Origin: Mesotoga infera
GTDB lineage: Bacteria > Thermotogota > Thermotogae > Petrotogales > Kosmotogaceae
Length of the DNA: 45,924 nt
Assembly (NCBI GenBank): GCA_011045915.1
Contig: DSBT01000121.1
Location: 1 to 45,924 of the forward strand
Direction of reading: 5' to 3'
The notes under the pieces were generated by a model. It searched no databases. It was given only the letters and a program-made list of their open reading frames with translations, and had not been told where the DNA came from. Made by a program: the position numbers and the translations under genes. Of this stretch, positions 1 to 45,924 are shown one piece after another; the stretch's first letter is position 1; each line of letters opens with the position of its first letter.

Positions 1-11
1 ATATCGCGATA

Positions 12-40
12 TTGACTGACGTGGTCAAAAGAGTTATAAT
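12..40 (+). promoter_or_regulatory. Sigma-70-type promoter for rimP-nusA-fur
   Basis: A TTGACT box at 12-17 and a perfect TATAAT at 35-40 are separated by 17 nt. Transcription should start near position 47, giving a leader of about 50 nt that contains the terminator-like hairpin at 67-96. This is one of the best-matching promoters in the window. Confidence 0.8.
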
Positions 41-55
41 TGTGTTAGTTTAAAA

Positions 56-96
56 CTCCCAAAGGGAGAGGGCTTTCTTGCCCTCTATTTTTTATT
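56..96 (+). terminator. Leader intrinsic terminator / candidate attenuator before rimP
   Basis: A 7-bp stem (67-73 with 80-86, loop 74-79) is followed by an A and six Ts (88-93), the form of an intrinsic terminator. A second hairpin, CTCCC at 56-60 with GGGAG at 64-68, shares bases 67-68 with the first, so the two cannot both form completely. The element lies between the promoter at 12-40 and the rimP start, so it is either an attenuator of this operon or the terminator of a very short transcript. A terminator for a gene left of the window is less likely, because the promoter lies upstream of it. Confidence 0.65.
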
Positions 97-570
97 ATGG
101 TGGTGTTGTTTGTGGAGGACCTGAAGAGAGAGTTGCTTGAACTGGCAAACGAAGTCGCAAGTAACCTTGGCTATTCGATCTATGATCTCGGACTTTCGAG
201 AAGGGGAAAGAAAAGACTGGTGAAAATCACGATCGATAAGCTAGATGGGTACGTATCTATTAGCGACTGCGAACTGTTTTCAGCCGAGTTTGGTAAGGCG
301 CTTGATTCAGCGGACCTCGTGCCATTTTCATATGATCTGGTTGTAGAGTCACCCGGGCTGGAACGCGCTCTTAGAAGCCTCAAAGATTATGCTAGATTCG
401 TAGGCGAGAAGGCGAAAGTAATTCTCCAGGAACCCGTTGATGGGGTTTCAGTCGTGATTGGGAAGATTATCTCGTGCGAAGGCGACGTTATCACTGTTGA
501 GAATTCAGAAAACGGAAAAGAGATAGCATTCAACTTTTCAGACGTAAGACGAGCCAATCTAAAATTATGA
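97..570 (+). CDS. rimP: Ribosome maturation factor RimP
   Basis: This is a RimP/YlxS-family protein that helps assemble the 30S ribosomal subunit. The N-terminal alpha/beta domain (about residues 5-85) carries the family pattern of an LGY(S)IYDL strand, a VKITIDK strand and the VVESPGLERAL segment. A small SH3-like domain (about 88-157) follows. The length of 157 residues is normal. The start is uncertain. The ATG at 97 comes directly after the T-run of the leader hairpin and has no Shine-Dalgarno sequence. An in-frame GTG at 112 has GGTGG-like sequence at 99-105 and would give 152 residues, which fits the family N-terminus at least as well. The neighbour nusA follows after 21 nt, the conserved rimP-nusA order. 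Family assignment is secure; the exact start is not. Confidence 0.93.
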   Translation: MVVLFVEDLKRELLELANEVASNLGYSIYDLGLSRRGKKRLVKITIDKLDGYVSISDCELFSAEFGKALDSADLVPFSYDLVVESPGLERALRSLKDYARFVGEKAKVILQEPVDGVSVVIGKIISCEGDVITVENSENGKEIAFNFSDVRRANLKL

Positions 571-591
571 TTTTAACGGTGAGGTGTTCAT

Positions 592-1620
592 ATGAATCTC
601 AATCTCTTGGAAGCCCTGGATCAGTTGCAGGACGAAAAGAACATTGAAAAAGAAGAAGTCTTAGATATACTTGAGAAAGCATTGCAGAGTGCCTATAAGA
701 AGAACTTTACTTCCGAAAGTGATGTTGACGTTAGAATAGACAGGCTTACAGGAGACATAGAGGTCTTCGAAAGGCTTGCTGTAGTCCAATCGGTAGAAAA
801 CCCTTCGGTTGAAGTGACGCTGGAGGAAGCTCTTAAAATAGATTCTTCAGTTGAAGTTGGTTCAATAATCGAGAAGAAACTCAACATAAAGAAATTCAAA
901 AGAATTGCCGCTCAGACTGCCAGACAGGTTCTAATTCAGAAAATCCGCGAAAGAGAAAAGGAAAACCTGTTCGACAAGTACGTCGACATGAAGGGAACCG
1001 CAACGACTTCCGAGATATTGAGAGTCACCGCCGAATGGATTGATCTTCGAATCGGCAAACTGGAAACCAGAATTCCCACTAAGGAACTCATTCCTGGAGA
1101 ACAGCCCAGACTGAATTCTCTTATGAAGGTCTTTGTTGTGGACGTGACGAGGTCTGCACGAGGGCCTCGTTTGCTTGTCACGAGGCGGACACCTGAGTTT
1201 GTAGTTGAACTGCTGAAACTTCAGGTTCCGGAAATTGCCGGAGGAGATGTCACAGTCAAAGCAATTGCCAGGGAGGAAGGTATCAGGTCGAAAGTTGCTG
1301 TGTTCAGCCAGAATACTAAGGTTGATCCGGTCGGAGCTTGCATTGGTGAAAGCGGTACTAGAATCGCCGAAGTCTTGAGAGAAATCAAACCCGAGAAAGT
1401 CGACATTTTGAGGTGGAGTGACGATCCCGCAGAATTCGTTGGAAATTCGATTGCGCCCGCCTCGGCGCTTGAAGTGAAAATCGCGAATCCTGAAAACCAT
1501 GAGGCAGTAGTATATGTCTCGCCAACCCAGCTGTCTCTTGCAATCGGAAAGGGAGGCCAAAACGCGAGACTTGCAGCAAAACTAACTGGCTGGAAGATAG
1601 ACATAAAACCCATAATGTAG
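592..1620 (+). CDS. nusA: Transcription termination/antitermination factor NusA
   Basis: NusA binds RNA polymerase and nascent RNA, and controls pausing, intrinsic termination and antitermination. The reading shows the N-terminal RNAP-binding domain (about 1-125), an S1 domain (about 130-200) and two KH domains. The first KH region carries the GACIGESGTRI loop, the second the SLAIGKGGQNARLAAKLTGWKI motif region near the end. There is no acidic-repeat extension, so the 342-residue length matches the short Gram-positive/Thermotoga type rather than the E. coli form. The ATG at 592 is preceded by GGTGAGGTG at a good distance. It is second in the rimP-nusA-fur run. Because NusA itself strengthens hairpin termination, the leader hairpin at 56-96 is a plausible site of autoregulation (inference). 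Confidence 0.97.
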   Translation: MNLNLLEALDQLQDEKNIEKEEVLDILEKALQSAYKKNFTSESDVDVRIDRLTGDIEVFERLAVVQSVENPSVEVTLEEALKIDSSVEVGSIIEKKLNIKKFKRIAAQTARQVLIQKIREREKENLFDKYVDMKGTATTSEILRVTAEWIDLRIGKLETRIPTKELIPGEQPRLNSLMKVFVVDVTRSARGPRLLVTRRTPEFVVELLKLQVPEIAGGDVTVKAIAREEGIRSKVAVFSQNTKVDPVGACIGESGTRIAEVLREIKPEKVDILRWSDDPAEFVGNSIAPASALEVKIANPENHEAVVYVSPTQLSLAIGKGGQNARLAAKLTGWKIDIKPIM

Positions 1621-1648
1621 CTCAGTCTGACTTGAACGGAGGCTGATT

Positions 1649-2116
1649 ATGAAGAAAGACCTGCTTAGGGCAGAACTGAAGAAGAGAAATCAGAGGATGA
1701 CTGCTCAGCGAGAATACGTGCTTAGGTTCTTTCTAGAGGCCGAAACGGATCACCTGAGTGCTGACGAAGTATATCAGAAGGTTCAGGGAAGAAAATTCAG
1801 GATAAGTAAGGCAACAGTCTACAGGACGATCGAGTTGCTTGTGGAGATTGGACTCCTAAGGAAAATTACCTTCAGAGACGGAATAATCAGATATGAACCG
1901 GTGAAGAAGGGAGAGCATCACCATCATCACATAATCTGCACTAATTGCGGGGCAGTTGTCGAGTTTCACCTGGACAACCTTGAAGATCTTGAAGAGCTCG
2001 TAAAATCAAGGACTGGCTACACAATAGATGATCATCAACTGAAGTTCTACGGTTTGTGTCCAAAGTGCCAGAATGCAATGAGAAAAGCAAGCAGCAACAG
2101 CAATGACGTCAGATAA
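1649..2116 (+). CDS. Fur-family metalloregulator
   Basis: This is a ferric-uptake-regulator family DNA-binding repressor (Fur, PerR and Zur are not distinguished here). A winged-helix domain occupies about residues 8-85, with the recognition helix around ISKATVYRTIELL. The dimerisation domain begins with a run of five histidines (90-94), then CTNCG (Cys97, Cys100) and CPKC (Cys137, Cys140), the two CxxC pairs of the structural zinc site. Its 155 residues are normal. The start has GGAGG 7 nt upstream. It follows nusA by 28 nt and may be co-transcribed. Its last 70 nt lie over the 3' end of the convergent comEC gene. The presence of SUF and minimal SUF operons in the window makes an iron or peroxide role attractive, but no Fur box was identified. 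Confidence 0.93.
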   Translation: MKKDLLRAELKKRNQRMTAQREYVLRFFLEAETDHLSADEVYQKVQGRKFRISKATVYRTIELLVEIGLLRKITFRDGIIRYEPVKKGEHHHHHIICTNCGAVVEFHLDNLEDLEELVKSRTGYTIDDHQLKFYGLCPKCQNAMRKASSNSNDVR

Positions 2117-3408
2117 GCCGGAAACGGTTCAAGGCGTATAGCTGGAATAGCTTCCCCAATCCTGTTCGTAGTCTCTTCGAGTAAGATCGACATGGCTCTC
2201 AGACTTCCCGAAACAAAATCGCTTATAAAACTCAGTCCCAGGATATCTGTCAACAGGATGACTATCATTCCCACGTACGCAGGAACAACAAATATAGGAA
2301 CCAGGATTATAGTAAGCGGTATTCCGACAACCGATAACGTTCCAAATGTGCTTAGAGATAGTGGAATAACTGCTGCCTGGGCTATCACACCAACTAGAAA
2401 AGCCTGGCCAATCAGATTCCTACTCTCGATTTCTGGCAAGAAGATGAGCAGGGCAGCCGTGGCAAAAAAACTTAGTTGAAAAGAGACGGATACGACGATT
2501 GAAGGTTGTGCAATAACGAGAATCATTCCCGAGATTCCAAGAATATTGAGCGGGTGCTGGCGGTAATCAATTAGTTTGAATACAGAATAACAGAACAGCA
2601 TTAGGAAAGTTCTGAGTGCTGAGATTGCCGGGCCGGTAGACAGGGTGTATAAGAAGAGTATCGCAATTGAGATCAAGATTCTTGTGTTTCTGCCCAGCAT
2701 AAGAAACGAGAGCATAGAATGAACCAGCAGGTACATCAAGCCAATGTGCAGACCTGAAACGGCAAAGAGATGGGCCACTCCGAGATCGGAGATTCTCTCT
2801 CTTGTTTCATAATCGATATGCCTTCTGTTACCTGCGAAGATCGCCGCGGCAATTGTATCCCTAAGTTTGTACTTTGAAAGCAGTCCATCAACGAATTTTC
2901 CTGGAAAAGAGACAAATTCAATTCTATCGATGCATCCTTCGACGCTTGAGTCAATTCTGAATAGCGGATAAGACTCCTGTCTCTCCAACGTGCCGGCAGT
3001 CCAGATTATCTGGCCTGGAAAGGCAATCGTATCTCTATCCGAAAGCCTAATATTCACGGCCGGGGGAAGATTCATCCACTCACCATCAATGAGTATCTTG
3101 CCCATGCTTGCCTCGATATTTCCAGATCCTCCTTTGCTAACGCAACCAACGTATTCAACCTTGCCAGTGTCAGGAAGTCTAAGCGTTGTGGTTTGGGCAA
3201 GGCAACCAATTCCGAAAAAGACCATCCATGTCAGTGGACCGATCTGCTTCGAGGTAATTAGGAGTACAGCAGTCGCCAGCAAGACTAGAGGCAACCAGCC
3301 ATTCTCTTTCCAAATCAGTGCAAAAACAAACACTTCTCCCAGCAACACTGCCATGAGACAGTAAAGAAATGGGAAAGCCGTCTTTCTTTTGAGAAGTCCG
3401 TCTAGCAT
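2047..3408 (-). CDS. ComEC/Rec2-type competence membrane protein, short form
   Basis: This looks like the inner-membrane channel for incoming single-stranded DNA in natural transformation. Several hydrophobic segments are present at the N-terminus. An OB-like soluble part follows (about 85-160). The Competence domain (about 185-430) contains the diagnostic LFAVSGLHIGL segment and the TGPAISALRTF segment. The protein stops at 453 residues, directly after the membrane domain, so the C-terminal metallo-beta-lactamase-like domain of longer ComEC proteins is absent. Helix-hairpin-helix ComEA is not in the window. The stop lies inside fur, giving a 70-nt tail-to-tail overlap. The ATG at 3408 has no clear ribosome site. 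Family call is firm; whether competence operates is unknown. Confidence 0.88.
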   Translation of the reverse strand: MLDGLLKRKTAFPFLYCLMAVLLGEVFVFALIWKENGWLPLVLLATAVLLITSKQIGPLTWMVFFGIGCLAQTTTLRLPDTGKVEYVGCVSKGGSGNIEASMGKILIDGEWMNLPPAVNIRLSDRDTIAFPGQIIWTAGTLERQESYPLFRIDSSVEGCIDRIEFVSFPGKFVDGLLSKYKLRDTIAAAIFAGNRRHIDYETRERISDLGVAHLFAVSGLHIGLMYLLVHSMLSFLMLGRNTRILISIAILFLYTLSTGPAISALRTFLMLFCYSVFKLIDYRQHPLNILGISGMILVIAQPSIVVSVSFQLSFFATAALLIFLPEIESRNLIGQAFLVGVIAQAAVIPLSLSTFGTLSVVGIPLTIILVPIFVVPAYVGMIVILLTDILGLSFISDFVSGSLRAMSILLEETTNRIGEAIPAIRLEPFPAYLTSLLLLLAFLIAFWHFGHKP

Positions 3409-3440
3409 ATATTTATTCTACATCCCTCGCAACGCTTTGT

Positions 3441-3469
3441 GAACAACGTGTTCGATGATTCACATGTGA
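3441..3469. promoter_or_regulatory. Two palindromes between divergent comEC and csaB-like genes
   Basis: The 98-nt divergent gap contains GAACA-N3-TGTTC at 3441-3453 and the perfect 10-bp palindrome TCACATGTGA at 3460-3469. A TAGAAT box at 3470-3475 follows directly on the plus strand. The position suits operators acting on either gene, but no regulator can be named. Confidence 0.35.
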
Positions 3470-3506
3470 TAGAATATTATCGTCGAATGTTCCTGGAGGT
3501 TTTGAG

Positions 3507-4574
3507 GTGAGACAATTTTCTTTTGGCGGGCTGACGCTGGTGGGTTACTATGGATACAATAACCTTGGCGACGATCTTCTATTGCTTTCATCACTATCTC
3601 TCATCCAAGAGATAGGTTTTGAAGGGCCGGTCTATTTGCCGGCTGCCTCTCACATAGACAACATAGCTCAGAGATTCCCTTCAAGACTCGATATCAGACT
3701 GATCAAGAGATTCGGCGTAAGCGATCTCACAAATTCAATTAAGCACTCGACAGCAACCGTATTTGGAGGAGGTAACCTTCTTCAGGATCAAACAAGCTGG
3801 AGAAGTTTCTTATACTATTATGAGATTGCAAAACATACGCTTAGAAACCGCAAACCCCTTCTATTTCTCTCACAGGGGTTCGGCCCAGTGGGCAAATCAG
3901 TGAACAGAAATGCTCTAAACCGTTTGTTGAAGAATCCCTTGACTTACGGCGTGATGAGAGATGAAGTAAGTTATAAACATTTCGCATCTATTTCCAGGCG
4001 CGCGGTCTTGGGGACGGACTATGGTCCCTATTACCTGCAGAAAGAGGGGATAATTCCTGAGAATCGAACGATGGAGGATGGCCTTGCGGTTATAGTATTG
4101 AAGAATGGGACCAACGTTGACGATGTTCTAAGTTCTTTGAGACTCAACAATCTCACCGAAGTCTGTGCCGTGGGCTTCCATAACCACCACGATGAAGAAA
4201 AGAGAAGTGAACTTGAATCAAAGGCCAGATCAAATGGATTCAAAGTCAGGAAACCTCCAGAAGACCTTGAAGGAATGATAGAGATCTTCAACAATGCGGA
4301 ACTAATAATTACTGAGCGTCTTCACGGAGCAATTCTGGCTATCTCCCTTGGAGTCCCTTTTGTTTGGAAGAAGAACAGCAAACTCGATAGATTCGTTAAA
4401 TCTCTTGACAGGGACTGTAATCTCTCTTTTGAAGGAAGTTGTGAGAGCTTGAGCCTGGCTATTAACAGTTCATTGAAGAATCCGAGGAATCTTAAAGAGT
4501 ATTACTGGTCACAAATGAATACAACGATCAGCGAGTCCAAAGAGCTGCTTAAGAAACTGTCGTTAAGAAGGTGA
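3507..4574 (+). CDS. csaB: CsaB-like polysaccharide pyruvyl transferase
   Basis: This 355-residue protein belongs to the polysaccharide pyruvyl-transferase family. CsaB members add ketal pyruvate to cell-wall polymers so that SLH-domain proteins can bind them. Visible family features are the N-terminal GYYGYNNLGDD segment (about 13-23), GGGNLLQDQTS (about 88-98), and the C-terminal nucleotide-sugar-like segment ITERLHGAILAISLGVPF. The GTG start at 3507 has GGAGG about 8 nt upstream. It overlaps nothing and is followed after 4 nt by the alcohol dehydrogenase gene. An SLH protein (27754-29442) is encoded 23 kb away, which gives a plausible purpose. Substrate and membrane association are inferred from the family only; a generic exopolysaccharide pyruvyl transferase is the alternative. 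Confidence 0.82.
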   Translation: MRQFSFGGLTLVGYYGYNNLGDDLLLLSSLSLIQEIGFEGPVYLPAASHIDNIAQRFPSRLDIRLIKRFGVSDLTNSIKHSTATVFGGGNLLQDQTSWRSFLYYYEIAKHTLRNRKPLLFLSQGFGPVGKSVNRNALNRLLKNPLTYGVMRDEVSYKHFASISRRAVLGTDYGPYYLQKEGIIPENRTMEDGLAVIVLKNGTNVDDVLSSLRLNNLTEVCAVGFHNHHDEEKRSELESKARSNGFKVRKPPEDLEGMIEIFNNAELIITERLHGAILAISLGVPFVWKKNSKLDRFVKSLDRDCNLSFEGSCESLSLAINSSLKNPRNLKEYYWSQMNTTISESKELLKKLSLRR

Positions 4575-4578
4575 TTAG

Positions 4579-5679
4579 ATGTGGAAGTATTTCCTGCCGA
4601 CAAAGATTTTCGCCGGAGTCGAGATAATAGTTCAGAACGCCGGGTTATTGGGGGAGGTTGGAACAAGCGCGTTCTTAGTTACCGGAAAATCGTCCGCCAA
4701 GAAATGCGGTGCGCTGGATGAAGTGCAGAGCGTGCTAAAAGGTCTAGATATCCAGAACGAAGTATTTGATGAAGTTGAAGAAAATCCCTCGTTTGCAACG
4801 ATCGAAAAGGGTGGAAGAAGGCTTTCGGCCAGCGGATGTGATTTTGTGATCGCAATCGGTGGGGGGAGTCCCCTTGACGCCGCTAAAGCGATCTCGGTAA
4901 TTGGAAGGAACAGCGGATCCAATTGCAGAGATCTGTACAAAGGACAACATCTTCCTGCCTTTCCAATAATTACAGTTCCTACGACATCCGGCACAGGCAG
5001 TGAAGTTACACCGTACTCCATTCTAACTGACGGTGAAGGAACCAAGAAAGGCTTCGGAATGCCCTCTACCTTTCCCTACATTTCCTATCTCGATCCAAGG
5101 TACACTGTCACTATGCCCACTGACGTGACTGTTGCGACTGCACTAGATGCCCTATCTCATTCAGTAGAGGGAGAGGCAGTTAACAATGGGAGGAATCCAC
5201 TCGTTAAGATGCTTTCCAGAAAGGCAACTGGAATAATCAAGGAATTGCTTGGAAAGGTCTTGATGAACGAAGACAACGTCTCTTTGAGGGGGGAGATACA
5301 GTACGCTGCCACAATTGCGGGAATAGTGATTGCTCATACAGGAACGACGGCTGTTCATGCAGCCGGTTATCCCCTTTCATCCTTCAAAGGGGTGAAACAC
5401 GGTATGGCCAATGCACTTATGTTGATCAAAATATTCAGGAGGATTGCTAATGCCGATCCAGAGAGAATAGCCAGTGCAATCGAACCCTTTGAAAATCTTG
5501 ATGAGCTTAAGGCTTTCTTGAAGAAATTTGGCGTGGAAAGGATCGACCTAAGAATCTCAGATGAGGAAATTGAGAATTGGTCAGAAAAGACGGCAAAAGC
5601 ACCCCACTTGAAAAAGACACCCGGCGATTTCGACAAACAGTTCTTTGCCCAGTTGTACAGGGAGATAAAGAACCATTGA
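4579..5679 (+). CDS. Iron-containing alcohol dehydrogenase
   Basis: This is a group III (Fe-type) NAD(P)-dependent alcohol dehydrogenase of 366 residues. The N-terminal dinucleotide-binding part carries the IGGGSPLDAAKAIS segment and PTTSGTGSEVTPYS. The C-terminal helical domain carries the metal ligands in the family spacing: Asp and His four apart in DALSH, then two histidines 14 apart (VHAAG and GVKHG). Substrate cannot be read from the sequence; butanol, 1,3-propanediol and lactaldehyde dehydrogenases share the fold. The ATG at 4579 has AGAAGGTGA just upstream, within the end of csaB. Its stop overlaps the downstream methyltransferase start by 4 nt, so the three genes probably form one transcript without an obvious metabolic link. 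Confidence 0.92.
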   Translation: MWKYFLPTKIFAGVEIIVQNAGLLGEVGTSAFLVTGKSSAKKCGALDEVQSVLKGLDIQNEVFDEVEENPSFATIEKGGRRLSASGCDFVIAIGGGSPLDAAKAISVIGRNSGSNCRDLYKGQHLPAFPIITVPTTSGTGSEVTPYSILTDGEGTKKGFGMPSTFPYISYLDPRYTVTMPTDVTVATALDALSHSVEGEAVNNGRNPLVKMLSRKATGIIKELLGKVLMNEDNVSLRGEIQYAATIAGIVIAHTGTTAVHAAGYPLSSFKGVKHGMANALMLIKIFRRIANADPERIASAIEPFENLDELKAFLKKFGVERIDLRISDEEIENWSEKTAKAPHLKKTPGDFDKQFFAQLYREIKNH

Positions 5680-6854
5680 GCTCCAGAGTGATTCTCAAAA
5701 GATCAATAAAGAGACGGATTGCATTCGGCCATCCGTGGGTTTATGACAACGAAATAGACAGGAGCGACGATCTTGAAGACGGCTCCATAGTCGATGTCCT
5801 AACGCATTCCGGTCAGTTTTTGGGCAGGGGTTATTATAATTCGGGTTCCACAATCAGAGTGAGACTTTTAACAAGGAGAAATTGCAGATTTGACGTCGGT
5901 TTCTTCTCAAAGAAGATAGAAAGGTCTGCCCTCTTGAAGTCTTCGCTGCTCAGAACCAGTGATGCCATGAGAATCGTTTTCGGTGAAGCGGACGGACTTC
6001 CTGGACTTATAGTAGACAGGTTTTCAGAGTGGCTCGTTGTTCAATTCAACACACTCGGCATAGCGCGTTTGAAAGATGTGATCGTTGAGGCCTTGATATC
6101 AGTCTTTAAACCGAAGGGGATATTCGAAAAGAGCGAGGGGATCTCCCTCATCAAAGAAGGTTTGGAAGCGAGAGAGGATTGGATTTACGGAAGCGGACCG
6201 GAACTTCTCCCTTTTTCTTCAGATGGAATCATTTTTTTCGCAGATACTAAGGGACAGAAGACCGGGTTCTTCCTCGATCAAAGAGAAAATGCAATAAGAT
6301 TGTCCCAGTATGCGACTGACCGAGAAATCCTGGATGTTTTTTCTTACACGGGCAATTTTTCTTTCCACTGCATAAAGAAGGGAGCGCGAAGCGCAACTCT
6401 GGTAGACGCTTCGGAGAGGGCTCTTTCAGTAGCCAGAGAAACGGCGGAAGCGAATCGATTTACGGACAGTTGTCAATTTGTGAGAGCAAACGCCTTCGAT
6501 TATCTGAGAGCGAGTGATCTCCCAAGGACCGATCTTGTCATAATTGATCCTCCGGCAATGGCAAAGACCCCTTCTTCGAAGAGGAGCGCTCTGAGAGGGT
6601 ATAAGGAACTCAACTTGCGGGCAACGAAGATTCTGAAGAATGAAGCACTTCTTGCATCCTCTTCGTGCACTCAGATCGTTTCGGAAGAAGATTGGTCTCG
6701 GACTATTAATGACGCTTTTCACGACAGCAAGAAAGTTGGTGTGATTGTATTCAGAGGAGGTCAGCCCGTAGATCATCCCGAGGTTAGCTCGATCTTCGAA
6801 ACTAGATATTTGAAATTCTGTCTGTATCGAATTTTCGAACTGGCAGATTACTGA
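5676..6854 (+). CDS. RlmI-like class I SAM-dependent rRNA methyltransferase
   Basis: A PUA domain (first ~75 residues, starting with RVILKRSIKRRIAFGHPWVY) is followed by a Rossmann-type methyltransferase domain. Motif I is ILDVFSYTGNFS and motif IV is VIIDPPAMAKT. This order and the length of 392 residues match RlmI/YccW, which makes m5C in 23S rRNA; the Cys in SSCTQIV fits the catalytic region of that family. I chose the TTG at 5676, which overlaps the dehydrogenase stop as TTGA and has GGGAG 11 nt upstream. An open frame extends back to 5577, but inside the neighbour's coding sequence. GTG at 5688 is another possibility. The exact rRNA position modified is inferred, not seen. Confidence 0.88.
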   Translation: MSSRVILKRSIKRRIAFGHPWVYDNEIDRSDDLEDGSIVDVLTHSGQFLGRGYYNSGSTIRVRLLTRRNCRFDVGFFSKKIERSALLKSSLLRTSDAMRIVFGEADGLPGLIVDRFSEWLVVQFNTLGIARLKDVIVEALISVFKPKGIFEKSEGISLIKEGLEAREDWIYGSGPELLPFSSDGIIFFADTKGQKTGFFLDQRENAIRLSQYATDREILDVFSYTGNFSFHCIKKGARSATLVDASERALSVARETAEANRFTDSCQFVRANAFDYLRASDLPRTDLVIIDPPAMAKTPSSKRSALRGYKELNLRATKILKNEALLASSSCTQIVSEEDWSRTINDAFHDSKKVGVIVFRGGQPVDHPEVSSIFETRYLKFCLYRIFELADY

Positions 6855-6889
6855 TCGGCGGATCAAATACTGTCGAAGTATCAATGTAA

Positions 6890-6898
6890 TGCTATAAT
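6890..6898 (+). promoter_or_regulatory. Extended -10 promoter for minDE
   Basis: TGC-TATAAT at 6890-6898 is an extended -10 element; no good -35 box lies at 16-18 nt. It is 34 nt ahead of the minD start and downstream of the methyltransferase stop. Confidence 0.6.
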
Positions 6899-6931
6899 TC
6901 AGAAAAGTCTAACGGCTGGAGGTAGATATAT

Positions 6932-7744
6932 ATGGCCAAAGTATACGTTGTGACTTCCGGAAAAGGGGGAGTCGGCAAGACGACAATCACGGCCAATATT
7001 GGTTGTGCTCTTGCCAACAAGGGGGCTAAGGTCTGTCTTATCGATGCAGACATAGGTCTTAAGAATCTAGATATCGCTCTGGGCCTTGAAAACAGAGTTG
7101 TTCATACAATTCTAGATGTTGCAAACGGTAAGGTGACGGCTTCCGAAGCGCTAGTGAGGCACAAGCAGATCAAAGGGCTATATCTACTTGCAGCCTCTCA
7201 AATAGCAACGAAAGAGATGCTTTCCCCAGAAGACATGAAGAAGATGATCGCAGAACTTTATCCGAAATTTGATTACATCATTGTAGATTCTCCCGCAGGA
7301 ATTGAGAGAGGATTTAGAAATGCAATAGCCGCGGCCGAAAAGGCCTTGATAATAACCACTCCTGAACTGCCCGCAATTACTGACGCGGATCGCGTCATCG
7401 GACTTCTCGAAAACTCTGGTATGCAGGAATCAAATATCAGGCTAGTCATAAACCGATTCAAAGTTCAGATGGTCAAACGCGGTGATATGCTTACTAGAGA
7501 GGATATTCAGGGGAACCTCGCAATAGATCTGATTGGAATCATCCCCGACAGCGATGAAGTAATCGTGGCGACAAACAAAGGCGTACCGGTTATCCTGAAC
7601 GGAAACGGCGAAGGAATCGGAAAGGTCTTCGAGAACATTGCTTTGAGGATGAACGGGGAACCTATCCCGGTCGAGCAGGATATCCTTGAGCATGGATCGA
7701 AAGGATTCCTTGAATTCCTGAAGCGCATTTTCAGAAGAAATTAA
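6932..7744 (+). CDS. minD: Septum-site ATPase MinD
   Basis: MinD is the membrane-cycling ParA-family ATPase that positions the division septum. The deviant Walker A motif GKGGVGKTT is at residues 10-18, switch regions LIDADIGLKNLD and DYIIVDSPAGIERGF follow, and the C-terminus GFLEFLKRIFRRN is the amphipathic membrane-targeting helix typical of MinD. Its 270 residues are normal. The ATG has GGAGG 9 nt upstream. minE follows after 16 nt. No minC is present in this window; it is commonly elsewhere in other genomes, so absence here proves nothing. Confidence 0.97.
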   Translation: MAKVYVVTSGKGGVGKTTITANIGCALANKGAKVCLIDADIGLKNLDIALGLENRVVHTILDVANGKVTASEALVRHKQIKGLYLLAASQIATKEMLSPEDMKKMIAELYPKFDYIIVDSPAGIERGFRNAIAAAEKALIITTPELPAITDADRVIGLLENSGMQESNIRLVINRFKVQMVKRGDMLTREDIQGNLAIDLIGIIPDSDEVIVATNKGVPVILNGNGEGIGKVFENIALRMNGEPIPVEQDILEHGSKGFLEFLKRIFRRN

Positions 7745-7760
7745 GAGGGAGTTGAAGTGT

Positions 7761-8036
7761 ATGTTCTTTGGACTTTTCAGGAAGAAGAAAAAAACTGAGG
7801 GAAGCAGAAAAGAAGCAAAGGATAGACTTGATTCCATAACAGGTGGCCGGAGATACTCGGTACCGGTGAGAGAGGTAATACCACAAGACATTCTTCAAAA
7901 CAGCGGCAAGGATATGGTACATCAGATAAAGACCTATGTCGCTGATAAATACAAGGTTAAGGAAGAGAATGTCAAGGTTCAGCTTGAAGAACATAACGGA
8001 TATGTGGTTATCATCACAAACGTAGTTTTCCACTGA
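7761..8036 (+). CDS. minE: Cell division topological factor MinE
   Basis: MinE stimulates the MinD ATPase and drives the Min oscillation. The N-terminal stretch MFFGLFRKKKK is a short amphipathic, basic membrane-binding helix. The anti-MinCD segment around KEAKDRLDSI and the topological-specificity domain with KVKEENVKVQLEEHNGYVV follow the usual order. Length is 91 residues. I chose the ATG at 7761, 10 nt after GAGGGA. A TTG three codons earlier lies almost on that site. Position directly after minD supports the call. The sequence is diverged from proteobacterial MinE but domain order is intact. Confidence 0.92.
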   Translation: MFFGLFRKKKKTEGSRKEAKDRLDSITGGRRYSVPVREVIPQDILQNSGKDMVHQIKTYVADKYKVKEENVKVQLEEHNGYVVIITNVVFH

Positions 8037-8042
8037 TTTGTC

Positions 8043-8444
8043 ATGAGATACTCCGTAAACACGAAATTTAGAAACCAGCTAATAGACATTACAGATCTCG
8101 TAATCCAGTGTGTCAGAAAGTCGGAAGCTTCTTGTGGTCTTGTCAATGTCTTTGTACCACATACCACGGCCGCAATTACAATTAATGAAAACTCCGATCC
8201 CGATGTTGTTCACGATATCTTGCATTGGATGGGTGATGCGATTCCGAAGAGCAATGAATTCAAACACCTGGAAGGAAACTCAGACGCTCACATAAAGGCA
8301 ACTCTTGTGGGATCTTCGATTTCCATTCCATTCAGAGATGATTCACTCCTTTTGGGAACCTGGCAGTGCGTCTATTTCTGTGAGTTTGATGGTCCCAGAA
8401 GCAGGGAAGTTATCGTTACGATAATAGAAAAAGCAATTCTCTGA
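8043..8444 (+). CDS. YjbQ/UPF0047 family protein
   Basis: This is a 133-residue member of the YjbQ (UPF0047) family. The conserved histidine-rich stretch VFVPHTTAAITINEN, the DPDV segment and the glycine/aspartate-rich SDAHIKATLVGSS segment are all present, and the C-terminal GTWQCVYFCEFDGPR motif is intact. Some family members have weak thiamine-phosphate synthase activity in vitro and a conserved metal site; the physiological role is unsettled. The ATG is 6 nt after the minE stop with no visible ribosome site, so translation is probably coupled to minE. No thiamine gene is nearby. Confidence 0.9.
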   Translation: MRYSVNTKFRNQLIDITDLVIQCVRKSEASCGLVNVFVPHTTAAITINENSDPDVVHDILHWMGDAIPKSNEFKHLEGNSDAHIKATLVGSSISIPFRDDSLLLGTWQCVYFCEFDGPRSREVIVTIIEKAIL

Positions 8445-8497
8445 TGGGTCTCACCTTGCATACTTGTTGAGGATCGAGAGAAGACATAGGGGGCGAT

Positions 8498-11248
8498 ATG
8501 CACAAAGGAAGATTAGCATTTTTTGCTCTTCTGGTTTTTGGATCTTCGCTTTTTGCAATCAGGGGTTTCACGTGGGACATGGGAATCCCTAAGTTCTACT
8601 TCTCTTCGGTTTCGATTGCAGTTTTTGTTGTCTTCAGTTCTCTGAAAGCAGTGAGAAAGCCGTATCGCTTGGGCGTTTCTGTCCCGCAGATCTTCGCTCT
8701 GTTGTTTGGCGCTTACGCGTGCCTCACAACCCTTCAACTGCTTGGCGCCCTGCCTCAGGTCTTTCTTACTTCGCTTGGCTTTGCGATGAATCTGCTTCTC
8801 TTTGTGCTTTTCTCAGTTCTGCTATCTGCAGAGAGGTCCGATGTTCTATTGACAATTCTTCAGCTCTTTATGTTCGCTGGTCTCGTAATTGCCTTCGATG
8901 CGGTTTTTTCATTTTATTCTGGTCACGGTTTGTTGTGGGGAACAGACAACAATCCCTTTTCAAGGGGGAATCTATCTTCAGTAATCGGCAATGTCAATTT
9001 CACCACCGATTTGATGGCCATGTTACTCTTCCCGGCTGCTTTTCTAACAGTTTCAAACAGGAAGATCTGGAAATTCGATAAGATCCGACGAGCTTTTTAT
9101 CTGGCACTTTTTTCGCTGTTCCTGATTGTGATTATGATTGGTCAGACCAGAGCTGTATATTATTCTGTAATAGGGTCCATAATCTTTATCGCGGCTTTCT
9201 CGATCTTCCCTCTTTTGAGATTCAAATTGAGATCCTTCGCTTCAGCGTTGGATAAGCTGTTCATAGTTCTGCTAATTGTTTCGGCCGCGGGAATAATGAT
9301 CATCTACTCGGGCGACAATGTGCTCACCAGTGGAAGGTTCAGCTTTTCAGAAAGGATCTCTTATACTACAGAAGACAGTATCTCTGTTGACGTCAGGATT
9401 CTTCAGTGGAAAGCAGCGGTCAAGCAGTGGGAAAAATCAGCTGTGCTTGGTACTGGATTTGGATCATACAAGTACCTCTCGACAGAAAACATGGGAGAAG
9501 TGATCGTTGAACAACCGAAATACATGTATGTCGCCGGACTTAACAGCATACGCACTCATAACGAGTATCTTCAGCAAATGGGAGAAACGGGAGTAGTCGG
9601 AGTCCTGTTGATTGCAGGCTTCGTAATTTCCATGCTGCTAAACACGATCAAAGTGGTGAGAAAATCTTCCTCGGTAGATAGAATCATACAGTATCTTTTT
9701 CTAACCGCAGGATTGCTGGTAATTTTTGTTCACTCGATTCTTTCTTTTCCCGGACACTTGATGCCCAACGCTTTGTTCGCCGCCTTCCTCTTTGGCTTCA
9801 TTATGAGCCCTGATCTAAGTGGTGAGAGGAGAGCCGGTTTTCACGTGAGCAAAGCTCTTCCTCTATTGATGGTTGTGTTTGCTCTAACCACATCCGTTTT
9901 GATGAGCCGAACTTTTGTCGCTGAAGGTCTCTTTACCAGAGGCTACATAGAGTATAGAAGACTTGAAAGCATAAATCCTCAGATTCCAGAGCTTGTGAAT
10001 TCAATCGGCAACATCAGAAAGGAAGTCGAGGCCGCAGAAAGTCTGGAGGGAAAGTACTCATATCTGCAAAGCGAAATCTATGTATCCGAACGGTTCGACG
10101 CACTGGCTGAGAGATATCCGAACGCGCCAGTCGAACTACTTCAATCAATGGCTTCTGAAGAACGTGAAAAGGCCTTTGAATCGACTTTGACGGGACTGAA
10201 CTCTAAGCTCAGAGCTGCTTCTTCGGCCCTTCTAAATGCAAGACAGGATTCGACTGAGAGTTTCTACTCCGCAATGCGAAATCTATCAACTTCACGGGAA
10301 ATTTCGGGAGGTCAATATCTGTCGGAGGCTTACCTTGGGTATATGTATTTGACGGCACAAAGAAAGGAAGACTTTCGTCTGAAATTAAACATGGCAGGAA
10401 GGGATATCGGAAACGCTTTCAGAGAGATTTTCTCAAGAGCTGATATTTTCTCAGACTGGCTTAGCGAAGATACTTCACCCGGAGCAATGCTGCGTGAACT
10501 CCAAATTGATCACGCCTATTTGAGCGGCTTGGCAGATCTTCTTAAGCCAGACCTTGAAGCGACGGCCGTATCAGAACTCCTTGAGAATATAGATGTAAAC
10601 CTGCTGATAGATTATCAGGTGACTCTCGATGCAATAGATGCCCTACTGCGATCCCTAAAAATATCTCCTGATCTTCAGGTGGTGAGGAATGCGGCCAACC
10701 TTCTCTTTCGAGTAATCGCTTCTTCCGAAATGATTGCCAACGAACTTGAGAATTTCGACCCTTACGTAATTAGCAGTAACGACTTGAATAGTCTTGTAGA
10801 AACGATCAAAAGAATTCCAGAATCAGAAAGAGAAGACCTTACGACTCTCTATGATATCGCGATTGATTACAATCCCGGAGGATGGCTAAAAGGGAACGAT
10901 AACATTTACGGCGAATATTCGAGAAACCTGCTGCTGCTTTACGGTTTGGAGGCATTGGATAAAGTGCTTGAAATAGCAGAAAAAGAAGTGTTCGCATGGA
11001 GTGTGATGAAAGCCACCGATAGAGTTGTTCCTTCAGGCTCGATAGGAGAACTGACTCCTCTCAAAGAGCATGTTTCAAAGACTTGGTTTGACGATCTGTA
11101 TGGAGAAGTGCATTCCTGGTGCAAAGACACTTCAATAGAGATCTCAATGGAGATTGAGGAAGGAGAGCTCTCTGAAGAAGCTTTGAGTAAAGCGAAGACG
11201 GCCCTCGACAATAGCGAGAAGTTCCTGCAGCTTCATTTGTTGTGGTAA
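8498..11248 (+). CDS. Large O-antigen ligase-like membrane protein with long helical C-terminal region
   Basis: About twelve hydrophobic segments fill residues 5-470. The Wzy_C / O-antigen-ligase signature is visible: Arg299 and Trp303, then GTGFGSYKYL (318-327), RTHNEYLQQMGETG (352-365). These enzymes transfer or polymerise lipid-linked glycans on the outer side of the inner membrane. The last 440 residues (about 475-916) are highly charged and predicted helical by eye, with repeated leucine-rich segments. This is roughly as long as the membrane part and has no domain I recognise. The start ATG has GGGGGCG 4 nt upstream. It is a lone gene between yjbQ and the SmsC-like gene. The glycan substrate is unknown; an envelope polysaccharide is the reasonable guess. 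Confidence 0.8.
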   Translation: MHKGRLAFFALLVFGSSLFAIRGFTWDMGIPKFYFSSVSIAVFVVFSSLKAVRKPYRLGVSVPQIFALLFGAYACLTTLQLLGALPQVFLTSLGFAMNLLLFVLFSVLLSAERSDVLLTILQLFMFAGLVIAFDAVFSFYSGHGLLWGTDNNPFSRGNLSSVIGNVNFTTDLMAMLLFPAAFLTVSNRKIWKFDKIRRAFYLALFSLFLIVIMIGQTRAVYYSVIGSIIFIAAFSIFPLLRFKLRSFASALDKLFIVLLIVSAAGIMIIYSGDNVLTSGRFSFSERISYTTEDSISVDVRILQWKAAVKQWEKSAVLGTGFGSYKYLSTENMGEVIVEQPKYMYVAGLNSIRTHNEYLQQMGETGVVGVLLIAGFVISMLLNTIKVVRKSSSVDRIIQYLFLTAGLLVIFVHSILSFPGHLMPNALFAAFLFGFIMSPDLSGERRAGFHVSKALPLLMVVFALTTSVLMSRTFVAEGLFTRGYIEYRRLESINPQIPELVNSIGNIRKEVEAAESLEGKYSYLQSEIYVSERFDALAERYPNAPVELLQSMASEEREKAFESTLTGLNSKLRAASSALLNARQDSTESFYSAMRNLSTSREISGGQYLSEAYLGYMYLTAQRKEDFRLKLNMAGRDIGNAFREIFSRADIFSDWLSEDTSPGAMLRELQIDHAYLSGLADLLKPDLEATAVSELLENIDVNLLIDYQVTLDAIDALLRSLKISPDLQVVRNAANLLFRVIASSEMIANELENFDPYVISSNDLNSLVETIKRIPESEREDLTTLYDIAIDYNPGGWLKGNDNIYGEYSRNLLLLYGLEALDKVLEIAEKEVFAWSVMKATDRVVPSGSIGELTPLKEHVSKTWFDDLYGEVHSWCKDTSIEISMEIEEGELSEEALSKAKTALDNSEKFLQLHLLW

Positions 11249-11348
11249 GAATCAAAAGTCACCGGGGCGTTACACAGGTAATATGCCGGGTAATGTGGAC
11301 GTTATTAATCGGACTTATGATTGTGTTGATGTAAATGGAGGTATGTTT

Positions 11349-12086
11349 ATGCTGGAGGTCAAGGAAATCAAGTTAGTCCGGGAAGAACGCAAGATTCTGA
11401 ACAATCTCACGGCTTCCTTTGAAAAGGGTCGAGTTTACGCGATTCTCGGAAACAACGGCGTTGGAAAATCAACATTATCATATGTTCTTATGGGTCTTGA
11501 GTCGCATAAAGACTACGAGGGAAATATATACTTTGATGGGGAAGAGATAGATCTCTTGTCAGTATCGGAGAGAGCAAAGAAAGGCATCTCTCTTGGTTGG
11601 CAGGAACCGGTAAGATTTGAGGGACTCACCGTTAGGGAGTATCTAACTCTTGGCGGCAAACTGAAGCTTTCCGCTGAAGAGCTGAATGAGACGCTTTCCA
11701 CAGTGGGTCTCAACAGAGAGTACCTTGATAGGCTTGTTGATGAATCGCTGAGCGGCGGTGAGAGGAAGAGAGTTGAACTGGCTTCAATAATACTGGTGAA
11801 TCCCCGAGTCACTATTCTCGATGAACCTGATTCCGGAATAGACATAATGTCAATGGAAATGATTGAGCATGTGCTCGAAAGACTTAGCGATAAAGGCTCC
11901 ATAGTCATAATCATCACCCACCGGGAGGAAATCGCCAGGATGGCGGACGAAGCCTACCTACTTTGTGGAGGCAGAATACTTGCTTCCGGTGAACCGGAAG
12001 AAATAGTGAGTTTTTACAGAAAACTCTGTGACAGCTGTCAGCACATTAATGAGCCGGTTAAGGAAGGCGGTCTTCCAAATGATTGA
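11349..12086 (+). CDS. SufC-like ABC ATPase of the minimal SUF system (SmsC type)
   Basis: This is a 245-residue ABC ATPase with Walker A GNNGVGKST (34-42), Q-loop region GWQEPVRFEG (83-92), signature LSGGE (134-138), Walker B with ILDEPDSGID (156-165) and a His at TTH-like ITHREE (190-194). DSGID in place of the transporter-type motif is typical of SufC-class ATPases that drive Fe-S scaffolds. The start is the ATG at 11349, 7 nt after GGAGG; the ATG at 11343 touches the same site. An open frame continues upstream to 11283 without support. The SufB-like gene overlaps its end by 8 nt. The C-terminus has a CDSC pair (227, 230). A lone SufB-like partner, without SufD, SufS or SufU nearby, points to the SmsCB arrangement. 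Confidence 0.85.
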   Translation: MLEVKEIKLVREERKILNNLTASFEKGRVYAILGNNGVGKSTLSYVLMGLESHKDYEGNIYFDGEEIDLLSVSERAKKGISLGWQEPVRFEGLTVREYLTLGGKLKLSAEELNETLSTVGLNREYLDRLVDESLSGGERKRVELASIILVNPRVTILDEPDSGIDIMSMEMIEHVLERLSDKGSIVIIITHREEIARMADEAYLLCGGRILASGEPEEIVSFYRKLCDSCQHINEPVKEGGLPND

Positions 12087-13035
12087 ATCGAACTACGAAA
12101 GAGAATTCAAAGCAATTGCCAATGAGTATGAGAAATCAGGCGGTAATGTCTCTGATTTCTTGAGGAAGGATATTGTATCAATCATTGTTAGCGGTAATAA
12201 AGTGATTGGCAGAAACACGGTGGATGGTGTGCATGTGAGGGCAGAAGAACTGGACAACGGAGTAGAGATTTGGATTGACATCGATGATGGCACAGTTATA
12301 GATAATCCAATACATCTCTGCACTGGTTACTTGAAGCCAGAAGGAACTCAGGAGATTCTCATTCATAATCATTTGGGAGACAGAGCTAAGGCGAAATTCA
12401 TTTCTCACTGCGTCTTTCCAAGCGGCGTGAACTTTACTCACTCCATGGTCGCCGATACAGATGTTGGAAAACACTCCGAAATGTTGTACGAAGACACGCA
12501 CATGCACAGCAAGGATGGCGGTGTAACCGTCAAGGCGACATATAATACAGTCGTCAGAGAGGGTGGTACCTTTCAGAACCTTTTTTATCTGACAAAGACC
12601 AGGGTCGGAAAGCTTTTCGTGAAGATGAATGTTTCTCTTGAGAAATATGCATCGGCTCATATAGAATCCAAGGTTTATGAGCGTGAAGATGACTATCTCG
12701 AAATAGATGAAGAACTCTATCTGAATGGCGAGGGCTCTTCTGGAATAGCAAAGACCACTGTATTTGCTACCGACAGAAGCAGGGCCAAGATTATCAACAA
12801 AGCCTATGGAAATGCACCTTTCTCAAGAGGACACATAGAATGCAACGAGATCATCAAAGGTGACTCCGTAGAAGTCGGAACGGTTCCCGAGTTGTACGTC
12901 ACAAATGAGAAGGCCGAGCTTACTCACGAAGCTTCGATCGGAAGAGTAAACGTAAAGCAGATGGAGACATTGATGTCCAAGGGTTTGAGTGAAGAAGAGG
13001 CAACTGACATGATTGTCAGAGGAATGCTCAGATAG
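12079..13035 (+). CDS. SufB/SufD-family scaffold of the minimal SUF system (SmsB type)
   Basis: This 318-residue protein has the beta-helix core of SufB/SufD and the family C-terminal segment THEASIGRVNVKQ (282-294) then LMSKGLSEEEA. The cysteine at 255 (IECNEI) sits where the SufB core cysteine falls, and His283-Glu284 match the His-Glu pair of SufB. Cys81 and Cys111 are further candidates for ligands. It is much shorter than the SufB encoded at 35955-37349 (464 residues), lacking the long N-terminal region. The ATG at 12079 lies inside the end of the ATPase gene (8-nt overlap) with AAGGAAGG upstream. It probably forms a B2C2 assembly scaffold with the preceding protein (family inference). 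Confidence 0.85.
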   Translation: MIESNYEREFKAIANEYEKSGGNVSDFLRKDIVSIIVSGNKVIGRNTVDGVHVRAEELDNGVEIWIDIDDGTVIDNPIHLCTGYLKPEGTQEILIHNHLGDRAKAKFISHCVFPSGVNFTHSMVADTDVGKHSEMLYEDTHMHSKDGGVTVKATYNTVVREGGTFQNLFYLTKTRVGKLFVKMNVSLEKYASAHIESKVYEREDDYLEIDEELYLNGEGSSGIAKTTVFATDRSRAKIINKAYGNAPFSRGHIECNEIIKGDSVEVGTVPELYVTNEKAELTHEASIGRVNVKQMETLMSKGLSEEEATDMIVRGMLR

Positions 13036-13051
13036 AAATGGGGGGAGTTCT

Positions 13052-14080
13052 TTGAATTACTCGGAGCAGTTTCTTGTAGAAAAACTAGTGCATCTAGCCA
13101 AGATACCTAGTCCTTCCGGTTTCACCGATGCGATAATTACTTATCTGGATTCTGAACTGCGAGGAATGGGACTCAATCCACGAAGAACAAGAAAAGGTGC
13201 TCTTGTCGTCGAGATAGGCGGGCAGAAAAGACCGATAGTGTTGGCAGCTCACGTAGACACTCTTGGAGCAATGGTGAAGTCTTTGAAGCCAAACGGGCGG
13301 CTTGAGATCACGAATATCGGTGGTTTCACTATGAACAGCATAGAAAACGAGAACTGCATCGTTCACACAAAATTCGGCAAATCCTTTACAGGTACCATTC
13401 AGTCGATTTCACCTTCAGTTCACGTCTTCGAAAATGCTCGAACACTTGAGCGGAAGATCTCTAATATGGAGATTCGTGTCGATGAAGAAGTTAAAGACGA
13501 CAAAGCACTTCGAAAACTGGGAATAGAAGCAGGCGATTTTATCTCATTCGATCCCAGAGTGACTGTGACCGAAAATGGTTTTGTGAAATCAAGGCATCTG
13601 GATGACAAAGCGAGCGTGGCCGTTTTACTTGATCTGGCAAGAAGGGCCTCCTCCGGCGAGCTGACTCTTGTAAGAAAGACATATCTCTTCTTCTCAAACT
13701 ATGAAGAGGTAGGTCACGGAGCCTCCGCAGCAATGCCTGAGGACTGTGAAGAGATCATTTCGGTCGATATGGGCGCGATAGGTGATACTTTGAAGACTGA
13801 CGAATTCGTAGTTTCTATATGCGCTAAGGATTCAGGCGGTCCTTACGATAGTTCCGTTGTAAGGAATTTGATCGAAACAGCAAAAAGAGTCGGCGCCGAT
13901 TATTCAGTCGATATATATCCTTTCTACGGATCTGATGTGGAAGCATCTCTTAGAGCTGGGTACGACGTCAAATTTGGACTTGTTGGCCCGGGAGTTGAAG
14001 CATCCCATGGTTATGAAAGGACTCATTGCAGAGCTTTGGAAAATACCTTGAAGCTTCTGATGGGATATATTGAAAGCTGA
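13052..14080 (+). CDS. M42 family metallo-aminopeptidase
   Basis: This is an M42 (YsdC/FrvX-type) dinuclear-metal aminopeptidase of 342 residues; these form large tetrahedral complexes that trim peptides. The metal ligands are recognisable: His and Asp in LAAHVDTLG, the bridging Asp in SRHLDDKAS, the catalytic Glu pair in FSNYEEVGHGAS, Asp in SVDMGAIGD, and the last His in SHGYERTH. I chose the TTG at 13052, 4 nt after GGGGGAG; no ATG is available. It follows the SmsB-like gene by 16 nt and so may share its transcript. Substrate preference (glutamyl, lysyl or broad) cannot be read. Confidence 0.9.
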   Translation: MNYSEQFLVEKLVHLAKIPSPSGFTDAIITYLDSELRGMGLNPRRTRKGALVVEIGGQKRPIVLAAHVDTLGAMVKSLKPNGRLEITNIGGFTMNSIENENCIVHTKFGKSFTGTIQSISPSVHVFENARTLERKISNMEIRVDEEVKDDKALRKLGIEAGDFISFDPRVTVTENGFVKSRHLDDKASVAVLLDLARRASSGELTLVRKTYLFFSNYEEVGHGASAAMPEDCEEIISVDMGAIGDTLKTDEFVVSICAKDSGGPYDSSVVRNLIETAKRVGADYSVDIYPFYGSDVEASLRAGYDVKFGLVGPGVEASHGYERTHCRALENTLKLLMGYIES

Positions 14081-14109
14081 GGCGCCGCAGTGCCCCAGCC
14101 ATCTAAAAA

Positions 14110-14535
14110 CTAGAATACTATCTTGCCTTTCTTCTGTCCCTTTTCCTGACCAAGCTGGTTTACAAAGCCTGCGGGCGCAACATCGATGACTTTGCTTTTC
14201 TCAGCTTCCATAGCCTCTTGAAGCCTCTTCTTGTAGGCATCCATTTTTTCCTTGAGCTCGGTTACATCTCCTTCTAACCAACCAAAAATGCTTTCGGTTA
14301 GCTTCGAGGAAATCTCCTCAATCTCATCGCTTTCTTCCATCATTCCAGCGTTCTTCGTGACCTCGAGCTCTTCACTCACTGCCTTCTCGACATCTTCCCT
14401 TGTAAGCTCTGGCAACGTTGCCTTCACCAAACGCATAGCTATGTTAGTTCTAAGCCTTAGATCATCTATAGTCGCCTCTAGATTATCTACTCTCGACATT
14501 ATCGCTCCTAAGAATTGATCAAGTGAAATCTGCAT
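14110..14535 (-). CDS. Hypothetical coiled-coil protein
   Basis: I do not recognise this 141-residue protein. It is acidic and almost wholly helical by eye, with heptad-like leucine/isoleucine spacing in about 8-35 and a second charged helix around 85-115. The C-terminal 25 residues are rich in Gly, Lys and Gln and look disordered. No Cys or His cluster, signal peptide or membrane span is present. The ATG at 14535 has a good GGGAG site 10 nt upstream, which supports it being real. It comes 91 nt after the membrane-protein gene at the end of the alaX-dnaB run and converges on the M42 gene. Confidence 0.7.
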   Translation of the reverse strand: MQISLDQFLGAIMSRVDNLEATIDDLRLRTNIAMRLVKATLPELTREDVEKAVSEELEVTKNAGMMEESDEIEEISSKLTESIFGWLEGDVTELKEKMDAYKKRLQEAMEAEKSKVIDVAPAGFVNQLGQEKGQKKGKIVF

Positions 14536-14626
14536 CTCTTTTCAGCTCCCTTCAACATTTTCTCTCATAATGATTTTACTACCGAAAAGATCAACTATAG
14601 TTAAGGCTATGTTTTTGATCGTAATA

Positions 14627-15190
14627 CTAATCCTTTCTGTCGAATCGATGCCTGAGTCTAAACAGCCACAAAGAAAGAACACCGACAAGCAGAAAGGCAA
14701 ACAAATCGCCCGATGCAATTTCGAACAGCCAGAAAGAAGGAAGGTAAATGTTTGCAAAAAATGGAAGAGTGAAGGCCGTCGGGAACAGCCAGCCCGAAAG
14801 AAGCATAGCGCCAGCAAGTGAGACAGCAATTAGTCTCTCCCGGAGCTCTCTTATTTTCCTAAATACCAGGAAAGAAATCGAAGCAATTGAAGCAATAAGA
14901 GCATAGGAGGAGATAATTCCAAGCGCTGACTGCAAGTTCCTGTTCTGATCGGCCAGAATCACAGTTGCCAAAATCAGAGTACACGGCTTCTTCAAAATTC
15001 CTCTAACGATTCTGGACAAAGCGTACGTAGATTCGATCTTTCTTTCGAACTGCGGTCTATATACTATGACTCCCAGCAAGATTGTGAAGAGCAGCAAGCC
15101 CTTTGATAGAGAGGGACCCCAGAAAAACAAGACGGAAACCGCCAGAAAGCCAATGAGAACCTCCTGAAGGAGGATCATCACTCTCTTCAC
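14627..15190 (-). CDS. Small polytopic membrane protein, possible ABC transporter membrane subunit
   Basis: This 187-residue protein has about five to six hydrophobic segments with few charges between them and a basic C-terminus. I see no family motif. Its GTG start overlaps the stop of the upstream ABC ATPase (GTGA), with GGAGGG 4 nt before it. This tight coupling suggests it is the membrane partner of that ATPase, although it is short for an ABC-2 permease and could be one subunit of several or a degenerate permease. A Cys at about residue 70 is the only one in the centre. Confidence 0.7.
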   Translation of the reverse strand: MKRVMILLQEVLIGFLAVSVLFFWGPSLSKGLLLFTILLGVIVYRPQFERKIESTYALSRIVRGILKKPCTLILATVILADQNRNLQSALGIISSYALIASIASISFLVFRKIRELRERLIAVSLAGAMLLSGWLFPTAFTLPFFANIYLPSFWLFEIASGDLFAFLLVGVLSLWLFRLRHRFDRKD

Positions 15191-15948
15191 GTTCCCTCCT
15201 GTAAGCTCTTAACCAAAGCCTCTATGCTGCTGTCGCCCGTAATATCAAGAAAAAGCTCTTCAAGAGTGGATTCAACACTTCCAAAATCCTCTCTCAGGGC
15301 TGAAAGTGTCCCCTCGGCAATGAGCCTTCCTCTATCAATGATTCCTATCCTGTCACACATCTTCTCGGCAACCTCAAGCACGTGAGTTGTCACGAAAACG
15401 GTCGTTCCCCTATCGGCCATGTTTCTCAACCAGGCCTTTAATTTGCCCGCACTTGACGCATCAAGACCCACAGTGGGTTCATCGAGAAAGATAACGGCTG
15501 GCTCTCTCATAAGGGCAATGGCAACCATCAGCTTCTGTTTCATTCCGTGCGAATAATCGCCTATGTATTTTCCGAGGTAGTCGATCTTGAAGGCATCGGC
15601 AATGTCCATAAGCTTCGACATAGTCTCTTTTGGAGGAAGACGGTAAATGTCAATTATGAATTTGACAAACTCGACGCCTTTCAAGTTGTCATACATCTTA
15701 GGTTCATCAGGAACAACAGAGATCAACCTCTTTATTTCCATTTTGTTTCTCTCAATATCCAATCCGGCTATTTTGATCTTTCCTGAACTCGGAGCAATTA
15801 CCCCGGTGAGCATCTTAATGGTCGTTGTCTTTCCAGCTCCATTAGGTCCTAGAAAACCGTAGATCTCACCGGAGGGAATGTTTAGATTAAGCCGGTCAAC
15901 AGCGCGGAGGTTTCCGAAACTCCTGGTCAAATTCAGAGCTTCGATCAT
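15187..15948 (-). CDS. ABC-2-type transporter ATP-binding protein
   Basis: This is a CcmA/NatA-like ATPase of 253 residues. Walker A is GPNGAGKTT (about 34-42), the Q-loop lies near VVPDEPKMYDNL, the signature is YSHGMKQKL (variant of LSGGQ, usual in this subfamily) and Walker B is VIFLDEPTVGLD. The switch His is in VTTHVLE. The variant signature and the 'DEPTVGLD' wording are typical of exporters with ABC-2 permeases. Start ATG overlaps the dnaB stop (ATGA); its own stop overlaps the membrane-protein start. Substrate unknown. Confidence 0.9.
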   Translation of the reverse strand: MIEALNLTRSFGNLRAVDRLNLNIPSGEIYGFLGPNGAGKTTTIKMLTGVIAPSSGKIKIAGLDIERNKMEIKRLISVVPDEPKMYDNLKGVEFVKFIIDIYRLPPKETMSKLMDIADAFKIDYLGKYIGDYSHGMKQKLMVAIALMREPAVIFLDEPTVGLDASSAGKLKAWLRNMADRGTTVFVTTHVLEVAEKMCDRIGIIDRGRLIAEGTLSALREDFGSVESTLEELFLDITGDSSIEALVKSLQEGT

Positions 15949-17315
15949 CGATTTGCCTCGAACGCTTTATCATAGAATGTGGCCGTCTTCGGGTGAAACA
16001 TCAGCTCGATAGTCCCGACGGGACCATTTCTCTGTTTTCCAATTATTACCTTCGTAACTTGCGGCGAATCACTTACCTCGCTTTTATCTTTGTAGTAGTC
16101 TTCTCTATAAAGAAACATCACGGTGTCAGCATCCTGTTCTATGGCGCCGGATTCTCTGAGATCGCTCAAGCGGGGCATCTTGTCCTCTCTTTGCTCCACA
16201 GCCCTCGAAAGCTGAGAAAGAGCTACTACAGTAATATTCAACTCTCTAGCAAGCAGTTTCATAGATCTAGAAATCTCCGAAATCTCCTGCTGCCGATTAT
16301 CAGATCTGCCCTTTGTATGCATCAGCTGTAAATAATCTACAAAGAGAACCTGAACATTGTGCTCCATCTTTATCCTTCTTGCCTTGGCTCTAAGTGATCT
16401 AGGGTCCAGCGAAGGTTCATCGTCGATTATGATAGGGGCCGTTTGCAGGGTGCTGGCTCCATTTGTCAAGCGTTTCCACTCTTCATTACCGATATCTCCC
16501 GCCCTGAGCCGCGATAGCTCGAAGTTTGTCACATTGCACAAAAGTCGTTGAGCAAGCTGTTCTTTAGACATTTCCAGACAGAAGACTGCCACAGGCAACT
16601 GGAATTTCAAAGCCATGTTGCTTGCCATACTTAACGCAAAAGCAGTCTTTCCCATAGACGGTCGAGCGGCAACAATGACAAGATCGGAGGGTCGAAACCC
16701 AGTAGTAACTTCGTCAAGCCGTCTGTAACCACTGGCAATACCGGTAATCCTTCCAGTAACGGCGTTTTCCTTCAGTCTTTCCAGATTATGGAAAAGCTCG
16801 TGCATTATTTTTCCAATATGCTGGTAAGTCTTCGAAATCTGCGCCTCCGTGATCTGGAATATCGCTTTCTCAGCACTATCTAAAATGTCGTCGGTCTCTT
16901 CACCTTCGTAAGCGTTTTCGACAATAGAGCTAGCTGCCGAAATGAGGGAGCGCAGAAGTGACTTTTCCTTCACAGTCTTACCATAGTAGAAGAAGTTGGC
17001 TGAAGTGGGAACGACATCGGCAAGTTTTGCAAGTTCTACCTCGCCTCCGACTTCTTCAAGGGCTCCACCGGTTCTCAGCCTTTCAGTAATCGAAACTATG
17101 TCTACTGGACTTCCTTCATCAAAAAGCTTCTCCATAACGGAAAACACAAGCTGGTTCTTTCGGGAGTAGAAGTCTCTACTAGTGAGAAGCTCCATTACGT
17201 CGGGAACAACATCTGGATCTATAAGGATGCTCCCTATTACTGCTTCTTCCGATTCAATACTATTGGGAGGTACTCTTGCCTTCAAAATGCTCACCAACTT
17301 CTCTGAATTATCCAA
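15945..17315 (-). CDS. dnaB: Replicative DNA helicase DnaB
   Basis: DnaB is the hexameric 5'-3' helicase of the replication fork. The N-terminal helical domain (about 18-115) begins with the family segment PPNSIESEEAVIGSIL. The RecA-like C-terminal domain has Walker A ARPSMGKTA (217-225), Walker B VLFVDYLQLM and the arginine-finger region GKQRNGPVG. Its 456 residues leave no room for an intein. The ATG at 17315 lies 8 nt inside the end of alaX, so the two are translationally coupled. A replication gene tied to an alanyl-tRNA editing gene and an ABC exporter is an odd but compact operon. Confidence 0.97.
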   Translation of the reverse strand: MDNSEKLVSILKARVPPNSIESEEAVIGSILIDPDVVPDVMELLTSRDFYSRKNQLVFSVMEKLFDEGSPVDIVSITERLRTGGALEEVGGEVELAKLADVVPTSANFFYYGKTVKEKSLLRSLISAASSIVENAYEGEETDDILDSAEKAIFQITEAQISKTYQHIGKIMHELFHNLERLKENAVTGRITGIASGYRRLDEVTTGFRPSDLVIVAARPSMGKTAFALSMASNMALKFQLPVAVFCLEMSKEQLAQRLLCNVTNFELSRLRAGDIGNEEWKRLTNGASTLQTAPIIIDDEPSLDPRSLRAKARRIKMEHNVQVLFVDYLQLMHTKGRSDNRQQEISEISRSMKLLARELNITVVALSQLSRAVEQREDKMPRLSDLRESGAIEQDADTVMFLYREDYYKDKSEVSDSPQVTKVIIGKQRNGPVGTIELMFHPKTATFYDKAFEANR

Positions 17316-18429
17316 AGCTCTTCAGAATCAGTTCCTTTATTACCGAATAATCACCTTCGAAAACAAACTGTCCCCTTTCTCTTCCAGAGCCGCCTTTTAC
17401 ATCAAACTCTTCTTTTACTCTGTTTAGAACTTCTTTGCAGTCCGTTCCTTTACCATATAGAAGGATTTTGTCTCTTGCCTTACCAACAATGAGATACCTT
17501 TCTAACGCAACAAATCTTGGAACAGCTGCCAGGACGCTCTCTTCATCCTCAAGAAACGTCACTTTAGACTTAGATTCATCTATCTCTTTGGCAATATAAA
17601 TTGCTAATCTTTCGGAAAGATTCTTGACTGCCGAATTGCCCTTTTTAGCTTCATAGAGAAGCGATTCCACTCGATTCGGCAAATCCGAGTAGCTACATGT
17701 CAAGGAGAGGGCCGACTCAGTGATTAGATCATGCTTCGCAATATAGTCTCTTACGGCTCTATCACCTGCCACGAAATAGATTCTGGTCAACTCCCCCTTT
17801 ACCTTCTCACGTTTCAAGATCTTCAGCAGCCTTATTCGCCCGGTGCTTTCAACATGAAGACCTGAACAAGCATTCAAATCTACTCCATCTATTTCGACAA
17901 GTGTTATCTCTCTCCCACTCTCCGCGATCTCGCGTTTGACTTCTTTTCTAAGGTCCAATCTCTCAAGCTCAGGTTTCTTCGCGATGAATCTTCTTACCTG
18001 AAGATTATCACTGATAAGTTCATTGCAGGTCCTCTCGACATTATCGATCATATCATCCTTGAGGATTCCAAGAGAAAGATCGATTGTAGTGTGTTCTTCC
18101 CCCATCTGAAACCCAACGGTTTCGGCATCCAGTTCTCGAAGAAATACTGCCGATAACAGGTGCTGCGCAGTGTGCTGCTGCGAGATGTCCCGTCTCCTCG
18201 TCTCATCGATCTTGATTTCCACCGATTCACCTCTATCCTTATCTATTATTCCATCTACTTTGATAAGAATCTCATTATTCGACTCACTTACTGACAAGAT
18301 ATCCAGTCCGTCAACTTTTCCACGATCTCCAATTTGTCCTGCTTCTCCATCAACATACACATTACCGTAACATATCTTGATGTAGGTAGTACCTTCTCCA
18401 AACCATATTTCCCTTACTGCTTCTAACAT
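17308..18429 (-). CDS. Alanyl-tRNA editing protein AlaX, long form with DHHA1 domain
   Basis: This free-standing editing protein hydrolyses Ser- or Gly-tRNA(Ala). The tRNA-SAD editing core has the HTAQH zinc pair (His86, His90) and the CSGLH pair (Cys188, His192), the four ligands seen in AlaRS and AlaX. The C-terminal third is a DHHA1-type domain ending in the glycine loop GGSGRERGQF (346-355). The size of 373 residues fits AlaX-L. I chose the ATG at 18429, 6 nt after GGGGG; the open frame reaches 18558 but would run through the divergent promoter zone. It heads the alaX-dnaB-ABC operon. A TATAAT at 18475-18480 on this strand may be its -10 box. Confidence 0.9.
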   Translation of the reverse strand: MLEAVREIWFGEGTTYIKICYGNVYVDGEAGQIGDRGKVDGLDILSVSESNNEILIKVDGIIDKDRGESVEIKIDETRRRDISQQHTAQHLLSAVFLRELDAETVGFQMGEEHTTIDLSLGILKDDMIDNVERTCNELISDNLQVRRFIAKKPELERLDLRKEVKREIAESGREITLVEIDGVDLNACSGLHVESTGRIRLLKILKREKVKGELTRIYFVAGDRAVRDYIAKHDLITESALSLTCSYSDLPNRVESLLYEAKKGNSAVKNLSERLAIYIAKEIDESKSKVTFLEDEESVLAAVPRFVALERYLIVGKARDKILLYGKGTDCKEVLNRVKEEFDVKGGSGRERGQFVFEGDYSVIKELILKSFG

Positions 18430-18446
18430 ACATCGCCCCCGGCCAC

Positions 18447-18476
18447 TTGATATTATGTGCAAATATATGTAATAAT
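18447..18476 (+). promoter_or_regulatory. Probable promoter of the peptide ABC transporter operon
   Basis: TTGATA at 18447-18452 and AATAAT at 18471-18476 are 18 nt apart, and TGT directly before the -10 box makes it an extended -10. The region between alaX and the transporter is very AT-rich and also holds the minus-strand TATAAT at 18475-18480. Confidence 0.5.
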
Positions 18477-18542
18477 TATACAGTAAGCGTTTACTTAACT
18501 CCGTGGGTGATAATTCGAAAAAATGAATATGAGGTGATTTGG

Positions 18543-19580
18543 TTGCAGGAAAGGCCAATCCTTTCGGTAAAAAACCTCTCTACTCACTTCAATATGGCCG
18601 AGGGAGTTGTTAAGGCCGTTCAAGATGTCTCTTTCGATCTTTATCGAGATGAGGTCTTGGGAATAGTTGGAGAGACCGGTTCTGGTAAGAGTGTAACTGT
18701 GAAAACAGTTGCCGGGATGGTTGATAACCCAGGCTTCATTGCTGGTGGCGAGATTCTCTTTTTAACCGACGAATTCAGTAAGGGCGGTGAAAAGGATTAT
18801 ATTGACTTGGCAAAACTTCCGAAAGATAGTTTCTCCAGAGTCAGGGGAAAACACATAGGAATGATCTTTCAGGACCCAATGACTTCGCTTGACCCGATGT
18901 ACACGGTTGGTAATCAGATGATAGAGACCATTGTCCATCACAAGAAAGTTACCGAAGAGGAAGCAAGAGAACGATCAATAAAGCTTCTCGAACAGGTGGG
19001 AATTCCTAAGCCTTCCGAACGTATCGATGATTATCCCTTTCAACTGTCCGGGGGACAGCGCCAGAGGGTAGTAATAGCGATAGCGCTGTCGTGCGATCCT
19101 GAAATCCTGGTTGCCGATGAGCCTTCAACAGCTCTAGACGTGACAGTTCAAGCTCAGATTTTAGAACTGATGAAGGATCTTCAGGAACAATTCAACAGCA
19201 GCATGATTTTCATCACGCACGATCTGGCTGTTATTGCCGAAATAGCTACGAAAATCAGTGTTATGTATGGAAGTTATCAAATGGAGATGGCCGACTCTCT
19301 CGAAATCTTTGACAGTCCGATGAATCCATACACATTTGCGCTACTCGAATGCATACCAAGACTCGATATAAAACAAGATCAACTCCTTCCTATTCCTGGC
19401 CAGCCGCCAGTAATGTTGAATCCACCCGTGCTATGCCCATTCCTTCCAAGGTGCTCAAGAGCAACAGACAAATGCTACAAAGAGATGCCACAGCTTGAGC
19501 AAATGAAGGATAATCATTTCGTCAGATGCTGGAATCCAATCACTAACAAAGTACTGCTGGTCAAGGAGGCTCAAGAATGA
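18543..19580 (+). CDS. Peptide ABC transporter ATP-binding protein (DppD/OppD)
   Basis: This is a 345-residue DppD/OppD-type ATPase. Walker A GETGSGKS, Q-loop IFQDPMTSLDP, signature LSGGQRQR and Walker B LVADEPSTALD are in order, and the C-terminal oligopeptide-transporter extension has the family cysteines (LCPFLPRCSRATDKC, then VRCW) that usually bind a 4Fe-4S cluster in this subfamily. I chose the TTG at 18543, 5 nt after GAGGTGA, since no ATG is in frame there; the open frame extends to 18447 across the promoter. It opens a five-gene operon and overlaps the next gene by ATGA. Confidence 0.93.
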   Translation: MQERPILSVKNLSTHFNMAEGVVKAVQDVSFDLYRDEVLGIVGETGSGKSVTVKTVAGMVDNPGFIAGGEILFLTDEFSKGGEKDYIDLAKLPKDSFSRVRGKHIGMIFQDPMTSLDPMYTVGNQMIETIVHHKKVTEEEARERSIKLLEQVGIPKPSERIDDYPFQLSGGQRQRVVIAIALSCDPEILVADEPSTALDVTVQAQILELMKDLQEQFNSSMIFITHDLAVIAEIATKISVMYGSYQMEMADSLEIFDSPMNPYTFALLECIPRLDIKQDQLLPIPGQPPVMLNPPVLCPFLPRCSRATDKCYKEMPQLEQMKDNHFVRCWNPITNKVLLVKEAQE

Positions 19581-20749
19581 AGCTTCTTGAAATTAGAAAT
19601 CTGAAGAAGTACTTCCCGATCAAGCAAGGCTTCCTTATAGAGAGAGTCGTGGGTTTTGTCAAAGCCGTTGACGATGTATCCTTCTCAGTTGACAGGGGCA
19701 AGACCATAGGAATCGTCGGAGAGTCGGGATGTGGAAAGACAACAATCGGCAAATCGATTATTCGTCTACATGAAGTGACTGATGGAGAGATGCTCATTGA
19801 TGAAGAAGATACCACTTTCTACTTCATGAAGAAGCGAAGGGCAAAACAGTATTTGAAAGAGAAGTATTTCGATACGGATAAATTTAATAACGGTGGCGGA
19901 GTTGATTTTGAACCTTTCGAAAAGAAGATGTACGAGATCTACAATAGGGTCAATAAGGACTCTTCCAAGGCAATCGATGTTCTATTTGATAAGTCAGATC
20001 ACAAGAAGAAGCTTCTCAGGAAAAAGGCACAGATAGTATTTCAGGACCCAATGTCCTCTCTGAATCCAAGGATGACAGTTGGGCAGATGTTAACTGAACC
20101 GCTTCTTTTTCACAAACTTGCCAAAGACCTTGACGAAGCAGTTGAAATGGTGAAGGAACTGCTTGTACAAGTCGGTCTTAAGCCATATCACGTGGATAGA
20201 TATCCGCACCAGTTCAGCGGTGGTCAGAGGCAGAGAATAGCCGTTGCAAGGGCTATCAGTGTAAACCCCGATCTCATCGTTCTCGATGAGCCGACTTCTG
20301 CCTTAGACGTTTCCGTTCAAGCTCAGATAGTCAATCTCTTTGAAAAACTGCAGGAGCAGCTCAATGCAGGTTATGTTTTCATCTCTCATAACCTTTCTCT
20401 AGTAAGATTTATATCGCAAGACGTCTCTGTAATGTACCTTGGCAGGATCGTAGAACAGGGCAACAGCGAGTCGATTTTCAAAGATCCATTGCACCCTTAC
20501 ACTAAAGCGCTTCTTGCTGCGGCTCCAATACCCGATCCGAAGAAGAAGCGGAATCGCAAAGATCTTGTCGGCGGCCAGGTACCAAGTCCGATAAACAGAC
20601 CGGCGGGCTGTTTCTTCAATCCAAGATGCAAGTACAGGATGGATATTTGTACCAAGGAATATCCGCCCATGTTCAAGGCGGATGAGAATCATTATGTTGC
20701 GTGCCATCTTTATTCCACATCTCATGAACAAGGAGGGGAAAGTAAATGA
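19577..20749 (+). CDS. Peptide ABC transporter ATP-binding protein (DppF/OppF) with insertion
   Basis: Walker A GESGCGKTT (48-56), Q-loop IVFQDPMSSLNP (153-164), signature FSGGQRQR, Walker B IVLDEPTSALD, and the C-terminal extension with family cysteines (GCFFNPRCKYRMDIC, then ACH). The gap between Walker A and the Q-loop is about 104 residues against roughly 47 in E. coli DppF. The extra ~55 residues (about 80-140) are rich in Lys, Asp and aromatic residues and must project from the helical/RecA junction. Start and stop overlap both neighbours as ATGA. Function is energising peptide uptake together with the upstream ATPase. Confidence 0.93.
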   Translation: MKLLEIRNLKKYFPIKQGFLIERVVGFVKAVDDVSFSVDRGKTIGIVGESGCGKTTIGKSIIRLHEVTDGEMLIDEEDTTFYFMKKRRAKQYLKEKYFDTDKFNNGGGVDFEPFEKKMYEIYNRVNKDSSKAIDVLFDKSDHKKKLLRKKAQIVFQDPMSSLNPRMTVGQMLTEPLLFHKLAKDLDEAVEMVKELLVQVGLKPYHVDRYPHQFSGGQRQRIAVARAISVNPDLIVLDEPTSALDVSVQAQIVNLFEKLQEQLNAGYVFISHNLSLVRFISQDVSVMYLGRIVEQGNSESIFKDPLHPYTKALLAAAPIPDPKKKRNRKDLVGGQVPSPINRPAGCFFNPRCKYRMDICTKEYPPMFKADENHYVACHLYSTSHEQGGESK

Positions 20750-22470
20750 AGAAACTCTTAGTGCTTCTCGTAGTACTCATAGCTGCAGGATTACTCTTTG
20801 CAGCCCCAGAGTATCACGTAGAAGAGACATGGAACGGCGAGCCCGGAGGTACTTTCTATTACTGGGGCTTGGGAGATCCAAAGACATTTAACTATGACTG
20901 GGCACAGGAAACCAGTTCAACCGATCCTCTCGGATTCACGCTTGCAACTCTCATCGAAGCCGACGAGGGCGGTATGCCAACGCTCCCTGGTCTGGCAAAA
21001 GACTGGTGGTTCTCTGACGATGGACTGACCTTCTTCGTGCAAATAAGAGAAGGTATTCAATGGTCAGACGGAGCTCCATTCACTATCGATGACGTCTACT
21101 GGACGTTTGTCGATGTGTCATTCATTCCCGAGAACACGGCGAACGGAAACGGATCCTATCTCGATTCAAACGATCAGCTTCCAGTGGTCGAGATCGTCGA
21201 TGACACAACGATCTCCTTCACCTGGACAGTGCCTCAGGTCACTGCTCTAAGACAGATTGGCTTCCGTCCGATAATGCCGAAGCACATTCTAGAAGAAGTC
21301 GTTGCCAACGGCACTTATCCGGAGTTTTGGACAATCGCAGACTTCGATAAGCTAGTCGGAATGGGACCTTTTGTTATTACCGATTACGTCGAAGGCGTCA
21401 GAATCGTTTTCGAGAGAAATCCATATTACTGGAAGGTCGATGGAAACGGCGTGCAGCTGCCCTATTTTGATAAGCTGAACTATGAACTCCTCGCAGACCA
21501 GAACACATCTCTTCTCAGATTTGAGGCTGGCGAAATCGATCTTTACGGACCTACCGCAGAGCAGTTCCCAAGACTTGCAGAAATGGCAGCGGAGAAGGGC
21601 TGGATAACTGGGGTAGGTGGACCGGCTCTCGGTTCTCAGTTCGTGACGTTCAACTTCAACACGACAGATCCGATCAAAAATGAATGGTTCAGAAACGATG
21701 GATTCAGAAGGGCTTTTGTCTATGCTATGGATAGAGACGCCATCATAGAGTCCCTCTACAATGGACTTGGTTCTCCTCTGTATGGGCCGGTATCTCCATC
21801 GAGCGGTTTCTACAACCCTGAAATCGAGCAGTTTGCCTACAAGTACTCAATTACCAGAGCAAGACTTGAGCTCAGGAGAGGCGGCTTCGATTGGCTTCCT
21901 GATGGAACCTGTGTCGATGCAAGTGGAAACCCGGTTGAGTTCGAACTCATAACCAATGCCGGAAACGTAGTCAGAGAGGCTATAAGCAACATAATCGTCG
22001 ATGGGGCTGCCAAACTTGGAATAAAGGTAAATTTCAGACCTATCGATTTCAATACTGTAGTAGGAAAGCTTCTAGACGCTACTTACGAAGCTGTTGTTAT
22101 TGGCCTTACAGGCAGTGTTGACCCCGGAACTGGCTGGAACGTGTACAGGCTTGACGGCGGTCTGCATTTCTGGAACTATCCTCCGGACTACAATCCTGAT
22201 GACCACATAACGGAAGACATCTACATTCTTCCCGATTGGGAAAAGAGAGTAGACGAGATCTACAGACTCCAGACGTCTGCCGTTGTTGATCAGGACAGAT
22301 ATGACTTGTTTGCGGAATTCCAGATGCTGTTTGCCGAGTATCAGCCGGTAGTCTTCACAATGGCACAGAACTTCCTTTATGTCTACAAGAACAACATCAA
22401 AATGCCAGTCGAAAAACTAACACCTGCAACTGGCCTGCTCTTCCAGCTGGAAGGCTGGTGGAAAGAGTAA
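20746..22470 (+). CDS. Extracellular peptide/oligosaccharide-binding protein, SBP family 5
   Basis: This is a family 5 solute-binding protein of 574 residues. A classical signal peptide (about 1-19, charged MKK then a long hydrophobic core) ends before APEYH; no lipobox Cys is present, so it is probably released to the periplasm rather than lipid-anchored. The core has the family segments LAKDWWFSDDGLTFFVQIREG, FRRAFVYAMDRDAI-like text and TGLLFQLEGWW at the end. Family 5 proteins in Thermotogota bind peptides or sugars, so the substrate is open. The ATG overlaps the ATPase stop (ATGA) and has GGAGGGG 8 nt upstream. A hairpin terminator follows, which would leave this gene more abundant than the permeases. 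Confidence 0.92.
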   Translation: MKKLLVLLVVLIAAGLLFAAPEYHVEETWNGEPGGTFYYWGLGDPKTFNYDWAQETSSTDPLGFTLATLIEADEGGMPTLPGLAKDWWFSDDGLTFFVQIREGIQWSDGAPFTIDDVYWTFVDVSFIPENTANGNGSYLDSNDQLPVVEIVDDTTISFTWTVPQVTALRQIGFRPIMPKHILEEVVANGTYPEFWTIADFDKLVGMGPFVITDYVEGVRIVFERNPYYWKVDGNGVQLPYFDKLNYELLADQNTSLLRFEAGEIDLYGPTAEQFPRLAEMAAEKGWITGVGGPALGSQFVTFNFNTTDPIKNEWFRNDGFRRAFVYAMDRDAIIESLYNGLGSPLYGPVSPSSGFYNPEIEQFAYKYSITRARLELRRGGFDWLPDGTCVDASGNPVEFELITNAGNVVREAISNIIVDGAAKLGIKVNFRPIDFNTVVGKLLDATYEAVVIGLTGSVDPGTGWNVYRLDGGLHFWNYPPDYNPDDHITEDIYILPDWEKRVDEIYRLQTSAVVDQDRYDLFAEFQMLFAEYQPVVFTMAQNFLYVYKNNIKMPVEKLTPATGLLFQLEGWWKE

Positions 22471-22486
22471 CATCTTGATTTTCGAC

Positions 22487-22511
22487 GCGGGAGGGCTTCC
22501 CTCCCGCTTTT
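22487..22511 (+). terminator. Hairpin terminator after the binding-protein gene, within the operon
   Basis: A 9-bp GC-rich stem (22487-22495 with 22499-22507, 3-nt loop) is followed by TTTT. It lies between the binding-protein and permease genes, where partial termination commonly raises the ratio of binding protein to permease. TATAAT at 22513-22518 just after it could restart transcription, but no -35 box fits. Confidence 0.75.
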
Positions 22512-22551
22512 GTATAATAAGAGTCTTAGAGAGTTTTGAGGAGGGAATAAG

Positions 22552-23523
22552 GTGCTGAAATATATAGTTAGGAGGCTGATTCTGGCAATTCCAGTTCTGC
22601 TCGGAGTCTCCATACTGGCCTTCATGATTATATCCGCTGCCCCTGGCGATTTTTTGGATGCTTATAGATTGAACCCTTCAATTTCAAAGGATCAGATAAC
22701 GGTTCTTGAAAGTCAATTTGGGCTTGATCGAAATGTCTTCGTGCAGTATTTCAAGTGGTTGGGCAATGTTCTTACAGGCAACTTCGGATACTCTTTTAGT
22801 TACAGGATTCCGGTTTTTGAACTCGTTTGGAGAAGACTTGGAGCAACATTGTTACTAAGTATAAGCACATTGATTTTCACCTGGGGAATCGGCATTCCTC
22901 TCGGAATTTACTCGGCCCTTCATCAATACTCGCCAAGTGATCAGGCTTTTTCCTTCCTTGCGTTCATTGGAATTTCTATTCCTAATTTCTTTTTTGCTCT
23001 GCTCTGGCTCTTCATGGCCGCGAAAACGGGGTGGTTCCCAATTGGGGGGATAATCTCTCAAAACTTCAACGATATGAACGTCATAGGAAAGATCGGTGAT
23101 TATCTCTGGCATGTGGTCGGACCTATGGTCACACTGGGAACTTCTGGACTGGCTGGGCTTATGAGACAGATGAGAGGCCAACTGCTTGACCAGTTGAGAC
23201 AGGACTATGTTCTCTTCGCCAGGGCAAAGGGGATGCCAGAGAAAAATGTGATTTATAAACACGCCGTTCGAAATGCGATCAATCCTATTGTAACGATGTT
23301 TGGATATGCCCTTTCCGGCTTGCTCGGAGGCGCTGTTCTTACAGAGACGGTTTTTGGCTGGCCTGGAATGGGAAGACTTGTCATTGAAGCCTTGAATGCT
23401 CAGGACCTCTTCCTTGTCATGGCCACATTGCTCCTCTCTGCTGTCCTCCTGGTAATAGGCAATCTTCTGGCTGATCTTCTGCTCGCCTGGGTCGATCCCA
23501 GAATTCGGTATAGACTGAGCTGA
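22552..23523 (+). CDS. Peptide ABC transporter permease (DppB/OppB)
   Basis: This 323-residue inner-membrane permease starts with the family N-terminus LKYIVRRLILAIPVLLGVS, a first membrane span, then a periplasmic loop (about 30-95) and five further spans. The cytoplasmic EAA loop is at about 225-245 (ARAKGMPEKNVIYKHAVRNA), which contacts the ATPases. The GTG at 22552 has GGAGG 7 nt upstream. It pairs with the DppC-type permease encoded 10 nt further on. Normal length and no irregularity. Confidence 0.93.
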   Translation: MLKYIVRRLILAIPVLLGVSILAFMIISAAPGDFLDAYRLNPSISKDQITVLESQFGLDRNVFVQYFKWLGNVLTGNFGYSFSYRIPVFELVWRRLGATLLLSISTLIFTWGIGIPLGIYSALHQYSPSDQAFSFLAFIGISIPNFFFALLWLFMAAKTGWFPIGGIISQNFNDMNVIGKIGDYLWHVVGPMVTLGTSGLAGLMRQMRGQLLDQLRQDYVLFARAKGMPEKNVIYKHAVRNAINPIVTMFGYALSGLLGGAVLTETVFGWPGMGRLVIEALNAQDLFLVMATLLLSAVLLVIGNLLADLLLAWVDPRIRYRLS

Positions 23524-23533
23524 GGGGTGTGAC

Positions 23534-25195
23534 ATGAAGAAGAAAACAATTATAGATAAAAATACATTGCAGAGTGCAGAAGTCAACAAAGAAGATCTCT
23601 TCGAAGTCAAGTACATGAGCCGATGGCAGCTTGTCTGGAGGGCACTTAGAAAGCATAAGCTCGGAATGGTTTCTCTCTGGATTCTGATAATCATGTACAT
23701 AATCGCGCTGCTGGCGGATTTTCTTTCACCCAACAGTCCTTATGAACAGACACAGGGGCTTTCTTACGCTCCACCTTCGAGAGTACATTGGACTGACGAA
23801 GAGGGGAAGCTTACAGCACCCTACATTTACGCCTGGGTTATGGAGAGAGATCCAGAGACATACAGAACGACATTTGTTGAAGGCGTCTCTATAGGCTCAA
23901 TTTCCGCCCTAGACAGATCGACAGGAGAGGAAATGCTTTTCAGAAAGGGCGAAGATGGAGTTATCGAAATATTTCTGACGATAAAAACCGTCAGATACGC
24001 TCTTGACGCGGAAGGCAACAGGGCCAATCTCGGTCAACCAGATTACTCGATCATCCAGAATATCAAATTGAATGAACTTGAGCTTTTCGAGAGGCAATTA
24101 GTTAGTGAGACTACAAATAGAACCACAATAGACTCCCTGAGTCCGAGCAGGTTCAGGGAACTTCAGAAGATCGGGCCACCGGTCAAAGTTGTAACTGAGC
24201 GATCCCTCCACAGGGTTTTTGCGCAGAAGGAAGATGAAATCAAGGATATTGTTCTGGAAGCGATCAGCATATATAATGAAGTGATCGACGCCGATGGCGG
24301 GGATGTTGAACTTGCAACTGAGTTCCTTGGAGAACTCGAAATCTCACCAAATTTGCTTGGTGTCATTATAGAGCCGGAAATAAGAGAATATGAAACTGTC
24401 AAGTATCCAGTGAAGTTCTTTGCGAAGTCCTGGGAGTACAAGCTTTTGTGGTTGTTCCCTACTAACATACATCTATTTGGTACGGATCAGCCATCCAAGC
24501 TTCTTTTGTTCGGCGCCGACAGATATGGAAGAGACGTCTTTTCGAGAATTCTGGCCGGCTCTAGAATCTCCATGAGTATCGGACTACTTGCTATCATGAT
24601 CACCTTCTCTCTAGGTCTTTCAATTGGAGGTGCTGCAGGATACTTTGGAGGTATAACTGATGAAATTCTTATGAGGGTAACCGAGGTTCTGATGTCAATA
24701 CCGAGTTTTTACCTGTTAATCTCGCTTAGAGCCGTTCTGCCGACGAGTATTCCCTCGCATATGACTTATCTCTTGATAGTTGTCATTCTAAGTTTTATAG
24801 GATGGCCGGGAATGTCGAGGGTTATCCGTGGAATGGTCCTGGGTCTCAAAGAGACAGAGTTTGTGCAGGCAGCAGTGGCAATGGGTTATCCGTCCACCCG
24901 TGTGATTCTAAGGCATATAATTCCGAACACTGCAACGTATATTATCGTTGCAGCAACGCTTTCAATCCCCGGATACATTCTCGGCGAAGCAGGGTTGAGT
25001 TTTCTGGGTCTCGGGATAACTGAGCCCTCGGCAAGTTGGGGGCTTATGCTGTCGCAGGCACAGAGTATTAAGGCAATGACTGAAGCCCCATGGCTTCTTA
25101 TACCGGGTATCTTCATATTCATTGTAGTAATGGGATTTAACCTTCTTGGCGACGCACTGAGAGATGCTCTCGATCCCAGATCTCTAGGCTACTAA
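23534..25195 (+). CDS. Peptide ABC transporter permease (DppC/OppC) with a long periplasmic insertion
   Basis: The core is a DppC-type permease: first span about 44-64, then a second membrane block from about 345, the EAA loop at 442-465 (EFVQAAVAMGYPSTR), and the C-terminal DALRDALDPRS. The protein has 553 residues where about 300 is usual. The excess lies between the first span and the FGADRYGRDVFSR segment (325-338): residues about 85-120 and 286-320 look like the loop known from YejE-like relatives, and a further ~165 residues (about 120-285) are extra, soluble and acidic. Start ATG has GAGGGGTG upstream. Last gene of the operon, followed by a terminator at 25227-25248. Confidence 0.92.
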   Translation: MKKKTIIDKNTLQSAEVNKEDLFEVKYMSRWQLVWRALRKHKLGMVSLWILIIMYIIALLADFLSPNSPYEQTQGLSYAPPSRVHWTDEEGKLTAPYIYAWVMERDPETYRTTFVEGVSIGSISALDRSTGEEMLFRKGEDGVIEIFLTIKTVRYALDAEGNRANLGQPDYSIIQNIKLNELELFERQLVSETTNRTTIDSLSPSRFRELQKIGPPVKVVTERSLHRVFAQKEDEIKDIVLEAISIYNEVIDADGGDVELATEFLGELEISPNLLGVIIEPEIREYETVKYPVKFFAKSWEYKLLWLFPTNIHLFGTDQPSKLLLFGADRYGRDVFSRILAGSRISMSIGLLAIMITFSLGLSIGGAAGYFGGITDEILMRVTEVLMSIPSFYLLISLRAVLPTSIPSHMTYLLIVVILSFIGWPGMSRVIRGMVLGLKETEFVQAAVAMGYPSTRVILRHIIPNTATYIIVAATLSIPGYILGEAGLSFLGLGITEPSASWGLMLSQAQSIKAMTEAPWLLIPGIFIFIVVMGFNLLGDALRDALDPRSLGY

Positions 25196-25226
25196 ACCTA
25201 AGAAGCTAGTAGATTGAACCTATTGA

Positions 25227-25248
25227 GCGGGTCATCTGACCCGCTTCT
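25227..25248 (+). terminator. Terminator of the peptide transporter operon
   Basis: A 7-bp GCGGGTC/GACCCGC stem (25227-25233 with 25238-25244, loop ATCT) is followed by a short T-rich stretch, 32 nt after the last permease stop. Confidence 0.7.
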
Positions 25249-25906
25249 ATATTAAGTGAGCATTATCTTGCTAGTATTTTCTACCCAGAAGAGAAAATGA
25301 CAGGAAGATCCTGGCGCCGAAAGATAAGTTCAAGAGTTATCGTATCTGTTCTGACTTCTGGTTTTTGGTTGTCCCTACACCATCTTGCAACCTTGCAGCT
25401 GAACGCCGGAAAGACTGCAGAGAAGTCCGGGGTGAAGGAACCTTCACTAACTTGCAGGCTTGTAGCCGAACATATTCACTACCGTCTCAAGTCCTCCTGT
25501 ATTGTCAAGAAAAAAAGATGACTTGCGGGGCAGCATTAAAGGCAAAGGGAGTAGGCAGAGCAATTGACAGGATCGAAACTGCAAGTGACAAAACACTCCA
25601 AATGCTGCTGTCGAACAACTCATACTAGTATGCAGCTATACTTCCCCCGCTTAAGGGGCCATCTCTCTTCAATGAACGATGCCGGATCTACTGGTTCATC
25701 ACGACTAAGGCTACTCTCAGATGTTTCTCAAATGCGATTATCACGAACAACGGTCCGAGAACTTCCAATACCTCCCTGCAAGACAGGGCCGCAGCAACAT
25801 TCTTTAATATAGATTACAGGAGAGGCTTCAGCAATGGCCTATGTGCATACGCTCTGTCATGGTGAGCCCTATTGAATAGTAAATCAAGTTACAGGGAGTG
25901 CCCGGT
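25249..25906. other. Stretch without a convincing gene
   Basis: About 650 nt between the transporter terminator and the small membrane-protein gene. Short open frames exist on the plus strand (25297-25521, 25365-25628, 25564-25812) but none has a ribosome site, family motif or plausible composition. On the minus strand a stop-free stretch of about 40 codons around 25690-25815 has hydrophobic residues reading like a piece of a membrane protein, without a start. Base composition looks more GC-rich at 25380-25450 than usual intergenic DNA here. Decayed coding DNA is my best guess; I see no inverted-repeat ends of an insertion sequence. Confidence 0.4.
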
Positions 25907-26335
25907 CTAATCTTTTTCTTTGTCTCCTGACACCATTATCATAAGCACAATCAGAGCGGCCATGACGAAGACAATTATCCCCGGCAGCAAATACCCGATG
26001 ATCGTAAACATCATCGAAGATGGTATATAGTCTCTCAAAGGAATTAGCCACCAGGTGAAACCGCCTGCAAGACTTTCTCGAATATAGAGAACTAGAGTAC
26101 CGGCAAGCAATAGTTCTTCAAATATTGGAAGAGCAATCCTCTTTGCCAGTGCACAATATTGAAGGAAGAATCCGGTTATGAACAACGCAATGGGGAATAG
26201 AAAGTCCATAATCTCCATATCGATACTCTTTCCTTCAAGCAAGGAGTTTACAACCTCTCCCCCGCCAAACAGAAGTGCTATTACCACCGCAATGATCATT
26301 AAGAGATTACCCAGAAATATATATATTCCCCTCAT
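25907..26335 (-). CDS. Small four-span membrane protein of unknown function
   Basis: I do not recognise the family. The 142 residues hold four hydrophobic segments (about 5-28, 43-62, 70-86, 108-135) and a charged C-terminal tail ending in DKEKD. The GAGGTGAGAG ribosome site before the ATG at 26335 is strong and lies immediately after the T-run of the ompB terminator. Expression therefore depends either on read-through from ompB or on an unseen promoter. No neighbour suggests a function. Confidence 0.65.
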   Translation of the reverse strand: MRGIYIFLGNLLMIIAVVIALLFGGGEVVNSLLEGKSIDMEIMDFLFPIALFITGFFLQYCALAKRIALPIFEELLLAGTLVLYIRESLAGGFTWWLIPLRDYIPSSMMFTIIGYLLPGIIVFVMAALIVLMIMVSGDKEKD

Positions 26336-26346
26336 TCTCTCACCTC

Positions 26347-26372
26347 AAAAAAAACCGGCCCAAGTGGGCCGG
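26347..26372 (-). terminator. Strong terminator of ompB-like gene
   Basis: On the minus strand a 7-bp all-GC stem (26372-26366 with 26361-26355) is followed by eight Ts (26354-26347), 18 nt after the ompB-like stop. Confidence 0.9.
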
Positions 26373-26389
26373 CTCATATACTAACTGAA

Positions 26390-27637
26390 TCAGAATGTCT
26401 TGGAGAAGTAAAGTCCAACTGACCAGTCAACTGCGGGGAGAATATCAACGTTTGCCGTGAAAGTAATGAGATCAAGAACTGGGAAGCTCAGGTTCACGTT
26501 GAGCGCAGATGCTGAGTCCTTGATGTAGTATCCGCCACTGGCGCCGATTGTCGGCTTGAATCCGCCCATCTCGAGTGACAAACCAGCTTCTGCATAAGCA
26601 GATATGTTTGTCCAGTCGGCAAGAACATCAGTGAGAATTTCATATCCAAAACCTGACTGGTATACATCATCCTTTGTTCTGAAATCGCCTGAACCGACGA
26701 AGACGTCGAGACTGACAGGACCTGCTGCCCAACCGAGAGACTTAACCAGGAAGCCCAGCTCCATTGTCTGTGCCGGCGTTGCGAAGTCGTAGTTATACAC
26801 AAACTTGACTCCCGCATAGCCGATTCCATCTTTGGAAATGACGGGCTGTATCCATGCACCAAGAGCATTTGCAGCGATGTCGTATTCCACGTTTGCATCA
26901 ATAGCTAGAACACCTATTGCATATCCAACGTTTAGACCGACCCACTGACCAAGAGTATCGGAGTATCTAGCATATGGGTTCAGAGTCAGAAGACCGACAT
27001 CAAGAACGTAATCGACATCGACTACGTAATTGAAGACTGGAGTTCCCGTAAGGTCGCTTGCACTGACGCCGCCCTTAATCGTTAGGCCACTGAAAGGTAC
27101 CAGAGCTGCCTCAAGGATTATATCGCCGCTCCACTTAAGTGCATTTAGGCCGGTCTGCGCAGAGAAGGAGAAAATATCCCATGCTCCTCTAAGAGCTATC
27201 CTATCGCTTGCACCCAACAGGTCAAGTTCCTGAGTGGCAACCTGAAGACCAAGTTCCTTTAGATTCAGAACGAAAGTGGTTCCCTTTGTCATGCCATAAT
27301 AAGAGAACCAGTTAAGACCGTAACCGAGGTCATCCGCAAAAGACTTTGCCTCGTACCAGCTGGCGGCGGCCTTGTCGTTCTCGACCGTGAAAGAGTTGAG
27401 AGTTACTGCTCCTCCAGCAAGGTCGATGTCTAAACTAAAGGTCAGACCATCGACATCTGCAGACGCTCCGAAACCGATTCCCTCAAGAGTGAAGCCCAGA
27501 TCTGTGTCCAGACCGTCCTTATCGAGTTCTACATGCCCCCACAGTGTTCCTGTCAAGTAGGGATTCAGAGTTACTGTAGCAGAGAAAGCAACCGAGATGG
27601 CCAGAAGTACCACTAAGATTCCAACAAGCTTCTTCAT
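26390..27637 (-). CDS. Toga outer-membrane beta-barrel protein, OmpB type
   Basis: This is a 415-residue secreted protein with a clear signal peptide (MKKLVGILVVLLAISVAFSA) followed by alternating polar/hydrophobic strands rich in Gly, aromatic residues and Asp, typical of a beta-barrel. It ends in SVGLYFSKTF; a C-terminal Phe is the usual outer-membrane insertion signal. The gene lies directly downstream of the SLH/coiled-coil OmpA-type gene, the arrangement known for Thermotoga toga proteins. I chose the ATG at 27637, 9 nt after GGGGGT, over a GTG two codons earlier. It has its own promoter and a strong terminator, consistent with high expression. Porin function is a family inference. Confidence 0.8.
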   Translation of the reverse strand: MKKLVGILVVLLAISVAFSATVTLNPYLTGTLWGHVELDKDGLDTDLGFTLEGIGFGASADVDGLTFSLDIDLAGGAVTLNSFTVENDKAAASWYEAKSFADDLGYGLNWFSYYGMTKGTTFVLNLKELGLQVATQELDLLGASDRIALRGAWDIFSFSAQTGLNALKWSGDIILEAALVPFSGLTIKGGVSASDLTGTPVFNYVVDVDYVLDVGLLTLNPYARYSDTLGQWVGLNVGYAIGVLAIDANVEYDIAANALGAWIQPVISKDGIGYAGVKFVYNYDFATPAQTMELGFLVKSLGWAAGPVSLDVFVGSGDFRTKDDVYQSGFGYEILTDVLADWTNISAYAEAGLSLEMGGFKPTIGASGGYYIKDSASALNVNLSFPVLDLITFTANVDILPAVDWSVGLYFSKTF

Positions 27638-27693
27638 GCACACTTACCCCCTTTATAAGAGTGTTTTTGGTTTTTGGTGATGCGCATAACGTA

Positions 27694-27723
27694 AATATAC
27701 CACATTTCATGTAACAAAAGCAA
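27694..27723 (-). promoter_or_regulatory. Promoter of ompB-like gene
   Basis: On the minus strand TTGCTT (27723-27718) and TATATT (27699-27694) are 18 nt apart, with TGG before the -10 box. The untranslated leader would be about 50 nt. Confidence 0.6.
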
Positions 27724-27753
27724 ACACATGCGTTGCTAAGTTGCATAGAGAGA

Positions 27754-29442
27754 TCATTTCAGGATTAACCCTACCGCTCCAAATGCAAGTGCCACAAAAG
27801 AAAGAATAATCGCTGCATTTGTATTGATAACGTTTTGCTTCTGTGTCTCTTCCAGAGCCGATATCTTGCTTTCCAAGGCCACGTCGTTCTCTTCAAGCGC
27901 AGAGATCCTCGTTTCTGCAGCTGCAAGAGCAGTTTTGTCAGCCTTGTTTCTGTCGAGCTTGAACATCTGAATGGCCATTGTGTTGGTAATGCTCTTCAGG
28001 CTGTCGACTTCTTCCTCGAGAACTCCAACCTTACCCTCAAGAGTGCCCGTTCTACCTTCGAGGGAGGCAATCAGATCGGCATGATCATCAAGAACTGCGA
28101 TGTTTGCATCGATCTGATCGAATGCAACTTCCAGCATTTCGTAATTGCCAGCTACTTCATCCTTCACCAGGCTAACTTCGTCAGCCAGAATATTGATCTC
28201 TGCTTTCAACTTCTCTTCTGTCAGCCCAAGCTTCTTGTAAAGGAAATTCATTTTGGCAGCAAGCTGATCGGGAGTCACATAATTCAGCTCGGAGATTCTC
28301 TGATTAGCAGCAATTAAAGCGTTGCTCAACATCTTGGATAGTACTTCAAGATCAGTGACTCTGCCTTTCAGAGTATCTACGTCACCGGTCGAAGCCTTTG
28401 TTGAAAGCTCAGTCTTCAATTCAGAAAGCTGGTTGTCCAGAGAATCAAGTCTCGCAATATTCAGGTCAACTTGATCAAAGAGAACTTCCATGGTCTCGTC
28501 GATACCAAACAGCGCTACTTCAATCTCTTCAATTTCAGTGTCGTAATACTTGACTTCGGGCATCTTGGCAATGCTGTCCTGAATCATGAGGATCCTGGTG
28601 TACATAAGAGAAAGCTTGTCGTTTAACTCCTCATTGGTCACATAAGGCTCAAGATCAGGCATTTCACCAGACAGTTTGGACTCAAGATCGGCTAGATCAG
28701 CCTTAGTGACCATTCCTCTCCTAAGTGTGAAAAGATCAGCAGTCAAGCTGTTTATAACATTCTCAGTAACATCGAGTCTCGAACCAAGCGCTGCAACCAC
28801 ATCATTCTGTTCGTTCTCATCTTTCTTGAGGTTGGCAATGGCCTGTCCAAGAAGTTTCACAGTTACTTCAAGATCGGTTGCCCTGTTCTTTAGAGATTCG
28901 ATGTCCGAGGGAACTCCACTCAGCGAGCTTAACTTCTCGTTAATGAGCACAATTCCGTCATTTGCGCTTACCGCTTCCGCGGAGAGTCTGTCGATCTCAT
29001 CGTAAAGGAATGCGATTGCGTCATCGAAGGTTTTCAACGACACATAGTCCCCGGTCATTCCACTTTGCTTCAGAGATGCGACCGTTGCTTCAAGAGCCCT
29101 CAGTTCCGCCGTTAAATCAACCAAATTCTTCTTGTTGTCAGAGATCTCCAAGGAAAGTCCTGCGACTTTCTTAGTGAGTGAAAAGACTACTTCTTGGAGC
29201 TTAGCATCCCCGGCATCAGAATAATCCATAAACCTGGCAAGAGTCATAGCCAGCTGGTAACGAGTAACATCTTCACTACCTCTGAATGTGCCATCGGGGA
29301 AACCAATGAACAATCCACCGGCTGTCGTCTTAATAACGCTATCGTAGGCCCAGTGATACTCTGACAAATCGCTGTACTCGACACCCAACGTCAGGCTCGC
29401 GAAGGTAACAACGACTAGCGCCAGTATAGAAAGCTTCTTCAT
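27754..29442 (-). CDS. Toga anchor protein OmpA type: SLH domain, long coiled coil, C-terminal membrane anchor
   Basis: The domains are: signal peptide (about 1-20), one SLH domain (about 21-80; ends in GGLFIGFPDGTFRGSEDVTR, then YQLAMTLARF), a coiled coil running from about 80 to 535 with regular heptads and repeated segments of the type 'DLEVxxKxLxxAI', and a hydrophobic C-terminal span (about 541-561). This is the layout of Thermotoga Ompalpha, a rod that spans the periplasm, with SLH at the cell wall and the tail in the outer toga. The ATG at 29442 has GGGGGTA 7 nt upstream, the same site as ompB. Repeated blocks near residues 155-230 and 300-400 suggest internal duplication. It is 562 residues long. 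Confidence 0.87.
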   Translation of the reverse strand: MKKLSILALVVVTFASLTLGVEYSDLSEYHWAYDSVIKTTAGGLFIGFPDGTFRGSEDVTRYQLAMTLARFMDYSDAGDAKLQEVVFSLTKKVAGLSLEISDNKKNLVDLTAELRALEATVASLKQSGMTGDYVSLKTFDDAIAFLYDEIDRLSAEAVSANDGIVLINEKLSSLSGVPSDIESLKNRATDLEVTVKLLGQAIANLKKDENEQNDVVAALGSRLDVTENVINSLTADLFTLRRGMVTKADLADLESKLSGEMPDLEPYVTNEELNDKLSLMYTRILMIQDSIAKMPEVKYYDTEIEEIEVALFGIDETMEVLFDQVDLNIARLDSLDNQLSELKTELSTKASTGDVDTLKGRVTDLEVLSKMLSNALIAANQRISELNYVTPDQLAAKMNFLYKKLGLTEEKLKAEINILADEVSLVKDEVAGNYEMLEVAFDQIDANIAVLDDHADLIASLEGRTGTLEGKVGVLEEEVDSLKSITNTMAIQMFKLDRNKADKTALAAAETRISALEENDVALESKISALEETQKQNVINTNAAIILSFVALAFGAVGLILK

Positions 29443-29494
29443 GGATCCTACCCCCTTTCAAAATGTTGTCATTTTCTTCGCAGACTACGAGTTT

Positions 29495-29524
29495 ATTATA
29501 CAGTAAAAATACGTCTATATTCAA
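29495..29524 (-). promoter_or_regulatory. Promoter of ompA-like gene
   Basis: TTGAAT (29524-29519) and TATAAT (29500-29495) on the minus strand are 18 nt apart, placed just after the tyrS stop. The leader would be about 45-50 nt. Confidence 0.75.
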
Positions 29525-29530
29525 GAGTAT

Positions 29531-30727
29531 TCAGCACTTAACAAGGCGATAGAAACGCTTTTTTCCGATTCTCAGAACATCTCCATCGGAAACATCTACA
29601 ACGGAATGAATATCGTCGAGAACTTCGTCGTTTACTCTCACTCCGCCCTGATCTATCAATCTTCTTGCTTCACTTCTTGATGAAATATTAGCATGAGAAA
29701 CGAGAAGATCGACAATTGAAATACTCTCTGCGGAAAGTTTTATTTCCGGCATCTCTTCTGGAAGCTCTTTATTTCGGAATATGTTTACAAATTCTCTTTC
29801 AGCATTCAGCGCCGTCTCTCTCCCATAGAACTGCGATGTGATCTCAATTCCAAGTGCCAATTTTATATCTCGCGGATTCACTGCCTTATTCAGAAGTTCT
29901 TTGTCATATTCCGCAAGTTCGGCATCGCTCTTATCGGTAAGCAGTCTGAAATACTTCATCATCAAAGAATCGGGAATGGACATGACCTTTCCAAACATAT
30001 CCCTCGGAGAGTCCTCAAAAGCTATGTAGTTGTCGTAACTCTTCGACATTTTGAGTCTACCGTCAGTGCCTTCAATGAGAGGAACGGTGAGAATCGCCTG
30101 AGCCTCGAGTCCGTATTCCTCTTGAATCTTTCTACCGACGACGAGATTGAAGAACTGATCGTCGCCGCCAATTTCCACATCTGCCTTAACCACTACGGAA
30201 TCGTAAGCCTGAGCGAGAGGGTAAAGAAACTCAGATACCCCTATCGGCTCGTTTTCTGAGTATCTCCTTGCGAAGTCATGTCTCTCCAGCATTCTTGCGA
30301 CAGTGTACTTTGAAGAGAGCCGTATTACATCTTCAAAACTCATAGCATCCAGCCATTCGGAATTAAAACGGATTTCAGTGAGATCTCTGTTTAAAATTTT
30401 GAAAGCCTGATTACTATAGGACTCGGCATTTGCTTTGGCCTCCTCCCTGGAAAGCATAGGTCTAGTCTTTGATCTCCCTGACGGATCACCAATTCTGGCA
30501 GTGAAATCACCGATAATCAGTACGACTTGATGACCAAACTCTTGGAAGAGTCGGAGTTTCCTCAATACAACGGCATGACCCAAATGAAGATCAGGTCTGG
30601 ACGGATCCACACCAAGCTTAACCCTTAACGAGCGTTTTTTCTTGAGTTTCTCAAGAAGCTCTTCCTCTGAGATCAGCGAAACATGATTCTTTGAAAGCTC
30701 CTTTAGCTGTTCCTCAGGCCCCACCAA
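29531..30727 (-). CDS. tyrS: Tyrosyl-tRNA synthetase
   Basis: This class I synthetase attaches tyrosine to tRNA(Tyr). The HIGH-like motif is HLGHAVV, the KMSKS motif is LKMSKSYDN, and the C-terminal S4 RNA-binding domain begins at ISSRSEARRLIDQGGVRVN. The start needs choice. A TTG at 30748 overlaps secG but has no ribosome site; the TTG at 30727 has AAGGTGG 5 nt upstream and gives 398 residues beginning VGPEEQLKELSKN, which fits the family. No T-box leader is visible. It is coupled to secG upstream, and ompA has a separate promoter downstream. Confidence 0.95.
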   Translation of the reverse strand: MVGPEEQLKELSKNHVSLISEEELLEKLKKKRSLRVKLGVDPSRPDLHLGHAVVLRKLRLFQEFGHQVVLIIGDFTARIGDPSGRSKTRPMLSREEAKANAESYSNQAFKILNRDLTEIRFNSEWLDAMSFEDVIRLSSKYTVARMLERHDFARRYSENEPIGVSEFLYPLAQAYDSVVVKADVEIGGDDQFFNLVVGRKIQEEYGLEAQAILTVPLIEGTDGRLKMSKSYDNYIAFEDSPRDMFGKVMSIPDSLMMKYFRLLTDKSDAELAEYDKELLNKAVNPRDIKLALGIEITSQFYGRETALNAEREFVNIFRNKELPEEMPEIKLSAESISIVDLLVSHANISSRSEARRLIDQGGVRVNDEVLDDIHSVVDVSDGDVLRIGKKRFYRLVKC

Positions 30728-30737
30728 ATCTACCACC

Positions 30738-30989
30738 TTAAGCGCCAAATGCTCTGGAAATCACAAATGCAATAAGAATGCTGTTCACCATGAATCCAAT
30801 AGCAAGACCTAACGTGATCTTTCCCATGGTATCCAGCCCTTTCTTTCGTCCAAACATGGTATGAGAAGCACCGCCTCCAAAAGCTCCACCAAGCTCGGCT
30901 GATTTCGACATCTGGAGCATTACAGCAATTCCAAGCCCTACACTTATTGCAATGTGCAGAGAAATAAGTACGTAAGCAAGAACAACCAT
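30738..30989 (-). CDS. secG: Protein translocase subunit SecG
   Basis: SecG is the small subunit of the SecYEG channel. The 83-residue protein has two hydrophobic spans (about 1-22 and 55-78) separated by the family loop LGGAFGGGASHTMFGRKKG. The ATG at 30989 has AGGAGG 9 nt upstream; a TTG one codon earlier is less likely. Its promoter (31028-31056) overlaps that of the divergent TPR gene. tyrS begins right after its stop. Confidence 0.95.
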   Translation of the reverse strand: MVVLAYVLISLHIAISVGLGIAVMLQMSKSAELGGAFGGGASHTMFGRKKGLDTMGKITLGLAIGFMVNSILIAFVISRAFGA

Positions 30990-31023
30990 CAAAAAATACC
31001 TCCTGTATCTTCTATCGCTCTTC

Positions 31024-31032
31024 TGGTATTAT
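31024..31032 (+). promoter_or_regulatory. Extended -10 promoter for the TPR-protein gene
   Basis: TGG-TATTAT at 31024-31032 on the plus strand has no convincing -35 box. Transcription should start near 31040, downstream of the in-frame ATG at 31038. It overlaps the minus-strand -10 box of secG at 31028-31033. Confidence 0.45.
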
Positions 31033-31056
31033 ACAATATGTGCGGGTTTGTAGCAA
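31028..31056 (-). promoter_or_regulatory. Promoter of secG-tyrS
   Basis: TTGCTA (31056-31051) and TATAAT (31033-31028) on the minus strand are 17 nt apart. The leader before secG would be about 30 nt and contains AGGAGG. Confidence 0.75.
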
Positions 31057-31085
31057 ATGAGAAGCAGAAGGTAGTTGGTGATTCT

Positions 31086-32786
31086 TTGAAAGACAAGACG
31101 GTCCTGGTTTATCTTCCATTGAAACCGGAAATGGCGAAGGCTAATAATCTTCCAGTGAAGCTGCCTGTACTGGTTGAAGACATGAAGTACATAACAGACA
31201 GGGACAGGATAGATCTCGATGTAATCATTAGGGGCCTCGAAGCCCAGAGCAGAATCGAGCGAAATGACTACTACGAATCGTACCTTCTTTACTATTACTT
31301 CGAAGCCTTTAAGAGAGCATTAAACTCAGGCAATCATGAAGAAGCGCGACAGTTTCTCGAGAAGGCAGCCAGAGTTCGGAAGGATTACAGATATCACTTC
31401 TATCTGGGGCTGTTATTGAGAGAGGAAGAGAAAGTCGAGCTGTCGGAGATTGAGCTTAAGAAATCGGTTGAGATGAACGAAGAGTTCTACATTGGGTACT
31501 ACGAACTTGGAAGACTTCTACAGATTCAGGAGGATTACGACGATGCAGTTTCCTCATACATGAAGTCTATTGAGAAGTCTGGAGGTCAGTTTCCACTTCC
31601 TCTAGTCGCCGCGATTGACTGCTTCATTTCCAAGGGTGAGTATGGAACGGCTCTGGAGATCATTGAAAGAGTGAAGAAGGGATTTCCTCTTCTCACTGAT
31701 GTGCTCCTGAGAAAGGGTGTTATACTCAATGAACTCCAGAAGTACTCTCTTGCAGAAGAAGCCTTCACCGATTGCATAGGGCTCGAGAATGACTGGAAAA
31801 GCTTCTATAATCGCGCCTATTCGAGGGCAAGGCAGGGAAAGTTGTACGCAGCACTTGAAGACTTGAGAACTGCTTATGACCTAAGTAGGAATACGGAAAT
31901 TCTATACGAAATGGCGATCGCAGAGAAGAACATGGGAATGCTTGAAGATTCCCTTTCTCACTGCGAAAGCTATTACAGCGATACAAAGGACGAGAAGGCT
32001 CTCGTATTGAGGGCCAGAATTCTTGACATGTTGGGCGAGTACGACGCTGCTATAGAGACTCTTGATGATACATTGCTCGAGCTAAGAAACACGATTCTGC
32101 TGCACAAGTCTCTGACAGAGGGTAAGGTTGTAAGCAATCTCAGCTTTCAGGATGCGATCAATGAGTCTTTCTACAATTATCTGATGGAGAAATATCCGGA
32201 TTTGCAGTTACTTGAACCCGATTTCCTTGAATCGGGGGTAATCGATGTTGAGAATCTAATGGATCTTCTCTCGGATGCGCATGATGAAAACACTATCCGA
32301 AGAGTCTCCGGCTTCTATGAAGGAATGATTCCACGAGAAACAAAGGAAATTACGTTGTCCCAGGTAGGTCTCTTTGCCGAGATGGTTTCTCAGCTAGTTC
32401 TCTTCCCTTCTCAGCAAGATTACCTTTCTTACCTCATGGCTTTCATAGTTTCAGGTAACGGAAGGGCCACAGCAATATTCAGAACACTGATTTATCTTCT
32501 GAGATGGTCCCTCTCAGGATTTCCTTTCAGGATAGAGTTGTTTGTCGACGAATATCTCGAGGAACTGAAGGATCTTGATTTCGATTTCGCATTGAAAATC
32601 GCAAAACTGATTGAGTACGGTGGGACCGACATTGATACACTTCAAGAGGAGATTCGTGCTGATCCCGAAGACGTCACGCTGGCAATCATAAATGCGCTGG
32701 ATAAGGGAACGATCAGTGAGTTGAAGACCCGAGACGAATCGCTTGACAAGTACATAATCAGACTTTCTGGAATAGGAGGAAAATAA
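31086..32786 (+). CDS. TPR-repeat protein of unknown function
   Basis: A 566-residue (from the chosen start) soluble protein with several tetratricopeptide repeats in about residues 60-340, recognisable by helix pairs such as YHFYLGLLLREEEK and GYYELGRLLQIQEDYDDAV spaced about 34 residues apart. The last ~200 residues are helical without repeat pattern. No signal peptide or membrane span, so cytoplasmic. I chose TTG 31086, 5 nt after GGTGA. The in-frame ATG at 31038 has no ribosome site and probably lies at or before the transcription start. TPR proteins bind partners; none is indicated. The next gene starts at its last base (TAATG), implying joint work. Confidence 0.75.
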   Translation: MKDKTVLVYLPLKPEMAKANNLPVKLPVLVEDMKYITDRDRIDLDVIIRGLEAQSRIERNDYYESYLLYYYFEAFKRALNSGNHEEARQFLEKAARVRKDYRYHFYLGLLLREEEKVELSEIELKKSVEMNEEFYIGYYELGRLLQIQEDYDDAVSSYMKSIEKSGGQFPLPLVAAIDCFISKGEYGTALEIIERVKKGFPLLTDVLLRKGVILNELQKYSLAEEAFTDCIGLENDWKSFYNRAYSRARQGKLYAALEDLRTAYDLSRNTEILYEMAIAEKNMGMLEDSLSHCESYYSDTKDEKALVLRARILDMLGEYDAAIETLDDTLLELRNTILLHKSLTEGKVVSNLSFQDAINESFYNYLMEKYPDLQLLEPDFLESGVIDVENLMDLLSDAHDENTIRRVSGFYEGMIPRETKEITLSQVGLFAEMVSQLVLFPSQQDYLSYLMAFIVSGNGRATAIFRTLIYLLRWSLSGFPFRIELFVDEYLEELKDLDFDFALKIAKLIEYGGTDIDTLQEEIRADPEDVTLAIINALDKGTISELKTRDESLDKYIIRLSGIGGK

Positions 32787-33055
32787 TGGACAATATTGAC
32801 GAATTGCTGAAGAGGTTCTTCAGTGCACTTGAACAGCATACTGACGATGGAATCGATGAAGAGGCGATCGCCCAAATACTTCATAAAGAGTTTGACGGTT
32901 CAGAGAGAGAAACGCTGATTACCGTACTTGATTCCTTATTCGGAGAGGTTACGAAAATGGCAGAGAATCCGAAAGACTACTTCTTCAGTAATGAACAAGA
33001 GAAACTCGACAAATATCTGGAGGAAAAGGACAGAAAAGTTGATTCTACAGACTAA
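32786..33055 (+). CDS. Small acidic protein of unknown function
   Basis: I do not recognise this 89-residue protein. It is acidic and helical by eye, with a possible helix-turn-helix-sized first half (DELLKRFFSALEQH) and a charged C-terminal tail (KLDKYLEEKDRKVDSTD). The ATG shares one base with the TPR stop and has GGAGG 8 nt upstream, so expression is coupled. A promoter (33039-33068) begins in its last codons. Confidence 0.7.
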   Translation: MDNIDELLKRFFSALEQHTDDGIDEEAIAQILHKEFDGSERETLITVLDSLFGEVTKMAENPKDYFFSNEQEKLDKYLEEKDRKVDSTD

Positions 33056-33068
33056 ATAGGTGTATAAT
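33039..33068 (+). promoter_or_regulatory. Promoter before a short terminated segment
   Basis: TTGATT (33039-33044) and TATAAT (33063-33068) are 18 nt apart. The predicted start is near 33075, only about 50 nt before the terminator, and no gene follows on this strand. Confidence 0.55.
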
Positions 33069-33074
33069 CAACCT

Positions 33075-33127
33075 GTAGGGTTACTTCAGCGCAGAGTATA
33101 GCCGGTGTTATGCACCGGTCTTTTTTT
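33075..33127 (+). ncRNA. Candidate short RNA of about 53 nt
   Basis: Defined only by the promoter at 33039-33068 and the terminator at 33102-33127. The 5' part carries a small AACC/GGTT hairpin around 33070-33082 that may be partly upstream of the start. No known RNA family is recognised. The simpler reading is that it is just the terminator region of the TPR operon with a chance promoter. Confidence 0.3.
33102..33127 (+). terminator. Terminator of the TPR operon / candidate short RNA
   Basis: Stem CCGGTG (33102-33107) with CACCGG (33113-33118), loop of 5, then TCTTTTTTT. Only the plus strand has the T-run, so it does not serve the convergent sufU. Confidence 0.85.
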
Positions 33128-33128
33128 G

Positions 33129-33548
33129 CTAATTCGAAACCAGAGCCTTCGCAACTGTTTTCCACGGAAGGATTGCGCACTTCGCTCTCATCGGATGTTC
33201 CTTCAATCCCTCAAAAAAGGCAGCATCGCCAATTTTTGATCCATCATACTCCTCACCACGTATCATTTTCTCAAAGTTCTCAATTGTCGCTGCGGCTTCT
33301 TCAAGAGACTTGCCTTCAAGAATCTCTGTCATGACTGACGCAGATGCCTGACTTATCGCGCAGCCTTCACCCTCAAATGCCATAGCAGTGACAACTCCTC
33401 TTACAATAATAAGATAAAGAGTAATCGAATCTCCACAAGAAGTGTTCGACCCCTCGACAGTGTGAGTGGAGCCCTCCAGACGTCCTCGATGGGTATTGTT
33501 CTTGAAGTGATACATTATGAAGTCGGAATATAGTTGCTCGAAGTTCAT
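33129..33548 (-). CDS. sufU: SUF scaffold / sulfur-transfer protein SufU
   Basis: SufU is the IscU-like partner of SufS. It accepts persulfide sulfur and binds zinc. The three conserved cysteines and the aspartate are present: Cys38 and Asp40 in TSCGD, Cys63 in GEGCAIS, Cys124 in RAKCAILPW. Its 139 residues and the insertion before the last Cys fit SufU rather than IscU. The ATG at 33548 overlaps the sufS stop (ATGA). Last gene of sufCBDSU; its stop sits at the edge of the convergent terminator. Confidence 0.93.
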   Translation of the reverse strand: MNFEQLYSDFIMYHFKNNTHRGRLEGSTHTVEGSNTSCGDSITLYLIIVRGVVTAMAFEGEGCAISQASASVMTEILEGKSLEEAAATIENFEKMIRGEEYDGSKIGDAAFFEGLKEHPMRAKCAILPWKTVAKALVSN

Positions 33549-34771
33549 AAGAACCAACTCTCTGCCTTTCTAATCCCTTCTATAAGTCTTTCCACATCTT
33601 CAACCGTATTATAAAAGTAGAACGACGCTCGACAAGCCGAATTAATGCCAAATGCCTCCATCTGAAGTTGGGCACAATGATGACCGCTCCTGATCGCGAC
33701 TCCCTGAGTTCTTCCCAGGAATTCGGCCAGATCATGAGAGTGTATTTTCTTGTGAGAAAACAGCAAGATCGCATGACTACCTGTAGGACTGTAAACAGTA
33801 ACATCGGAGATCTTCTTTAACATCTCTCTAGCGGTTTCTGTAAGATGTGAAACGTAATCATGTATCGCGGACATACCGATCTTGTTGAGGTATCTGCAGG
33901 CCGCTGCAAGTGAAACGGCTCCGGAAATGTTCTGTGTTCCGCCTTCCAATCTCGAAACTCCCTCCTTTGCGTAGCTTGAAGTCTCAACACTTACCCTGTC
34001 TACCATACCGCCTCCGAATGCAAGTGGCGTGAGATCATCGAGGAGCTCTGACCTGCCAACAAGGCAGCCAATTCCAGTTTCTGCAAGCATTTTGTGCCCG
34101 GAGAAGATCAGAAAATCCGCGTTGACCTTCTTGAAATCAAAGCTCTCATGCGGAACCAGTTGAGCTCCGTCAATCACTGTCAAACCGCCAAGAGAGTGGA
34201 CAAGCTCATTCAAGGCTTCAAAAGGAGTTCTGTAGCCTGTGGCATTGATCAGTCCCCCCAAAGAAAAGACAAACGGCGACTCTATCCCAGTTAGGCTCTC
34301 TGCAACTTCTCTCATGGTCAACTCCGCTCCCATTATTGGCAAAGCAACGAACTTGATTCCATTCTTCAGACTGTGATATTGCCACGGAAGGAAGTTACTG
34401 TGGTGTTCGAACGTTGGGACCACAAAAGTCTTGTACAGACCGGAAGTAGCCAATGCATTTGCAACAATGTTCAGACTCTCCGTGGAGCCCTTTGTGAAAA
34501 CTAATTCATCTCTTGCTGCTCCGATGAACCTGGCAACCTCGCATCGACTTGATTCATAAAGAGCTGTCGACTTCTCCGCAAGTGGATAAACGGCTCTATG
34601 CACATTCGCGTTTTCACGCTCATAAAACCTATTGACCGCATCAATAACACTTTGAGGCTTTTGAGAGGTCGCTGCATTATCCAGATAGGCTAGTGAGGGA
34701 TGATGTCTAAAGACCGGGAAGTCCTTTCTTACTTCCTTAATGCTAAAATCGCATGTCTCTTTCAAACTCAT
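33545..34771 (-). CDS. sufS: Cysteine desulfurase SufS
   Basis: This class II PLP-dependent desulfurase takes sulfur from cysteine and passes it to SufU. The PLP lysine is Lys227 in SGHKM, the ring-stacking His is in FEHHSN (His123), the Asp-Gln pair is in DGAQ (201-204) and the catalytic Cys366 lies in RSGHHCAQ. The stretch normally read as SNVLG is here GLINATG (172-178), a local deviation with no effect on known catalytic residues. 408 residues, normal length. Fourth gene of the operon, 3 nt after sufD. Confidence 0.95.
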   Translation of the reverse strand: MSLKETCDFSIKEVRKDFPVFRHHPSLAYLDNAATSQKPQSVIDAVNRFYERENANVHRAVYPLAEKSTALYESSRCEVARFIGAARDELVFTKGSTESLNIVANALATSGLYKTFVVPTFEHHSNFLPWQYHSLKNGIKFVALPIMGAELTMREVAESLTGIESPFVFSLGGLINATGYRTPFEALNELVHSLGGLTVIDGAQLVPHESFDFKKVNADFLIFSGHKMLAETGIGCLVGRSELLDDLTPLAFGGGMVDRVSVETSSYAKEGVSRLEGGTQNISGAVSLAAACRYLNKIGMSAIHDYVSHLTETAREMLKKISDVTVYSPTGSHAILLFSHKKIHSHDLAEFLGRTQGVAIRSGHHCAQLQMEAFGINSACRASFYFYNTVEDVERLIEGIRKAESWFL

Positions 34772-34774
34772 CTC

Positions 34775-35953
34775 TCACCACCTCCGAGTGGTCCGGAAGA
34801 TCTCATCGATTTCTCTTAAGGTCGGCTCAAAAGCGCCTCGAACGATAATGCTCATCGACTGGTCTCTAGTAAGTCCTCTAGACATAAGATAGAAGAGCTT
34901 CTGCCCGTCAACGGATCCCACGGTTGCTGCATGGGAAGCGTCGACTTGATTCTCTCCAACAAGAAGTGAAGGTATTGTGTCAGCCCTTGCTGACTCGGAG
35001 AGCATCAGGACGTTGCTGTGCTCGCTTCCCTTCGCTCCTTTCGCTCCTCTCTTAATGTCGATCGTCCCTCTGAAGACGCTCCTGCCGTTGTCAAGGAGCA
35101 CACCAGATCCCGAGATTCTTCCATCCGATTCAATTGCCCTGTGTCTGACAACATATTGCATATCAAGGACCGTATCGCCTCGCGCAACGAAAAGAGGCTC
35201 GAGAGACGCAAGAGCTTTCTCTCCTTCCAGAAGAGCCATGTGAAAAGACGCAGTTGATGTGTTGCCGCAATTTATCTCAAATACCCTGAGCCTAGCGTTT
35301 TTCTCTAGAAGATACAGGTTGTTGATGAACCCATGTCCTCTTTCAATCATCCTGTTCAATATCAAAAGCTCCAAAGACGCGCCTTCTTTTATTAGGAACC
35401 TGTTGTTCTGAAGAAGCCAGTTTCCCAGACGTTTGCTATCGACTACTACTTTCAAACTCGAATTCTCTCCCAAGACAAACATATTGTTCAAAATTCTTGA
35501 ATCACGGTTAAATGCGACCGAGTAAGGGTTGTCCAGTGATTTGTTCGGAGGTATAGAAATCATTGATCCTTCGCTAAAGAATATATCTCCTTGAAGAAGA
35601 ATCTTTCTGTCAAGACCTTCGAAATCCAGCCTATCGAGCAGCTCTACATCATCGCTGTTCATCGAAATCAGCGACCTGACATAAGGATCTGAGCAAGACA
35701 AGCTACGCCTGGGAGAGATTTCCGGCAATTTCATTCCGGCTAGCTTCAATCTCTTCCATGAGGGGAAGGCCAGTGTTCTATACTCTGAATACCTGTTACT
35801 CATGAAAGCCGACATTGCAGGAGAAGCTGCCTCAGACGAAATCAGAAAATCCCGGTTGTCGTAGTCCTTAATTGACAGTTCCTCTCTTCTAGGTGGTTTA
35901 ACCATCTCGTAGTTTTCGTGAACGAAGTCCGTTGTCATTTCCATTATTTCCAC
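34775..35953 (-). CDS. sufD: Fe-S assembly scaffold protein SufD
   Basis: SufD forms the BC2D complex with SufB and SufC. The beta-helix core spans about 110-340, and the family C-terminal segment contains His341 (ASHAATVGSVDG), the position of the cluster-binding His of E. coli SufD, then LMSRGLTRDQS. No Cys replaces it. 392 residues. Its ATG starts one base after the sufB stop with GAGGTGG upstream. It shares clear similarity with SufB, and both share the terminal motif with the SmsB-like protein at 12079-13035. Confidence 0.93.
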   Translation of the reverse strand: MEIMEMTTDFVHENYEMVKPPRREELSIKDYDNRDFLISSEAASPAMSAFMSNRYSEYRTLAFPSWKRLKLAGMKLPEISPRRSLSCSDPYVRSLISMNSDDVELLDRLDFEGLDRKILLQGDIFFSEGSMISIPPNKSLDNPYSVAFNRDSRILNNMFVLGENSSLKVVVDSKRLGNWLLQNNRFLIKEGASLELLILNRMIERGHGFINNLYLLEKNARLRVFEINCGNTSTASFHMALLEGEKALASLEPLFVARGDTVLDMQYVVRHRAIESDGRISGSGVLLDNGRSVFRGTIDIKRGAKGAKGSEHSNVLMLSESARADTIPSLLVGENQVDASHAATVGSVDGQKLFYLMSRGLTRDQSMSIIVRGAFEPTLREIDEIFRTTRRW

Positions 35954-35954
35954 C

Positions 35955-37349
35955 TCATCCTATGCTGCTCTCCATTTCCATATCTATCAGTCTATTCAGC
36001 TCAACTGCATATTCAACTGGCAGCAGACGAGAAACAGGTTCCATGAACCCTCTTACTATCATCGTTTTGGCTTCCGCTTCGCTTAAACCGCGGCTCATGA
36101 GATAGAAGATCTCGTCTTCTCCAAGTCTTCCAATTCTAGCCTCATGCCCTACTTCGGCTGCGTCATTCATCACTTGGATTATCGGAACAGTATCAGCCCT
36201 TGACTCATTATCGATCATTAGAGCCGTACACTGAACCGATGACCTTGAGTTCATTGCTCTTGGAGAGATGTCCAAAAGACCTCGATAAAAGGCCCAGCCT
36301 CCACCAGCGCTGATGCTTCTGACATCCACCAGTGAACTTGTGTCCGGGGCCAGGTGAAGCACCTTTGATCCTGTATCCATATGCTGACCGGGGCCGGCAT
36401 ACGTAATTCCGAGGTGCTCAGCTCTGGCTCTTCTGCCTCTTAGAACAGATGCGGGATAGAGCATGGTCTTCATGCTTCCCAGAGAACCAGATATCCATTC
36501 TATCGTTCCACCTTCCTCGACAACTGCCCTCTTGGTATTCAAGTTGTATGTGTTCTTAGACCAGTTCTGAATCGTAGAGTACCTGACCTTGGCATCCTTC
36601 AGAACAAAGATTTCTACCATCCCGACATGAAGATTGAGATCGTTGAATCTCGGAGCAGAACAGCCTTCTATGAACTGAAGATCGGAACCTTCATCTGCAA
36701 TGATCAACGTGTGCTCAAATTGACCGCTGCTTTCCACGTTCATTCTAAAATATGCCTGAAGAGGAAGCGGGACTTTGACTCCTTTGGGTACATAAACGAA
36801 TGAACCGCCACTCCAGACGGCTCCATGCAGTGCCGCAAATCTATGATCGGTCGGAGGAACAGCCTTCATGAAGAATCTTTTTACCAGTTCAGGGTATTTT
36901 TTGACAGCCGTCTCCATATCGAGGAAGACAATACCTAGCTCTTCGAGCTCTTTCCTTATGTTTTGATACACAATTTCCGAATCAAATTGAGCGCCGACTC
37001 CAGCAAGAGATTTCCTCTCCGCCTCGGGAATGCCAAGCCTATCAAAAGTCTCTCTAATCTCCTGTGGAACATCGTCCCAGGACCTCTGCCTTTCAGAATC
37101 CGGATCCAGATAAGATATTATTCTGCTCAGATCGAGACTCTCTGTGCTTACTCCGAACCCAGGTTTATTTGAGAGATTGAAAGCCTTGAAAGACTCAAAC
37201 CGCTTCTGAAGCATCCATTCGGGTTCACTCTTCCTTTTCGACATTTCGATTATCTGGCTCTCCCCGAATCCCCTTTCACTCATGAAACGGTACTTAGTAT
37301 CTGAAAGAAAGTCAAACTTTGAACTGTCAAGGAAAACCTCTTCTCGCAT
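35955..37349 (-). CDS. sufB: Fe-S assembly scaffold protein SufB
   Basis: SufB is the main scaffold on which the 4Fe-4S cluster forms. A long N-terminal region (about 1-130, with the family segment EPEWMLQKRFESFKAF) precedes the beta-helix core. Cys374 (SVQCTALMID) and His402-Glu403 (GHEARIG) match the core cysteine and the His-Glu pair needed for cluster assembly. 464 residues, normal. It follows sufC by 2 nt. Order sufCBDSU is that of Gram-positive-type SUF operons. Confidence 0.96.
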   Translation of the reverse strand: MREEVFLDSSKFDFLSDTKYRFMSERGFGESQIIEMSKRKSEPEWMLQKRFESFKAFNLSNKPGFGVSTESLDLSRIISYLDPDSERQRSWDDVPQEIRETFDRLGIPEAERKSLAGVGAQFDSEIVYQNIRKELEELGIVFLDMETAVKKYPELVKRFFMKAVPPTDHRFAALHGAVWSGGSFVYVPKGVKVPLPLQAYFRMNVESSGQFEHTLIIADEGSDLQFIEGCSAPRFNDLNLHVGMVEIFVLKDAKVRYSTIQNWSKNTYNLNTKRAVVEEGGTIEWISGSLGSMKTMLYPASVLRGRRARAEHLGITYAGPGQHMDTGSKVLHLAPDTSSLVDVRSISAGGGWAFYRGLLDISPRAMNSRSSVQCTALMIDNESRADTVPIIQVMNDAAEVGHEARIGRLGEDEIFYLMSRGLSEAEAKTMIVRGFMEPVSRLLPVEYAVELNRLIDMEMESSIG

Positions 37350-37351
37350 GA

Positions 37352-38104
37352 TCAGGCCCCCTTTAGTGAGCCAAAGATCCCTTCATAACCATTCTCTTCG
37401 ACTTCTCCGGCAAGCTCCTTCCCTCCGCTCACTGGAATCGATCCATCGATCAAGACGTGCACATGGTCGGGCTCAACATACTCTAGAAGCCTCTGATAGT
37501 GTGTGATCAGCAATACCGAGTTTTCTGAATTTCTGAACCCGTTTATTGACAACGCTATGCTTTTCATAGCGTCAACATCCAGTCCGGAGTCTATTTCGTC
37601 AAGAATCGCAAACTTTGGTTTCATGAAATTCATCTGAACAATCTCGGCCTTCTTCTTCTCTCCTCCGGAAAAGCCAACGTTCAGATATCTGTCTATCAGT
37701 TCACTTTCTAGACCAAGTTCAACAGATAGTCTGTCAATTTCCTTGCTCATCTTCAGCAGTGGCTCTCGGCTGCCCGTGCTTTGAGAGACTGATAAAAGAA
37801 AGCTCCTGAATCTGATACCCGGAATTTCCTGAGGATGCTGAAAGGTCATAAACATTCCCATTCTGGCTCTCTCATCTACAGTTAATCTAGATAAATTCTT
37901 ATTCATGAATTTCACAGTACCACTAGTGATTTTGTATTTGGGGTTTCCCATCAATACGTTAGCAAGCGTGGATTTTCCACTGCCGTTAGGTCCCATGATA
38001 ACGTGTAGCTCTCCGTTTCCTATTGTGAGGTTCAAACCTTTCAATATTTCTACGTTATCTTCCGCCAATACTACACGCAAGTTCTTTACTTCGAGAAGAG
38101 TCAT
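37352..38104 (-). CDS. sufC: Fe-S assembly ATPase SufC
   Basis: SufC is the ABC-type ATPase that drives conformational change of SufB-SufD. Walker A is GPNGSGKST, the Q-loop region FQHPQEIPG, the signature FSGGEKKK, Walker B AILDEIDSGLD and the switch His in LLITHYQRL. The Walker-B wording DEIDSGLD is specific to SufC. 250 residues. The ATG at 38104 has GGAGGG 6 nt upstream. First gene of sufCBDSU. Compared with the SufC-like protein at 11349-12086 it is only moderately similar (DEIDSGLD against DEPDSGID). Confidence 0.96.
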   Translation of the reverse strand: MTLLEVKNLRVVLAEDNVEILKGLNLTIGNGELHVIMGPNGSGKSTLANVLMGNPKYKITSGTVKFMNKNLSRLTVDERARMGMFMTFQHPQEIPGIRFRSFLLSVSQSTGSREPLLKMSKEIDRLSVELGLESELIDRYLNVGFSGGEKKKAEIVQMNFMKPKFAILDEIDSGLDVDAMKSIALSINGFRNSENSVLLITHYQRLLEYVEPDHVHVLIDGSIPVSGGKELAGEVEENGYEGIFGSLKGA

Positions 38105-38138
38105 TTAAATCCCTCCAAACCCGGTACTTATTATCCGA

Positions 38139-38147
38139 ATTATAACA
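38139..38147 (-). promoter_or_regulatory. Extended -10 promoter of sufCBDSU
   Basis: TGT-TATAAT reads on the minus strand from 38147 to 38139, about 35 nt ahead of sufC. No good -35 box is present, and no Fur or IscR site was recognised. Confidence 0.5.
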
Positions 38148-38241
38148 TAATCCCGACAATTATTACCGCTAATCATCGCCAATAAGCAGGATTCCGTTTC
38201 AAGGATATATAATTGGAGAAATTATGGTATGGAGGTGCTTC

Positions 38242-39060
38242 GTGCTCTATGTAGTCTTTATAGGTGTCCTCATGGGTCTTGCCAATCTCATTCCAGGCGT
38301 AAGCGGTGGCACTATTGCTCTGCTGGGGGGACTATATGAACGGTTTGTGGGTTCAATATCTATGCTGACGGCTCTCAAGATTCGCAGAGAAGAGATACTC
38401 TTCTTGATAGAACTTGTTGTCGGCATCGTTATAGGAATCTTTGGGTTCTCTGCTCTTATTGACCTTTCTCTTTCGACCGTCCCTTCACTTATGTACGGGA
38501 TATTCTCAGGGCTTGTGATAGGGGGTATTCCAGTAGTCTTCAAACGAATTGAGAAACTGGGCATCAGCGCACTGCTTTCCCTGGCGGCAGGAGCCTCGAT
38601 TGTTATTCTCATATCCCTTCTGAGTCCCGGGGCTGGAGGCGTTGCGCTCACCGACCACGGTCCGATCACTTTGGCCTACGATATTGTAGCAGGCTTCTTT
38701 GGAGCTTCAGCCATGGTACTTCCTGGGCTTAGCGGAGCATTTATTCTTCTGGTTATGGGCGAATACACCAGAGCCATTTCCGCAATCAAAAGCTTCGATC
38801 TAGTCATAATTGCTTTTATTGGGGCAGGTGTGATCCTGGGGGTGTTATTCGTAAGCAGACTTCTCAAATACTTGATGAAGGAGTTTCGCAGTGAGACTTT
38901 TGCCTTCCTTCTGGGCCTAATGATAGGTTCGATACCCGATCTAATCACCAGACCGGGAAAGAATACTGATCTTGTATTGATTGTTACAGGAGTGATTTTG
39001 GGAGTCGTTGTTTCTTATCTTCTCACCTTACTTGAAAAAAGAAACAAGACTCAAGTCTAG
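38242..39060 (+). CDS. DUF368 family undecaprenyl-phosphate transporter (PopT type)
   Basis: This polytopic membrane protein of 272 residues belongs to DUF368, members of which recycle the lipid carrier undecaprenyl phosphate across the inner membrane. The twin family motifs are visible: ANLIPGVSGGTIALL near the start and AMVLPGLSGAFILLVMGEY in the second half, marking two inverted halves. About eight to nine spans. I chose GTG 38242, 6 nt after GGAGG; an ATG at 38224 lies before that site. TATAAT at 38208-38213 is a likely -10 box. It ends exactly where convergent mreB ends. Confidence 0.85.
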   Translation: MLYVVFIGVLMGLANLIPGVSGGTIALLGGLYERFVGSISMLTALKIRREEILFLIELVVGIVIGIFGFSALIDLSLSTVPSLMYGIFSGLVIGGIPVVFKRIEKLGISALLSLAAGASIVILISLLSPGAGGVALTDHGPITLAYDIVAGFFGASAMVLPGLSGAFILLVMGEYTRAISAIKSFDLVIIAFIGAGVILGVLFVSRLLKYLMKEFRSETFAFLLGLMIGSIPDLITRPGKNTDLVLIVTGVILGVVVSYLLTLLEKRNKTQV

Positions 39061-40071
39061 TTATTTACTATGATTGATTGCAACCCTCTGAAGACGTTTA
39101 TCATTGTCGAGCAACTCGCCGATTCCTTTGACAACGCATGTCCTTGGGTCCTCAGACACTATCGTTTTTATGCCGGTCTCTTGAATAATTAGGTCCGGCA
39201 GACCTCTTATCAGCGAGCCTCCTCCGGTAAGGACAATGCCCGTGTCCATAATGTCTGCAGCGATCTCCGGAGGTGTGTCCTCTAAAATCTGACGAAGATT
39301 GAGTACAATGTCCTGAAGAATCTGAGAAATTGCCTCATGCACATCGTCAGAGGTAATTCTAATATTTCCGGGAAGGCCGTTCAGTGCGTCCCTCCCCCGA
39401 ACCTCAAGCTCATAGCTCTCCAGTGTCGGGAAAGCCTTTCCAATCTTGATTTTCACATCTTCGGCGGTGGAGCTTCCAATCAGGAACTTGTATTTGCGCT
39501 TCACAAATTTGATTATTGCCTCGTCCATCGCATCTCCCGCAATTCTTAGAGAACGAGAAACGACAATCCCTCCAAGGCTTATTACAGCTATATCGGAGGT
39601 CCCTCCTCCGATATCTACAACCATATTTCCCACGGAATCGAAAATATGAAGTCCTGCTCCAACAGCAGCCACAACTGGTTCAAGTACCAGATATACTCTA
39701 CTGGCTCCCGCAGCCGTGGTAGCCTCAATGACTGCTCTCCTCTCGACGCTGGTAACCTTAGCCGGAACCCCTACGACAACTGCAGGTCGGGAGAGTGAGA
39801 ATTTTGTGCGAGTTCTCTTGACCAGCTCTTTCAAAGCCTGTTCGATTATCTGATAATCGGCTATAACCCCGTCTCGAATAGGTCTGACAGCCTTGATGTC
39901 CTTTGGGGTCTTCCCGATCATCTCCTTGGCTTCAGATCCAATTGCGATTATCTTCCCAGTCTTCACTTCAACGGCAATGACCGAAGGTTCATCTATGACA
40001 ATATCTTTACCTTTCTGGAAGACCAAAAGTGAAGCAGTTCCCAAATCGATGCCAAGATCGCCCTTTTTCAT
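39061..40071 (-). CDS. mreB: Rod-shape actin homologue MreB
   Basis: MreB forms membrane-bound filaments that guide cell-wall elongation. Actin-fold phosphate loops are GIDLGTASLLV at the N-terminus and VVDIGGGTSDIAV in the middle; the adenosine motif is IVLTGGGSLIRGLP. 336 residues, normal. The ATG has GGGAGG 6 nt upstream. It follows tRNA-Arg by 24 nt on the same strand, without its own evident promoter, so its mRNA 5' end may be made by tRNA processing. mreC and mreD are not downstream here, which is unusual for this gene. Confidence 0.96.
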   Translation of the reverse strand: MKKGDLGIDLGTASLLVFQKGKDIVIDEPSVIAVEVKTGKIIAIGSEAKEMIGKTPKDIKAVRPIRDGVIADYQIIEQALKELVKRTRTKFSLSRPAVVVGVPAKVTSVERRAVIEATTAAGASRVYLVLEPVVAAVGAGLHIFDSVGNMVVDIGGGTSDIAVISLGGIVVSRSLRIAGDAMDEAIIKFVKRKYKFLIGSSTAEDVKIKIGKAFPTLESYELEVRGRDALNGLPGNIRITSDDVHEAISQILQDIVLNLRQILEDTPPEIAADIMDTGIVLTGGGSLIRGLPDLIIQETGIKTIVSEDPRTCVVKGIGELLDNDKRLQRVAINHSK

Positions 40072-40095
40072 AAATTACCTCCCGTGTGACATAAA

Positions 40096-40171
40096 TGGCG
40101 TGCTCGGTGGGATTTGAACCCACAGTCTCTGGATCCGGAGTCCAGCGCTCTATCCGTTGAGCCACGAGCAC
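40096..40171 (-). tRNA. tRNA-Arg (anticodon CCG), CCA encoded
   Basis: A full cloverleaf reads on the minus strand from 40171: acceptor GTGCTCG/CGAGCAC (7 bp), D stem GCTC/GAGC, anticodon stem CTGGA/TCCAG with loop CTCCGGA (anticodon CCG), T stem GTGGG/CCCAC with loop TTCAAAT, discriminator G and encoded CCA. It reads arginine CGG codons. Its first 22 nt also encode the end of ruvX, and mreB follows 24 nt after its CCA. Confidence 0.96.
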
Positions 40172-40860
40172 TCAATAACCTGCAGTCCTCTTGAATTCAG
40201 ATGAGCCATCCCATCGAGCGCTTCACCACAAGCGATTACTATTATATCGTAAGTTGAAAAGTCTATGTCGTCAACGAGGTTTACCGGCTTCAATCCTTTC
40301 CTGAAGAATGAAAGGAAGACCTGTGGGTCTTCAACAAACACCCCGGGCGTTTTCTCCAGTGAGTCTATTCCCTTAATTAGCCCAGATTTCGGCTTGAAAA
40401 ACAACACTCTGCTGCCAGACGGAAGTTCGGGCAAATTCAGGCATTTACTTCTATTGCTGTGGACTTCCCATATCACAGACTTTCCGGAGGACTCATTCCT
40501 GAGAATTTTCATTGCGCTGAAAACATCCCTTACTTTCGCGAATTCTATCCCAATCTCAACAGACATTCTTCTCGCACTTTCAGTTGTAAGGGTCTCATCG
40601 ACAAGCACTACATTGCCAGGAAACATTTTCTTCACTTTCTCCGCAAATGAGACTGCTCTCATAGTAGATTCACTGTATCTGCCCGACATTGAAATTGGTA
40701 GACCGATAACCACAGTCTCTATTTCTTTCTCCTTCAAGATTTCCGGGAGTGACTTTCGGTAGCCGGCGTGATCTATCGAATATAGAGGGATCTCCACTCC
40801 CTCTATCTGTAAGGCGAGTCCTATTTTCGATGTACCGAAGTCAATTCCAAGTTTAATCAT
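40150..40860 (-). CDS. RuvX/YqgF-type putative Holliday junction resolvase with C-terminal extension
   Basis: Residues 1-122 are a complete RuvX/YqgF RNase H-fold domain (Holliday junction resolvase or 16S rRNA 5'-end maturation). Asp7 (GIDFGTSKIG), Glu89 (LVDETLTTESARR) and Asp112 (KVRDVFSA) are the catalytic acids; VIGLPISMSGRYSE is the glycine motif. The family is usually about 130-150 residues; here 236. Residues 123-236 form an extra region with a possible alpha/beta fold (strands RVLFFK, IIVIACG, LQVIECSW) that I cannot place. The last codons and the stop TAG lie inside tRNA-Arg. Start ATG overlaps the DUF3343 stop by 8 nt. Confidence 0.82.
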   Translation of the reverse strand: MIKLGIDFGTSKIGLALQIEGVEIPLYSIDHAGYRKSLPEILKEKEIETVVIGLPISMSGRYSESTMRAVSFAEKVKKMFPGNVVLVDETLTTESARRMSVEIGIEFAKVRDVFSAMKILRNESSGKSVIWEVHSNRSKCLNLPELPSGSRVLFFKPKSGLIKGIDSLEKTPGVFVEDPQVFLSFFRKGLKPVNLVDDIDFSTYDIIVIACGEALDGMAHLNSRGLQVIECSWLNG

Positions 40861-41113
40861 AGAAGGATCTTACCGGATTATCAACGAAGTAACTTGTGAG
40901 CAGGACCTCAATTTTTGCCAGCAACAGGAGTTCCGAACTTACGTCAAGGTCTCTGGAGGCGACTGCAATCGAAAGAGAGCATCCAGTGAATAGACTCGGT
41001 GGTGTTGGAAAAACCTTCGCCTGCAAGCCAGCACTTCTAAGGAGTGAGATGGCTTCAAGGATGTCTTTTTGCGAAACAACGACTAAAGCATCCAGTTGCC
41101 GAGTATCAACCAA
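40853..41113 (-). CDS. DUF3343 protein, putative sulfur/selenium carrier-like
   Basis: This 86-residue protein has the DUF3343 pattern: helix with ALLR-type residues, then KVFPTPPSLFTGCSLSIAV, in which Cys45 follows a TP(P/R)xLxxGC motif. Pfam describes the family as putative Se/S carrier-like; function is unproven. The start is TTG at 41113, 7 nt after GAGGTG in the recJ end, with an 8-nt overlap at each end. It lies between recJ and ruvX, far from selenium genes; a sulfur relay with the SUF cysteine desulfurase encoded 6 kb away is only a guess. Confidence 0.75.
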   Translation of the reverse strand: MVDTRQLDALVVVSQKDILEAISLLRSAGLQAKVFPTPPSLFTGCSLSIAVASRDLDVSSELLLLAKIEVLLTSYFVDNPVRSFYD

Positions 41114-44100
41114 CTTTCAGCACCTCTTCCGCATTCGTAAGACTCCTTAGCAAACCTCTTGTGGTCATGGTTGAGAGTTTGGTTGCAAACCATCTCGTCA
41201 TTCTCTTCTCAGCAACACCCTCTCTGTATCTCAGGGTCTTCTTGACCTGAGAAGTATCAAGATCCGATCCTGAGCTGCTATGCCATACGCCGCTTTCTAC
41301 GCTTAGCAGATTCATCTCCTCCAGCATTGACAAAAAGACTTTCGAAATCCCATCTTCAAAGCTGAGCGCCTTTCTTATATCTCTTTCTGAAGCCGGCAGA
41401 ACATCCTTCAAATCCTGGTATACAGCTTCCAGTTCTTCGACTGTGGGAAACAACCTGTCCATTTCATTCGTATTGGAAATAAGATCTGCCTTATTGAAAG
41501 ACAAATTCAGAAACAACTCAGAATCCTCGCCGGGTCTTGTTGATACGGAATCAATAACCTCCAGAAAGTTCCTCGGTGCGCTGTAGAAAACGATATTCGA
41601 GTTGCCCAACGTGACACCGAGGCCGTCGCTTGAAGGAGTCATTATCAAAACTCTTATCTTCTGTCTTTCAACCAAAGAATAGATAACAGATCTCTGAAAA
41701 TCCTTAAGAAGATAATTGTAAAAAATCAGCTCGCCGTTCTGAAGAGCATGTGAGAGCCTCGAACCCATAGATTTCGCGAGGCTAACCGTTTTATGCGGAG
41801 AATCAACGATCACAGCCACGTTCTCACCGTGACCAACTATTGACATAACTTGCTCAACCTTTTTTCTGGAGCCGCGGTTGTCGATTATCCCGACTCTCTT
41901 TATGGGACTGGGTTTGTATATATTGGATATCCTCCTGTCCGAGAGAAAATCCTTCAGATCGTCATAGAAGACGCTTCCTGCGAAACCGGAAATACCGAGT
42001 ACCTTGTCGACGTTCTTGAGAAACGCTTCAAGATCAGGGTGATCCTTGTAGATACCAGAGAGAATATAAGTCGGTTCGTCGAAGATTATCTCGCCGGCGA
42101 TCTCGGAAATTTCCTTGAATCTCTCGACGAAGAACGGCAGAGTTATAAACACAACAGGTTCATCCAGCCTGCCTCGGTAAAGAGAGTTCGCAAAGACCGG
42201 CTTTATCGAATCCAAATAATGCTGCAGCGAATAATAAGTGTGTGCCAAAGTACCGTTGATAGCCGATACTATAAAGGTTTTCTTGCCCTGCTGATAGTTC
42301 TTCAATATCTTGAGAGCCAAAAAGGGATTCTTTATTCTGATGTTGCCGAACACTCCCCACGGATTTCTGGTGCTGATATCCAGGAATTCCGGACACTTAT
42401 GAGATAGTTTCTTCTCCAGTTCGCCTATCAGTGATGATACATCTGTCTTGCCCTGTGAACCAGGCTGCTGATTCTTCCAGTCTCTAATAAACTCAAAGAC
42501 GAAATTCTTGTCTCTAACTTCCTCTTCAAATACCGGATCAATGTATAATTTCGCGTCAGAGAGTGAAAGCTTGACACTCTGAAGTCCGTAAAGATTATCG
42601 CTCTTTACCGAGGCTATCGCATCTACCTTCAGAAGATTCGGCTTAACGTACTTGAAGTCATCGAACATGGTGCCCATGTTATACCCGATCGCAAGAGTCT
42701 TTCTATCACCGCAGCGAAGGATTAGTTTCACATGATCACTACTGCTGCCGAACATCTTTGCCTTTTCTATGTTAAGACCTTTGATCAGAAATCTCGGCTC
42801 GGGATTCGAGTGGCCAAAGGGTCTCAGAAGTTCGAGCTTATCAAGAATGCCCGACGTAATGGAATCAAGAGACAGAACATCGTCCACATCGATCTTGAAG
42901 ACCGGTTGCTTCTTTCCGTACAGCCTTATATAAGCATCGTTTATCGCGGTTCTGAATTTTGATATGTTTTCTTTGTCAATGCTGAATCCAGCTGCCATTT
43001 CATGCCCGCCAAACTCTCTCAGCAAGTGTGAAACTTCATTCAGCAGACTTATTATGCTTACTCCTGCCGGACTTCTGGCCGAACCTTTACCGTCTGAACC
43101 ATTAGTGGCAATTAGAAAAACGGGTTTATTATGAATTGAAACAAGTCTTGAAGCCACTATTCCCAGTACTCCTAAGTGCCAGTTATCTCCATCGATTACT
43201 AGAGCAAAATCATCCTCGAAACTCGCAGTGTTTGCGAGATCCTTTTCAGTTTGATCAAAAATCTTTGCCTCTATGGTCTGTCGGTTCTGATTGTGTTTCA
43301 GAAGACGGCTGGCGGTATTCATTGCCGAATCCATATCCTCGCTAATGAGAAGCTCCAACGCAACTATTGCGGAAGCCATTCTTCCGGCAGCATTAAGCTT
43401 CGGAGCTATCTTGAAAGCGATATCTTGCGCTGTAAGATTCTCAGCCGGAATTCTAAGATATGATAGAAGGGCCTTCAAACCAAGCAGTGGGCTGCTCTGG
43501 ATCTTCGCAGTACCTTCCCTGACAATGTAGCGGTTCTCATCCCTTAGCGGAACTATATCGGCAATTGTTCCTAGCGCGACTATGTCCAGATAATCCTCAG
43601 GATCAATAGGACAGTGAAGGGTCTCATTCAATGCCACCAGCAGTTTGAAAGCCACTCCTACCCCGGCAAGTCCCTTGAAGGGATAATCATCGTCCGGTCT
43701 CTTTGGATTGATTATGGCATCGGCGGGCGGGAGAACATCTTTCACTTCATGATGATCCGTGACAACTACATTGAAACCTATCTCCTTTGCGTATGTAATC
43801 TCATCAAATGAGGTAACTCCGCAATCTACGGTTATTAGCAGGCTGTGTCCCTGGTCTCTCAGATCCTTAATTGCGTCCTTGCTCAGACCGTATCCTTCTT
43901 CCAACCTTAAGGGGATGTAGTAGCTCACATCGAAGCCCATTCTCTTCATTGCAAGATAAAGGAGCGCGGTGCTTGTAACTCCATCAACGTCGTAATCACC
44001 AAAGATTACAATACTCTCGTTTCTTTCTCTGGTTTCAATGATTGTCCGGACAGCCAGCGGCATATCTTTTAGAAGGAAGGAATCGTGAAGAATAGTTTTG

Positions 44101-44249
44101 TCAGGATTAAGAAACTTCATTGCCTCAACCTCATTATCGACTCCACGTGTTACCAATAACCTTGCTAGAAATTGATCAATACCCATGAATTCGACCAGTC
44201 TATTGACGGCCTCATCATCGGGCTTTAGGAGAAGCCACTCCTTTCTCAT
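41106..44249 (-). CDS. recJ: Single-stranded DNA exonuclease RecJ with large C-terminal extension
   Basis: RecJ degrades single-stranded DNA 5'-3' in repair. The DHH phosphoesterase motifs are DYDVDG (85-90), VDCGVT (141-146) and TDHH (164-167); DHHA1 has GGHEMAAGFSI, and an OB-fold follows to about 580. The protein has 1047 residues against about 560-580 for E. coli RecJ. The extra ~430 residues contain KKTFIVSAINGTLAHTYY, FDEPTYILSG and MTPSSDGLGVT followed by IVFYSAPRN. These resemble strand/loop order of a degraded superfamily 2 helicase (no intact Walker A). Such a C-terminal region is also known in longer Firmicutes RecJ. The ATG has GAGGGTGG upstream; extended -10 at 44283-44291. Confidence 0.9.
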   Translation of the reverse strand: MRKEWLLLKPDDEAVNRLVEFMGIDQFLARLLVTRGVDNEVEAMKFLNPDKTILHDSFLLKDMPLAVRTIIETRERNESIVIFGDYDVDGVTSTALLYLAMKRMGFDVSYYIPLRLEEGYGLSKDAIKDLRDQGHSLLITVDCGVTSFDEITYAKEIGFNVVVTDHHEVKDVLPPADAIINPKRPDDDYPFKGLAGVGVAFKLLVALNETLHCPIDPEDYLDIVALGTIADIVPLRDENRYIVREGTAKIQSSPLLGLKALLSYLRIPAENLTAQDIAFKIAPKLNAAGRMASAIVALELLISEDMDSAMNTASRLLKHNQNRQTIEAKIFDQTEKDLANTASFEDDFALVIDGDNWHLGVLGIVASRLVSIHNKPVFLIATNGSDGKGSARSPAGVSIISLLNEVSHLLREFGGHEMAAGFSIDKENISKFRTAINDAYIRLYGKKQPVFKIDVDDVLSLDSITSGILDKLELLRPFGHSNPEPRFLIKGLNIEKAKMFGSSSDHVKLILRCGDRKTLAIGYNMGTMFDDFKYVKPNLLKVDAIASVKSDNLYGLQSVKLSLSDAKLYIDPVFEEEVRDKNFVFEFIRDWKNQQPGSQGKTDVSSLIGELEKKLSHKCPEFLDISTRNPWGVFGNIRIKNPFLALKILKNYQQGKKTFIVSAINGTLAHTYYSLQHYLDSIKPVFANSLYRGRLDEPVVFITLPFFVERFKEISEIAGEIIFDEPTYILSGIYKDHPDLEAFLKNVDKVLGISGFAGSVFYDDLKDFLSDRRISNIYKPSPIKRVGIIDNRGSRKKVEQVMSIVGHGENVAVIVDSPHKTVSLAKSMGSRLSHALQNGELIFYNYLLKDFQRSVIYSLVERQKIRVLIMTPSSDGLGVTLGNSNIVFYSAPRNFLEVIDSVSTRPGEDSELFLNLSFNKADLISNTNEMDRLFPTVEELEAVYQDLKDVLPASERDIRKALSFEDGISKVFLSMLEEMNLLSVESGVWHSSSGSDLDTSQVKKTLRYREGVAEKRMTRWFATKLSTMTTRGLLRSLTNAEEVLKVG

Positions 44250-44282
44250 TTAGATCCACCCTCTCTTTTTTCTTTTGAAAAG

Positions 44283-44291
44283 ATTATACCA
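44283..44291 (-). promoter_or_regulatory. Extended -10 promoter of the recJ operon
   Basis: TGG-TATAAT reads on the minus strand from 44291 to 44283, about 34 nt before the recJ ATG. No clear -35 box. Confidence 0.55.
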
Positions 44292-44357
44292 TTCTGCACA
44301 ATAGCTTGGATGAGACACCCGCTAGTACCACAAGAAAAGGTATTGTACAATCTTTCC

Positions 44358-45053
44358 ATGAGACTCGATGCTTTTTTGTCAAAATTCGCCGGCTTCAGTA
44401 GAAGTCAGAGCAGAAAATTGATCAAGGACAGAGCAGTAACTTTAAATGGCGAAGTAGCTAATGATTCTTCGGCGGCTGTCGATGAAGGAGACATGGTGGT
44501 TGTCAACGGAATGACCGTGGAGGCTTTCGGCATGATATACATCGCTCTGAACAAACCTGCTGATTATGTTTGTTCAAGAGAGAAAGCCGAAGGAAAGAGC
44601 GTCTTTGATCTTGTTGAAACCAACGTCTCGGCGGAACTCTCGGTCGCAGGAAGACTTGATAAAGACACAACTGGTCTCGTATTGCTCTCCAACGACGGCA
44701 AGTTCATTCACGAAGTTATATCGCCTCGTAATCTTGTGGAAAAAGAGTACCTGGTAGAGACTACCGATGAGATTACCGTAGAACAGGTCTCGACTCTCTC
44801 CATCGGAGTCTTTATCGGCAAAAACGAATTCTCAAAGCCCGTCTTTATTGAAGTAATAGATTCTTCTCACCTCAAAATCGTTCTCACGGAAGGCCGGTAT
44901 CACGAAGTGAAGAGACTTGTTTCAGCAGCCGGAAACAATGTGAGACGCCTGCACAGGACTAGAATCGGCTCTTACGTTCTTTCCAGCAGACTCGAGCCGG
45001 GAGAATGGGATTACTTATCGGATGCCGAAAAGAAAAGAATAACCGGGACCTGA
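44358..45053 (+). CDS. RsuA/RluB/RluE/RluF-family pseudouridine synthase
   Basis: This converts uridine to pseudouridine in rRNA. An S4 RNA-binding domain opens the protein (RLDAFLSKFAGFSRSQSRKL). The catalytic domain has the family motif AGRLDKDTTGLVLLSNDG with the nucleophilic Asp, then LVEKEYLV and the late motif EGRYHEVKRLVSAAGNNVRRLHR. 231 residues, normal for RsuA. I chose ATG 44358 because MRLDAFLS matches the family N-terminus; an in-frame ATG at 44310 adds 16 poorly fitting residues. Neither has a good ribosome site, and TACAAT at 44346-44351 lies so close that the message may be leaderless. Target uridine unknown. Confidence 0.88.
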   Translation: MRLDAFLSKFAGFSRSQSRKLIKDRAVTLNGEVANDSSAAVDEGDMVVVNGMTVEAFGMIYIALNKPADYVCSREKAEGKSVFDLVETNVSAELSVAGRLDKDTTGLVLLSNDGKFIHEVISPRNLVEKEYLVETTDEITVEQVSTLSIGVFIGKNEFSKPVFIEVIDSSHLKIVLTEGRYHEVKRLVSAAGNNVRRLHRTRIGSYVLSSRLEPGEWDYLSDAEKKRITGT

Positions 45054-45060
45054 GTCCCGG
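45043..45060. terminator. Hairpin between convergent genes, spanning a stop codon
   Basis: CCGGGAC (45043-45049) pairs with GTCCCGG (45054-45060) around loop CTGA, which contains the pseudouridine-synthase stop TGA. The T-run is poor on the plus strand and better on the minus strand (TTATTCTTTT), so it may mainly terminate the PEGA gene. Confidence 0.6.
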
Positions 45061-45086
45061 CTATTTACTCTCAAACGAAGCAGTTA

Positions 45087-45924
45087 TTAGTCGATTTTGG
45101 AGAGATTGAACGAGAGATTATGATCTCCCTTTCCAAAATAGCGGTATGTTACCGATACACGATATCCGTCCAGTACGAGCACAACTTCGTAGTATCCGGG
45201 ATCAAGCTCGACAACTGTGTTGGATCTACCGTAATCTCTACCGTTGATGAAAATTCTCGCATTTTTCGGATCTGAAGAAATCGTAATCCTTGCAATCGGC
45301 CTTTCTTCTATCAGAGTTATTTTTGTAGAAGAGCTTGTTCCTGCCGCAAGGTTGACATCCTTACTGTCTGTTATATAACCGGATTTTTCAACTCTGATCG
45401 TGTGTCTTCCTGCATCGATATCTATAGAAAGCGGAGATCTCCCGACATAGACATTGTCTACAAAAACCGAGGCATTTGTCGGCTCCGTTTCAACCGTCAG
45501 TCTAGCCTTCTTGGCATAGAGTGTGGCGCTAACCTGTCTGTCTCTGTCGAGCGAGACACTTGTAGAAAAGTCCTCATAACCATCTGCTGTTACTCTTACG
45601 GTATAGGATCCCTCTCTAAGCGTGAGATTCAATGGTGTTCTCCCCTGATAGGTCCCGTTGATATAGACAAGAGCGTTTGAAGGGGAACTCGTGACATTTA
45701 ATTTGTAGTCTCTCACCTGAGGACTCAACGTAATCGACTTCGAAATCGAGCGGTCAAGCACGAAAGTCTCCGAGTAGGTTTCATAACCCGATCTCTCTAT
45801 CCTAAGATTCTTCGTTCCACCCTCCAGAGTAACGTTCAATGGGCTTCTGCCCACGTAGGCATTATTAACATATACATCGGCCCCGGAAGGACTTGTGATT
45901 ACTGATAACTGATAGTTCTGTACA
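45087..45924 (-). CDS. PEGA-repeat protein, 3' part only
   Basis: The reading frame is open to the right edge, so the start is outside the window. The visible 278 residues are four PEGA-like repeats of about 65-70 residues, each with the core 'VYVN...Y.GRSPL....EG....R....GY' (GADVYVNNAYVGRSPL, NALVYINGTYQGRTPL, NASVFVDNVYVGRSPL, NARIFINGRDYGRS). The last repeat is diverged and forms the C-terminus. PEGA domains are small beta-sandwiches found in secreted or surface proteins; role here unknown. An internal GTG at 45854 is not a real start because the repeat continues upstream of it. Confidence 0.85.
   Translation of the reverse strand, partial: VQNYQLSVITSPSGADVYVNNAYVGRSPLNVTLEGGTKNLRIERSGYETYSETFVLDRSISKSITLSPQVRDYKLNVTSSPSNALVYINGTYQGRTPLNLTLREGSYTVRVTADGYEDFSTSVSLDRDRQVSATLYAKKARLTVETEPTNASVFVDNVYVGRSPLSIDIDAGRHTIRVEKSGYITDSKDVNLAAGTSSSTKITLIEERPIARITISSDPKNARIFINGRDYGRSNTVVELDPGYYEVVLVLDGYRVSVTYRYFGKGDHNLSFNLSKID

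Follow-up and report, generated by a model that had tools for sequence, protein, structure and literature searches.

A ruvX gene that ends inside the downstream tRNA-Arg(CCG) gene in Mesotoga infera and across much of the Thermotogota

Overlaps between selB and the tRNA gene selC have been described in Alphaproteobacteria, Gammaproteobacteria and Nitrospirae (Mukai 2021, PMC8124441). In Dyella and Luteibacter the selB stop codon lies inside tRNA-Sec, at nt 46-48, and there too the formation of a non-stop mRNA after tRNA processing, with alternative expression of the protein or the tRNA, is a hypothesis (PMC8124441). Mitochondrial genes offer another example, the overlap between cox1 and tRNA-Lys of Armadillidium (cited in PMC8124441). 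Here we examine a 45,924-nt stretch of Mesotoga infera DNA (the window), in which ruvX ends within the tRNA-Arg(CCG) gene that follows it. The selB/selC pair is the closest precedent, as in both cases the end of a bacterial protein gene falls within the tRNA gene that follows on the same strand, and tRNA processing would leave a non-stop mRNA. In contrast to selB/selC, however, the partner of ruvX is an ordinary tRNA-Arg without a known ruvX partnership, the stop codon falls at nt 8-10 or 20-22, the arrangement spans most of a phylum and a constrained promoter-like element is found within the upstream gene. The cox1/tRNA-Lys case also has bases common to a protein gene and a tRNA, and processing of one precludes the other, but it is mitochondrial and not bacterial, with a different code and different processing. 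With regard to the downstream side of the locus, the E. coli thrU-tyrU-glyT-thrT-tufB operon is a mixed tRNA-mRNA transcription unit in which, as at tRNA-mreB, a protein gene stands close behind a tRNA with no terminator evident between them, whereas in our locus the upstream protein gene also overlaps the tRNA. We found no paper on ruvX/tRNA-Arg in Thermotoga, most of the subscription literature being outside the search, and we provisionally regard this overlap as undescribed.

The features of the locus, all on the minus strand, are the following:
recJ, 41106 to 44249, minus strand: upstream member of the same gene run
Small ORF, Se_S_carrier-like (PF11823), 40853 to 41113, minus strand: overlaps the recJ end by 8 nt and the ruvX start by 8 nt
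ruvX (yqgF), 40860 to 40150, minus strand: 236 aa, TAG stop at 40152-40150, with the RuvX domain in residues 1-121 and an extra domain at the C-terminus
Invariant TTACGATATAATAGTA within ruvX codons, 40237 to 40252, minus strand: perfect -10 hexamer TATAAT at 40246-40241, candidate promoter of the tRNA (and mreB)
tRNA-Arg(CCG) with encoded CCA, 40171 to 40096, minus strand: found by ARAGORN and by Rfam (RF00005)
Overlap of ruvX and tRNA, 22 nt, 40150 to 40171, minus strand: tRNA nt 1-22, that is, the last base of the Glu-230 codon, the Cys-Ser-Trp-Leu-Asn-Gly codons and TAG
tRNA nt 8-10, 40162 to 40164, minus strand: TGG here (U8 G9 G10); in relatives TAG, the ruvX stop (10-nt overlap)
Gap between tRNA and mreB, 24 nt, 40072 to 40095, minus strand: Shine-Dalgarno GGGAGG at 40083-40078
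mreB, 39061 to 40071, minus strand: 336 aa, final gene of the run, after which comes a convergent gene

Thus, ruvX, tRNA-Arg(CCG) and mreB share the minus strand and close a run in the order recJ, Se_S_carrier-like ORF, ruvX, tRNA and mreB, whose first two borders overlap by 8 nt each. The first-pass annotation had placed the ruvX stop in the tRNA D-loop, with 22 nt shared, and mreB 24 nt after the tRNA on the same strand. ARAGORN, Rfam and the ORF coordinates agree with both statements: the TAG corresponds to tRNA nt 20-22, comprising the last two bases of the D-loop and the first base of the 3′ D-stem, and the mreB start (40071) is 24 nt past the encoded CCA. The tRNA matched RF00005 with 71.8 bits and its cloverleaf folds at -31.3 kcal/mol (z -2.75). 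The ruvX ORF matched the Pfam family PF03652 (1.7e-20, 74.2 bits against a cut-off of 29.2), RuvX/YqgF structures were the best PDB fold matches of the RuvX model, and the mreB ORF matched the MreB domain with 1.5e-129; the domain matches of RuvX and MreB indicate that the ruvX frame is not a chance ORF. By comparison with named relatives, the contig belongs within Mesotoga or beside it, one Mesotoga sp. locus sharing 89% identity across the whole RuvX.

How unusual the arrangement is was judged against the 33 tRNA entries of this genome (one of them present twice, on two contigs) and, in the Thermotoga-type genome G090, against 35 distinct tRNAs. Of all these, just tRNA-Arg(CCG) clearly forms the end of a gene that can be recognised. 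Two further frames run into tRNAs: one of 103 aa into tRNA-Val in this genome (L033), which has no assigned gene and was treated as a chance ORF, and one of 131 aa into tRNA-Thr(CGT) in G090 (L193), ending at the TAG of nt 8-10, also without assigned gene and probably due to chance.

Arg(CCG) gave a single match in the genome, the two remaining matches being Arg(GCG) and Arg(TCG), and with a TCG tRNA also at hand, the one for CCG is perhaps not strictly essential. Marinitoga-type loci (L019-L022, L024, L025, L027) have no tRNA-Arg(CCG) after ruvX, and the Arg tRNA matches in four Marinitoga-type genomes (G021, G022, G025, G026) are GCG and TCG only, which suggests that these genomes have lost the CCG isoacceptor. 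In Mesotoga (G000:C256:12334-12410, L161), as well as in Kosmotoga, Petrotogaceae-type and Thermotoga-type genomes, one Arg tRNA carries the anticodon GCG, not ACG, and these genomes may therefore lack inosine-34 decoding of Arg. In Petrotogaceae-type genomes (L152 and L168-L171; G031, G028, G026, G022, G021), tRNA-Arg(TCG) lies ~50 nt before a small gene, MAE(V/L/M)E(V/I)LKVAANS..., and this is a conserved neighbourhood.

We located ruvX in 99 of 103 Thermotogota genomes and read 98 loci, genus and family names being inferred by way of named loci. tRNA-Arg(CCG) was the next same-strand feature after ruvX in 75 of them, and in 55 of the 98 the ruvX stop lay at least 10 nt inside the tRNA. The overlap was present in all Kosmotogaceae-type (f1, 17/17), f10 (14/14) and f8 (10/10) loci, in 11 of 20 Petrotogaceae-type loci (f2), the remaining nine having no tRNA there, in two of 19 in f9 and in one of three in f6; in most f9 genomes ruvX has its own stop 4-51 nt ahead of the tRNA. 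Within f1, f2, f8 and f10, all genomes with an adjacent tRNA (52/52) retain the overlap. That relatives might keep it had been a point to check, and they do so at the level of genus, family and phylum. On these loci, the overlap is old, conserved across the phylum and the usual state in Thermotogota.

Positions 8 and 10 of tRNAs are almost always U and G, and position 9 is mostly a purine. Therefore, a frame that comes in at nt 2 runs into UAG, a stop, or else into UGG, a tryptophan codon. Of the 55 overlapping loci, 40 stop at U8-A9-G10 (some of these 10-nt overlaps being printed as 11 nt, since ARAGORN begins some tRNAs one base early); the sequence is G|TGC CCG TAG or G|TGC CTG TAG in Kosmotoga- and Thermotoga-type genomes. 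The other 15 reach the stop in the D-loop, 11 of them by means of a G at position 9 (genera g1 and g2) and four through a different frame. In Mesotoga and its sister genus, this G9 makes UGG, and ruvX continues to the in-frame stop at nt 20-22; the Mesotoga sequence, G|TGC TCG TGG CTC AAC GGA TAG, adds Trp-Leu-Asn-Gly before that stop. Hence, the difference of a single tRNA base (A9 against G9) lengthens RuvX by four residues. Within Mesotoga, the protein tail preceding the tRNA is variable while the tRNA-coded end is constant, indicating that the tRNA dictates the RuvX terminus. The 10-nt overlap was probably the ancestral form and the 22-nt overlap of Mesotoga a derived extension.

About 70 nt upstream of the tRNA, inside ruvX, the sequence TTACGATATAATAGTA is identical in 10 Mesotoga genomes. 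Synonymous conservation of ruvX in 10 Mesotoga genomes is highest at the codons for STYDIIVIAC, with a local-window excess of 0.617 against a gene mean of 0.208 (0/10,000 permutations), and Kosmotoga-type genera keep TTACGATATAATTGTT, TATAAT included. A weaker significant peak of constraint (p about 0.002) occurs at the same place in f8, where CCTTTTGATATCAT presents TGA before a -10-like TATCAT. Individual f8 loci (L084, L094, L095, L099, L104, L105, L107-L109) have TGA before a -10-like TATCAT or TATTAT, with TTGGAA 17 nt upstream. In Marinitoga, which has no tRNA there, the equivalent place showed no synonymous constraint (-0.011). Nor was such constraint found in the Thermotoga-type f10 or the Petrotogaceae genus g11, though both keep the overlap, which implies that the promoter part is not general.

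Promoters of T. maritima have sigma-70-like elements, an optional TGn and a start 7 bp after the -10 (PMC3636130). At the Mesotoga locus no TGn precedes the TATAAT, and the -35 candidates are weak or at an unfavourable distance (ACGACA at 19 nt, matching 4/6 and not in all genera, and TTGACG at 22 nt); this poor -35 is the main weakness of the promoter reading. A pattern scan for promoters and terminators returned match counts no better than those of shuffles, so the case for a promoter rests on the constraint, from which we infer an embedded promoter for the tRNA and mreB in Kosmotogaceae, and perhaps in f8 too. As to the tRNA-proximal promoter that the first-pass annotation had proposed to look for, the constrained -10 about 70 nt upstream provides a candidate and the weak -35 counts against it. 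The same constraint might instead mark an RNA element, either a leader structure or a processing site, as constraint alone cannot separate DNA from RNA function and the -35 is weak. We consider this explanation unlikely, given that the Kosmotoga-type genera retain TATAAT but not the possible TTAC/GTAA arms, and that no Rfam match besides the tRNA was found.

Taking the promoter reading as the preferred one, promoter use, co-transcription and RNase P cutting can be put together, from sequence, as follows. The tRNA gene would donate the end of the upstream protein gene, and the overlap would be a product of tight gene packing. In Kosmotogaceae, the tRNA, together with mreB, would be transcribed mainly from the promoter in ruvX, with a start near 40234 and a leader of ~63 nt, and in addition at the end of the recJ-ruvX transcript. 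RNase P and a 3′ nuclease would act on the short RNA (leader, tRNA and mreB), and the mreB message would be left with a leader of at most 24 nt that contains GGGAGG. Dedicated promoters for the tRNA and, separately, for mreB had been named as the sign that the genes are not co-transcribed; of these, a tRNA candidate does exist inside ruvX, while in the 24-nt gap neither a separate mreB promoter nor a terminator is evident. On the long recJ-ruvX-tRNA-mreB RNA, a conflict between RNase P and the ribosome is implied, and each molecule would yield mature tRNA or a fully translatable ruvX message, never both. That RNase P, on cleaving the 5′-end of the tRNA, would remove the ruvX stop, as already remarked in the first-pass annotation, follows from the position of the stop inside the tRNA; cutting at nt 1 would leave a ruvX message without stop, a substrate for tmRNA, which is present in the genome. 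This conflict may be tolerated because of the second promoter and of ribosomes closely trailing the polymerase. The tRNA would not have to rely on the ruvX transcript, given the constrained promoter-like element inside ruvX. The reading as a whole, that is, an overlap due to tight packing with an ancestral 10-nt form, an embedded promoter plus recJ-ruvX tail transcription, either-or processing that is tolerated and no sign of a role as a regulator, seems to us probable.

RuvX has been linked in other bacteria to pre-16S rRNA maturation. If the overlap were a regulatory switch, RNase P processing would generate non-stop ruvX mRNA and hence less RuvX, and tRNA processing or translation load would set the level of RuvX, which would then track translation capacity. 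The conservation of the overlap across the phylum and the presence of tmRNA fit with this possibility, and the same kind of hypothesis has been published for selB/selC (PMC8124441). However, most f9 genomes lack the overlap, in Marinitoga the tRNA has disappeared entirely, and a separate promoter would put the tRNA beyond such control. In addition, we know of no functional pairing of RuvX and tRNA-Arg comparable to that of SelB and tRNA-Sec. Overall, there is no evidence that the overlap is used as a regulator, and we give the switch little credence. The broader coupling of repair, tRNA and cell-shape genes put forward in the first-pass annotation is not supported either, since losses of mreB or of the tRNA have occurred repeatedly with the rest undisturbed. 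Two Mesotoga genomes that keep the overlap (G006, G009) showed no mreB behind the tRNA, and none was seen in what was read of f10g32, g33, g36, f9, f6 and f4, where the ruvX-tRNA adjacency is kept; in G020 and G028 the tRNA is gone, mreB directly follows ruvX and ruvX has its own stop. Parts that come apart so freely fit with gene packing and not with a three-way circuit, and the link among these genes looks like a neighbourhood rather than a function.

The ruvX frame is most likely used into the tRNA. In the fold model (pLDDT 86.8), the last strand comprises residues 227-231, QVIEC, and C231, the first codon wholly within the tRNA, ends it; this final predicted beta-strand is thus encoded on both sides of the tRNA start, which argues that the frame is real. 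In the last 60 nt, the other two frames have 8-10% stops, which makes an unselected open tail unlikely; in the 55 overlapping genomes, the zero for stops of the ruvX frame arises by construction, whereas the 52/52 retention does not. Although the sequence varies in the tail beyond the YDIIVI strand and solved RuvX/YqgF structures have just ~120-150 residues, the explanation that the overlap is a chance or annotation artefact, with the true ruvX ending earlier or the long frame not translated to its end, is highly improbable in view of the 52 of 52 genomes of four families without an upstream stop, the predicted strand at the C-terminus and the similar ends (GKIILV, GRLVCL) in genera with and without the overlap. 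Thermotogota RuvX proteins have a second, C-terminal alpha/beta region of ~90-100 residues (about 150-236) that is absent from the E. coli and B. subtilis YqgF structures, and Pfam and the PDB fold search match the N-terminal part only. Annotation pipelines that forbid overlaps between CDS and tRNA would truncate RuvX here.

Taken together, ruvX and tRNA-Arg(CCG) are a clear bacterial example, extending over the phylum, of a protein gene that takes its stop codon from the tRNA gene behind it, and the Thermotogota, some of which are without the overlap, the tRNA or mreB, offer a natural test bed for the competition between the ribosome and RNase P.
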